From NCBI RefSeq assembly GCF_030704535.1, contig NC_081811.1:2992501-3056500 (forward strand): a DNA stretch of 64,000 nt, in the 5' to 3' direction. A program made the translations under genes and the position numbers. Position 1 is the stretch's first letter. Each line of letters begins with the position of its first letter. Below are positions 1 to 64,000 of the stretch, in pieces. The DNA comes from Vitis vinifera (lineage: Eukaryota > Streptophyta > Magnoliopsida > Vitales > Vitaceae). The notes beneath the pieces were generated by a model. The model had not been told where the DNA came from. It searched no databases and worked only from the letters and a program-made list of their open reading frames with translations.

Positions 1-955
1 ACTCCACTTCTCTAATAAATATGGCTTCCAACAATTTGTCAATCTCATCTCGGATAATTTTTTGTCTGTCTGGGTGAAAACGCCTAACCTTCTGCAGGAC
101 AGGTCTTGCGAACGACATGACGTTAAGCTTATGGGAGGCGATTGAGGGGTGGATTCGCTTCATGTCAGAATGCACCCATGCAAAGATGTCGTGACTTTGT
201 CGGAGGGTGTCTTGGATGTCTCGTGTCTCCTCGGGTGTCAAGAGGGAGCTGATATGTGTGAGGTGAGTGCTTTCTTCTGAGATCTGGATTGTTCGTAAGG
301 GGTCCGTTGCCGGGGGATCTTTGTCCGTCAGATTCAGTAATTGCTATTGGTCAGATGCGTTGAAGGGTTCGGGGAGGGGCTCACCCTTTTTGCTGGACCC
401 AACCTCTTGCGCTATCTGATAGCACTAACGAGCGGCCAACTGACTGCCGTATAGATCGATTTGCCCACTTCAGTGAGAAAGCTTACCATTTGATGGTACG
501 TAGAAGGGATGAATTTCATATAGTGCAGCCACGTGCGCCCCAAGATAGCATTGAAGGGGGACAAATCTTGTACCACCAAAAATTGCACATTGAGAGTGAC
601 TGGGCCCTACTTGGACCGGCAGCACAATGTCTCCCAGGGAGGTAGTTGCCGCTCCATTGAATCCGGACAAGATCCGCCCAGGATTTTCAAGGCCAGATAG
701 CTCGCGTCCCATCTGACTAACTACTGACACCTGTAAAAGATCGGTCGAACTGCCTGGGTCGACTAGGATACATCTCATATCAAAGTTTCTCATCCCTAAG
801 GATAGAATGAGGGCGTCACGATGTGGTTGTAGTATTCGTGTGGGATCTACTGGGGGGAAAACGATTGTCCCATCTATGGGTCGGGGGCCCCCGCCAGTTA
901 TCTCGGGTCGGATGGAATTGACGCGCTCACGGACCAATGCTGCTCGCAACAACCT
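1..955 (-). pseudogene. gypsy pol: protease and start of reverse transcriptase (broken)
   Basis: The frame is the same as gag. The aspartic protease is marked by ILVDPGSSTDLL (D-x-G-S-S active site, normally D-T/S-G). Past a TGA at 470-472 and TAGs at 425-427 and 344-346 the same frame continues into sequence reading IFAWVHSDMKRIHPSIASHK and then RPVLQKVRRFHPDRQKII, the standard N-terminal lead-in to plant gypsy reverse transcriptase, and runs off the window. No frameshift is needed across this stretch, only nonsense changes. The polymerase catalytic motif is outside the window. Confidence 0.85.
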
Positions 956-2175
956 CTACCTCTTTCGTTTGGAGTTGTACTCCTCATCCAGTTGTCCTCC
1001 GTAGATGTAATTAATGATGGCTTTGGGGGTGACTAGGGTCCTAGAGTCGCGGTTTCGGGGAATATCTCCAACTCTGGCTTCTGAGCGGAGGTATTGCTTC
1101 AAATGGTCTGCTTTTATGAGCCTTTCTACCAAATAATGGAGGCTCCTGCATCGCTCTATAGTGTGACCATGTTCTTTATGGTAAGCACACTTCTTACTAT
1201 GGTCTCTCTTGGATGGGTCCGTTCTGATGGGTCCGAGCCACCTGAAGTCAGATAGGTCTTGGATCATAGGGAGGAGCTTTTCATACGATATGGAAAGGGG
1301 CGTGAGTGGTGGCAGTTCTGGACGACTTTGCTCCTCCTGCCTTCGACCAGACGGCCTTGGCCGATCCGGAAGTTTGGAACTCCTTTCCGCGTCGCTTCTA
1401 GAAGTCTGTCCGGCAACCAAAATTTGTTGGGTGGCCGCACACACATCATCTTCCAGCATTGAGTATTTGCTCGTGCGCCGGAACAAGTCATCCATTGTTG
1501 TGGGAGGCTTTTTAACGAGTGATTCAAAGAATGGAGTGCCTGGGCATATGCTTCGTTTGAAGATTTGGAGGACAACATTCATGTTGTAAGCCTCCACTTG
1601 TAACACAACCTGACCAAACCGTTTCACGAATTCTCTTAAAGACTCATTCTCCTGCATTTTTATGTTTTGTAGGGTGCTGATGTTCTGTTTATGCCGAGCG
1701 GAGCACAAGTATTGCCCCACAAAAGCTTTTGATAGGTCCTTGAAGTTATCAACAGAGTTCGGGGGTAATTGGTGAAACCATGAGAGAGCCTGACCTTGTA
1801 GGCTGGCGGGGAACACCTTGCATAGCAACGCGTCGTTTCCTATGTTGAGAGTCATGAGCTGTCGATAATGCATGATATGGTCGAAGGGGTCGTTAGACCC
1901 ATCATATGCGGAAAATTTTGGCACGAGGAATCCCCTTGGGGGGTCATAATGGATAATATGCGAGCAAAAAGGCGTGGAGAGCATGTCATCCAGTCTTTCG
2001 CTAATGAAGCTAGAGGGTGGTTCATTTGAAGAGTTCATTATGGCTTGTCGTACCACTTGATGTGGGGGTTGTTCTAAACAATGGGTACGACCGAGGGGTC
2101 AGGGTACGTTTCCCAGGTTGTGGCCACTGGCAGCCTTGTCTTTCCAGGCTCCTGTGGGCCTAGTCTTGCGCGCAT
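956..2175 (-). pseudogene. gypsy gag (broken)
   Basis: The main open segment (2056-956) encodes a retrotransposon capsid/nucleocapsid. It contains the family pattern DPFDHIMHYRQLM, LSWFHQLPPNSV and FVKRFGQ, typical of the Retrotrans_gag domain. Near the C terminus is C-x2-H-x3-GH-x4-C, a zinc-knuckle-like cluster seen in this lineage. The expected N-terminal part (from an ATG at 2175-2173, reading MRARLGPQEPG) is in a different frame and ends in a stop, so a frameshift separates it from the rest around 2050-2100. The domain ends at a TAG (956-958) in the same frame as the protease that follows; the family usually has glutamine here, so CAG to TAG is the likely lesion. Confidence 0.85.
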
Positions 2176-2597
2176 CGCGTCCGACAACTGGGGTCTTTTA
2201 TCGCGTTGTCTCTTTGATGAGAGACGAGTAGAGTTTGAGCTTTCATCTTGGGGAGCTTAGTACATGGGCGTGGGTCGTTCCTGAGATCGATTATTGCGCA
2301 CATCAGGGATGACTCCCGCAGTCCCGAAATATATCGATTCTGGATCAGGCCTCAAGTTTGCCCCCTGGCCTCTTGAGCGTTGGTCACGAGAAGGCCCCGA
2401 TGGCGAAGCCTGGATACGTAACACAACGTTTTCTTCTCTCAGTCTGGTTGTTTCCTAGAAAAGAGCCTGCATTTGTCGCTTGCTCTCCAACTGTCGCATT
2501 TCCATGGTTTCACGCCATTCGAAATAGCCTTCGTCTCCTTTAGCCGATAAGTGGCTCCTGGAAGGTGTGGACATCTTGGCTGTTGACGGAGCAAGGG

Positions 2598-2615
2598 TTC
2601 CCACAGACGGCGCCA
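2598..2615 (-). other. Retrotransposon primer binding site
   Basis: The minus strand reads TGGCGCCGTCTGTGGGAA one base after the LTR end. Starting with TGG, it can pair with the CCA end of a tRNA, and this wording is common at the LTR/leader junction of plant gypsy elements. The priming tRNA is not identified here. Confidence 0.7.
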
Positions 2616-2616
2616 A

Positions 2617-3258
2617 TGTTGATGCCTTGCGTCCCAGGGACCCTCGCGGCTGCCAAATGGACGCTTGCTTTCAACCGAGGATGGTTCCTACCTCAGCCAA
2701 CCCTGGAAAAGATGTTCGAACAGGATGTCCGGACACACCCTCCGATGGTTTTGTTAGCCATTGCTCAAGGGATCAATTTGCTACCCTTTTTTCTGAGTGG
2801 AATAACTTACTTTCCTTTTTTCGTGAAGGTCCTTTTATAGTGTCAGAAGTTCTGCCCCCCTTTAATGGTGGGACGACTTTTTGGCTTGTCATGATAGCCC
2901 TGAGGTGATGGCAGAATCATCATCATTCTGCAGGCGGCTGTCAGAAATTGTGGAAGATGACTTGTCATCATTCCTGTCTTTTCGCTTTGCAGGCGACAAA
3001 ATGTGGGTTGTGACAAGCTGTCTGAGGTGACTCAGCATGGCATGCGTTTTACGGCCAATGGTCCGGACAACGTATCCGGATAAGGGAGAGCACCGTCCGG
3101 GTAAAGGATTTGAGAGTGCCTGGGGGGACCCGGATTGAGAGCTGGCGTGCCACGTGTCGCATGGGGGAATGCTACGCGGGGTTGCCACGTGGACGTTTGG
3201 GGGGTTCCCTACAATAGGGAGAAGATGATGCATAAGGACAAGAAGATGGTCATCAACA
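2617..3258 (-). repeat. 5' LTR of the gypsy element
   Basis: The segment starts TGTTGATG and ends CATCAACA on the plus strand, a perfect 8-bp terminal inverted repeat with the TG...CA ends of LTRs, and it is directly followed (minus strand) by one T and a TGGCGCC primer binding site. Length is 642 bp. The boundary is inferred from these ends alone because the second LTR is outside the window. Confidence 0.8.
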
Positions 3259-4773
3259 CATTCCATTCTATCTGATGTTGTCATAAGGGAATTAAGGAAT
3301 AACCTAAAAAAAACAATTGTCGGTCCACTTAACAACCATGTGAAAACGAATGGGAGACAAAAGTAGACCATATAAGTTATATTACGATATTGACTTCTTA
3401 TAATGGAATAAGTTGTTAGGGAACCTCAAATCAATAAAAGAACACAAATTAAAGACTTGGATATTGAAAATGTCTCAATTTAGATAAGGGAAGATGACTA
3501 ATTGACAAGGGTCATCAAGGCATTGCATGCAATAGGATAATACCTAGGAATTAAAGTTGAGGTCAAATATGACCGCTTCATTTTTCTTCCTTTTTTTTTT
3601 ATTTAGTGAAGGGCTTTCTCTATTTTGTTTGGAATAGCACCCTTTGAGGACTACTATTTGCTAAAGACCTTATCTAATTTCTTCGAAAGGAATTGTGACT
3701 TTGTGAACACCAAAATAATTAACACCTTACATTAAGATCTTCTTGGAAAATAATTCATACCTTATGGAGCTTTCAAGAAAGTAGAGTGTAGATCCTATTC
3801 ATGTCCCTTTGTTGCAAGGGACATTTACTCATTTTTATTGGCTCTTAAATTGCTAGAGGCTCCTTAGATCCGCTTCTCTTCCAACTTCGACTCCTCAAGG
3901 GTAGCATTCATGGCCATCATCACTGGTTTCTCTTGATTTTTCTTTGTTCTTGGTATTGTTTAATAGATGTTGATTGTTGTTCCTCCCCATCCAAGAATCT
4001 CCTTATGCTCTAAGTAGGAGAGTTAGAATGAGCATGCCAATTAGATTGTTCAAATTTTACCTTTTATATCTTCCTTCATATTTTCAAAAGCCTAGACTTG
4101 TTCTTCTGGATCTTCATTAATCCCATTTAAGGAGAAAAGCTTCTTAAATAAAGACTTTTTTTCTCTCTTTCTTTTCTTTCTCCCCCTTTTTATCATATTG
4201 TTGATTGAAAGAGGATAGACACTATCCATCGAGTAAAGATCGGGCGTGCCACAGTGATTCACGTGGTTTATGGCCTCTTCAAGAGTTGCTAGTCAAATTA
4301 TTGCACGAGTTCTAGTTGTTGCACTGCAGGCTATTTCTTGGCTTCCCATGTGTGATTTACACTTCTTATTGCTCCCATACATCCTTGAACATAATGAATC
4401 AAGTATGAATGGATCATTTAGTTAAGCGATTCTTCGATTGGTTCCGTTCACTTATCCCCTCACCCCATTGTTCATTACTAGGTAGAGTGGTAAAGCTACA
4501 GGGTGTTCAGCTCTATAGACGTGTGTTTGCCCCAGCAACCTAATGGTTGTTCTCTTTTTAGGGACGAGTGCTTGGTTGTTTTGAGTTTCCTTTTCCTCAA
4601 CCAATTCGATCGTGCCAATCCGTCTAACATTTTGTTATGAAATTATATGAAGATGAATTGAAGGTAAGATAGATCTGACTTTTGAGTTCCACTGGCATAA
4701 GATTTGTGATCAACCATGGGGATATTCTACCCTTTCCCATGTGGGCAAGAAATGACCACTGAAATAATAAATC
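3259..4773. other. No gene seen
   Basis: Moderately AT-rich sequence beyond the gypsy LTR. I see no open frame, RNA gene or clear element ends. It could contain old retroelement remains, but nothing specific supports that. Confidence 0.5.
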
Positions 4774-5489
4774 AAGAACATCGGAAGAAGAAATATAAAT
4801 CAAGAACTAAAGAAGTTCAAGAATCCAATTAAAACAAAAAAACCTTAAAATCGATACAAAAGAACAATTTTCAGAGACAAATTCTGAAAAAACAGAAGAT
4901 AAATTAAATAGAGAGAACTCCTGGTTTTTCACATTTTCCTTCCTTTCCGACGAAGATACATCAGAAGAAGAAATATAAATCAAGAACTAAAGAAGTTCAA
5001 GAATCCAATTAAAACAAAAAAACCTTAAAATCGATACAAAAGAACAATTTTTAGAGAGAAATTCTGAAAAAACAGAAGATAAATAGAGAGAACCTCCTGG
5101 TTTTTCACATTTTCCTTCCTTTCCGACGAAGATACATCACAAGAAGAAATATAAATCAAGAACTAAGAAGTTCAAGAATCCAATTAAAACAAAAAAAAAA
5201 CCTTAAAATCGATACAAAAGAACAATGTTCAGAGAGAAATTCTGAAACAACAGAAGATAAATAGAGAGAACTCCTGGTTTTTCACATTTTCCTTCCTTTC
5301 CGACGAAGACACATCACAAGAAGAAATATAAATCAAGAACTAAAGAAGTTCAAGAATCCAATTAAAACAAAAAAAACCTTAAAATCGATACAAAAGAACA
5401 ATTTTCAGAGAGAAATTCTGAAAAAACAGAAGATAAAATAGAGAGAACCTCCTGGCTTTTCACATTTTCCTTCCTTTCCAACGAAGATT
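4774..5489. repeat. Four-copy tandem repeat, unit about 178 bp
   Basis: The marker AGAAATATAAATCAAGAAC recurs at about 4790, 4970, 5146 and 5323, giving periods of 180, 176 and 177 bp. Each unit also has CCAATTAAAAC, ATCGATACAAAAGAACAA and a pyrimidine-rich CACATTTTCCTTCCTTTCC. Copies differ by few substitutions and by A-tract length, so the array is recent. On the minus strand it lies downstream of two snoRNAs and could be in the same transcript. No rRNA complementarity longer than about 8 nt was found in the unit, and it is not coding. Confidence 0.92.
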
Positions 5490-5582
5490 TCTGCATCGAA
5501 CACAATTTTGCAAGAGGAGAAATACTTTAAAGAAAAGGATCAGGATGAAAAACCAAGAAAAACAAAAATGAAAATGATAGCA

Positions 5583-5659
5583 GCATCGATCAGATAATTG
5601 TAGTCTGATTTATTAAGTCGACATCATGGTTTCCGCATTCGATATCATCATTTCAATGC
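5583..5659 (-). ncRNA. Box C/D snoRNA, predicted 25S rRNA 2'-O-methylation guide
   Basis: On the minus strand the RNA starts GCATTGA, has box C ATGATGA (5651-5645), an internal C'-like ATGATGT (5627-5621) and box D CTGA (5593-5590), and ends TCGATGC. The two ends form a 7-bp terminal stem with one G-U pair. The 12 nt CAGACTACAATT, two bases above box D, is complementary to AATTGTAGTCTG, which occurs near the 5' end of plant 25S rRNA (from memory of the rRNA sequence). The box D+5 rule points to the first U of AAUU in that site. Size (77 nt), boxes, stem and antisense element all fit the class. No good D' box is visible. I cannot assign a named snoRNA. Confidence 0.85.
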
Positions 5660-5773
5660 TCTGGAAAGCATCTATTGAAATAAAACCTAAAAAGAAAATC
5701 TTCGGGAGAAAAATATAACCAGAAAACAAAAAGGAAAAAACAAAAAAAAAAGAAGAAGAAAAAAGAAAGAACA

Positions 5774-5859
5774 GAGGCTCAGAAGGATCCATTGGTGTTT
5801 TATAATCATAAGGGATAGATTCCCTCAGAAAATAGGTAGATTTTCAACATCACAGCCCC
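5774..5859 (-). ncRNA. Box C/D snoRNA, predicted 18S rRNA guide (snR41/snoR41Y-like)
   Basis: On the minus strand: terminal stem GGGGCT/AGCCTC (6 bp, one G-U), box C GTGATGT (5853-5847), D' CTGA (5828-5825), C'-like ATGATTA (5809-5803) and box D CTGA (5782-5779). Upstream of box D is CCAATGGATCCT, complementary to AGGATCCATTGG in 18S rRNA, just before the conserved GGGCAAGTCTGGTGCC stretch (recalled). The D+5 rule places methylation on the A of AGGA. This corresponds to the position I associate with yeast snR41 and plant snoR41Y; that name is by target, not by sequence search. No rRNA target was recognised for the D' guide. Length is 86 nt. It lies 114 nt upstream of the second snoRNA on the same strand. 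Confidence 0.88.
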
Positions 5860-6007
5860 CATTCTCAATCCTCAACAATCAAACACAAAGATATATCACC
5901 GTACATACCATAGAGACTGAGAGCTAGAGAGGCATAGAGCTATTTACAGAGAGGCACGGAAGTAGATCTTCTTTAGAGCTATATACAGAGAGTTGCGTTT
6001 GAGCCAT

Positions 6008-6053
6008 GTATATATAATATAGTGGAAACCACTGAGAATTAGGGTTAGGGTTT
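6008..6053 (-). promoter_or_regulatory. Promoter of the snoRNA unit: TATA box and telo-box
   Basis: On the minus strand AAACCCTAACCCT (telo-box, 6053-6041) is followed by a TATATATA box (about 6016-6008), which would start transcription near 5980, about 120 nt before the first snoRNA. A GGGCC motif lies slightly upstream (about 6096-6100). Telo-boxes are known in plant promoters of ribosomal protein and polycistronic snoRNA genes. The arrangement supports independent RNA polymerase II transcription of the two snoRNAs. Confidence 0.65.
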
Positions 6054-6059
6054 CTTGTC

Positions 6060-7830
6060 TGCGCATTCCCAATGGGTGTGCTGAATTACGAAACTGGCCC
6101 TTAATAAAGGCTCACAGCAGTAAAAAACGACGCGACACCGTCACGCCGTTTTCGTTGATATAGTATATAGAATAGCAAAGCCTACGTGTCTTGTGGTCTT
6201 AAGAAATCTGTTTTTAAAAATTTATAACCACGTTGAGCATCGTCTTTTATTTCTAATTTTTAAAAATAAATTGAAATTAAGAATTATTTTTAAAGAATAA
6301 ACTCAATAAAGTATAAATTATTTCCACTATTTTTTTAAAAATAAAATAAAAACGTAGAGAAATCTTAAAAAATTATAAAAATAAAATAAAATTGAATATG
6401 ATATCTTTTTTTTTTTCTCGATGCTCTAATATAAATGCAAAAAAAATATAAAAAAATCTTGGAATATGATTTTCATTCAAATTATATGTGCTTTTTTTTC
6501 TCTCTCTAAATTTCTTTAAAAATTTTTATCAAGTAAATAAATTTCAAATCAAATTATATTTAATACATGAATTTTATTAAATTTAAAAAATAATTTGAAA
6601 TTCAAAAACCCATTTAACTAGTAAAACAAAATTAAATTGAATAATATTGAAAAATCATAACTCAAAATTTATTTTAAATGACTTGATTTGTTTATTATTT
6701 ACCTATATCATATTTTTATAAATTTTTTAATTAGTCAAATAAATTTTAAATTTAGCAAGACTCAATGTTTTTTTATCGGAGGAATGAGGATGTAAAAGCA
6801 ATATCTATATTGAATTAGAGAAATGAATTTTAATTGTCACAATAATTTGATCAAATTGATTGATTAATTGAATTTTGAAAATTTTATTTTAAAAAATTAT
6901 TTTGAATGATTATTACATTGCAAACTAGGTAGATTCATTAAAATTTTAAAATTAGATTTAATGAAATTGAATAGTTACATTGTATAAATAATTGGAAGAT
7001 GATTTAAAATGAATTGCATATATGGTTTAAATTGATTTTTCGGATTAAATGACTTAATTTGAAGAAAAATTGGATCTAGACTTAAAGTTAAATAAAAAAT
7101 TAGTTTAGATGATAATTTAGGTTTTTAATTTAACTTGATGAAAAATAGATCTTGTCATTATATAAATTATTTTCTAAAAAATCCTAACTTTGAGAGTTTA
7201 TTTTCTTTATTAATTTTCTCTTTGTTATACATTTTATTATTCTTTCCCATTTGAAATTATTGTTATTTTTATTTTTCATCACAAATTGCCAACCCAATTT
7301 TACTTTATCACAATAATTTATTTTCTCCCCATTCAAGCCTTAATTGCCAAGATGACACCTAAAAACCACTATACTATGATAGTTTGTACTAAAATAATTT
7401 TTGATCGGGTATAAGTAACTCTAAAACAGTGAATGAGGTTATAAATTGTATTTTGATGTAATAAATTATGAAAAGTCAATCATTTCCTAACGTCATTCCA
7501 CCAAGATGGGAAAAATCAGATTTTTTTTGGGCATCGTATCCTCTACACCTTTCTCACTTCAACTTTAGGAACACCAACCACAACATCTTATATTTATCTC
7601 TTTACAAAGGGATTTAATAATCTTTGTAAGAAAATTGTTAAGAATTCACTGCCATATATGAGAAGGGAAAAGAATTAATATTTTTTTCAAAACTAAAAAT
7701 AAAAATGTTTTCATGTGATTCTTGTTAAAATGTTTTTTTTTGGGTCAGCTTTATGTGTTCCATTGTATCATAAGATGGGTACATCGACATGAGTTATGAT
7801 TAAAAGCCTTTAAAGAAATATTGTTGATTG
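6060..7830. other. AT-rich intergenic DNA
   Basis: Very AT-rich, no open frame of note, no element ends recognised. It begins with the region upstream of the snoRNA promoter. Confidence 0.55.
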
Positions 7831-7838
7831 AAAGATTG

Positions 7839-8864
7839 TAAGGGTCTCCAAAAAGCCCGCGGCCCATGGCCCGGCCCAAGCCCATTTCTGGATGGGCCGG
7901 GCCATAGGCCCCAATTTAGGCCCGACCCGGTGGGCTGGCCTGCCACTTAAAAATATATATATATATATATAAAATATTCAAGAAATAGAAAAGGCTACAT
8001 TAATAAAAATATTTATTGCTAACTATTTTATTCATTGAATGTATACATTATATTTGAAAATGTGGGAAAAGTTTACATCACTACAAAATAAATACATCTC
8101 AACTAGGTTGTCACCTACTTATTTGTCAATCATTAGATGAAGAACAAGAACCACTTGTCATAATTATAATTATTAATAAAATATTATACTAAAAATAATA
8201 AATGTAAAATTAAAATGTAACAAATAAATAAAAGAAAAGGTGAAGTATGTTACTAAATTGGAGAACCAAAGCATAAATTCCTTCAAATTTGAACTCTTTG
8301 AACCACCAATACTTGTTTTTCACTACCAATAATATTGAATAATTTGAGATAAAATGCAATAATTAGAAATATTGTGGAATGGGAGAGAGCTTAAGAGTTG
8401 AGAGAATAGAAAAAAATTGAGGGTATTTAATATTTATAGGGATTTAAATATTAGGATATAATTTTTTTTTTTTTTAAATGCCAAGACCGTTCAACGGTCA
8501 TATATTTTATATTTATGAATTATGAGTGGCATGTTCAACAGTCATGTGACCGTTGAACAGCTAACTCACTTTTATTTTTTTTCAAAAATCATACAGTATT
8601 TTTAATATATATATATAACTAATGCAAAATAGTTACACAAAAGAGGGTCAGCTCAGTTGGTGGCTAGCTCTCCTTGAATGCTTATGGATCCATAAGGGAA
8701 GGCCCCTTCCCTTCAAAACTCAAAAGCATTTTAATTTTTACCCAAAGCCTGCCCAGACTTCCCAGCTAGCCCGCCCGCCCAGCCCGCCCAACTTGAGGGC
8801 CCACGAGCTGGGCCACGGGCCTTAGATTTATCAAGGGCCCAGCCCGGCCCGTTGGAGACCCTTA
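7839..8864. mobile_element. Non-autonomous hAT-type DNA transposon
   Basis: The ends form a perfect 13-bp terminal inverted repeat (TAAGGGTCTCCAA ... TTGGAGACCCTTA). They are flanked by an exact 8-bp target duplication AAAGATTG (7831-7838 and 8865-8872), which is the hAT signature. Both subterminal regions are packed with GGGCC/GGCCC motifs (7856-7935 and 8760-8850), likely transposase-binding repeats. An internal inverted pair around ACCGTTCAACGGTCA and TGACCGTTGAAC lies at about 8487-8560. At 1026 bp it has no transposase frame, only AT-rich filler, so it would need a transposase in trans. The intact ends and target duplication suggest a fairly recent insertion. Confidence 0.93.
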
Positions 8865-8872
8865 AAAGATTG

Positions 8873-9491
8873 AAGGTGTTCATAAGGGAGGAGATGGTGG
8901 TGTTACCAATATCAGTGCATAGTACAAGAGACATTGTTTCTTAAGAACTATAAGATGGATTGACTTATGGCAAGAATGAGAGTGAAAATGCAAAGAAAAT
9001 TGATGAAGAAAAGGCTTCAAGAGGGGGTTGATGAAGATACTAAAGCAGTTGATAGAGTGGTGTGTTTATTAATACATTCGGGTTGTATTCTAAAATGAAG
9101 ATAAGAATAAAAAATTCATTAGTATGAAAATTAAATCTTAATTTTACTAGAATTTTGATTCATCTTTTCGACCCAACATTATGATTCACCTTCGTTTCCA
9201 TCTTATTTCATTCCTACTCCTAATAAAAAACATACCCTAAAAATGCATGAAATCACAATTACCGAAGGTAAATTTTTCAACAAAATGCAGTCACTAACAT
9301 GTTTATTCAAGGTTATACATTGGGAGCTAAGCTACCTCATTAGATCATGATGAGTAAGAACCACTTGGGTTGGAAATATAGGGCTGATGTCATTGGACCT
9401 GGGCCTAAACAAACCCTTGGCCCATCAATATCATGGCCCAGCTCCTTACCTAGAAATTTTTTGGGTTCTTTCATGGACTCAATGCTCCATG
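8873..9491. other. Spacer, includes probable 3' UTR of the IDD gene
   Basis: Between the hAT element and the stop codon of the minus-strand IDD gene. No separate gene is visible. The right part (about 9300-9491) probably belongs to the IDD 3' UTR. Confidence 0.5.
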
Positions 9492-12315
9492 CTACTCATA
9501 AATCCCATATAGGCCTTGTTCAATAGCTGGTTCCCCATGTGAGAGCTGTTGCTGGAAAGTAGTCATCGCTTGCATTCTGTGCTGACTCATTGCCTCCAAC
9601 TCCAGCCTCTGCTGCTGCTCTTGTAAATTCACTGGCCTAGATCCTCCAACCCCCAATAAATCGAGCGTTGTCACATCTTTGCCTTCACCATTCCCTCCGA
9701 ACCTTGATGGGCCTGTGGCACTCCGGGCCATCACTGTTCTTCCCTGTGCAAGGCTAGAAGTACTACTACTATCCTCATTTTCCATGTTCTTCAAGAATGG
9801 AGAGTTTTGATCACCACCTATGAACACATTACCAAACATGCCAATATCATTGTTCATTGATGCCGATCCGGAAACAGTTTGAAACAATGGTGTGATTTCT
9901 GGGGGGCCCTTTTGCAAGAACTGGCTCGGGAGGCCTCCACCATTAATCCCAACTAGAGGTGATTGATCAGGCTGAGATTGGAAGTGATGATCATATGAGT
10001 TGGTTTGCTGCTGAATTGTGACATAAGGGGATGGTCGAATCGAAGAGAGCTCTGGTGCTGCCATGCTACTAACAAAGCTCTTCTGCATCATGGGGGAGTT
10101 GATACTGTTGCTTGCAGTTGCACCCATCTGGGCTGCTTTCTGCAGCAAGGCGGTGGCGGACATGTTGGCTGAACCTGATAGTTGAGTGCCATTTTTACCG
10201 TCTTGGAGGTAGTTGAAGCCGGATGAGCTGTTAGAGCTTAGCTGAAGGCCAGAAGAGGAGGAAGATATGCTTCTTGGGCCACCAAAGAGGGTGCCTGAAC
10301 TGCTTGAGAACATGCCTCCTGACATGTTTGGGGACTTGAAGGGCATGGGCACAAGGTCTTGAGGGAGGGATTTGAGTGGGTTTTTGGGGTCATAGCTGTT
10401 GAATTCGGATATCCCAACTGATGGGCTGGAGTTGCTGTTCAAGGGCATGGAGGACATGAGCTCAGGCATTTGGCTTTGTAAGTTTGATCCCATGTTAGCC
10501 ATTAGTCCCTGGTTTACTTTGTTGTTTTCTTCAGCCAATGCATCACAGAAAGCCCTGTGGGTGATAAAGCTGTCTCTTCTGCACAAAAATGAAGCAGTAA
10601 AGTTTAATTCATTAGGTTAGGATGAGGGCAAGGGAGAGAGATTTGAAGAAAGAGCAAAATATATCAAAAGGTATATGCAAAAGAGTCTATCAGTTTGTGG
10701 GCCATTTCAATTCTGCAATAATGCATATTGTAATGCCACTTTTCAGCAGTTCTGAAGATTTGCTTATCTGACCAGAAATAGAATGTAGATTCTCTTGTTT
10801 TTTCACAAAACTTTACATCACTGAGTATGTTGGAGGAGTGATTCAAGGAACAATCTGAAAATAAAACAATTTCCTAATAAAAAACCCTAACCAAAACCCG
10901 AAAAAACAGCTCATAAACAACACAAAAACAAACCTATGTCAATTTTCCCAATAAACAAACATGGGTGACAGGCCCTAGAAACTTAGGGATTGATTAAAAT
11001 GATGCGTTTATATGTACTTAAACTACCATTTGACACACCATATTCAAACATAATTTACTAATTCGTGATTCGATATCATTCATGCAGATCCAATTTATAT
11101 GTATATATATATTTTTTAAAAAGTAGAAGGAGATTGGTATCGAACCTGGAGAAGATGGTACCACAGTCACATTTGTATTCCCTAGTACCACAGGTCTTTG
11201 AATGAGCCTTCCAGTCGGATTGAACGGCATACTTCTTGGAGCACTTGTCACATTTCCATTTTTTCTCTCCATGCTTCCTGCTGTAATGCTTCTTGATTCC
11301 TGTAAGATCTCCTAGCGCTCGAGCCGGGTTGTGGTGGACACACGATGGCTCGGGGCATATGTAGACTCTTTTCCTGATCTCGTTGGTTGTTCTTTGCCTC
11401 AGCTTCCATGGCAGATTATGACCTCTCCGATGCAACTGAAGGTTTTGGTCCCTTTGGAACCCCTTGTTGCATATCTCACATACAAATCTGTTTGTTGCCA
11501 TCAGTGTTGTGGGTGATAAAGCAATAACTTCAGCATTGGGGTCTGATTCACATAAAATTGAATAATTAGAAGCATCTTCCTGAGATTATATAGATCATGA
11601 AATATGACCAGAAGAGGATTCAAAAAAGAATGAAGAGTGGAATTCAGTAATATTCTATGAATTGTGAGTATGTTAACTAATCAGGATCACTCTCCATATC
11701 TGAAACAGTTTGAAACAAAAAGAGAGAAGAAAAGTGAGATCCAGCCAACAGTCACCAGCAATTATTGCAATCTCAATCCAATAATTGAACTCTCCAAAAA
11801 GAAAACTTTCTTTTCAAAAACCCCATCAACTTTACTTCTCTTTTTCTAAAGGAAAAGAGAGGAAATAAGTTGAAAAAAATTCATCTTCCTAATTTAGCGG
11901 TTGTTCTGAATCAAATCAAAGTTAACCAACCAGACATGACATGCAGACTTAATAATCGTAATCACAAACCTGCATACTGTTTTGAAAATAATCAAAATTG
12001 ACAGAAAAGTAATTCATTAAAACAAGAGATTTTTGGTACTAGAAAAAAGAAAAACATAATTGAGTTCATGGGGCGCTTGGATTTGCCTGGAGTTCCTGGT
12101 AGATTTCTTTTCTTCTTAATGGGTTGTTGTTGTTGCTGCTGCTGCTGCTGCTGGGATGAGCTTGAGCCATTGCTGTTAGTTACAGTACTTGAATTAGGCC
12201 CCAAGCCTGAGCCATGGAGGTGATTTTGAGGCTGTTGCTGCTGCTGCTGCTGCTGAACTTCTTCTCCAGTGTTTCCTGAAGAGAAGCTCCCATCATCTCC
12301 TGTGATATTTGACAT
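9492..12315 (-). CDS. INDETERMINATE-domain (IDD) C2H2 zinc-finger transcription factor
   Basis: Three coding exons: 12315-12087, 11542-11146 and 10578-9492, spliced to about 570 residues. The protein begins with a Gln-rich leader containing two poly-Q tracts, then a KKKRNLPGTP nuclear-localisation motif and the ID domain (about residues 77-250). Its four fingers are C2H2 (CEICNKGFQRDQNLQLHRRGH), C2H2 (YICPEPSCVHHNP...), C2HC (KCDKCSKKYAVQSDWKAH) and C2HC (KCDCGTIFSRRDSFITH). The C-terminal half has the family motif MSATALLQKAAQMGA and a TLDLLGVGG box near the end (usually TRDFLGVGG). IDD proteins bind DNA in the nucleus and partner GRAS proteins in root patterning, flowering or sugar signalling; which role applies here is not shown. 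The start is the ATG before the Gln-rich leader. Intron 1 (12086-11543) has a GC donor; intron 2 (11145-10579) is GT-AG. The last exon supplies the second half of finger 4. The closest subgroup is IDD4/5/6-like, from memory. Confidence 0.93.
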
Positions 12316-12540
12316 TTGGGAGTGTTTGTCTTTTTTTCCTTTTCAAACTCTATTAGGTTTCTGTCCTCCTTGTCGTGGGTGACCACCAAAAGGAGGGGTT
12401 TGTTTTTTGGTGAACACAAAATCAGGAATCTGCTCTCACTGGAGGAAGACAAAAACCAGGGAATTCTCCTTCATTTCTGGGGGAGAAGAGAAACTATTGT
12501 TGCCAGGAGAACAGCATTGGAACTTGGTCTTCTTTGGCTT

Positions 12541-12551
12541 TATATTATATA
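12541..12551 (-). promoter_or_regulatory. Probable TATA box of the IDD gene
   Basis: TATATAATATA on the minus strand, about 225 nt upstream of the start codon. It would give a 5' UTR of roughly 200 nt. Position only; no transcript evidence. Confidence 0.4.
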
Positions 12552-12559
12552 TGTATGAA

Positions 12560-15500
12560 TACACCTACAATGGTCATTAGAGACAACTGCTTGGCATATG
12601 CCCCTAGCTTTGTTGGCTACTGAATATAATAATTGCTTTCATTTTTTTCTATGTATTTGAAAATTTTGGGTATTGTTGTGTTCATTTTTATTTTTCAACT
12701 CTTTTTTCTAAAATTAAAATTACAAATCTAAATAATATTTTGAATATTGTAATTTTTTTTACTTTTATCTTTAATAATAGTAAAAATAAAAGTATATCCA
12801 AACAATACCTTAACTATCGTTTTTGATGCACTAAGCCTATAATTATAGTTCTTTTTAAAATTAAGGAGTGAAAAAAAAAAATTAATTTTCTAAAAATATG
12901 TTAATTAGAATAATTTTTTGTACATTTTAAAACTTTTTTAATATTATCATTATTATTTTATTTTATTTTTTTTATGTTTTTACACATATACCTAGGTGTG
13001 TATTGTTTGAAGAGTCCAAAGACAACACATCTCAATAAATGTAATAATGATAAAATAAAGACCATAATTTAATAGTTGGTAATTAATGAACTTAATTTTT
13101 TCATAGTGGGTCCAACTCATCTCAATAATAGGACAAATTGGACAACTATCCCACCCAATTTAACTTAATTAATCTTTCTAACCCAAGAAAAATTGCCACA
13201 AAAAGCTTGGTTTTGGAATATAATCAACTTGATATTCTCATATATATCATGGTAATTAATGGAATTAATGCACTAAACTTTATTCAGCCATCTCTGCACT
13301 TTCCTTTAATTTTACTTCTTACAAAGTTCAAAAGCAAACCTTCAACAACCAAGTCCCACTATACATAAATTCAACTAACCATACCTCCCAAAATCAATAT
13401 TAACTCCAACTTATATATGTGTTAGTAGGTAATCAATTCTATATGCAAATTAATCAAGCTTATCGATCGGTGCCGAACCCCTTTTTTGTCTCATTTGATT
13501 CAAATGATCCATCACAACCAAACAACTCAGTGTCATTAGCTAATACATTCACATTTTTTATTTAGTAATGACATTAATTAATGATAATACTACTAAGTTC
13601 CTAAGTTCATTAATCTACTAATGACGTCACGGGTCGTATTATTAAATGAAAACCATAACCAAAAACCATTTTCAGGAGGATCAATCAAGCTAAGCACTCT
13701 ATCTAGGGCTGCCCTTGTTATATTTTTTAATGTTTTCAGTTTCCATAAGCTTAAGATCAATGAAAAACAACAAAGAGACAGAATTTAGAATATCAAACAT
13801 AGGCTAAGTTATGAAACTGCAGTCAAGAGATATTTATTCAACTGCTGTAGTACTAGCTCTAATATTCTTTTCTGCATCATAAGATACACATAAAAAACCA
13901 AAAGAATTGCTCGGTTTCATCGATGAAGATCGATGTTTTTGATGAAGCAAACATCCACACAACAACATAAAGACAGAAACATTCCTGCATCATTGGTGTT
14001 CTTCTTCATTTAATTTTTCTTGGTTATGATATAATAATACCAAATAGAATATGATGCCTAATAGAATATGATCTATGGAGGCAGCATTTGGATGGTGGTA
14101 TGCTGCAACTGCTTTATGACTGTGTTCAAGCCAAAAGCTTATTGCCATCAGCAAAGGAGCCCCAAGGATAAAACCAACAAAAGAGACAGCCAGGCTTATT
14201 TTTAAGCATAGTTTATGAGTCTCTTCTCATGAAAATGATGTTTTGAATAGAGAAAGAATTGATAATCTATTGGTGATGATATGGACATGTTGACAGAGTT
14301 TGATGCCCATTGATCACTTCATGGTAATTTTAAGCTCAGTATTAGTGTTAGATTATTCGATTCGTGTCGTTATAGGACAACTGCATACCTGTATGGCAAG
14401 GAGATTAATGAATTTTTAATCAATTATTTAGTTTTGCCGTTAAGGCATGGAACCATTCGATTGGAAGCATGCTTGGGGTGTTATATTTTTGTTTAGAATA
14501 TGGAGCACTTGGAGATGGGATTGGCCAAGAATTTCAAGGAATGAATTCTGCAGTTAAGTAATCTTGTAAACCCAGAAAGTCTTCAGAATGAATTGAAATG
14601 ATAGAGAGTGGATTTATAGTGAGGTAATGGGCCTAAAAATTCTTCACAAAAGTCAAGGTTTGTCATTTTCCTTCTATGAAAGTTCTGGCCTTTGCCTTGT
14701 ACTGTAATTGCAGATAAGCATGGGGAAAAAGAAATCTGGGACAAATCCAGAACTCTTTTGACTCTATAGTCTATACAAAGATGATCTAAAAGGAGAAAGG
14801 CTTATCAGTATATAATCATTTATACTAATCATCCACGCGGTGGTCACTATCACTGCCCTTATATTATCAGTCTACATGTAGGGGGATCTGTCAGCAGCAG
14901 TGAAGGAGGTGTTTAGAAGTAGGTTTGGTGACTAACAACTTCTAGGTATACTGCTAAAAAATGAGTACCCAACTTTCTCTTGTTTCATCCCTATGAGGGA
15001 TTTGACTATGAAGAACATTTGTAAAGGAAACTGTTATGAATACTTCAGACACGCAAGGATATGAAAGAGTCTGATGGGTTGTGTATGGATTGTCTGTATA
15101 GCATGAAAATCATCTGGGAAGCTGTCGAATGCCTGCTTTCAGAACCAGTAAAGGAGGACTTTGATCTGGCACAGTGAAGAGGGAATATGCTAATTGCTGG
15201 CACTATATGCTAGATTTAGATAGTCCTTTGGGTTTTCCATGGTTTGGATGCCTACATATCGCCTAGAGAAATCTTATTTTAAGTTGCAGTGGAACACAAA
15301 ATACAGAGAAGACAAGTTCCATATGATTCCAGAACACAGAAATAATTCACAGAGAGCATATCATGGTTCAAGCAGTAACATGCTCCCACCATGGACATCA
15401 TCTTTTCCATATTACTATGAAGCTCCATTGTTCAAAAGGAAACTGAGAGCAAGATGATCATCATGTATATTACCTCACCATGAATTCACCGACTTCTAAT

Positions 15501-16621
15501 GAGATACCCGCTAAAATATTGAACTACTATTAAGTGGAAGTTATGTCAATAATATCAAAGGAGAATGAATACCCATTTAGGCTCTAATACATGAACTTAA
15601 ATGCTATACAAACGCCAACGATGGCAGAGTTGCACCGAAACCCCATTAGCTAGTCATTGTTGGAAGCCCTTAAAAATGGGTGAGGCTTTGTAACTTTTAT
15701 AGCCTTAAACCCATCAAGGACTTCACCTCCACACATCAGAAAACTTTTATGCGCATAGGAGTTCTCTGAGAAATGAAGTTGCCAATCTGTGTACCTCATT
15801 AATCCCCATGATTGTTGATTGAAACTGTATCACAAGACCCAGAGGCTGCTTTTCTGAATCTACAATATAACATTTAGGCAATTAAATCGCCTTTATGTGG
15901 AGGCCCATTGGCAGGCCAAGAATTTTCTCCCCAGAAAAGAAAAAATCTGGCCATCATTATCAGAGTTGAATTGATGGTAAAAGCAGGGAAAATTTTCATC
16001 AAGTTCATTTCTCCTATCTATTTTGTTTTAACTTTTAAATAGATAACACAAAAAAACCTAACTAGTACATCTATTTATTATTGATGGGGAAATCCTCAAA
16101 ATTCACAGGAGAAAAACTCCACTTATTAGAACAGGATGATAATCATGGATATTCACCTTTAGATGATAAGGCCACAGAGTTTCAGTCCTAAACTGAGAAC
16201 TTGAAACACTGTTTTCTGCATTGCCATCAAGATTGGTAAGGGGCTCGAAGCCTTTTCTAGCCAAAACTCAACCAGCATTTCTGCAACAGGATGTGTGAAA
16301 TTATCCAGCTCTGAAAATAAAACAACTCCAATTAAATGAAATATCTCTCCACCTCTCCTTCCTAAGCTTCAGCACCGCAAGGGTGCTTCATCTAGCATTT
16401 ATGACTGCATCATCCGGTTTGTTCCACCAACATTATGTGTGTGTTCTGCAACTTGTTTGAAGACCTAAGAAGATTGCTGCGATCTTTTTATTTTTCACAG
16501 AAGCATTTAGAACAAGGAGGGATCTCCAGATTCTAGTGACCAGGATATTGAATAGGAACAGAACTTTGATGATAAGCAAGGTCTAAAAACTCCTGGCGAA
16601 TGGGCCCTATGTCCTCTCAGA
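12560..16621. other. Intergenic, no gene seen
   Basis: AT-rich to about 13.8 kb, then more balanced sequence. Only short frames without recognisable domains. A palindromic TGACGTCA (bZIP-type site) occurs near 13622, without a gene nearby to attach it to. The last few hundred bases probably hold the 3' UTR of the minus-strand ELM2/SANT gene. Confidence 0.5.
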
Positions 16622-19600
16622 TCACTCCTGAGACTCATCCACCACCTTGGCATTACTACTGGAGGCTCCATCCAACCTTCCCTTCTCTATCCTGAAGTCT
16701 GCAGTATTATTTCCAGCATCATTATTCAGAGTTCCACTAGCAGCAGTCCTGCCACGAACCTGTCGAGAAGACTTTGGTGTTGAGTTTTTTTGTTGTAAGG
16801 CTTCCGCACCCCTTCTCTTCCTAGTTGTGTTGAAGAATCCGCTTGCAAGAGCCTCCAATGCTTTTGTGGACAATGGGCGGTTCCTTGTACTATGCCTCCT
16901 GCCATTCATCATAGACTGCTGTTCTTTACTGTCCTTGCCATCCAAGAGTTTTGGGGGCTCGGGCTGCTGGCTTGTTTCAGGTAGGACAGATGACTCATTT
17001 GCACCCAAGTTACCATGGTTAGCCACTGTTTGCATGGTGAGGGATTCATAAACTGCAAGCTCAGGCGGGATACTTGGAAGTACATTCAAGTCAATCAGTT
17101 GACGGGGCTCAGGTTTCTCAAGAGATAGTTGTGTTCTTGGACAGCTCTCACCGCGAGTGCCTTCATTGCTCTCATCTGGACTTCCCTTAGCAGAACTACT
17201 GGCAGATGATAGATTTTGAGTTAGGACCACTTGAACAACCATTTTCTCACATGCATCAGGTGGGTTTGACCGGCAACAGGACTTCTCTTCCTTTGCCTTG
17301 CTGTCAGCAGGTAGTTTTTCAATCTTGCGGCTTGACTCTCCATTCCCACAAACAATTAACCGTGGCCTTTTCGGCACTGGGGCTAAAAGATTTGAATGGA
17401 CAGACTTCACCTTCTGGCTGAATTCATAGTCTGTGGTCTTCCTCAACTGCTTCTCATTGAATACACTGGCTTTCTGACCTTCATGACTTGCTACTGCTAC
17501 TGTTGTCAAGCACGGTTCATTAGGAACACCACTATTCAGAATGCTGCTTACATGCTCCGGTGAGTTGGCGCATGCTCCCCGATCAGGTAAATTTTTTTCT
17601 GAAACTGAAGCATTAGTTACCTCTGTTTCATCTTCATATTCTTCAGGTGTATTTTGTTCAGTTTCATTAAAAAGAGTAGGGTGAGTGAATATATCTGTAG
17701 TGTCAATAGGTAAGCTTTTCAGTGCTATCATCTTTGCTTGTTCTTCTCCATGAACAGAACTAGTATCAACAATTGTAAACTTCATTAGATCTTGATAAGA
17801 AGTGGAAGTTCGTGGCTGAAGATAACAATGGCGTTGCTGATTTGACAAATCATCTGTGTCCTCTTCTATCTGTGCATCCCACCTGTATTCTTCTTTGTTT
17901 TCACTGCCTTTAGTTGCTTCAATTTCTAGCTCAAGTAGCCCAGGGTCTGAAACAACTTTAGTCAGGATATCGCTGACAGAATCAAAGTAATGGTTTCCTT
18001 TCACAAGTTTCTTCCTCGAGAACTTCTTAATGCCAGGTATGAGAAAAACCAAAGGATGCTTTGAACCAGAAGTACCCTGATCATTAGGCTGCTCGGAGTG
18101 CCATCCTTTTGCTAAAAGACGGGGCCAAACAGCTTCCCAGAAGAGATCACTAGATCGGGCTTTGCTTAACCGAAAATCTCCAGTAAGAAATTTGATTATC
18201 TCCCCGGACGTAAGCAAGGAGCATGCTTTTCCAATTGGTATCTCAGGACGAAGAGAAAAAACACGATGGGTTTTTATAGGTTCCATGGCAATGCCAGTGA
18301 GATCTTGCTTCCCTTTGCCAATTCCAACTGCTTCTATAAGCAAATGGATCCCAACTGCATCCTTTAAAACGAATACATATTCTTCAAGCAAAAATTTTCC
18401 CTCCCCGTAAGCCCTGGAGACCTGCAACAATGCATAATTTACATGAATTCTGGACTTGGCATTCCTGATATTCCCGATACAAACATAGAAAAATAAATCT
18501 ACTTGGACAAGTACAGCCTGAGTATCTACTATAGGATGCACATAAATTGCAGCAATCATCAAGTTATAGTGAAGAGCTAAAAAAATAGACCAGTGGAATG
18601 CAATTACTGGAATAACAAATGCTTCAGTGCTACATATGTGGCTAATAAAACCTATATCATAGGTCAAGACATAAACATGTTTTTGACAGGGGACTGCATC
18701 AGCTTCTAGTTATCATCTCTAATATTTTAAAGCCAAATATCAATCTCCAAGGTGAAGCAACCTTAGTTTATGCAGAAGCAGAACTAAAAACTTAAGCATG
18801 ACCTTCATCACTTCTTCTATCACCATACAATCAAAATAAAAACTCAGACATACACTTTGGCACTTACTTTTGTCTCGTCTGCTCGTGTGTTAAGAAAGAA
18901 AGATTGAAACAGTTTTGGCCCTATCAAGTCAAGATACAGAGCAAGAACTTCTAATTACACCAGTGCAGTCAAGACGGGGTGGCAATTCAATAGTGGCTGT
19001 AAAAACTACAAATCATGCAACAGGTGCCAAGACACTTGTTACAAACCAAAAACCTACAAAGCAATATAAATCCAACATAAGTACTAGAGGAAACTTATTT
19101 CTGTAGGCTTACAGGGTAGTTCATCAGAAGATGTAAGAGCCTATTTAGTGACCAATAGGAAGCAACAAATATGAATTAAGGCCTTCTCCATTGCAGCTTC
19201 ACACAAGTGATAACTTGCATGGTCAGTTGAACCACAGAGGCAGAACCACCAGAACTACTTTAAGCAAGCTATTAACAGCTCTTTTAGCAGATCTGAACTC
19301 AGTTCCCTTTTGTGAGCCTACTTTTCCTACTCAAGAGGAAGGAGTAGCTCTTTTCTGTAGCCTGTAACCTGAGTCATGCACCAGGCTAAAGTCACTGAAA
19401 ATAGACCTTTTGAACTAGAAAAATCCCATACAATCTGTTCCAAGTGCAAAAACTCAGACCAAAAGACCTCTGAATTATCAGCCAAAAGAAGCCTATTCCA
19501 CGGAAACATCCACATAGGTGGAAACCCATTCGGTAACAATAGTTCTGGGACAATGTCAGGATTCCAACTGAACTTTTCCTACAGTTTCCATTGTAGTTAC

Positions 19601-22600
19601 ACAACCCTAATGCTCAGTTACATGATACCCTTGTCTAACCAATCTGAAACAGCAGTAACTCAATCATTTAACTCCTTGGGAGCCTCAAAAGAATTAATTA
19701 CTCCATCTTCATCCAAATTAAAGTTGACAACCATCAGTTTTCACTTCACCTAAATTTGTATGAATGACATCATTAGCTGCAGAGGACAATCTTGTTGACA
19801 TATATGTCTTCGATGGACAAGAACAAACCACTGCATCAAACCTCCACATCAACTTGTTGGAAATACAATCCTTCAAACTCTAAAATACAGTCATGTTTGG
19901 TATACCTAGATTTTGCATTCATCAACCTCAAGACCCCATCTGACTCTCTTGTAAATTATCCAAGAGCATGCTATTTGTGGTTTCCCAACTGCTATTTAAC
20001 ACACAATTGCTTGCTATTGGCAGCAAGGTTATTTACTGCCATGTTGTGAACCTAAGGCTATATTTGGTTTCTGGAAAATTTGAGGGAAAATTCAATGGAA
20101 AGAAAATCAGAGGAAATGCAGAAGGAAAATAAAAAAATAGATTTAATATCAATAAAGTATTTTTATATGTTATTTCAAACTGATTTCACTTATTCTAATT
20201 TTTTATATAAAGATGAGATAATTTGACAATGCATAAGTTTCTACTTAATTTTAACTATATTTGATTTTCTTTAGCATTTTCCATAATAAAGACAGTTTCA
20301 AAAGAAGTCCTAGAGAACACAAGGGAATACGAAACTAAGCCAGAAAATCATAAGCAACTAAAATATCAAGTTTAGCCAAAGATCTGGATTACATGATCGC
20401 CTTAAAAAGGTAAGCCAAATTATCAAGGTGAATTTCCCATTATTCCTACTAAACTAACAAGGTTATTAGATGGTCAACCTCTGGAAAGTCCATCACTTGA
20501 AAAATAAGGGAATTCGCAAGTATATATCTCTATGGCCAAATTGCCACCAGACCTATCATATTAATCCATAAAGAAAATGGAGTTTTCCAATTCAAAGAGC
20601 TGGAAAACAAAAAGAAAAACTCAAAATGTGTGACAATGGGAAAGTACATATTCTCTTTTCTTCGTAGAAGACTGGTTTATTTCTTCTAGTTAGGAGAAAA
20701 GGCATAAGCAGAAGGATGGAAGCAAGAACGCCGAAACAAAATTAGGTGCTATATGCTATATTGTTAAGAATTCATTTAAAAACTACTGAAAATAAAAGAA
20801 TGCCAACAAAATAGAGGAAAGCATACAATTATTAATATTCTGAAAATATAAAGAAAATAGATGAAATATTCTACTGAGACACATTGTAGCATTGATAGCT
20901 TGTTCTGTTCATCATAGGTTTATTATCATAATTTGGCTACTCCCTTTATTAATTGGACAAAAAATCACTTGAAGAGTCTCATTTACAAGAGACATATCTC
21001 AGGGTAGTGAGATCTAAATTTATGACCTCTATCATTCTTGAAAGTCCAGCATAGTCATCAGAAAAACAACTTATCTGGAAAATCAAAATTTATCTGCTTC
21101 AGGAACAGATGAATAAATCAATTATGACACTTACGAAGCAAAAAAGAGAGGTTATAACGTGTAATCTACCTTGCTAATCCCTTGATAGTCAAGTGTTTCA
21201 ACTATATATTTTTAAAAGTGGTTTGTAACTCTAAAAGACTAAATGATATGAACATGAAGAAAAATCATTGTTGATATTTGATAAAATTGATGTACTTTTA
21301 GTATTTAGTATCACATCTATCTAACCATATTTGTTAAGTACAAGAAGCCAAACTTATGAGCATTCATGTAAAAGAGCATCATAGAAATACCTCTACCAGC
21401 CTATTTTTGCACTGTTCTGACACCTCAGAAAATAAACGTGAAAGTAACTCTTGTTGCCTCCACCCTGTGAAAATCCTCTGTCCATGTATACACCGCCTAC
21501 TTTTCATCTTCCGGCACTCTGACCATTGACGGTATGCATCAGATTGATAGAACTCTCCATAATAGAAGGAAAGTATATCACCCATCTTTTTGCTTTCCAT
21601 GAATCGTTTCACGGGGAGAAAATTTTTTCCAAAGATGTATAGACCAAGGAGAAAACTATTATGTTCAATTTCACTCCAAGATCTGGCAATGGAGCCTGGA
21701 AGCAGAGAGCACCCTTTGTGCCTATCAATGGCCATCTTAGCACCTTCAGTTGTAGGTTGAGAGTTAGCCAATCCTCCTACATCTTTCTTCTCATGTAATA
21801 TGGTATCCAGACGATCAATAAACACTTCTGCATCCAGGCTGCGTGAGGTGATTTGGCTTTCTACACTCTTTACAAATTCTGAATTCCCATTTATATGAAC
21901 TGCATCAGCTTGACTACCACAGAATTCCAATGCATGCTGTTTGGTGTTTTCAGCTTCATCATGGGGCCATATGACTGGGATGGGTAATCCTAATAGAAAA
22001 GAGTCTGAAACATCATCTTTGACCTCTGTTTCAGCTGACTTCAATGTAAGCTGCAAGTGAGTGTATTCTTCTATTAGAGGTGGAATTTTCGCCTGGTACT
22101 CTTCTCCAACTCGAGGATGTACCTGTGGATCTCCAAAGCTATCACCTATATCAGAAGAACATGGAGGCGGGAAATGCTTGGCAGATTCATTTTCAACACC
22201 ATCCATGCTATCCAATTGCATTGAATCCCCCTGCCAAAAATTGAAAAGAAATTTGAGTTCAGAAACCTCAATCTACAAGAATCAAACACCTGAAATATGA
22301 CAATACTTTGGATAAAATTGTTTATAAAGGGTGTCTCACACCCAATTCCTTTATTCTGAACTTACAAGTGTGAGCAAGCCACATCCCAACCAAATGGACA
22401 TGATTTGAATTGTTAAGAATAAATAGTTCATCAATAAAAATTGGAGAAATGGGCATGCTTCAATTCCTAGAATCATAGAACACTCACCACATATGCCTTG
22501 ATCACCAACAAAATTTACTCAAATACCATGGAGGTGTCTGCTAAAGTCAGATTCTTGGTCTATATTTCGTCCCTTAAACAGACTCATATGTCAACTTTTG

Positions 22601-23657
22601 AGTTCTGATTTCTAGTAAACTCACAGCCCCTATAAATGAAATTAGAAGATGGCTCATCCCCACCAGACTAACTGTGTCATCCAAACAACATCTAGAGAAA
22701 TGCTGCTTTCAAAGCAAATAAAGTATTGTTATGTAGTTTATTTTATAATGCAGCAAAAATATGGTTCTTCCACAATGTCAGTATGAATGCCAGCACGAAT
22801 ATATAAATGTTCTAACACCAGCCCAAACCAACAATAAATCCATGGTCAAAGAGACAAATTTACAAGCTGTTTAGACAGGAAAGACGCAAAAGAACCTAAG
22901 AGGGGTCAGAGAACTTCTCAGACCACAATTTACCAAGTAAATGCTTTTATTTACAAATGGTTGCCGAAATACATGAACAATAAAAGCCAGCAGCAAAATT
23001 TACACCAAAAATAGCACTGCCCCATAGAGGCAGTTCCGTACCATCAGAGAAGAGAGCATGTTTCCCACATTTACAATGGAAAATGTAAAATTAACCCATA
23101 ATTAACCATGGTTCAGGACAAAATTCTCAATTTGCTCCACATAGATTAGTGGGAATTCTCAATCCACACATCTCAGGAAATGCAAATAAGCTTCCATTTA
23201 CAACACACTCGTTAAAAACAACAAAGCACATAGCTTCAACCTAATTACCAACAAAACGAACCATACCCTGATCCATTTTCAAACCCAAAACCAATATCGA
23301 AAGCTGCCACGCATTTTCAAGCATTGAATACATAATCAGAATTAAAACAACACAAAAATTTAAAAAACCCATCAAGAATATTACTCTCAATACACCAAAC
23401 ATCACATAATCTCAAACAAACCAACAGCATTCGAGCTTAAGAAAATCATCCAAACACCACGAATCCATTCTCTATGAGAATTCTCACATAAACCCATTTA
23501 ATTCCATATATTGACTTCACAAAGAGAGAAAAAAAATCAACTCATCAGTACACTGAACTACTGTTGAAACACTAACAGAAAAATACTTTAAAATATATAC
23601 AAACAAGAAAGCAGAACATGCAGAGAATGATTGAGAAGAACATTAGCTAACCTCCAT
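16622..23657 (-). CDS. ELM2/SANT-type nuclear protein
   Basis: Three coding exons: 23657-23652 (ATGGAG only), 22230-21391 and 18421-16622, joined in phase 0 to about 881 residues. Residues about 43-60 (VGEEYQAKIPPL) resemble the ELM2 pattern. Residues about 187-230 (WSEIEHNSFLLGLYIFGKN ... FYYGEFY) form a SANT/Myb-like domain. A conserved block follows the last splice (AVGIGKGKQDLTG; FLTGDFRLSKARSSDLFWEA; GIKKFSRKKLVKGNHYFDS). The C-terminal third is Ser/Glu-rich and low complexity, ends in basic stretches (TRKRRGAE) and includes QLIDLNVLPSIPPE. Arabidopsis relatives are the AT1G09040/AT1G09050/AT1G55050 group (from memory). ELM2/SANT proteins usually scaffold histone deacetylase complexes, so a nuclear corepressor role is an inference. 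Splices: GAG|GTTAGC to GGCAG|GGGGAT, and GAG|GTATTT to TTGCAG|GTCTCC. Extra small exons inside the 3-kb second intron cannot be excluded. Confidence 0.85.
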
Positions 23658-24010
23658 GGAAGGACTTGAACGTTAAAACCCACGTGAAAAAGCAAAACTG
23701 GGAAAATGGGTTTTCATGGTTATGTATCTATTGACCCCGATTGTCAACTTTTGTTGTGAAAAACAACGAAAAAAAGAATGTGTATAAAAAAAAAAAAAAA
23801 AAACAAAAACACCAAATACAGGCGTAGAGAGAGAGAGAGAGACATACAGAGAAAGACACACACAGATGGAGAAGAAGATTACTTCGTATGAGGGACTGGA
23901 GCTTTCATGGATACGATGGTTGAATTCTTGAGGACTTGGGAGGAGAGAGAAAGTAGAGAGAGAAAGCTAAGGGAGGAAAATTAAAAATAAAAAAGAAAAA
24001 TAAATACAAA
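23658..24010 (-). promoter_or_regulatory. 5' UTR and proximal promoter of the ELM2/SANT gene
   Basis: Upstream of the start codon the minus strand is pyrimidine-rich, with a run of CT repeats at about 23826-23842 and a poly-T tract (23787-23803). CT-rich leaders are common in plant genes. No clear TATA box was picked out. Confidence 0.4.
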
Positions 24011-24159
24011 AAGAAAGAAAAACTCCTTGCAGAGAGGTGAGGAACTGTGAGTAAAATCCACTAATGACGATACTACCCTTGCCTTTGCACCTTTTTCTAC
24101 CTGTCTTTTTTTGTAATTGTTTGTCAAGTAATGGCTGTAATTGTAATTTTAATCTTTGG

Positions 24160-24960
24160 ATCTGTTTCCGCCGGTGAGCACTAAAATCATGACATTTAGT
24201 GCCACGTGAGACAATAGACCTATTTTTATTGTGTTATGTTCTTTTATTTAAATAACAAATATTTACAACATTTAAAATACTAAAATTATATATTCATAAA
24301 CATAAAAAATTTAATTTTTTTAAATAATATTTGATTTTTTCTATCTTAAAGGATAAATCAAACATATAAAAATTATTTTTCTTAATTTTTTATTTTCTTA
24401 TTTCTTTATTATTTCTCGAAATTAAACATAAACTAAATAAAATTTTCTTATAAAAAAAATTAAAAATACTTTCCAAAATTACTGTCCAACGCATTTGAAA
24501 TATGTTTGTCTTAGTATATTAAAAATGCTATTTGATACTAATTTTAAAGGAATATTTTTATTATTTCTAATATTTGAAAGATACAACATTTTAAATATAA
24601 AAAAAGTTTTCCAAAATTATCTTACACGAATTCTATATTTAACAATATAAAATGCTACTTCACAAAATCATAATTTACGTTGACTTAAATGCATTATGTT
24701 ACTCATCTCACATGCATCGTTAGAATGCCAAGGTACAAATTGATGCCACAATATGAAATGTACAAATCTAAGGGCATATTTGAAAGAAAATTTGTAAGGG
24801 CCGGGCGTGATATCATAAATAAGTAAGCCTATGAGGTCAATTTATAAATCTTATAAAGTGAAGTACATCATCAATAAATAATAACCAAATCATCCTCAAT
24901 CCAAATGGATAAATTAAATAAATCATGGATATATAAATACGTGTCTTTTTAAATGTAAAA
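24160..24960. other. AT-rich spacer
   Basis: No gene, RNA or element ends recognised between the two divergent promoter-like regions. Confidence 0.5.
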
Positions 24961-24984
24961 GTTCTCTTTGCCAGTTGGGTTAGG

Positions 24985-25271
24985 GTTGGAGTCCGAGCAG
25001 AAACGACTTCGTCACCACGCCTGGTAGCGTTAGCCTAGCCCTAGCCCTAGCCCTAATCCTAACCCTAATTTCTGTTTCTTCTTCTCTCTATAGAATGGTG
25101 GATATGCAATTTGGGGTTGTGGATTGTTGGATGATCAATAGAGGGAGGGGTTGGAAGAGAGAAGATGAAGGCGACTGTGAGTTCCTGAATTTGGAATTCT
25201 CAGCATGTGGATTGGGGTTCCGCTTTGTTCTTGTTCTAGAATTGAGCTGATTTCAGCGCTTCATGCAATTG
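24985..25271 (+). other. Putative first exon of a telo-box-driven transcript
   Basis: A CCCTAG/CCCTAA-rich stretch (25034-25068, telo-box sense and variants) is followed by a pyrimidine-rich leader. A short frame then runs from the ATG at 25094 (about 57 codons, MVDMQFGVVDCW...) and stops before a good donor, CAATTG|GTAAGT, at 25271/25272. A possible acceptor, TTGTTTTAG|GATTTGG, lies at 30905/30906, followed by another short frame from ATGGCGGAC. Neither short peptide is recognised. It may be a non-coding transcript, a 5' UTR with upstream frames, or a gene whose coding part I have missed. Confidence 0.35.
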
Positions 25272-28200
25272 GTAAGTGAAAGTTCTGGTTCATGATATTT
25301 AAATTTGATTATGTTTGTATGTGTGTGGATTTTGTATCTTGAGGAAATGAAGAAATGTAGGGCATTGGTGAAAGTATGCTTATAAGAAGTTTGCATGTAT
25401 GGTGTTTAATGTATTATCTTTATTCAGATGGTCTTAAGCTTGGTAGAGAAAAGGATTTGTGGAATGTCTGTTAATATGTTGTCAGGAACCCTGTGAATAA
25501 CTATCTTATAAACTATAGAGAAATGAGTTGGTGGGTTGGCGCCTAGTGATGTACTATACTGGAGCTTGGTGGCTGCAGTGGAAAATGCAGAAGAGTTGGT
25601 GAGTGCAATCCTAGGAACGAGGTAAGGGTTCTTAGCTGTGCCCCTAATGGTTGGGGTTAGGGCTTCGTTGAGTTGGGTATGCAAGGTTTGAGAAGAGCAG
25701 ACCTTTTTCACATTGCATTAGGTGAAATGGTTGCTGAGAATCTATGATTGTGACCGGGAATGAGAATCTATTTTTACTAAGGATTTTCTGTTTGGATGTT
25801 GAGGAAGTGGAGGAAATAGTGGAAAATGAGGCTTTTGTGTTTTGTTTAGTTTGGTTGCTAAGAGAGTTGTGGAAAGGAAGAAAAAAATCTTCTTTATTTT
25901 GGTTTCATGTAGCTTTCCATCAAATGTCTGGAAATTTTTTGTTTGGTTCCTGAGAAAGTGGGGGAAAGGGAGAGAATTGTTCTAATTCCTTTTTTGTGCA
26001 ATTTGATTACTGAAACGTGAGATTTTTACAGTTTCCAAGAATGCGAAGGAATGAAGAAAGGCCTGACATTTTCAAATTGACTTTTTCAATAATTTTGATT
26101 ATTAATTTACTAAAAAATGAAAACTTTCAATTGAGTTATAGAGAAAGTGGAGGGAAACAAAGAAAAATTGCTGCAATAGAGTGTTGCTGGATAGGTTTTT
26201 TTCTTGTTCTTGTGAGAGACTGGACATTTGATGGAAGGTTATTTCACGCAATAGTTCCTGATGTGTCCAGATACAAGAATGAGATTTCAAGAACCTTTCT
26301 CAATCTGGTTAGCTAGGAATGGAAATAGAATACCCTCCCCATTCTCCCATTCTAGCCAACCAAGCATAGCCTTGATGTCATTCACTAACCCTAGCACCGC
26401 ATTACGTCCGATCTGACCCACTTTGAGCAAATATTGAGTTGATGTGGTTAGCCGCTTCTATCCAGCAGTCAATTCCATAAAATAATCACTGGTACTAGTT
26501 AAGATTGTGAAAAGAAAGTAGATAAATCATGTATGAAGATATCAACCTTGTGCTTCCGTCATCTTCAAATTTTTGGCATCGGAGTAAGAACCATTGATAG
26601 ATGGAAATGCAATTAGAGAAAATCACAATTAGCAGATGACAACATATAGAAATTGAAAAGCAAAACATTGATGAAATGATTAAGATCTAATCGTCGAACA
26701 TTGCAAAAATAGTAGATAGAGATCAGAAGAATATGAATAAATTAAAACCTAAAAGACAAAGAATAGATTCAAGGTATACCTTCATCAATTCTCTTATTCT
26801 CGAATCTTTAGTTAAATCTCAAACACCTTTCTTTTCCATGAAAGATCTCAGGCTCTCTTGGTTTCCTTTGTTAGATCAGCATTAAGGATTTTCATTGTGC
26901 TGCTTCGCCCATTCCTCGTTTGTTCCGCCGCCGAGAGGAATGAGCAAATTATAATGAATGGAAAAAGTGGATTTGCCTTTTTAAGAATGAAAAATAAAAT
27001 TATTATGAAGGCCTGCGGATTCTTTATATTGTATTTCAAGCCCTGTTTATTCAGAAATTTTATATTTGTGGAGGGAATAGGAAACTAGGTTCTTATATCA
27101 CTGAACCAAGATTTAGAATTGGACAACAAGTGTGTCCATATTGAACATTGGACAAACAGAATACTGAACCAAAAGTAGGGTCCGATAAAAAAACTGCCAC
27201 CATACTTTTTGGACACATCCACATTTATATATATATTCCAATATGGATTAGAAATGCAGTGAACATGTAAGGATTCAAATGTTTTTTCTCAATCTTTATC
27301 TACCTATGAACTCCTTAGCTAGTTGAAAAATAAAAGAAGTAGTTTAAACAAGGGTTATACATTATTGTGTCTTCTGTTTGGCAATGGCTTGAAATTTTTT
27401 ATGAAGTTGCATATATTTGATGAATAGGCTTAAATTTGATGAATAAATTGCATATATTGGAGGCTAATAGGCTGACAAATGTGGTAAGATAATAATGTTG
27501 AGCCAAAGAAGGGAAGGGGTGTTGACACTGCACTAAACCTTGTGGAAACAAGGACCTCAACTCTTTCTCATTGAAACAAAAGCACAAAAAAATGATAAAC
27601 AGAAGTGTAAGTTGCCAATACATACCCTTTTATTGGTAACATAAATGGAAGATCTAATCTTCATTGAATGTTTATGATGTAGAAGCTTAAAACAACCTAT
27701 TGTAAATAATTATTTTACATTCTAGTGATTTTTAGAGTTGATTAAGGAAATATCATTATGATGATAATGGTAAGAATTTTGATTATTTGTTCCATTGATA
27801 TTGCATTTATACAAGTCTACACAGCTTATGAATAAACTAGATCTATGGTGGAAAAGGTTGCCCCATTTGCCCTATTTTAAAGCAATTGAAAGCACGGAAA
27901 TTATAGAAACTTGAAGGGCACGAATTATTGAAGTTAAAGTAACGTGCTAATTGAGATCTAAGTTCTAACTTCTGGCAGATGGATATGCCAACACTGGAAT
28001 ATAGCGCCTAAGTTTGAAAGATAACTTGACAACATGACTCATGGAGGCATTCCAAGGATCATTATATTCAATTTTACATAAGATTTAAAAGTACAATCCA
28101 TCCACTTGATTGGTATCAATTACAAAAAATGGGGCTATGAGTTAACAAAAATAAGGCATTAAGTCCAGGTGGAAGATGCCTTCATCAAATCTCTGTATGC

Positions 28201-31200
28201 TTGATCTGAAGATTCTCTTGAGGAAGGGAGTTTGCCAATCCTAGATTTCATTAATAGGTTGGAGTGGCCTATTTAGACTTACCGAACTCAAGTACACAGG
28301 ACCAGTCACAGATCCACCTGATTTGTGCCTACTTTTTGTAAGAGGTTGGTTTTACCTCACACCTCCCTTGTCTCCACTCAAGTCTCTGCTTGACCATGTG
28401 CCCTCCTCTATGCAGGCGCCCCATCTTATCAAATCCAAGTCTTCCTTTGATCAGCTAATCAAGTCCAATTCAAGCCCTCATCTCCAAACGCATCAACACT
28501 CAACCTTGTCCTCCAAATAAGGTGTTCAGCCCCTGCTAATACATACAGATTCAACCTTGTATATCCACAATGCACTGGTACTCAACTGCAGTTGAGATTT
28601 TCCACAACCTTTGTAACCCCTTTCAAATCTGGTTGCACAGCCACAGCTACTTAAATTCACAGACCAAAACAGCAGCAACTTTGTTTGTTGTATTGGGTCA
28701 ATTAATCATCTTGATTATTTAATTAAAGTTTTGACGCTCAGCTCTTCAATGCTCCATATGATCTTCAAATAATCCTCTCTCAGTTCTTGAGATGAAGATC
28801 AGCAATCTCATCTCAGTAGCAACATCACCTCTTGTTTTCAATCTTCCAAATCTGATACAGAGGTGTCTTCAAAACAACAACTGAAATTCCTTTATGCTCT
28901 TTCCGAAACTAATTTTAAAAACGATAAAGATCAGCTCACAAAATCTCTAGTCACTCTCTTCAAATCAGCATTGTGGATTCTCAAATCTAAATTAGACAAC
29001 TATTTTAAATATACGCTCACAAAATCTCTAGTCATTCTCTTAAAATTGGCAGTGGATTCTCCAGAACTGAGTCAGAATTCTCTTTCAACTAAAACTCATT
29101 TGTATCTTTTAATCCACCGTGGGAGCTCTTCAGTGAACTTCAAATATGAGAAGAAGAAGAAAAAGTGGAGAATCAATCTCCATAATCTCAAGAACTTGAT
29201 AGCACATCCTAAAAATCCCCCAAACCTGATCTGAGATTTTTTTTCTTCACTTTTGATTCTGAAATTTCAATCCTCAATTTGCAGCTCTTCAATGAATCTT
29301 CAAGGCTTGAAGAACACTCATTAAACTCTCTTAAGGATGAGGAAGAATTTCAGGTAAGATTTCAAATTCCCTCCCAAAGCTCTCTCAGAACTTAGTTGAA
29401 AATGGATGGCAGCTGTGAGTTTTCCAAGCACTTCTTTGATGATCTAGAGCCACCATAGGCTTTTTCAGTTGGATATGACAAAGGACATGTGGCACCATCT
29501 AATTGGATTCTTAAAATTCAAATCTCGAAGTCCCTAAGCCCACAACAAACTTGGAACAGCATAACAACCTCATTGCAGTGTTTCCTGTGTATACAAGCTC
29601 ATAACAGCCTTTCCCGTGTGCACTCAGTATTTGCAGAATCTGATGCCCTAGGGGCATTGTGCAGTTAATGCGCTCGTCCTGAGGACAAAAATGTGGTTGC
29701 ACATTTTCCAGGCAAGGAACAAGGCTAATTTTGCTCATCAATGGCCCATCAGTCCTCTCTACTCATGCTTGGCACTTTTTGGCCTGCTAAATCCTGTTTT
29801 TGCATGTTCTTGTAACCTCCATATCTTGAGCATTTCTCCACCAATTTTCCTGATTCTTTGTCCATTATCTCGATCATCTTTTCAATTATTAGCATATTTT
29901 TGGACTTCTAAATGCCACTAAAGCATCACTCAAACATAGCTCAATCTTCAAGTACTTTTCTGGCATGGTGGTGATCCAACTTGGAGGTCATCAACACAAG
30001 GTCTTCAATAACTCTTCAAAGCCACTTCTAACACACAAGATGACTCACAACTTTCTAACTTATCATGAGACTTTGACATGAAATATGCCAAAACTCACTT
30101 CATACATTTACAGATAGCTTTACTCCAAACATAGTGGCTGACACAGACATTGTCAGATATGCTGCTATTTGTCTGGAGTGATTTGCTGCTTTTTTATGGT
30201 TGACCAGATTGGAGCAGAGAGGCAGTAAAATATATATGTTTTTGAGAGATGTTCAATTGATTGTGGGAACTATGGTCGTTTAGAAAGCATTAAGTAGGAG
30301 TATTCCAGGTTAATGTTTTGAACTGTATCAAAAATGAATTAAATGGTTTGCTTTCTACCATAAGTATTTTGACAATTTTGCTTTGGGGTTTGGGGATACT
30401 GCCCTTTCCTTTTTATCATTCTTTTTTGGGGTTGGTCAGGGTGGTGTTTGGTAAAGATTGATCTGCACTTAGATTTGGTGTGGGTAACAATGGCTCTAAT
30501 TCAGTGCTACATTTTAGCAAGATAATTGCAGTCAAGAGGTTTGTTTTGATAGTAAGGACTGTTGAATTGATACTCGCGGTAGAAAGGATTTGACTTGTAC
30601 TCATAGATTGATTTGCAATGCAACAACCTTTATTATGTTTGGTCGTTGTATTTGGTGAAGGGTTGTTATTTTGGGGGTTGTTGTAGTTTGTTTGGGTTGT
30701 ATTTTGTGAAGATAGGTCTGCACTTCAATCTGGTACAGGGATTGCAATGACTATAGTTCTAGAGGCTTCTTCTGATGAGTTAATTGCACTCAGGGGCTTG
30801 GTTTGTGTGTGAGTTATATGTTGAATTACTTTAATTTTTGTAACTGAAGGACTTGACTCATACAATTAGATTGGCCTCCAGTGTGATGTCTTTTATCTTG
30901 TTTTAGGATTTGGTTTTGAGACGCTGAGTGGAAGGGTGACTATGGCGGACTGTATTTTGTTTGCAAGAACAGATATCAGTGGCTGCGGAGGAATGGTTAT
31001 GCTGTTACAGATACATGAAATGCAAAAGAATTATCTCTGGAATCAGGGAGGTGGTTTTTCTTTCTGAACTTTTTGAGACAGCATCTCTACTTTTGTTGTT
31101 TCTGTAATGTTACATTTTTTACTTTAAAGGTTTATCCTTTCTTTCTCTTCTAAATTGACTCGGTTCCATATGTGGCCAAAGGTGTTGAGGCCACCTGACT

Positions 31201-34200
31201 GCCTTTACACCTTCGCGTCATATGTAGCCCAAGGTGTCAAAACCACCCCTCTGTCTTTACACCGTAACTTCCATGGGGCCGTACAATATTCTGGTTCATT
31301 CTTTTACATTGAAAAGACACAGGAAATAAGATATCATGTTTGATCTGATGAACACTCTGTAGATTGGGTGGGCTCTGTATGAGTGAGGGAGCACCTTTTT
31401 TTATTTCCCCTTTGTCAGGCTATACCTTTTGTTTATCCCTTTGTATACAGCCTGTGTACCTTGCTGTATAGCTCCTTTCACTAATATACAGATATCTTAT
31501 CTTTGTTTATCAAAATTCTGATGGAAACTCTGCATTTGTTATTATTCCTTCCCTGTTCTTTTCTTTGAAAAATGATTGGCTAGCAAGATCATAAGTTTCT
31601 TATTCTGAAAGATGTGGTGATTTATATTTTCATCCCAAGTGTTATGATTTTCAATCTCCAATTTCACATAAGCTTGTTACCCCAAAACTTGCAGCTTCAT
31701 AGTCTTTTTCATTTGTTTTCGTCTCGCAGCATTTTTTAGCTTCATCTACTCTCAAATGTGTGTAAACCTTTATTTTTTGCATCTGATTGTTATTTATTTT
31801 TGTTTTTCCCTGACAAATATTTTGATCAAATGTAAATTCTGTAAGCAACACATACAATCAAATCTCTGCTCTGGTAGTGGGATCAGGTGTTAATTTTTTG
31901 TCTGAAGCTTTTTGTTTTCTTGTTAATTAATTGAGACAATTCTTGATTCAATTTTGATGGATAGCCAACCACAAAGGCAACTCCTAAATCCTGTTGAGAA
32001 GTTTGCCATCAGTTCACAAGAGTCAACATGGAAGCATAGTCCATGAAGTGGAGCAGTTTGAGCATGCTGATAAACTAACCTCATGGCTTTTTTGGAAAGT
32101 AAAGACATATTACTCGATTTCTTGAAAATATAAGGTATCTATAATTGCTACTGCTATTACTGAGTCCTCTGTATCATTACATGCTTTGTCTTTTGTATGT
32201 GTCCATTACCAGTACTCATCTCAGGCTTTCCTTGCCTATTTTCATCATCTACAGGTGCTCTTCCTTTTCACATGAAAAACTTAGTGTGCTCATGAAGTAA
32301 CATGCTCTTCTTTATCTTGGGTTTCAATGGCACGCCAAGTCTACCCAGGTAGTACTGTAAAATATAATAAACCATCAGATATTGGGATGGAAAGAGACAA
32401 CAGAAGCCTGACAAAAGATCTGCGGTTCTTATTTCTTGGTGGTTTTGGGGGAGAAAGTATGAGCCTATATGCTTCCATCTCTTTGAGGTTATTACCAATG
32501 AACTTGAGAAGCCTTCTCATCATATGGGGATAATGAAGCAAAAGGGCATGGATGTTTATGTGAAGTAAGTTATTGATTGGTTGGAGGATGTGGAGCGACT
32601 TATGTTAATGACATGCAGAAAACACTTTTGATGTTGACATTCTCAACATTGTTATAGGAAAGTTTTTACTTCATCTGCTTTCAAGGATATGTTTATGGAA
32701 GCAAAACTCACGAGGAAAAGGGTGTTACTCTTTAAACATATATGTGTAAATTCCATGTAAGTTCTTTTGTATCTCTCCAATCAGCAAGATGTTTCTTAGT
32801 TCTAACTAGCGGTGAATGAAGAGGATGGCCAACCCCAACGCAATTTGGATCTTTCATCTTTGTTGTAGGGTGGGCCTATCCCATAAACATAACCCCATGT
32901 TGGTTCTGTTTAAATTTCCTCTAAAGAAGAGGGGATTGAAAAAAAAATGCTTGGTTTGATTGCTTTAGTAGTATTTCTTTGTCAGGGACATTTGATTTAA
33001 ATAAAATTCCATCTTATGGTTAGTTCAACTGTTTACTTATGTTAATATGACATGATTTTGTTGGGAAATTAATGATCTTTGTAGGGTCTGGGGTTTAAGG
33101 AGACACAGTACAGTTTGTAAGTTAAGGCCTATGATATCCTAACTGAAGAAACCTCATCAGGGTACCTTGTAAAAACCTTCATTATTTTGAACCAATATAA
33201 AATATTATTGTGATGGATATATGAAAGGGATTCAGGTAGTTTAAATTTCTAGGGTTTTAGATGGCCCCACTTTAGATTCAATGATAATCATGCTGACATG
33301 TTCTGCTTTAATTTCTATGTTATTTTGCTTCCATTGTTCTATAAATCCATTCGGTTTGTTTTGTTATGGTTGTCATTCACATCTGATTATGCCCATATGA
33401 CTTGCTGATTTGAAATGCTGCTCTATTAAAATAAATCTTGTGTGCGTGTCAAAGGTCTTAATCTCCGAGTCCTTTAGAACTGTAAAAGAATAATTTAAAA
33501 GGCCAAAGCATCCATTAAGGTGTGTTCAAGTGGCATAAAGAATAAAAGCCATACAAAACATGTATTCCAAAAGCAGATAAATTTAGTTATGACATACTAA
33601 ACTGGGTTAAAGAAAAAGACTAAACAATGTGGAAGATAATGCTAACAAAGGCAATCTTTCTAATCTTTGACATGTAAGACTTTTAGCATTGGCCCAAAAC
33701 CTATTATACCAAGCCTTAGATTTAGGAAATCTAGATCAGATCATATGAGATGCCCACTATTGTATGGCATGGGGTGAGTGGGATGGGGGAAGGAATCTCA
33801 ACAAAGTTGGGAAGGTGGCCTCTAAGTTCCTCCAAGGACTTTGATGATCAGAAACTAAAATATAGGCCTGTTCATTAAGTCCCTTTCATGAATCAAGTAC
33901 CATCACCCACTTGCTTAATTACTTTCTTTATTAGCTTTGTTGTGAAGGGAATCCTTGTTTTTAGTCCCAACCCTAGACGTGTCAAACTTGGGGGTGGGGT
34001 TGTGGGAAGTCATCCACAATCTCTTTGTCTACAATTGTTCCTAGTCTCACAATCATAACATGCCACGTGACAATTTGTGGGGGTGGGGGGGTGGGGCCAC
34101 AGAATTACCAACCTTATCTTCCAAAATGACAGAACTGCCCCAAGCATGCCACATGCAGTGATGCTATTGACTGCTGGATCAGTGGATCACATTATTGTGT

Positions 34201-36160
34201 GGAACCCAGCCTGGTGGTTCTGTCCTGGTTTATATCACAAGGGTGTACTAATACCCAAACCAAGAAATATTAGCATATCCATAAACTTTAAGTTTTTAAA
34301 AAATGGGCATGCAATGGCAAGGTTATGAGACCCATAAGTGTGTCTTTTCTATTGTTTTTCTTCTCTTGCTTTTGTTCATCTCCCTGATAAACAGAGTAAA
34401 AGTTGTATTTGTTTACTTGAACATGGACCACACACCATGTTCTCTACACAGTGGCTTCACACATAGAAGTACAGCAGGACTAAAAAGGATTGGCTAGTCG
34501 AGCAGGGACCTTTTGCGCTTAGCGATAAACTTTGGAACATACATCAAGATAACGCTAATATAAAATCTGGGGTGGGATATATTCTCTTTCAATGTAAAAA
34601 CATTAAAGGTGGGATTTGAGAATAAGTTAAAAAAAAAAAAAAAGAAAGGAGGAAAGATAGGTATATGAAATTTTCCTGAAGATTGATTCACATTCTTTGG
34701 CATTCTTCCCCTTAAAATATTTCCATCTGTAGGAGAGGGACCAAGGCCTATTGTTATTATATTCTATTATTTTTTAATCTGCTAGTAATCGTTGTTAAAG
34801 AAAGTTGCCTCATTTAGTAACTTAACGGGCAACATTCTCATCAATTTGTGGATTTGCTTGTGAAGTTGGTGCATGTGGTCCTAATACAGGCGGCAAGCTA
34901 ATCCTTTACTGATAATATTATACTGACCACCTATGCATATAGGAACTTTATTTTTTAATTTTTTTTTATTGGATGGATTTAGACAAAAGCCACCCAATAA
35001 TTAACCATCCAAACCCATTCCCTAGAACTAGTCTTTATAGGAAATGATGTTGTTTGTATTTATGATTGGATACACTTGATACTTTTGTGGTAAAAATTCA
35101 TGGCAAGGATGAAGAACTTCTGTGACTTTTTGCCGCTTAATGTTTGTTCTGGTGTAAATTTAAAGTTATAAACCCTCAAAAGAATCGAGTCAAATTTCAG
35201 TAGAGGGTATGGTATCAAATAGTTCCTCACTTTTTCATTGTTTTTCTTGGAACCTTTGATTTGCCAGATTATCATATACATGATATTGAAGCCTATGGAC
35301 CTCTAACTAATGCCAGCTTACTTAAGCAAGACAAATCTTAGTTGATAAAAAATTGCACATTCTAGCCGACACTTTAGTAGACAATCTAAAATGAACTACA
35401 AGGAGTCATTTTCACAAAGTTAGAGTGAGGGGGGGAATGTATTAAGGCATAATCATGAATAGGACAAGTAAACTAATACACACCAAATAATTAGTTCACC
35501 TGATTCACAACCAACTCGGCCATGAACCGACTGCCAAATGTCGAGATTATGTAAGCTATAAGATCACAATCTTCAGGCAAATGGGCATTATTTAATTTAC
35601 TAGGTGATCCAGAGTTTCAGGACTAGGCCATGACCTTTCTAATTTTAATTGGAAAGCGAAATGCTTTGCCTTTGTATAGAGTGACATAATCTCATGTAAA
35701 AACCTCAGTATTAGGTAATCCAACACTAGGGTTTCTAATCAATGGTTAGCAGGTTCTTTTTAGGTATAGTTTTGGTTGTGTTTAGGGTTCTATCAGCACA
35801 CGTGCACATATATAGTCCACAAGTTTCATACTAATGTTATTATTTTAAACATTCTTAGTTGGAGCTTATCAAGAGAATTAAAGATTAAAGACCAAATGGG
35901 GGGACCATTTGGACTATAATTGAGCTAGTTGTGTCTTTTCTTAAAGCTTTTTAGGGTTTAGATTGCTTCCACAAACCCCCTAAGCATCCATGGTTACCTA
36001 AGAAAAGGAACCTAACTCATGCCAACAATGGAAATTGCCTGCCATTGTGTCCCTCATTGACAATGACCAGGTTGGCGTCATGACTCGCCACGTAATGTTG
36101 TCGAACCTTTGCCATGGACATGGTGCATATACATATAGACATGCACATACACATGTGTGT
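25272..36160. other. Long region without a supported gene
   Basis: Only short frames without domains. Visible structure: degenerate copies of a GTTTGGTTCCTGAGAAAGT-like phrase between 25780 and 26200 (resembling ends of small DNA transposons), a direct repeat of about 45 bp at 31172-31262, and (from about 35.4 kb) the NF-YB upstream region, with a G-box CACGTG at 35799-35804. Part of the region may be an intron of the putative transcript starting near 24985. Confidence 0.45.
31172..31262. repeat. Imperfect 45-bp tandem duplication
   Basis: Two adjacent copies share CATATGT.GCC.AAGGTGT, then ..ACCACC and CTG.CTTTACACC (31172-31216 and 31218-31262). They differ at several positions, so this is an old local duplication. 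No function is evident. Confidence 0.7.
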
Positions 36161-36166
36161 AACGTC

Positions 36167-36173
36167 TATATAG
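36167..36173 (+). promoter_or_regulatory. TATA box of the NF-YB gene
   Basis: TATATAG, 54 bp upstream of the start codon, implying a start site near 36195-36205 and a very short 5' UTR. Confidence 0.55.
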
Positions 36174-36226
36174 CAGCGACGACGTGTCTGTGTTTGACAG
36201 GATCAAGTTTCTCTTTATAGATCAAG

Positions 36227-36754
36227 ATGGTTGATGATATAGGTACTAATGCAGATAGAGACTATGATCATAAGTATAATTATGCAGGTGGTAGCAGTGT
36301 TTCGGCTGAGGATGGGATCATCAAGGAACAAGATCGATTGCTGCCGATCGCCAATGTTGGACGGATCATGAAGCAGATCCTGCCACCTAATGCAAAAATC
36401 TCCAAGGAAGCAAAAGAAACCATGCAAGAATGTGTCTCGGAGTTCATTAGCTTTGTGACTGGAGAAGCATCTGACAAGTGTCACAAGGAGAAGCGCAAGA
36501 CTGTCAATGGGGACGACATTTGTTGGGCTTTGGGAACTTTAGGGTTTGATGACTATGCTGAACCGCTTAAAAGGTATTTGCATAGATATAGGGAGTTAGA
36601 AGGTGAGAAAGCTAACCAGAGTAAGGCTAGTGAAGAAAATGATGAACCTTCAAATTATAGAGGTGAACCACCAATGAAGCATACAGTTTCACCTGCTCCA
36701 CTGAAGTTCAATGTGCTTGAGAGGAGTAATAGCTCTCTTTCCAAGCGACTTTAG
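36227..36754 (+). CDS. NF-YB: NF-YB (HAP3) transcription factor subunit, NF-YB5-like
   Basis: A single uninterrupted frame of 175 residues, intronless. It encodes the histone-fold B subunit of the CCAAT-binding trimer NF-Y. After a variable acidic/Asn-rich N terminus (1-33) the conserved core runs from about 35 to 127: [35 protein letters not shown], then [20 protein letters not shown] and [17 protein letters not shown]. This covers the DNA-contact start, NF-YC dimer face and NF-YA contact region. The polar tail (128-175) is poorly conserved. The core lacks the LEC1-type residues and most resembles Arabidopsis NF-YB5 (recalled, no search). It would act in the nucleus with NF-YC and NF-YA. All core residues appear intact and a TATA box is suitably placed, so the gene looks functional. 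Confidence 0.95.
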
Positions 36755-38541
36755 GGGCTTTAGGAGCTTTGATGAAATCATCATCAAGATTATAATTTCT
36801 ACTTGTAAATTATGATCTTGATGATGATGATGTGATGATATATGTTGTTGGTGATGAAAATGGCCATTCCCTTTTGGGGGTGGGAGGAGTATTTGTCTGT
36901 TTTCCTTTGTACGGGTTTAGAAATCTTGGGCTTGTTTTTGCTCGACTGTTTTTAGCTTAAGGATCATGTGAAAATTGTGTCAAGCGCTAATCCTTGTATC
37001 TTCTGCTTCAAATTATGAGGTCTGTTCACTGTTGGAGGTAGTTTTACAGAATAATATGATGATATTTGTATCTTGGTTTGCGATTCGGAATTTAAGCATG
37101 ACATCTAGGGCTTGGTTTGAGCTTAATAATGCATTTTACTAATTCGTTTCCCTTGATTTTTGATCTTTCAACTATATTAAGTAGGAGTTTAAGATGAATT
37201 GGATGATTCGCTCTTAGCCTTCTTTCACACTAGAGTACTGACAATCACGAAACCACTCACCCCAATCTTCAACACTAATTACAACAATATTGAAACATAT
37301 TCACTGGACATAATGCATCTTAAATTTGATTAACATAGGATTAATGATTAGGGTTTTGCAATTCGTTAGTTTAGCTGGTCTCTGCTTATTTCTTGTCAAT
37401 GATTATTTAGGTTTATCTTGCTCTAGGAACATCTTCCTGCTGTGAATGCTGATGATTAATTAGACCTATAAAAAAAATGATTGATGGGGTAATTAGATTC
37501 CTGGGGTTTTGTTGAATCTTTTGTCAAGCCTTTTATGTAGAATGCTCATCATCAGTTCCAATTCATTTTCTTCTACCCCATGAGTGTTTTAGCAGTTTGA
37601 ACTTACTACCTTGACTCCTTGCTCAAGCATACACCAAGCATGAGTGTGAGCCTCCAGGTATCCATCAACACTTGTGATATTCCAAGTTGCCCTAAAGGTG
37701 TCCAGAATTAGGGTTTTCTTCCAAAACCCTAGATCCAGGGACCACAGTTTAAGTGGCTCTACATTACATGGTTTGTCATGAAAAACCCCATCAAGGTCTC
37801 GGTCATGTTGACATCTCCTATATTCAAATAACTTGGATCATCTTCCCACAAGTGAGGATGACTCCAATGTCTAGATCATTGGAGGTTTTGTGCAGAGATT
37901 CTTGGCTGAAAGAGACAAGGCAAAGGGAAACATCATAGATGAGAGAGAACTTTGAATCAAGCTTTTTAGAGTTAATTTTCTTGATGGTTACAAAAGGAGG
38001 GAGAGACATTGAACGAAAACCTAGAAACTCTACTTCAATGCTGTACTCTCCCTCTTTCACAGCTTGTCGACATTTGGAAATGCCAAATAACTATTAAAAA
38101 CCCTCCCTTTTGTGGTAATTCTCAAATATAAAGCATGTGGTGATGAGCTCTCCATGTGACATGTAGCAGCCTGTCTCCTTGCCAGTCTGCTCTAAGACAC
38201 GTGCTAGACTTGGAGCAAGGCGCATTTTCTGGAAATCATATATATATATATATATATATATATGAGTGAGTGTGACAGTACAGTACAATACCCAGATGCA
38301 GGTTATCAACTTACCATGATGTAGGGTTTTGTCTATGTTGTAACTTGTAACAAGAATTAATTTCTTTGGGAATCAAGGAAATTGCACCAGATTACCATCC
38401 ATATACGTATCCCCAAATTACAAAAACTTGTTTTCATATTGATGATGAAATTTTGCTAATGGGTTACAAACTAGAGCTGTTCTTTTTTTTTTTTCCTTTC
38501 TAAAATTAGATACTAGTTTCCATATTTTTGTGCTCTACAAT
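36755..38541. other. Spacer with NF-YB 3' UTR at its start
   Basis: The first 250-350 bases probably form the NF-YB 3' UTR. The rest has no recognisable gene; a short (TA)n run lies at 38238-38263. Confidence 0.5.
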
Positions 38542-38797
38542 CTACATATTAGATAATTCATTACAATAGATTTTCTTTATATTTTTAAATTATTGTAATT
38601 TTCTATTTTTGTTGTAATTCTCTAATTCTAAAATTATTTCTTATTTTTGTGTTTTGGGCTAATTTTAGGATTGTTTCCTATTTTTGTGTTTTGGGTAATT
38701 CACGACAATGCCCTCTTTGTATATATATATATATTCATTCTTAATCAATGGAAAAGTGAAGCTATTGTTTCTCAATAATTCTCTCTCTAATTCAACA
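38542..38797 (+). repeat. copia LTR, direct orientation
   Basis: Aligns throughout with the reverse complement of 39217-39477: shared TAATTCATTACAATAG, TCTTAATCAATGGAAAAGT and TTCTCAATAATTCTCTCTC. Its 5' end has diverged from TG. It is immediately followed by a tRNA-Met-type primer binding site (38798-38811). Confidence 0.85.
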
Positions 38798-38855
38798 TGG
38801 TATCAATAGCCTAATATTCTTGGGCGTATTTTTTTTTCTATAACCAGTCTCTTCA

Positions 38856-39216
38856 ATGGCTTCTGGTGCATCCCTCTCTTCCACCAACGATCCTATCACC
38901 ATCCAAAACTCCTAAGATCCTCAACATCCCCTCCTTACACTCAATCTCTCCAATATCACCAAATTGTCATCCACCAATTATCTCACATGTAGCCTTCAAA
39001 TCCAATATCTTCTTGAAGGTTATGATCTTTATCACTTCATTGATGACACTCATACTCCACCACCACCTACCATCACCGTCATTGGTGTTGCATCCCCAAA
39101 TCTGGCATACACAACCTAGAAGCGTCAGGATCGCCTCATCTTTAGCGCTCTCATTGGTGCTATCTCCGTTTCACTACAACCGCTTATTGCCAACACCACC
39201 ACTTCTCTTGATGAAA
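38856..39216 (+). pseudogene. copia gag, N-terminal fragment
   Basis: Starts MASGASLSSTNDPITIQNS and continues through NLSNITKLSSTNYLTCSLQI, YLLEGYDLYHFID and RQDRLIFSALIGAISVSL, the usual start of plant copia Gag. It has in-frame stops after IQNS and after LAYTT (the latter probably from a Trp codon) and is cut off by the inverted LTR. Confidence 0.85.
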
Positions 39217-39477
39217 TGTTGAATTAGAGAGAGAATTATTGAGAAACAATGACTTGACTTTTCCATTGATTAAGAATGAATATATATATACAAAGGGCAT
39301 TGCCGTGAGTTACCCAAACCACAAAAATAGTAAACAATCCTAGAATTAGGGAATTACAACAAAAATAGGAAACAATCCTAGAATTAGAGAATTACAACAA
39401 AAATAGGAAATTACAACTAATTACAAGAATTTAAAAATATAAAGAAATCCTATTGTAATGAATTAGCTCATACTACA
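39217..39477 (-). repeat. copia LTR, inverted orientation
   Basis: Reverse complement of the LTR at 38542-38797. Its U5 end (TG...AACA terminus) joins gag exactly at the LTR boundary, and the other end stops at ...TACTACA, next to sequence just beyond the 3' end of the potassium transporter pseudogene. Confidence 0.85.
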
Positions 39478-39885
39478 TGCTCGAGAAGAGAAGTATTGTG
39501 GCTATTCTCACTAGCTGTAGCAGTCTTCTCTATTTTGCTTAGATTTCCATATTTCAAAGCTCGTAAATTATTCCCACTTTTAGCATAGGCTTGTGTGGAA
39601 TATTGAACACCTTATTTGTCCAGCTCAAATTCTTCTTCAAGATATTGTAGTCAACATTTATCAAAACCTTCTTTCCTAATCTAGAGCCCTTCTTCGCTAT
39701 CACCTCAGTCTCACCAATCAAGTGCACCACACTTGCTCGTGACACTCTGTCAATTGCTTCAATATTTTTGTCAACATCCTCTTGGTGCCTTTCTTCATCA
39801 ATTCGCTTTGATTCTTTGCTCTCATTTTCGCCATTAATCAACCCATCTTGTAGCTCTCCAAAAACCATGTCTTTATTACTGTGTA

Positions 39886-40027
39886 TTAATGTTAGGGTCA
39901 TCATCATCTCTTCTCTTATGAACTCCTTCAATCTCTCAAAGGGCTCTTCCTTGAATCGCACATTAGTGTACCCATACATCAGTGTTAATGTTAATGTTAG
40001 GGTCATCATCATCTCTTCTCTTATGAA
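39886..40027 (-). repeat. 37-bp block present twice in the last exon of pseudogene A
   Basis: Positions 39886-39922 and 39991-40027 are identical (TTAATGTTAGGGTCATCATC ... TTATGAA). Copy C has neither block, only the native TCTCTTATGAA-like end at the first site. The second site has replaced native coding sequence. Confidence 0.85.
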
Positions 40028-40387
40028 TCGTTCTTCCATTGGAACCTTGCTTATGGGAAGAGACTTGATGGAGACGAAAACAAGAACTGAATGCAATGTA
40101 GACACATTTTCCATGTAATGCTTGAAGATGGGTGGGATGCCATGAACAATCTTAGAATAGAAGATGGCGAATCCTAGTATTCAACTAAAGTTTGTTATGG
40201 CTACTAATTCCTTCACCATGTCAAGAGAAATCTTGTGATCCAGATCATAATAGTATTTCCTCCGATACACATCATTCCAAATGTACATTATGGCCATCAA
40301 AACTAAGGCAAAGGCCAAGGGTAGATACCCTCCTTGATCAAACTTGTAGAGGACTGAACTTAGATACATAAACTCAATGTTACCAAT

Positions 40388-41075
40388 CATTGATGAAAAT
40401 ATCGGTAATCACAAATTTATCGGTATTTCAATTTTACGGATATATCGAAGATATATTGACGGATATTTTGGAAAAAAAAAATTAGGTAGTCTAAAGTTGA
40501 TCAAAACTTATGAAAATGTTGAGAAAAACTCTGAAAATGATATAATAAACAATAATAGACATTTTAAAATTGTTTTATAAAAAAATAATATATGTATATG
40601 ATATAATTAATCATATTTTATAATAATATCGTATGCATCCATAAAAAAATATGAATTTTATAAATATATTAAATTATATAAAATATTATTTGACAATAAT
40701 ATTATGATATTTGATTATATTATATCTCACTTTAAATTATAATTCATTTAATTTCAATTGTATTAAATGATATAAAATAAATGATCATATATGTATAAAT
40801 TTTTTTAATATTTATATTTTATATTTAATTAATATATAAATGATATAAAAAGACGATTAAGAAAATTATAATGATAGGTTTTATATTTTTAGTGATTAAT
40901 TAAACAAAATTTTAAAATAAGATAATTAAAGTTAATTTGTTTATGAAAATATTTTTTATAGTTTTACTATATATTTGTCTGGTGCATATTATTTATCAAA
41001 TTGGTGCATATTATTTATCAAATAGGCTGTCACTCAAGGTAAGTTACATATTAGTTTTAAATACAATTTTATTTT
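40388..41075. repeat. Interspersed AT-rich repeat, family P, copy 1
   Basis: Opens GAAAATATCGGTAATCACA and continues TTTATCGGTATTTCAATTTT. The same series of phrases recurs at about 48750-49150 and 50105-50700. This copy fills the gap where copy A has lost transporter exons 5-7. Near its end TGGTGCATATTATTTATCAA is tandemly doubled (40981-41024). No coding capacity or clear ends. Confidence 0.65.
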
Positions 41076-41645
41076 ATTTAAAAATTTAGACTTTTACTTT
41101 TGTATCTCCCATGACTAAAAAAGTGGACAAGTCAAAATATGATTAAAAATAATTATATATTACAAGGATATTATTGTAATTTGAAAGGATTATTTTAAAT
41201 TTGTCTACCGTTCCAACCCAGTGGTTTTTTTTTTCCTTAAAAAGAAGAGAAAGATTCCAAGTTAACGAGGGCAGTTGAAATGTCCAAAAGCTATTAACAT
41301 AAGCCATTGGATTCAACACTTTTGTCCACACTTTACTAGTCAAAATTGAACAATCTCATTTATTATCAATTAATTTGATTCAATTCAATTTTTTTGTAGG
41401 GTTATTTAATTAAATGGAATAGAATAATTATAGATTTATAAATCTTGTAAAAAAAAAAAATTGGTCTACAAGAATACCATTCATTTTTTTTTTTTTGGTA
41501 AAAATAATATTTTTTAAAAAATTTATACAAAAATTATCCAAACATAAATAAAAAATTATTTTAGTAGTTGACTTTAAAAGTTCAAAAATATTACCTTGTA
41601 TCATTGAATTTGTGGCTTCCATGATGCCACCATACTAGATAAAAC

Positions 41646-42646
41646 CAATGTTTTCAGAATTAGATCGAATGTTGAATAAAAAAAGTTATCAGTTCAAGAT
41701 TCACTGGTTAGACCTATAGTCGAACTACGGTCGGACCTATGGTCGAACTACGGTCGAACCAATGACGTCATAAATATATAATTGATATTTTATTAAAATT
41801 AAAAATAATTTTAAATATATATAATTAAAAATTAATAATATTTGTAATATTATTTATTTATTTTTATATAAATGTATTAAAATTTTTAATTTATTAAATA
41901 AAATATATACAATACTTAAATATGAAAAGGAAATGGTAAAAATCGTATTTAAATATTAAACATATTGAAAATGAAAAAAAAATTGTATTATGTAATTTTA
42001 TAGATATATTTATATTTATATTTATATTATTTTTTAAAATAACCTATATAGTTGTTCCTTGTTAAATTTCAATATAAGGATGATTGTAGTAGAGTGAATA
42101 ATATTGTATTAGGAAACCTTGAAGTCTATGGTTCAGGTCCTCCTACTTGCAACAAAAAATGTTGAGTTTTTCCTTACATTTCTTGATCTCACATGGGAAG
42201 TGAGAGGAAGCATAAATAGATTTATAAACCTCTTCCCATCTCTTACAAATTAATTGGTTGTTGGGCTCGGCCATAGGGCTCATTGCCTAATTTAATAGGC
42301 CATTTTGCCAAGAAGACTCATCACAGGAATGGACATTGGGCCAAGGGAAATGTGGGCTTGCCAAAAAGAAAAAGAGGTGGTGGAGTTGACTCCTTTTCTT
42401 AAAGACTGTCTGGGTCACCGGTCCAACCGATTTAATCGATTCGAGACTGGTCCAATTAGTAGACGGTCCAAAAAGGGGAACGAGATCAGAAAGCCCTCTG
42501 GCCTACGGTTTGACAGGTTCACCGGTCCAACCGTTGGTTTAATCGGTTCGAGACCGGTCCAATTGATAGATAGTCCAAAAAGGGGAATTGGACCGAAAAA
42601 CCCTCTGGCGGTTCAACTGGTTGTTCGGTCCAATTTTTAAAACAAT
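41646..42646. mobile_element. Mutator-like non-autonomous element inserted in pseudogene A exon 4
   Basis: Flanked by an exact 9-bp duplication AGATAAAAC (41637-41645 and 42647-42655). Intact copy C has the uninterrupted sequence AGATAAAACTATGACATGC at its exon 4 acceptor (56611-56629), which is an empty site. The ends are imperfect terminal inverted repeats (CAATGTTTTCAGAATTAGAT against ATTGTTTTAAAAATTGGACC). The 9-bp duplication and end structure suggest the Mutator-like class. The interior is non-coding and holds several CCGGTCCAA/TCGGTT phrases. The insertion removed the splice acceptor. Confidence 0.88.
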
Positions 42647-43362
42647 AGATAAAACTGTGACATGCAAAGTCAAATAGACAAGAAACCCATCCTAATTCCT
42701 ACCTAATAAGAAAAATTAATAATAAGGAAGAAAGTTGTATTTAGAAACCTCGAGGTCTATGGTTCAAGCATTCTTGCTTGCAACAAAAAATGTTGAGTTT
42801 TTCCTTACATTTCTTGATCCCACATTGGAAGTGAGAGGAAGCATAAATAGATTTATAACCTCTTCCCATTTCTTACAAATTAATTGGTTGTTGGGCTCGA
42901 CCATAAGGCTCATTGCCTACTTTAATAGGCCATTTTGCCAAAAAGACTCATCATAGGAGTGGACACTGGGCCAAGGGAAATGCGAGCTTGCCAAAAAGAA
43001 AAAGAGGTGGTAGAGTTGACCCGTTCGGTTTGAGACCGGTCCAATTGGTAGACAATCCAAAAGGGGGAACCGGACCGTAAAGCCCTCTGACTGGTGATTT
43101 GATCGGTCATCCGGTTCACTTGGGTCACTGGTCCAACCACCGATTTAATCGGTTTGAGACCGATCCAATTGGTAGATAGTCCAAAAAGGGGAACTGGACC
43201 GAAAAGCCCTTTGGCCAACAGTTCTTGTCCAATTTGCTTGTGACATGCAAAGTCAAATGTCAAAGATACAATCCCATTTTCTTTGCAGTACCACTAGTAG
43301 ACAAGAGACCCATCCTAATTCCTACCTAATAAGAAAAATTAATAATAAAGAAGAAAGTTGAG
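42100..43362. repeat. Tandem segmental duplication of about 630 bp
   Basis: The right half of the Mutator-like element plus about 90 bp of transporter intron occurs twice (about 42100-42735 and 42736-43362). Shared markers are CTTGCAACAAAAAATGTTGA, GTGACATGCAAAGTCAAAT and TAAGAAAAATTAATAATAA. The duplication includes sequence on both sides of the element's right end, so it happened after the insertion. Confidence 0.85.
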
Positions 43363-46300
43363 TGCATATTCCCCATAAATACACAATAAATGAGTGAAGG
43401 ACGAAACCATTTTCTTTGTTAGTTAAAATCCAACTAAATTAATTTGCAATATATATATCTACTTAATTAGTCATAAACAATTTTCAGTGATAATAAAAGA
43501 TATATTTTTTTTGGGAACAATTATGATTTAAGAGATCTAAGGTCCATATATTTAACTTAATTAATGCTAAGGACATGAAATATGAAAGACAAAAATACTA
43601 TGGAAGGAAATCAAGAAAAGTAAATGCACTTGTGGGTTTCATTTTCTGAGTTATTTGACTTTTATATATTATTTCTCTTTTTCTTCATTCTTACTCTTTT
43701 GCTATCCCGTTTTGATTTATGTCACATTTATTTCACATTTTTAATTTCTTTTATAAAAATATTTTAATATTTTTCCATTTCTCTTTTTATTAAAAAAATT
43801 GAAAAAGGAAAGCATAATAGGCATATTAATAGACTTTTAGTTATATCTTTTTAAATTTTAATTTTTCTAATTTAATTTAATTTTTTTATTTTATAATTGA
43901 ATAAAAAATATTTTATATAAATTAAATTTAGTTTTAGTTTATTTTTATTTTTCTATTAATATGAAATTTAGTAACATTGTTGAAAGTAATTAATAAAACT
44001 TTCACTAAATTTTAATATTAATAATAACATTTAAAAAATAATTTTAAAATTTTTATTTTAAATTACATTTTGAAAAATAATTTAAAGTTATATATTGAAA
44101 TAAACTTTTTAAATCAAGATTTTACTTTGCACATGAGTTTTAAAACAAAAAAACAAGTAAGGTACACTGTAGATGATACAATATATTCACACAATATAAA
44201 TTCATTTTATACAATTTTCATATCCTTTGAGTATTTTTGGCATTATGAGAAAATCACATCCTTCAACTCAATTATAAATCTTTGTAAACCTTTAAGCTGA
44301 ATTTTACACTTTTTGTGGACCTTAATCCATTATCTGTTTTAACTTGCCCTAAATCACAATTGTCTCATTTTTTAAAAAGGCTAAGCACAAGATGTTTTTG
44401 GTGACAAAAATTTGTAAAAGGAAAAGGCATTTATGATGAAAGAAAGAAACCTTTTAATCTCAAATTAACTGAACAAGGATGATGTAAATGATGGTGGTCT
44501 TTACTTTCCAAAGTAAGAAAAGTATTTCCAAAAAATGATCATGTGAAAACAAAGATGCAAGAAAAAAGAAGCTCTTTTAATAAATTCATTAGGGAAAATA
44601 AAGCAGAAAATGAACCTAACCTGAGATGCAAGGAGTGAGGACACCATCACCAATCACCATGGAAGTGCCAAGCATTGTGGCAAACAACAGAAAGAACTTG
44701 GCAAAGTTGCTCTTCTCTAGCTTGGACTTGAGCTTTGATGCAATCTGCAGACCTTTACTAGGCAGCTCCAATCGGAAATTGGAGACTTCTCTGTCCTCAG
44801 CCTGTCGACTAGGGATCAACCCCACCTTGGCATATCGGCAAATAAAAGAATACAAAGCAAATGTCCCTCCTGTGATATTCATCAGTGTTTAAAAGAAGTG
44901 TATAAATTCTAAGCTTAATGGACGGTTTTCTTTTTTTTTTTTGAGTTATAATGTGACCATATATTTAGGGTTGAAAGGGCAGAAAAGATTAAAAAAAAAA
45001 AAAAAAAGATTCATTAGACTGAGTGCACAACTGTTGATCATTGATTAAGCACATACAAGGGAAGTCTCCCTTCCCCAGTTGGAGCCTACATGGTTATTTT
45101 AATGGGTAAGTCACACAATTTGATGCTTCACAGTTGGCTTTCAAAGGTGTTTTCCACTCATCTCATCAATGACCAACACTAGAAAAAATGGCACAAAAAG
45201 AAAAAGAATCAAGAAATTAATAAACCATTTCACCTTGTTGGTTTGGAAAAGTTTTAAGATCAAAGTGGCATCTTTCTAATAAGAAATGATGATGGGTTCG
45301 AGCCATAAAAGAAAACCAAAAAGAAAAAGGAAAGATAGAAAAAGAAGATCAAAGTAGGATTCATGTCATTTAAAATCAAAGGTCATTAATGATGATGAGC
45401 TCTCACCATCGCCATTATCATTGGCCTTCAAAACAATCAAGACGTACTTGAAGAGAGGGATGAGGATGAGGGTGTAGAAGATGAGAGAAAGAACCCCCAG
45501 AATATCATCATTATCTTTGACACCATCAGTGAAAGTGCTTGCATACATGTACAAAGGCGAAGTTCCAATGTCCCCGTACACTATTCCAATGCTCTGAAAC
45601 GCCAGGTGAAGTATCACAGACCAGTCCTTGGTATCCTTCAAAACAGAAATTCAAAAGATAAAATATATATATTTCTTTTTCTCAGTTGCCATGCATGCAG
45701 ATACATAATAACAGGAAAATGATATCAGGGAGCTATGGTGGCTTTGGCCATGGACAGTCCCGGTCTCCATGTCTAAGGAGTCCATACGACGTAGTTCTCC
45801 CCATGAGAGTTTCTTTGATTTGAGGCCTTGATCATGGGTCTCATCAGGGCTGTTTACTAGACATTTTCTATGATCTATGATCTGAAAAGGCCTTTAATCA
45901 AACTACTTTCTGGATGGTTTGCAGAAGGTGGAGAGGCGTCCATTTAAAGGCACAGAAAGGTCTGAAAAGAGTGACGAAGAAACGTGAAGTTCAAGGTGGG
46001 AGATGTTGATGGGCAACTAAATTTTATGCTTCTGGGTAGACAATGGCGCGGTTTGATTTTATGAATTAGTAAAAGGGTTTATGAGTGTTATTTTTTACAA
46101 TTTATTTTCAAATTTAGTAGAAAACGCGTCATCTAATTGAATTTATTTCTTGATTGATCTCAGAAACAGCAGGCCTCTGTGTCCAAAAATGACGTTTGCA
46201 TTAGCACAAGTAGACGTGAGTCTGTGACCAGGCCTCTCTGTACAAAAATAAGACTGTGCAAACACTTAGAGCTCAGCACAAACAGCTGATTAAGAAAGCA

Positions 46301-46625
46301 GAGAAAGCAGAGAGAAGCAATGGTATCTTCAAATTTTGCCATGCTTTCATTACTTCTCATCAGCTTGAGGGACAGCTTCAGATGCTTTTGCTTTTAAAAA
46401 TAGAGAGGTTGTTCTCTGAATCTTGTTTTTTTTTTTTTTTTTAATCTTGTTTTTCAAAGTTATAACTTCAAAACAACTGCCAAACATGTAAAAAAAAAAA
46501 CTTAAAAGTTGTTTTCTATTTTTTAAAAACCGTTTTTAAAAATTTCAACAAACATGCTCTTAATCTTACATAATGTTTTCAATTTAAAATTTTATTTATA
46601 CTGTTTAATTTTTTTAATTACTATA

Positions 46626-47404
46626 TATTATTTTGAAAATTAGATCGGATCCAACTGATCGGTGAACTTTCCTATTTGGTCATCTCTATTAAATTGGACA
46701 TTTGAACCAATCCCAAAGCTATTGAACCAACGGTTAGACGGGTAAACTGCCGGGGTAATTCCATATAAACCAAAACCCACCTCCTCCCCCTCTTTTAAGA
46801 GAAAAAACCTAGACGCTTTCCATTTAATGATATTTAGTAAAAGCCCAACCCAATCACCCCTTTATGTGTCATACCTTAATTCACATGACTTGTTGAGTTA
46901 GCAATCCACATCCAGATTCATGACCCTATAGGAGTCATGATTTTAAGGATTTGAACTCAAGACCTACAATTAAGCAAAACATATAGAAGGCCACTTGGGC
47001 TGCATGTACTTTATCACTGAAAATGCAAATGAAAAAAATGTATATGTTTCTAAAATATTTATAATATTAAAAAATAATATAATATATTTTAAAATTAGTT
47101 AAAATTAAATAATTAATTTTTCTTCATTTTACATATATTGACATTTAAATATTATACATATTTCATTTAATAAAATTCAAAATATTAATATATTTATACT
47201 TATTTTTTATAATATCAAAGATAAAAAATTAATATTATTGATTAATGATTTATTTATATATATAATTAAATTTTTTATTCTTTTTAATTTTAATAATATA
47301 AATTATATATTTATAATGTCATCGGTTGGACCATTAGTTTAATTATTCAATCTTAAATCATAGTTTTTTTTTGTTTAATGACCGGTTTGATTCAAAAATA
47401 TTGG
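46626..47404. mobile_element. Probable third member of the Mutator-like family, decayed
   Basis: The left end ATTATTTTGAAAATTAGATC and the reversed right end CAATATTTTTGAATCAAACC resemble the ends at 41646 and 62397, and the interior has the same GGTTTAATT/ACCGGTTTGA phrases. Flanks show no matching target duplication. Confidence 0.45.
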
Positions 47405-47652
47405 ATAAACACTGTATATGATATATATTTTTTTCTTTCATTAACATTTGAATATTGAATGATAACAATTTGAAGGATTTTTTACTTGATGAAAAAAACA
47501 CACACGCGCGCACGTAATAATGAGAATGATAATAAGTTGAGTCAAATCATAATAAATTTTAAATTTAATATTAAAAATTATAAAGTTTAAATAAACAGCA
47601 AGAAGATAAAATATATGTGAGAAGAATTTATTTTATAAAGATAGTTCATGGT

Positions 47653-47766
47653 GGCTGTGGCCATGTCAAGGGAGTCCATACGACGCAGTTTTCCCCATGA
47701 GGGTTTCTTTGATTTGAGGCCTTGATCACGGGTGTCGTCAGCGTTGTTTACAACATCAGAAGACAT
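47653..47766 (-). pseudogene. Orphan first exon of a HAK/KUP gene, copy B
   Basis: From the ATG at 47766-47764 the frame reads MSSDVVNNADDTRDQGLKSK and then [15 protein letters not shown], nearly the same as exon 1 of copy C, but the exon end ([14 protein letters not shown] in C) is mostly deleted and no donor remains. No exon 2-8 sequence follows; unrelated repeats do. Upstream sequence is shared with copy C for more than 2 kb, so this is the remains of a third tandem gene. Confidence 0.85.
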
Positions 47767-48102
47767 TTTCTATGATCTGAAAAGAACTTTGATTAGACCG
47801 GAGGGTTTGCAGAAGGTCTGAAAAAAGTGAAGTTGAAGGTGGGAGATGTTGATGGGCATCTCCCAAATGTTTGCCTCTTGGTTTTGTGCTTATTTACCTT
47901 CCGTGCCCTGCCCTCACCGTCGGTTGAAAACCGCGTGGTTTGATTTTATGAATGAGTAAACCAGATTCCGAGAGTGTTTTTTCACCGTTTATTGGAAAAC
48001 GCGTTATCAGTAAATAAACTTGCCCCATGTTAGTCCAATGATTGATATCATAAACCTATAATTTCGTCTTCAAGTTTTGCTTTTTCTAAATTTATTATAT
48101 TA

Positions 48103-48107
<5 letters not shown>

Positions 48108-48162
<55 letters not shown>
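48108..48162. repeat. (TA)n microsatellite
   Basis: Uninterrupted TA dinucleotides over about 55 bp. The matching place in the 59.3-kb duplicate has only a few TA units, so the tract expanded after duplication. Confidence 0.95.
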
Positions 48163-48165
<3 letters not shown>

Positions 48166-48749
48166 AAATACCCAATCCTACACTAAACATGATATCCCGC
48201 CCTCCCTAAAATCTTCTTTCTATCCTTACATTGAATTAAAAGTGCATTTTAGAGTTATTTTAAAAAACGTTTATAATATTTTTGAAAGTAAAAAAAAGCA
48301 TTTTTAAAAAAAAAATCATTATCAAACGGATTCTAAGCTTTCTTCGATTTTGTTTTCTATTTTTAAAAATAAAAATAAACATTACAATGATTCTTTTTAT
48401 AATGATTAAGCTATTTATGAGAAAAACATTATATTTATAATTTTTTGCATCATTATTTTTCTTCTATTATCACATACATTTAATGAATAAAATTAGATTT
48501 AATTAGACTGAAAATTCCTTTTACAATGATTTTAAAAAATATTTCTAATCTTTTATATTTGACTATATTTAACTACACATTAACATATACCCAAAATTTA
48601 TTATTTAAAAATAAATAATAAATTTGAGACGACGACAACACAACCCTACCCTTGATTGTGGCAAAGACCACATACTCCCTTCTCGCTATTGCCACATGGT
48701 AGAAAGCTGAGAGGTGTCCAACAAAAGACAATGAGTGAATTGTAATGGG

Positions 48750-49150
48750 GTGAAAATATAGGTAATTACAGATATATTGGTACTTCAATTTTATGGATAT
48801 ATCGATGAATATTTTGAAAAAAAATATCAATAGGCCTAAAATTGATCAAAATTTATAAAAATATAAGAAAAATTTTATAAAAATATAATTAGAAGTATAA
48901 TAGATATTTTAAAGTTGTTTTATTAAATAATTTGATATATGTATAATATGATTTATCATATTTGATAATAATATCGTATGTATCCATATAAATATAAATT
49001 TTATAAATGTACATTTATTATAGTCACATGTTACACGTATTTTTTCTAATATATCAGGAAAAATCGATGATTTATTACGAAATATCATCGATTTTTTAAG
49101 ATTTTTCCCGAAATTTTACTCTAACGATATTTCTTCACCAGATATTGTTT
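48750..49150. repeat. Interspersed repeat, family P, copy 2
   Basis: Opens GAAAATATAGGTAATTACAG and continues GGTACTTCAATTTTATGGAT, then AGAAGTATAATAGATATTTT, matching 40388-41075 and 50105-50700 in order. Confidence 0.6.
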
Positions 49151-49659
49151 CTATAACCTTCAATACATGATAATATCTTCCAAATATCTCAATATTTTCT
49201 TATATGCATGGGAGAGTAACTTTCCATCGGGGTGAAAATTATGAAGCATCACGTGCAGATCCATCATAGTCACATGTTTCATGTATTCTTTCTGCATCAT
49301 CACAGATTACAGGAAGCCTATCATAGGGTTGACCCTAAGATGGATTGCATATATCCATAGGTCTTGTTTGGAAAATATAATATCAAAAAAATCACAACAA
49401 TCCGGAGTTTAAAAAATACAAATCTAAGTAGCTCTTAAAAATAATTAGCATGTTAACATTTTATTCACTTTGGTCAAAGATACTATCTTGGACCATTCAA
49501 GTACAATCTTTATCTTTAACAATTCGGATAGTATCCTTTAACAATATAAGTTCTCTCTTTGACAATTTTAAGTACCATCTATTTTATGATTATAGAAAAG
49601 TTCAATGAACACAACATAAAAAAAAAAAAAAAAAAAAAAAGTAAAAAAAAAAGATAAAA

Positions 49660-50105
49660 TTATTAATCTTTCTCATCCACTTGATAGAAAAAGAAATTAG
49701 TTATTACTTTTTTACATTATAGAGATAAAATTCTTGTCAAATTCATAAACTAACATAATCTCTAATTCCTTTTCATAATGGAAAAGATGCTCTCTCTCTC
49801 TTTCTCTCATCCAAAGTAGAGAACATTGGTTATTGCTCATTTACATTCATAGAGATAGAATTCAGAATTCATTAACTAATATAATGTCTAATTCTTTTCC
49901 AAAATGGAAATGGTGGGTTGAAATATAATGCCAAAATTGTCAAATAAAATACATCATCCCCCTCTCTCTCTCTCTCTCATCCCTTTGATAGAAGAGAAAA
50001 TTGGTTATTGCTCTTTTACATTCATAGAGATAAAATTCTTCAGAATTCATTAACTAATGTATATAATCTCTAATCCTTTACTGAAATGGAATGGCGGGTT
50101 GTACC
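49660..50105. repeat. Three degenerate tandem units
   Basis: Each unit runs from a CTCATCC with a CT-rich tract, through TTGGTTATTGCTC and CATAGAGATA.AATTC, to AATTCATTAACTAA and AATGGAA (about 49660-49800, 49806-49925 and 49977-50105). The copy at 60345-60565 has two units, so unit number changed after the segmental duplication. Confidence 0.65.
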
Positions 50106-50700
50106 CAATGATCAAAATTCATGAAAATATATAAAAAAAAAACCTTATAGAAATGTAATTAGAAGTATAATAGACATTTTAAAGTTGTTTTATTGAAAAT
50201 TTTAATATATGTATGATATGATTTATCATATTTGATGATAATATCATATATATCAATAAAAAAAGTATGAATTTTATAAGTGTATATTTATTATTAAATT
50301 ATATTAAATATTATTTCATAATGATATTATGATATTTAATTATAATATGTTTAATTTGAAATATATTTAATATTAAAATTATGATCTATTTAATTCAATT
50401 ATATTAAATAATATAAAATAAATTATGATATATGCATAGTTGTGATATTTAACAATAATGTTTATAATTTGAAAACATACTTTATACATTATCATTTAAT
50501 TTGGATGTATTTGATGACATAAAAGAAATAATGATAATTTGTATAAGTATTTTTTATTTTAAAATTTTACTAATTTTATTAAAAAATGTATATTTATTTT
50601 ATATATAATTATTATATAAAAGTCACAATCACAAAAAATAATTTTTTTTATAGTAATTTTATTATGATTATTTTATAATATATATATAATTTATATTATT
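50105..50700. repeat. Interspersed repeat, family P, copy 3
   Basis: Shares ATTAGAAGTATAATAGACAT, TTTAAAGTTGTTTTATT and GATATGATTTATCATATTTG with the copies near 40.4 and 48.8 kb. Confidence 0.6.
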
Positions 50701-50890
50701 TTTTTATATATATATGGTTAATATATTTAATGTTAATAATGTACATATATACATAATATACATAAAATATATATATTTTTTCAAATGAACCATGGTTGGT
50801 CCGCTGGTGTTGGTGAGGAAACATGAAGGAGTGGTCAGAGTATCAATGCCAAAATTGCCAAATAAAATATGTCACCACCTCTTTCTCCAC

Positions 50891-50895
<5 letters not shown>

Positions 50896-50955
<60 letters not shown>
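50896..50955. repeat. (CT)n microsatellite
   Basis: About 30 CT units in a row. The open frame crossing it is a by-product of the repeat. Confidence 0.95.
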
Positions 50956-50959
<4 letters not shown>

Positions 50960-53900
50960 ATGACTCCAACCTCAGGGAATATTCTTACACCAATACTTGA
51001 CCAATGAGTAGTTGTTTCCATAAATTATTACGTAGCAATAATAACGAGGCCTTGTTGGTAATACATTGGGTTCATCTACAATAATACAACTAATGAGAAC
51101 AAATGACACATGAGAGTAAAAGCCAAATTTGGCTGAGCTTTTGACAGAATTGAGACATAAGTTTTGATACTACTAAGCATTTTTCCATTCAGAAAGCACT
51201 GAGATTAACCCAATACGAAAGAGAACAAAATTGTAAATGGGTAGAGAAGTAAGTCTTTGATTTGGTGGTGGGGGTGAAGCTGGGAAGCTATCAAGACTTC
51301 CAATTGTGTGCATATGTTATCTTGGAATCAATACCTTTTGTGGCATTGAAGGGCAGTGGAGGTGACCTTTTTGGTATTCAAATGAGTACCATATTTGTTT
51401 AACATTACATCCACATGGACCACTGCTCCTCAAATTTGTGGTCCATGAAGATGGGGGTGGATTCATAGGATGCAATTTCATTCATTTTCAACTGGGACTA
51501 GTATAAATATTGTCCATTTTGGATAACTAGCCCTCGTGCACTATAAAATGTGTCTACCAAACGTTTCACCCCTTATAAATTTCATAAGCTTTTCTCCCCC
51601 ATGCTTAGGTTATCATGGTCCCCCTCCAAAGAAAAATGTGTATGTGAAGACATCTTAGGGTGACAGTTATTATCATTTTGTGGGAGATTCTTGGATCTGG
51701 TTTTATACAATTTGCATTGACATTCACACACCTAACATCACAAAAATTCAACTAGTTGCCCTTACTTTTTTCAGGCGATATTCAGAGGTTCCCCCACAGC
51801 CCTTTCTAATCCAATGATATCTACTGCAGGAGATAAAGGGCCCAAAAGAGACTTTTAAGTGCCTAAGAGTGACAATAATTGGATGCTTTTTGCAATAATC
51901 GGCCGAGTTGTATCCACCTCGAACCTTTTCACGCCAAGCCCGATATCCGGTACCATCTTCAACACAGACCCAACTAAGAACCGGTTAAACTAGGTCGCCT
52001 CGGTTGAGATTCTGAGTGGACTCAAGTTAAAATTACGAGTTTAATCTTTTAAGATCTAAATATTCTCATATTAAACTATTTTTTTTTGTTTTCAAATCAC
52101 AACAAAAGGCAACCAAAACTTAGAAATCTCTAATAAATATGAGAGATTCTCTTAAAAATATTTTTTTTTCAAGACCTATAACCGTGAAGGATAAGAAGAA
52201 GAAAGAAAGCTTCGTGTTAGTAATGTAGTTTGTGTTGCATGTTGGTGTTGCCTCTTCTTGCTTGATCTCCATAGTGTTGTTTGGCTGTGTATTAAAGAGA
52301 GGCTTTTGCCTCTGCAAATCGGGTATCCCATGGTGTAAATAAGTGATGTTTAATTGGGATTGAGAATTAAAGAAAATGGCTTAATGTATTGTCTTATATA
52401 AAAATGATTTATTATTTCAAATGTTCATGTATTTGCATCTTTTATCTTATATGTTAACTGCATTTGGAATTAGAAATTTGAAAATTAGTATTTTATATAT
52501 TAAATATGATATGAATGACTTTAATTTAGGTAATATATTATTTTACATGGTAATGATATTATATAAGGTGTATTACTTTATATGTTAATAATTTAAGAAA
52601 TTATTTCATTTATTATTATATCAATAGTTTATTATTAAGTTTATTAGTTTCTTAATTCATTTAATTATTTTAAAAATCATTTTTATAATTTTTTGATCTT
52701 CTTAAGTATCTTATTTTGCGTATATCAAGATGCCGATACGGATGTGCATTAGAACCTTTTGAGTCAATGACCGATACCACGATTTTGAATCATAATTCTA
52801 GAAAACTATCAAATATACATCTATTTGATATTAAGAACAGCGACGGCTACGCCATGTCTCAGTTTTTAATTCTCATTCATACTAGGTTCTCGGATGCTTA
52901 CAACAAAGCCCCATTTGTTAGGTTGCATAAGCCAAACATAAGATATTGCGTTGAATTGGGTAACAATTATTGCACTTTTCTGAACAAACCTTTGCTTGGA
53001 TTGCATATTAAAAATTTAGAACTTTGTATATATTTAATGTTAAATGTAGCTTTCTAGCATCTAATAATTCATTAAAACACGTGTTCAAACCATGGGGGTG
53101 TCCATTGGCAGAAACAAACAGTTGATATTGTATGGCAAAGGCATATATTCATGTCAACAGGGGAATATCAGGGATGAATGATAAATGTGCATGTGTATGT
53201 GTTTTGTTTGATGTCAGAACTTATTAGTCATGTAATACAAAGAAGAAATGGTCACAACCTAATGCAATCTACGTGCCAAACCTAGAAACCCAGAAATTCA
53301 GAACTTTCCAGATTATTAGGAAACTGAATTACTGGCAAACGTGTATTGAAGGGACTTCTTGAAAGCTATCCTCACTGTCAACTAAACTTTATCGCTGATA
53401 TATGTTTCATGGTTGTAATCAAAGTGACTTCTTCATTAGCACTGCATTCCGTCCTCAAGGTTTTCTTTGACAATTTACAAAATCTGCACCATGCTGAGGG
53501 GAAAAATGGTGCATACAGTGGACAAAAACCTATTGCCAAAATTTTTGCAGCTTCATAATCTTTTCCATCCCTTGTTTGCTGGACCAGCAAAATATAAGTG
53601 GTTGCATATACGATCTCTTAATCATAGCTTCCAGTTCCAGTCAAAGTTCATCAATTGTTACAAAATGACCTTACTTCGTTTTGGCATTTCTTTGGAGCCT
53701 GTCAAAAATTGGATTTCCTACTAGTTCTTTAGCTGAAGGCCACCAAACTGGATCTGGATCTAGGATTATCAATAAATCAACCATATAGTGCAAGATCATC
53801 TTAACTACGGGCTTCAAAATAGCATAAAAAGAAAATTATGAAATGACAGTAGACGTTATCTTTTGATATAAGGGAGTGTCTGCAGGCAATTCAAGAATGA

Positions 53901-54038
53901 ATTCTAACCACCACTGGAATGATATCCAGTCACCAACTTCACTAAAAAATTCATTCTTGTAACTAAGTCTTCCGTGTTGAATTTTGGCTATACATGCTTG
54001 ATACTAATGAGACGGCTGATCATCACCTTTCCCATGTT
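50956..54038. other. No gene seen
   Basis: Contains short frames only (for example 52716-53057 plus, 113 residues, no recognisable domain). The last part (about 53880-54038) probably is the 3' UTR of the potassium transporter. Confidence 0.45.
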
Positions 54039-57000
54039 TCAAAGCTCATAAATCATTCCCACTTTCAGCATACGTTTGTGTGGAATGTCAAACACACTCT
54101 CTGCCTGTCTCAAATTCTTCTTCAATATATTATAGCCAACATTTATCAAAACCTTCTTTCCTAATCCGGAGCCCTTATCCGCCATCACCTCAGTCTCACC
54201 GATCAAGTGCACCACACCCGCTTGTGCCGCTCTATCAATTGCTTCAATATCTTTGTCAACATTCTCTTGGCGCCTTTCTTCATCCTCTTGGAGCCTTTCT
54301 TCATCAATTTCCTTTGATTCTTCGGCCTCATTCTCAACATTAATCAACCTATCTTGCAGCTCTCCAGAATCCATGTCTCCAGTGTGTTCTCTTATGAACT
54401 CCTTCAATCTTTCAACCAGCAATCTCTCAAAAGGGTCTTCCTCGAATCGCATGTCGGTGTACCCGTACCTCACCACACACTGGAACACATAAATATCATC
54501 TGGGTCTACCCTGCGGAAGAGGAATCGTTCTTCCACTGGAACCTTGCTTATGGGGAGAGACTTGATTGAGACGAAAACAAGAACTGAATGCAATGCAGGC
54601 ACATTTTCCATGTAATGCTTGAAGATGGGCGGGATGCCATGAACAAGCTCAGAGTAGAAGATGGCCAATCCTGGTATTCTACTAAAGTTTGTGCTCCCTA
54701 CTAATTCCTTCACCACCTCAGGAGAAATCTTGTGATCCAGATCATAATAGTATTTCCTCCGGTACACATCATTCCAAATGTACATTATGGTCATCAGAAC
54801 TAAGGCAAAGGCCAAGGGTAGATACCCTCCTTGATCAAACTTGTAGAGGACTGAACTTAGATACAGAAGCTCAATGCTACCAATGACCACAACATATGAG
54901 ATCACTAGTAGTATATGGGTTTTCCATATCATGATCATCACAAGAACCAGAAATGATGAGGTGAGGGTCATCACGAACACCACCGCAATCCCTACACCAA
55001 CAAAGACTCGCAATCATGATCATTTTGAAACATCACTAAGCTCGAGAAAAGCTGAAAATATGAAAGATGTGGGGTAGATTACCATATGCATTTCCGATCT
55101 TTGTGGTAGTCTTAAACCCTACAGTGACCCCTACACAAGCCAGCATGAGAAGGTAATTGACCTCAGGAATGTACACTTGCCCTTCATACTTAGTCGATGT
55201 ATGCACAATCTTCACTCGAGGAAAGCACCCAAGTGAGAGAGACTGCTGGATAATGGAGAAAGTCCCAGATATCATAGCTTGACTGGCAATGATCGACGCT
55301 GACACAGCCACAACAAACATCGGCCAGTACAGACCATCTGCACCGAAGAAACCCCACCTCAACCAATAAAATAACTATCAAGAAGACAGAAAACAAACTC
55401 TAAAGCCAGAATGCTCACGTGGTATGGACTTGAAGAAAAGGTCAGCAACATCCTGATGGTGTTTCCGGAGAAAGGAGGCTTGTCCAGTATATGCCAATAC
55501 AAGAGCTGGGTATGTGACAGCGCACATACTTATTTGAATTGATCGAACTGTGAAGTGGCCAACATCAGCAAACAGCGCCTCCGTCCCTGCATTTTCCCGA
55601 AAACAATCTGAGAAATTTCTCAAGTTAATGATGGAGGAGAATTGATTATTGATCCAAATCCAAACCTGTTATGGAGAGGACGGCCCCACCAAGGGAAATC
55701 CAGGCTTCTTTCTTGTTCCTTCTAAAGTAATTGATGATGTACTTGGGATTAATGGCTTTAACAACTGTTGGATCAAACTTGATGAAGTTGTAGACCCCAA
55801 TGCCGCTAATTAACGCGAACCAAACACAGATTATTGGAGCAAAACTGTATCCAACTTTGTCAGTTCCAAATCTTTGAACCATGAAAAGACACACCAAGAT
55901 GGCTACTGATATCCAAACAATCCTATCTGTGTCCAAGAAAAAAGTTATTTAACTTTGTCAGTTCCAAATCTTTGAACCATGAAATAAAATTTATTTACAT
56001 TTTTCAACTGAGGAAAAAATAAAAATAAAATAAAATAAAATAAAGAAAGAATGGTGAATAATATGATTATATATAACCATTTAAAAAAAAAACTTATGAT
56101 ATGGGAATTTTTTATTGTATTTAATAATTTAAACTTTTACCTTTTTATCAGTCACGATTGAGAGGACAAGTCAAAATATTATTAAGAATAATTATTCGAG
56201 GATGTTATTGTAAGTTGAAAGGATTATTTTAAATTTGTCAACAGTACAAACCCATTATTTTATTTATTTTCTTTTTCCTTAAAGAGGGTAAAGATTCTAA
56301 GTTAATAAGCCATTGGATTAAACACTTTTGTCTACACTTTACTAGTCAAAATTGGACAATCTGTTTTTTTTATCAATTAATTTGGTTCAATTCAATTTTT
56401 TGTAATTAAAAGGAGTAAAATAATTATAGATTTACAAATCTTAAAAAAATAAAAAAATAACCTACAAAAATGCCATTCCTTTTTTTTTTTTTATTTTAAA
56501 AAAATTATCCAAATGTTAGATAAAAAATTTATTGTAGTAGTTGATTTTAAAAGTTGAGAAAGATTACCTTGTGTCATTGAATCTGTAACTTCCTTGATGC
56601 CACCCACAGCAGATAAAACTATGACATGCAAAGTCAAATATCAAATATACAATAAAAGACTGAAGGACGAAACCCATTTTCTTTGTCAACAAAAATCCAA
56701 CTAAGGTGGTGTTTATATTTTACTTAATTTTTAATAGAACCTTAATACTTAATAATGTTAAATATTAAGTTATTTGTTTTTGTAGTATTTTATTTCTATT
56801 AAATATTAAAAAGTAAAGAAAAACCAATATATTATATTTTTTTATTTAGAAAAAACTATATATTTTGGTTTTTTCTATTTAGTAAAAAGTTTATAATAAG
56901 TTATGAAAAAGTAGAAAAACAAAAACCTAATTTCTGAAAACAAATTGCTTTCAGCAAAAAACCAAAAAAACAAACACCACCTAAATTAATTTGCAGTACC

Positions 57001-58910
57001 ACTAGTAGACAAGAGACCCATCCTAATTCCTAACTATAAGAAAAATTCATCCTAATTCCTAACTAATAAGAAAAATTAATAATAAAGAAGAAAGTTGAAT
57101 GCATATTCTGCCATATACATATATCTACTTAAATTAGTCATAAGTAATTTTCAATGATAATAAAAGATAACTTTAAAAAAGCTAAGCACAAGATTTTTTT
57201 GGCAACAAAAATTTGTAAAAGGAAAAGTCATTTATTATGGAAGAAAGAAACCTTTTAAATATCTCAAACTAACTAAAAAAGGATGATGTAAATTATGGTT
57301 GTTTTTTATTTTTTATAGTAAGAAAAGTATTTCCAAAAATGGTAGCGTGATATGGTTTTTACTTTCCAAATAAGAAAGGTATCTCCAAAAAAAATGATAC
57401 TGTGACATGCTTTTTACTTTCTAAAGTAAGAAAAAGTATTTCCAAAAAAGGTAGTGTGACATGGTTTTTACTTTCCAAAGTAAAAAAAGTATTTCCAAAA
57501 ATGGTAGTGTGATATGGTTTTTACTTTCGAAAAGTATTTCCAAAAAATACCATGTGAAAACAAAGATGAAAGGAAAAAAATAAAATCTTTTAATAAATGC
57601 ATAAGGAAAAATAAAGGTGTATGACAGTATGTCATTAAATTTGTATGTAAATGTAAAGAAGGATAAAAACTAAGCTAACCTGAGATGCAAGGAGTGAGGA
57701 CACCATCACCAATCACCATGGAAGTGCCAAGCATTGTAGCAAACAACAGAAAGAACTTAGCAAAGTTGCTCTTCTCTAGCTTAGACTTAAGCTTTGATGC
57801 CATCTGCAGTCTTTTACTAGGCAGCTCCAACCGGAAATTGGAGACTTCTCTGTCCTCAGCCTGTTGACTAGGGATCAACCCCACCTTGGCATATCGGCAT
57901 ATAAGAGAATACAAAGCAAATGTCCCTCCTGAAAATTATCCAGTGTTTAAAAGAAGTGTATTCTAGGCTTAATGGGCTATTTTCCTCTTTTTTGAGTTAT
58001 AATGTGAACCACATATTTAGAGTTGAAAAGGCAGAAAGGATTAAAAAAAAGATTCATTGGATTGAGTGCACAATTGTCGATCATTAATTAAGCACATACG
58101 AGGGAAGTTTCCCTTCCCCAGTTGGAGCCTGCATGGTTATTTTCAAGGGCAAGTCACACAGTTTGATACATCAAAGTTGGCCTTCAATGGTGTTTTTCAC
58201 TCATCTCAAGACTAGAAAAAAATGGCAAAAAAAAAAGAAAAAAAGAAATTAATAAACCATTTTGCCTGGTATGGAAAAGTCTTAATATGTGGCATATTTC
58301 TAATAAGAAAAGATGATGGGTTCATGCCATAAAGAAAACAAAAAAGAAAAAGGAAAGATAGAAAAAGAAGATCACAGTACGATACATTTCAATTAAAATC
58401 AAAGGTCGTTAATGATCATGAGCTCTCACCCTCGCCATTATCAGTGGCCTTCAACACAGTCAAGACGTACTTGAAGAGAGGGATGAGGGTGAGGGTGTAG
58501 AAGATGATAGAAAGAACCCCCAGAATATCATCATTATGTTTGACACCATCAGTGAAAGTGCTTGCATACACGTACAACGGCGAAGTTCCAATGTCCCCAT
58601 ACACTATTCCCATGCTCTGAAACGCCAGGTGCAGTATCACAGACCAGTCCTTGGTATCCTTCAAAACAGAAATTCAAAAGATTAAAATATATATATATAT
58701 ATATATATATATCAAATTTTCTTTCTCCCAGTTTCCATGCATAAAGGGGTGGGGGGTGCAGACCTTGGAGCCATGGTGGCTGTGGCCATGTACAGTCCCG
58801 GACTCCATGTCTAGGGAGTCCATACGACGCAATTTTCCCCGTGAGAGTTTCTTTGATTTGAGGCCTTGATCATGGGTGTCATCAGGGCTGTTTACCACAT
58901 CAGAAGACAT
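54039..58910 (-). CDS. HAK5-like: HAK/KUP/KT potassium transporter, cluster I (HAK5-like), copy C
   Basis: Eight exons: 58910-58764, 58658-58430, 57928-57680, 56618-56568 (51 nt), 55926-55666, 55586-55419, 55337-55083 and 54991-54039. Lengths 147, 229, 249, 51, 261, 168, 255 and 953 keep phase throughout and give 770 residues, normal for the family. It is a plasma-membrane (or endomembrane) K+ uptake permease. Exon 1 is the cytosolic N terminus; exon 2 has the signature [17 protein letters not shown]; exon 3 ends [11 protein letters not shown]; later exons supply [44 protein letters not shown] and [12 protein letters not shown] in the multi-helix core. Exon 8 carries the last helices and a Glu-rich cytosolic tail ending KVGMIYEL. 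All splice sites read GT-AG. The sequence is closest to Arabidopsis HAK5, the high-affinity member, by recall. No break was found, unlike copies A and B. Exon 4 is easily missed and is supported by its reading, [16 protein letters not shown]. Confidence 0.93.
58685..58712. repeat. (TA)n run in intron 1 of copy C
   Basis: About 14 TA units just upstream (minus strand) of exon 2. Copy A has a much shorter run at the same place (45663-45671). Confidence 0.85.
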
Positions 58911-60565
58911 TTTCTATGATCTGAAAAGGGCTTTGATTGGACCGGAGGTTATGCAGAAGATGAAGAAGGTGCAGAGGCCAGTTTAAAGGCACAGAAAGGT
59001 CTGAAAAGAGTGAACGAGATGTTGATGGGCATCTCCAAATTTACCTCTTGGTTTTGTGCTTATTTACCTTCCATGCCCTGCCCTCACTGTCGGTTGAAAA
59101 TAGAAAACCGCGTGGTTTGATTTTATGAATGAGTAAACGAGATTCCGACAGTGTTTTTTTACCATTTATTTTTCAAATTTGTTGGAAAACGCGTTATCAG
59201 TAAATAAACTTACCCCATATTAGTCCAATGGTTGATATCTGAAACCTATTATTTACTTTTTTTAAGATATGACTTCCTATTATATTCCTTTACAAATTTG
59301 AAAATATTTTTTGAATTAGTATATTATTAAAAATATTTTTTAACTAATATATATATTTTAAATTCTCACGCCTACAATAAGGATATCCCATCAATATTCC
59401 TAAAAACTTCTTTTTATCCTTACGTTTTAATTAAACGTGTGTTTTAAAGTGATTTTAAAAAACGTTTATAATATTTTTAATATTTAAATATAAAAAATTT
59501 AAATTAAAAAGATAAAAATTATTTTCTAGATTCTAAGCTTTCTTCAATTTTGTTTTTTATTTTTAAAAATAAAAATAGAGATTACAATAATTTTTTTTTT
59601 TAATGACTAAGTTATTTATGAGAAAAATATTATATTTATAATTTCTTTCATCATTATTTTTCTTCTATTATCACATACATTTAATTAATAAATTAGATTT
59701 AATTAGACTAAAAATTCGTTTTGCAATGTTTAAAAAAATATTTCTAATGTTTCGTATTTCACAATATTTGATTGCACATTAAAAGGATACCCAAAATTTA
59801 TTGTTTAAAAATAAGTAATAAATTTGAGATGGTGACATCGGAACCCTACTCTCATATATCGCCCATATATCTCGATATTTTGTTCCATGATTGAAATATG
59901 CATGGGGGAGTGTAGTGCTCCATGAACTTTCCAGTGGGGTGAAAATTCTGTAGCATCACATGCAGATGCGTCATAGTCATAATCACGTGTTAAACGTATT
60001 CTTTCTGCAACATCACAGATCACAGGAAGCCTATGATGGTTGACCCTAAGATGAATTGCATATATTCATAGGCCTTGTTTGGAAAATATAATATCAAAAA
60101 AATCACAACAATCCGAGTTTAAAAAAATACAAATTTATATTCAATTATTCAGATACTATTTTTTTAATAGTTTAAGTTCTATCTTTGACTATTTTAAGTA
60201 TCATCTATTTTATGATTAAAGAAAAGTTCAATGAACACGACATAGAGTGATAAAAAAAAAAAGGACCATGAAATAAAACTTCTCCATTTAAGAAGATTCA
60301 TAATAATAATAATAATAATAATTAAAAAAAATAAAATTATTGATATTTCTCATCCCCTTGATAGAAAAGGAAATTGGTTATTGCTCCTTTATATTATAGA
60401 GATAGAATTCTTGTCAAATTCATAAACTAACATAATGTCTAATTCATTTTCATAATGGAAAATGTACTCTCTCCCTCTCATCTAAAGAAGATAACATTGG
60501 TTATTACTACTTTACATTCATAGAGATAGAATTCTTCAGAATTCATTAACTAATATAATGTCTAA
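58911..60565. repeat. Upstream region of copy C, duplicated near copy B
   Basis: Probable promoter and 5' UTR of the transporter next to the ATG (conserved with A and B for about 250 bp), then AT-rich sequence colinear with 47.8-50.1 kb. No TATA box could be chosen with confidence. An (AAT)n run lies at 60300-60323. Confidence 0.6.
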
Positions 60566-61434
60566 GACGCACAAATTTCAAATTGCTTTTGTGTATGGCA
60601 CACATGGTTGTTGTCTAAATATGACAACTCTTTTCGTCATTAATTTTTTCAAGTTATTTTTATTATAATTTTAATTTTTTTTTCAAAAAAATCATTTTAG
60701 AATCATATAAATTGTTAAAAATTTATTGAACAACATTAATTTTCTTAGCTAATCCATTATAAAAAATAAATTAGGTAAAATTTGATTAGAGTTCTTTTTC
60801 TTTTTTGGTTCTTTTCTTCTAGTAAAACTATATTTTTAAATTAATAAACTCTAAAATAATGCTAAATATTTTTAATTAGTTATTGACTTATTAGATATAA
60901 AATTTATTTATTTATATGAAAATTTTCATGTGATGAACTCTCATTTATTAGGAAATTATGAAAACTTGTAATTTTTTTAATTTTTATGATCTTAAAATTC
61001 TCAAATGGACCTTAATTTGAATGTTATTAATTATTAATGTTGTATATTGTATGTAAATAAGTAGTCTTTATCCTTAAAAAAATGTATTTTGTTTATTTGT
61101 ATTTTAGGATAAAGATATTTGAAAAACAATAATTAAAATAAAATTAATTTAATAAATTGTAGAAAATCCTAAAATACCAAAATTTACTCCATTGTTGTTT
61201 TATATAACTAAGAAAAATATTTGAAAATTAGTAATTTAATATATTTCTAAATATCCTAAAATATCAAAATGGATTGTAATACAAAAATTTATAATGATTA
61301 ATGATGGGATCACTTAAAAAATTGGTAATAAGATGATAATTAGGGTTTCTAATTATGTTCAATTAAGTAAAAAACACGTAAAGTTTTTTTATGTTAAATT
61401 CTACTTATTAGTAATTACTCATATACATGATATA

Positions 61435-61493
<59 letters not shown>

Positions 61494-62396
61494 CAATTTT
61501 AGAAAATTGTGAATTTTTTCAGATTGACTTTTTATCCAAATTAGTTAATTTTATTTTTTAGTAATATTTTTTTAGAAAGTAAAGAAAATGACAAAAAAAT
61601 ATTTTATATTAATTATATTCTTTTATTTCTTGGGATAATTTTATTAATTTATGAAAAATTTATTTTTGAGTCAAATGTATAAAATTTAAATATTCAATGA
61701 GATACACTTCTTAGTTTTTTATTTTTAGAAACTTTTGTACAAAAGTAGAGATATTAATGAGTCATTGAACTATCTACATGGTTGACAGCTCTTACAACTT
61801 TGGCACAACAACACAATTATCAGGGGCATGTTGTACCACCAAGCTAATAGTTCATAGTACAAGTCTTCCATTAGGGACCCACCATGCCAAGAGCGAGTGA
61901 AACTTCATCATTCTTTTGTCTTTTTTTACTTCAATATCACCACATAAGAGAGACATGAGGACGTAAAATAAGGTTTTATCAATTTGTTCTCACCCAACAT
62001 AATAATGACATGAGTTTGGTTGGTCTTCACCTTATATGGTGAATACAATGATGGTCACTTTTGCAAATTGAAACTTAAAGAATGTAAGTGACAATATAAA
62101 AAAAATGATATAATAAAAATCAATATAATAACAAATTACAAATAAATAAATAAAAAATAAAGAGGAAAAAAAATATATAAACACAATATTTTACAGCAAT
62201 TTGACACAACCCAACTTACATTTACTTTCCTCAAGTTTTCAATCAGGGGACAGATTTTTTAATAAGGTTTCTAACTCAAACCTTCAAGTTTACAATGGAC
62301 CATAGTTCCAATCAACTTTCTTGGACTTCTAGCTCCAAATACCCTTTTGGATTATTGTTTTAAATATTCTTTATAACAAAAAATTTCAATATAAAG
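60566..62396. other. AT-rich intergenic DNA with (TA)n
   Basis: No gene seen. A pure (TA)n tract occupies 61439-61491. Confidence 0.5.
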
Positions 62397-62518
62397 CATT
62401 ATTTTCAAAATTGGATCAGATATTGAACCAAAAAAGTTATCGATTCACCGGTCGAACATGTGATTTAACCGCGGTCAAATCGGTGATATTATAAATATAT
62501 AATTTATATTTTAATAAA

Positions 62519-62584
<66 letters not shown>

Positions 62585-62740
62585 TTAATAATATTTTGTA
62601 TTTTATATTTGATATGTCAAATTAAATATTAAATGATAAATATAAATATAAATGTATTAATATATTAAATTTTATTAAATAGAACAATATTTAAATATGA
62701 GGATATATTCAAGATAAAAAATTATAATATTTAAATTAAT

Positions 62741-62781
<41 letters not shown>

Positions 62782-63377
62782 TTTGTTATTTTAAAATTTT
62801 AAAAACTATTATATTAATTAATTTATGTTATTTTTTTATTTATAATTAATAATTATTATACCAATAATGGTAGATATAAATATTTATATTTATTTAAATG
62901 TTCTCTATGATAAAAATTTAAAGTAGGATATATACGTATTTTCCATGTTATTGACCAAATAGCTATGTAAGTTGGTGGTCGACCACTCATTATGTAAACC
63001 ACATGTCCTAGGTTTCAATTCCCCTCCATGTGAAGCTTATTTTATTATTACTAAGGCCTAACCTCTCCCACATTGAAATTCTACAAAGCATTTATGTAGC
63101 ATTTATACCTTTACATCATAAGTGAAAGTAAATTGCCATATAATACAATAAATGGGCTTGGAAGAAAGTGAGAAATGAGCTAGAAAATTGTGGAAACCAG
63201 GGTGGAATTTGGTTAAACCATAATTGACTAGTTCATGAGAAATTGGATAGTTTGTCTGGTTTGGCGATTGAATTGTCGATTTATTTTGTCCAACGACGGT
63301 CCATTTCACTAGATCAGACCAAAAAAGCCATCAGTCGATGGTTAAACCGGCCGGTTCGGTCCATTTTTCAAAACAAT
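62397..63377. mobile_element. Mutator-like element, second copy of the 41646 family
   Basis: The left end CATTATTTTCAAAATTGGAT and reversed right end ATTGTTTTGAAAAATGGACC match the ends of the 41646-42646 element. Both have GATTCAC.GGT near the left end and a CCGGTTCGGTCCA-like right subterminus. Flanking 9-mers AATATAAAG and AAAATTAAG agree at 7 of 9 positions, a decayed target duplication. The interior holds long (TA)n tracts (62523-62579 and 62745-62777) and no transposase. Confidence 0.7.
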
Positions 63378-64000
63378 AAAATTAAGGTTGAATGATACAT
63401 TAAAATAAAATGCAAGTTTAAAAGTAAATGCATATCTAAAAACACTCTCTTGGTGCTTCAATTATATTAAAAAATAATTTAGAGCTCTTTCTCGTTCAAA
63501 GAAGAGTTGAGAGCCACTAGATATAATTTGAGTACTAATTGACCAACCAATAGATTAACTACTAATCATCAAGGTTACCATTTCCTAACAAACTCAACTG
63601 ATTGAGACTTAGTTTAACCTAGTTGAATCAAGGTTATGCCAATGATTGGAGCCAAAATATGTGCTCCAATGGCACATATATAATATAATTTATACAATAT
63701 AAAAAGCTCAAATCATCAAACTTAACTTAAATTGATGCTAAAATCCTAACTATGGATCTAACTTCCCTTTTTGAACCTAATTCCAAATCTAAGGGGTGAA
63801 AAGAATGCTTAGTACAAATTTCATTCTCAACCAAGGGAGTAGAAAAGGTTAAATATACATAAATGAGAGACTTCAGACTCTTGAACCATAAATAGTCCGA
63901 ATAAGAGCATAATGAAAAAACAATAGGCATGAGATACTAGTAACGAATGTTATGAAGTGAGATAGAAGGAAATAAATCATAATGAAGGAAGTTTGAAGCA
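63378..64000. other. No gene seen
   Basis: AT-rich end of the window; short frames only. Confidence 0.5.

Follow-up and report, generated by a model that had tools for sequence, protein, structure and literature searches.

The minus strand between positions 5774 and 5859 of the 64,000-nt stretch of Vitis vinifera DNA analysed here (the window) raises a question of identity and of function: is this short interval, which a first-pass annotation had taken for a box C/D snoRNA guiding modification of 18S rRNA, a true member of that class and, if so, which rRNA positions would it guide and from what kind of precursor would it be released?

An Infernal/Rfam search, which the first-pass annotation had proposed as a check, bears the assignment out. 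With all of Rfam scanned against the 64-kb window, the interval falls within a match to RF00205 (snoR41; window positions 5862-5772, minus strand) that scores 75.5 bits (gathering score 40; E = 1.3e-12) and runs from position 1 to position 97 of the 97-position model; the Rfam ends are slightly wider than the span first noted. Our own scan for C/D genes returned eight candidates in the window (five on the minus strand, three on the plus strand), and the two that lie within 4500-6300 are the two Rfam matches: snoR41 and a neighbor, snoZ155 (RF00326). We take RF00205 and RF00326 to be plant families, and RF00205 and the Arabidopsis SnoR41Y to be one and the same family, the whole model of which is matched by the gene in the window; yeast snR41 and vertebrate U62 are presumably guides for the equivalent 18S site. 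By its sequence, then, the gene is an ordinary plant gene of a known family with known targets. A plant origin of the window is indicated by these two families, by telo boxes and by ORFs of plant type, one of them for a BIRD-IDD factor. A permissive cmscan of 3500-7500 listed seven matches, of which two reached the gathering score. Neither snoR160 nor snoR117 was retained as an extra snoRNA, both being matches below threshold that fall on these two genes, and PyrG_leader, MIR7504 and Plastid-psbA-2 scored far under their cut-offs. ARAGORN found no tRNA across the window.

The explanation that we favor, with a probability of roughly 95%, is that the locus is a plant snoR41 gene, leading a group of at least two snoRNAs that probably share one RNA polymerase II precursor; its product would guide modification of 18S A545 and 25S U1067. 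It is favored because the Rfam match is full-length and far over the gathering score, because both guides adjoin CTGA boxes and have D+5 bases that agree with the SnoR41Y sites, and because there is a closing stem, a second Rfam snoRNA 113 nt downstream and a telo box upstream. Against it, box C ends in T rather than A, box C' is weak, neither a site II nor a TEF1 motif lies within 1000 nt upstream, and the folds of snoR41 and snoZ155 are no more stable than those of shuffled sequences. The features on which the argument turns are collected in Table 1.

Table 1. Features of the snoR41-snoZ155 locus, all on the minus strand (window coordinates).
Feature	Position	Strand	Basis
snoR41 box C/D snoRNA gene (RF00205)	5772..5862	-	cmscan
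Closing stem of snoR41, 5' arm, paired with 5779-5773	5854..5860	-	minimum-energy and centroid folds
Box C, GTGATGT (consensus RTGATGA, last base differs)	5847..5853	-	sequence and C/D scan
D' guide of snoR41, 11 positions (10 Watson-Crick, 1 G-U) to ACTTTAAATAGGTAGGACGG, D+5 = U	5830..5840	-	pairing, without chance control
Box D', CTGA	5825..5828	-	sequence
Box C'-like ATGATTA, weak	5803..5809	-	sequence; alignment with UGAUUGA in the Rfam consensus
D guide of snoR41, 13 positions (12 Watson-Crick, 1 G-U) to 18S rRNA, D+5 = A	5783..5795	-	pairing with 99-nt 18S piece
Box D, CTGA	5779..5782	-	sequence and C/D scan
Telo box AAACCCTAACCCTAA, putative promoter element	6039..6053	-	motif scan, definition from PMC3022908
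TATA-like TATATATA, putative core promoter, weak	6009..6016	-	motif scan
snoZ155 box C/D snoRNA gene (RF00326)	5584..5658	-	cmscan, 48.6 bits, gathering score 43, E = 0.00012
snoZ155 D guide, 13 positions (12 Watson-Crick, 1 G-U), D+5 = U	5596..5608	-	pairing to presumed 25S, without chance control

Boxes C, D', C' and D, claimed from the outset for the minus strand, are all to be found there, with the qualification that box C is one base off its consensus and C' is weak. Comparison with RF00205 shows the same departure (GUGAUGA in the model consensus, GTGATGT in the window gene), and six model positions are absent from the gene, one near the 3' end and the other five in the stretch from box C to the D' guide. 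The closing stem, likewise claimed, comprises seven pairs in the fold (5860-5854 with 5779-5773, G-U counted), the innermost of which uses the last base of box D; a script count also gave seven pairs – the ceiling of that script – in the same register, shifted one step outward. Box C near the 5' end, box D near the 3' end and a terminal stem make up the arrangement by which box C/D snoRNAs are recognized. Overall fold stability is unremarkable for snoR41 (z = -1.41; 21 of 200 shuffles equally good) and ordinary for snoZ155 also (z = -0.23; 77 of 200), although C/D RNAs are expected to form hardly any structure other than the closing stem.

The deviant last base of box C and the weak C' would suit a decayed or silent snoR41 paralogue, the work being done by another copy in the genome, and several paralogues exist for most plant snoRNA families (PMC5122169). 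Set against this are the intact state of both guides, of boxes D and D' and of the closing stem, and the retention of both the neighboring snoRNA and the upstream telo box; a silent copy is accordingly very improbable, and we continue with a working snoR41 gene as the preferred reading.

What would such a gene guide? The first-pass annotation had placed a 12-nt guide to 18S rRNA directly above box D. The pairing holds; one T (5783) stands between the 12-mer CCAATGGATCCT (5784-5795, minus strand) and box D, and since this T pairs as well, as a U-G wobble, the duplex extends over 13 positions. The guide is thus of the expected kind (at least nine pairs adjoining D or D', with the target given by the D+5 rule). 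The predicted target had been the A four bases into the 18S site AGGATCCATTGG, and the D+5 rule gives exactly that A. The 18S reference for these pairings is a 99-nt piece from locus L001, part of a metagenome-assembled contig, and not a plant 18S sequence. We take the D+5 A of the D guide as the equivalent of Arabidopsis 18S A545, an identification that rests on guide family and base identity rather than on a position counted along plant 18S. A545 of Arabidopsis is given in Table 1 of PMC8053127 as 2'-O-methylated, mapped by RiboMeth-seq, with SnoR41Y as its guide.

Given the brevity of boxes C and D and the 400 CTGA sites on the two strands of the window, an accidental fit of short boxes and a 12-mer to 18S has to be considered as an explanation. 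In a control, the 16-mers upstream of all 400 sites were scored against the 99-nt 18S piece, with G-U pairs allowed and the paired run required to begin no more than 3 nt from the box. Thirteen paired positions were reached at one site only (1/400), which is box D of snoR41; the runner-up, with 11, was also a single site. In the window there is a single copy of the 12-mer CCAATGGATCCT, against a mean expectation of 0.01 per window (100 dinucleotide shuffles). Alongside these figures, the E-value of the cmscan match across the whole model makes a chance resemblance untenable, and we put its probability at next to nothing.

The provenance of the 18S piece deserves comment. A contig scan with an 18S pattern gave one locus, L001, a 6207-base part of a contig of 14,207 bases whose title names a Burkholderiales MAG. 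Of the 400 nt of L001 that were read, the first 99 of the reverse complement are 18S-like, after which the match stops. The piece is called 18S because it contains, letter for letter, an 18S rDNA primer printed in PMC2605565. It lies at one end of the locus (6109-6207) and is eukaryotic 18S; the contig that carries it is most likely a chimeric assembly. We presume the piece to be animal-like. Three patterns for ribosomal RNA run over viral contigs returned 0 matches each.

A second guide, adjoining box D', had not figured in the first-pass annotation, nor had the snoZ155 gene or the promoter-like elements. In the duplex between this D' guide and ACTTTAAATAGGTAGGACGG the base adjoining box D' is unpaired. 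The target string, which was chosen because it fits, is assumed to be a piece of 25S rRNA, with position 1067 assigned rather than counted. The same 20-mer has been printed as miR1310 (PMC4444200). For Arabidopsis SnoR41Y, Table 1 of PMC8053127 gives 25S U1067, likewise mapped by RiboMeth-seq, as the second site. The D' guide of snoR41 looks usable and would fit this published target: the two SnoR41Y sites, 18S A545 and 25S U1067, agree with the D+5 bases of snoR41, A for the D guide and U for the D' guide. No run of at least nine positions was found when L001 was searched with the D' guide.

The snoZ155 match spans the whole RF00326 model on the same strand as snoR41, and scan and fold locate a C box (ATGATGA, 5651-5645), a D box (CTGA, 5593-5590) and a closing stem. 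The two bases adjoining box D are unpaired in its D guide. We take the paired stretch, again picked for its fit, to be plant 25S rRNA and its D+5 U to be position 144. Against L001 the snoZ155 guide gave only a nine-position run with two G-U pairs, which was taken as chance. As to the 25S site, U144 is listed as methylated with SnoR36 as its guide (PMC8053127).

Both putative promoter elements, the telo box and the TATA-like sequence, are found some 150-190 nt upstream of snoR41. Strings of the telo-box type recur in the window, with 28 overlapping matches on its minus strand and nine on its plus strand, and this AT-rich DNA holds many TATA-like 8-mers (173 minus, 175 plus): for these reasons a promoter of the snoR41-snoZ155 pair is plausible, and its elements are called putative. 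In the 1000 nt upstream (5863-6862) neither strand carries a site II (TGGGCY) or TEF1 motif. Among 40 non-intronic Arabidopsis snoRNA loci, PMC3022908 reports a telo box at 37 and a telo box together with site II or TEF1 at 34; because 34 of 40 loci carry such a motif with the telo box, site II and TEF1 are frequent but not required. Of the marks of a plant polycistronic snoRNA gene the locus shows two snoRNAs close together on one strand and a telo box upstream of the first, and it lacks a site II or TEF1 motif accompanying the telo box. Elsewhere in the window, a cluster of telo-box strings (35734-35961, minus strand) lies near an ORF (36227-36754, plus strand) with an NF-Y/histone-fold domain.

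The two snoRNAs might instead derive from a spliced host transcript, processed out of one of its introns, a question about the precursor alone that leaves the identity of snoR41 untouched. Inspection by eye, without scoring, picks out a 5' splice-like GGTATGT at 5909-5903 and, recurring in repeat units at 4774-5488, pyrimidine-rich stretches ending in CAG; intronic snoRNA genes are, moreover, frequent in rice (PMC3022908). Against this, between 3371 and 9492 there is no ORF of at least 150 aa, and the nearest upstream ORF on the minus strand, which encodes a BIRD-IDD factor (one of nine ORFs of at least 150 aa given to Pfam), is 3.6 kb away. The telo box and TATA-like element close upstream also speak against an intron. 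An intronic origin is therefore unlikely, if less so than a silent copy, and an unspliced polycistronic precursor is preferred.

Just downstream of the snoRNA pair, positions 4774-5488 consist of a roughly 178-nt unit repeated four times in tandem (94% matches), each copy carrying, as judged by eye on the minus strand, a pyrimidine-rich stretch that ends in CAG. Neither an RNA family at threshold (cmscan) nor a C/D candidate (own scan) was found in these repeats. That snoR41 and snoZ155 together with this repeat 3' flank form a lineage-specific precursor, in which the repeats act in splicing, termination or processing, is a speculative idea to which we give little credence.

The family membership, boxes, closing stem and 18S pairing observed at the locus suggest the following course of events, in which start site, joint transcript, processing, expression and methylation in this plant are all predictions. 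RNA polymerase II, starting near 5985 and moving leftwards on the minus strand, would make a precursor containing snoR41 and snoZ155, and this precursor would be trimmed to the two mature RNAs. Each mature RNA would then assemble with the C/D proteins, including the methyltransferase fibrillarin, which would methylate whichever rRNA base pairs with the fifth guide nucleotide upstream of D or D'. In this way the D guide of snoR41 is predicted to direct 2'-O-methylation of 18S A545 (Arabidopsis numbering), and the D' guide that of 25S U1067.

The importance of the locus is limited to annotation: a search centred on proteins could overlook both of its non-coding genes, and the rRNA sites predicted for them are open to checking. 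The first-pass annotation remarked in general terms that genes of this kind often escape notice; here Rfam found snoR41 directly. Knowledge of C/D snoRNAs is unchanged, both Rfam families being curated and the Arabidopsis SnoR41Y and its pair of sites already in print (Table 1 of PMC8053127).

Further protein-coding features were seen in the window. A minus-strand ORF at 956-2056 (366 aa) carries a retrotransposon gag domain (PF03732). Two others on the same strand, at 39554-40114 and 54039-55013, carry the C-terminal domain of K+ transporters (PF22776) and possibly represent a pair of related transporter genes, separated by about 14 kb.
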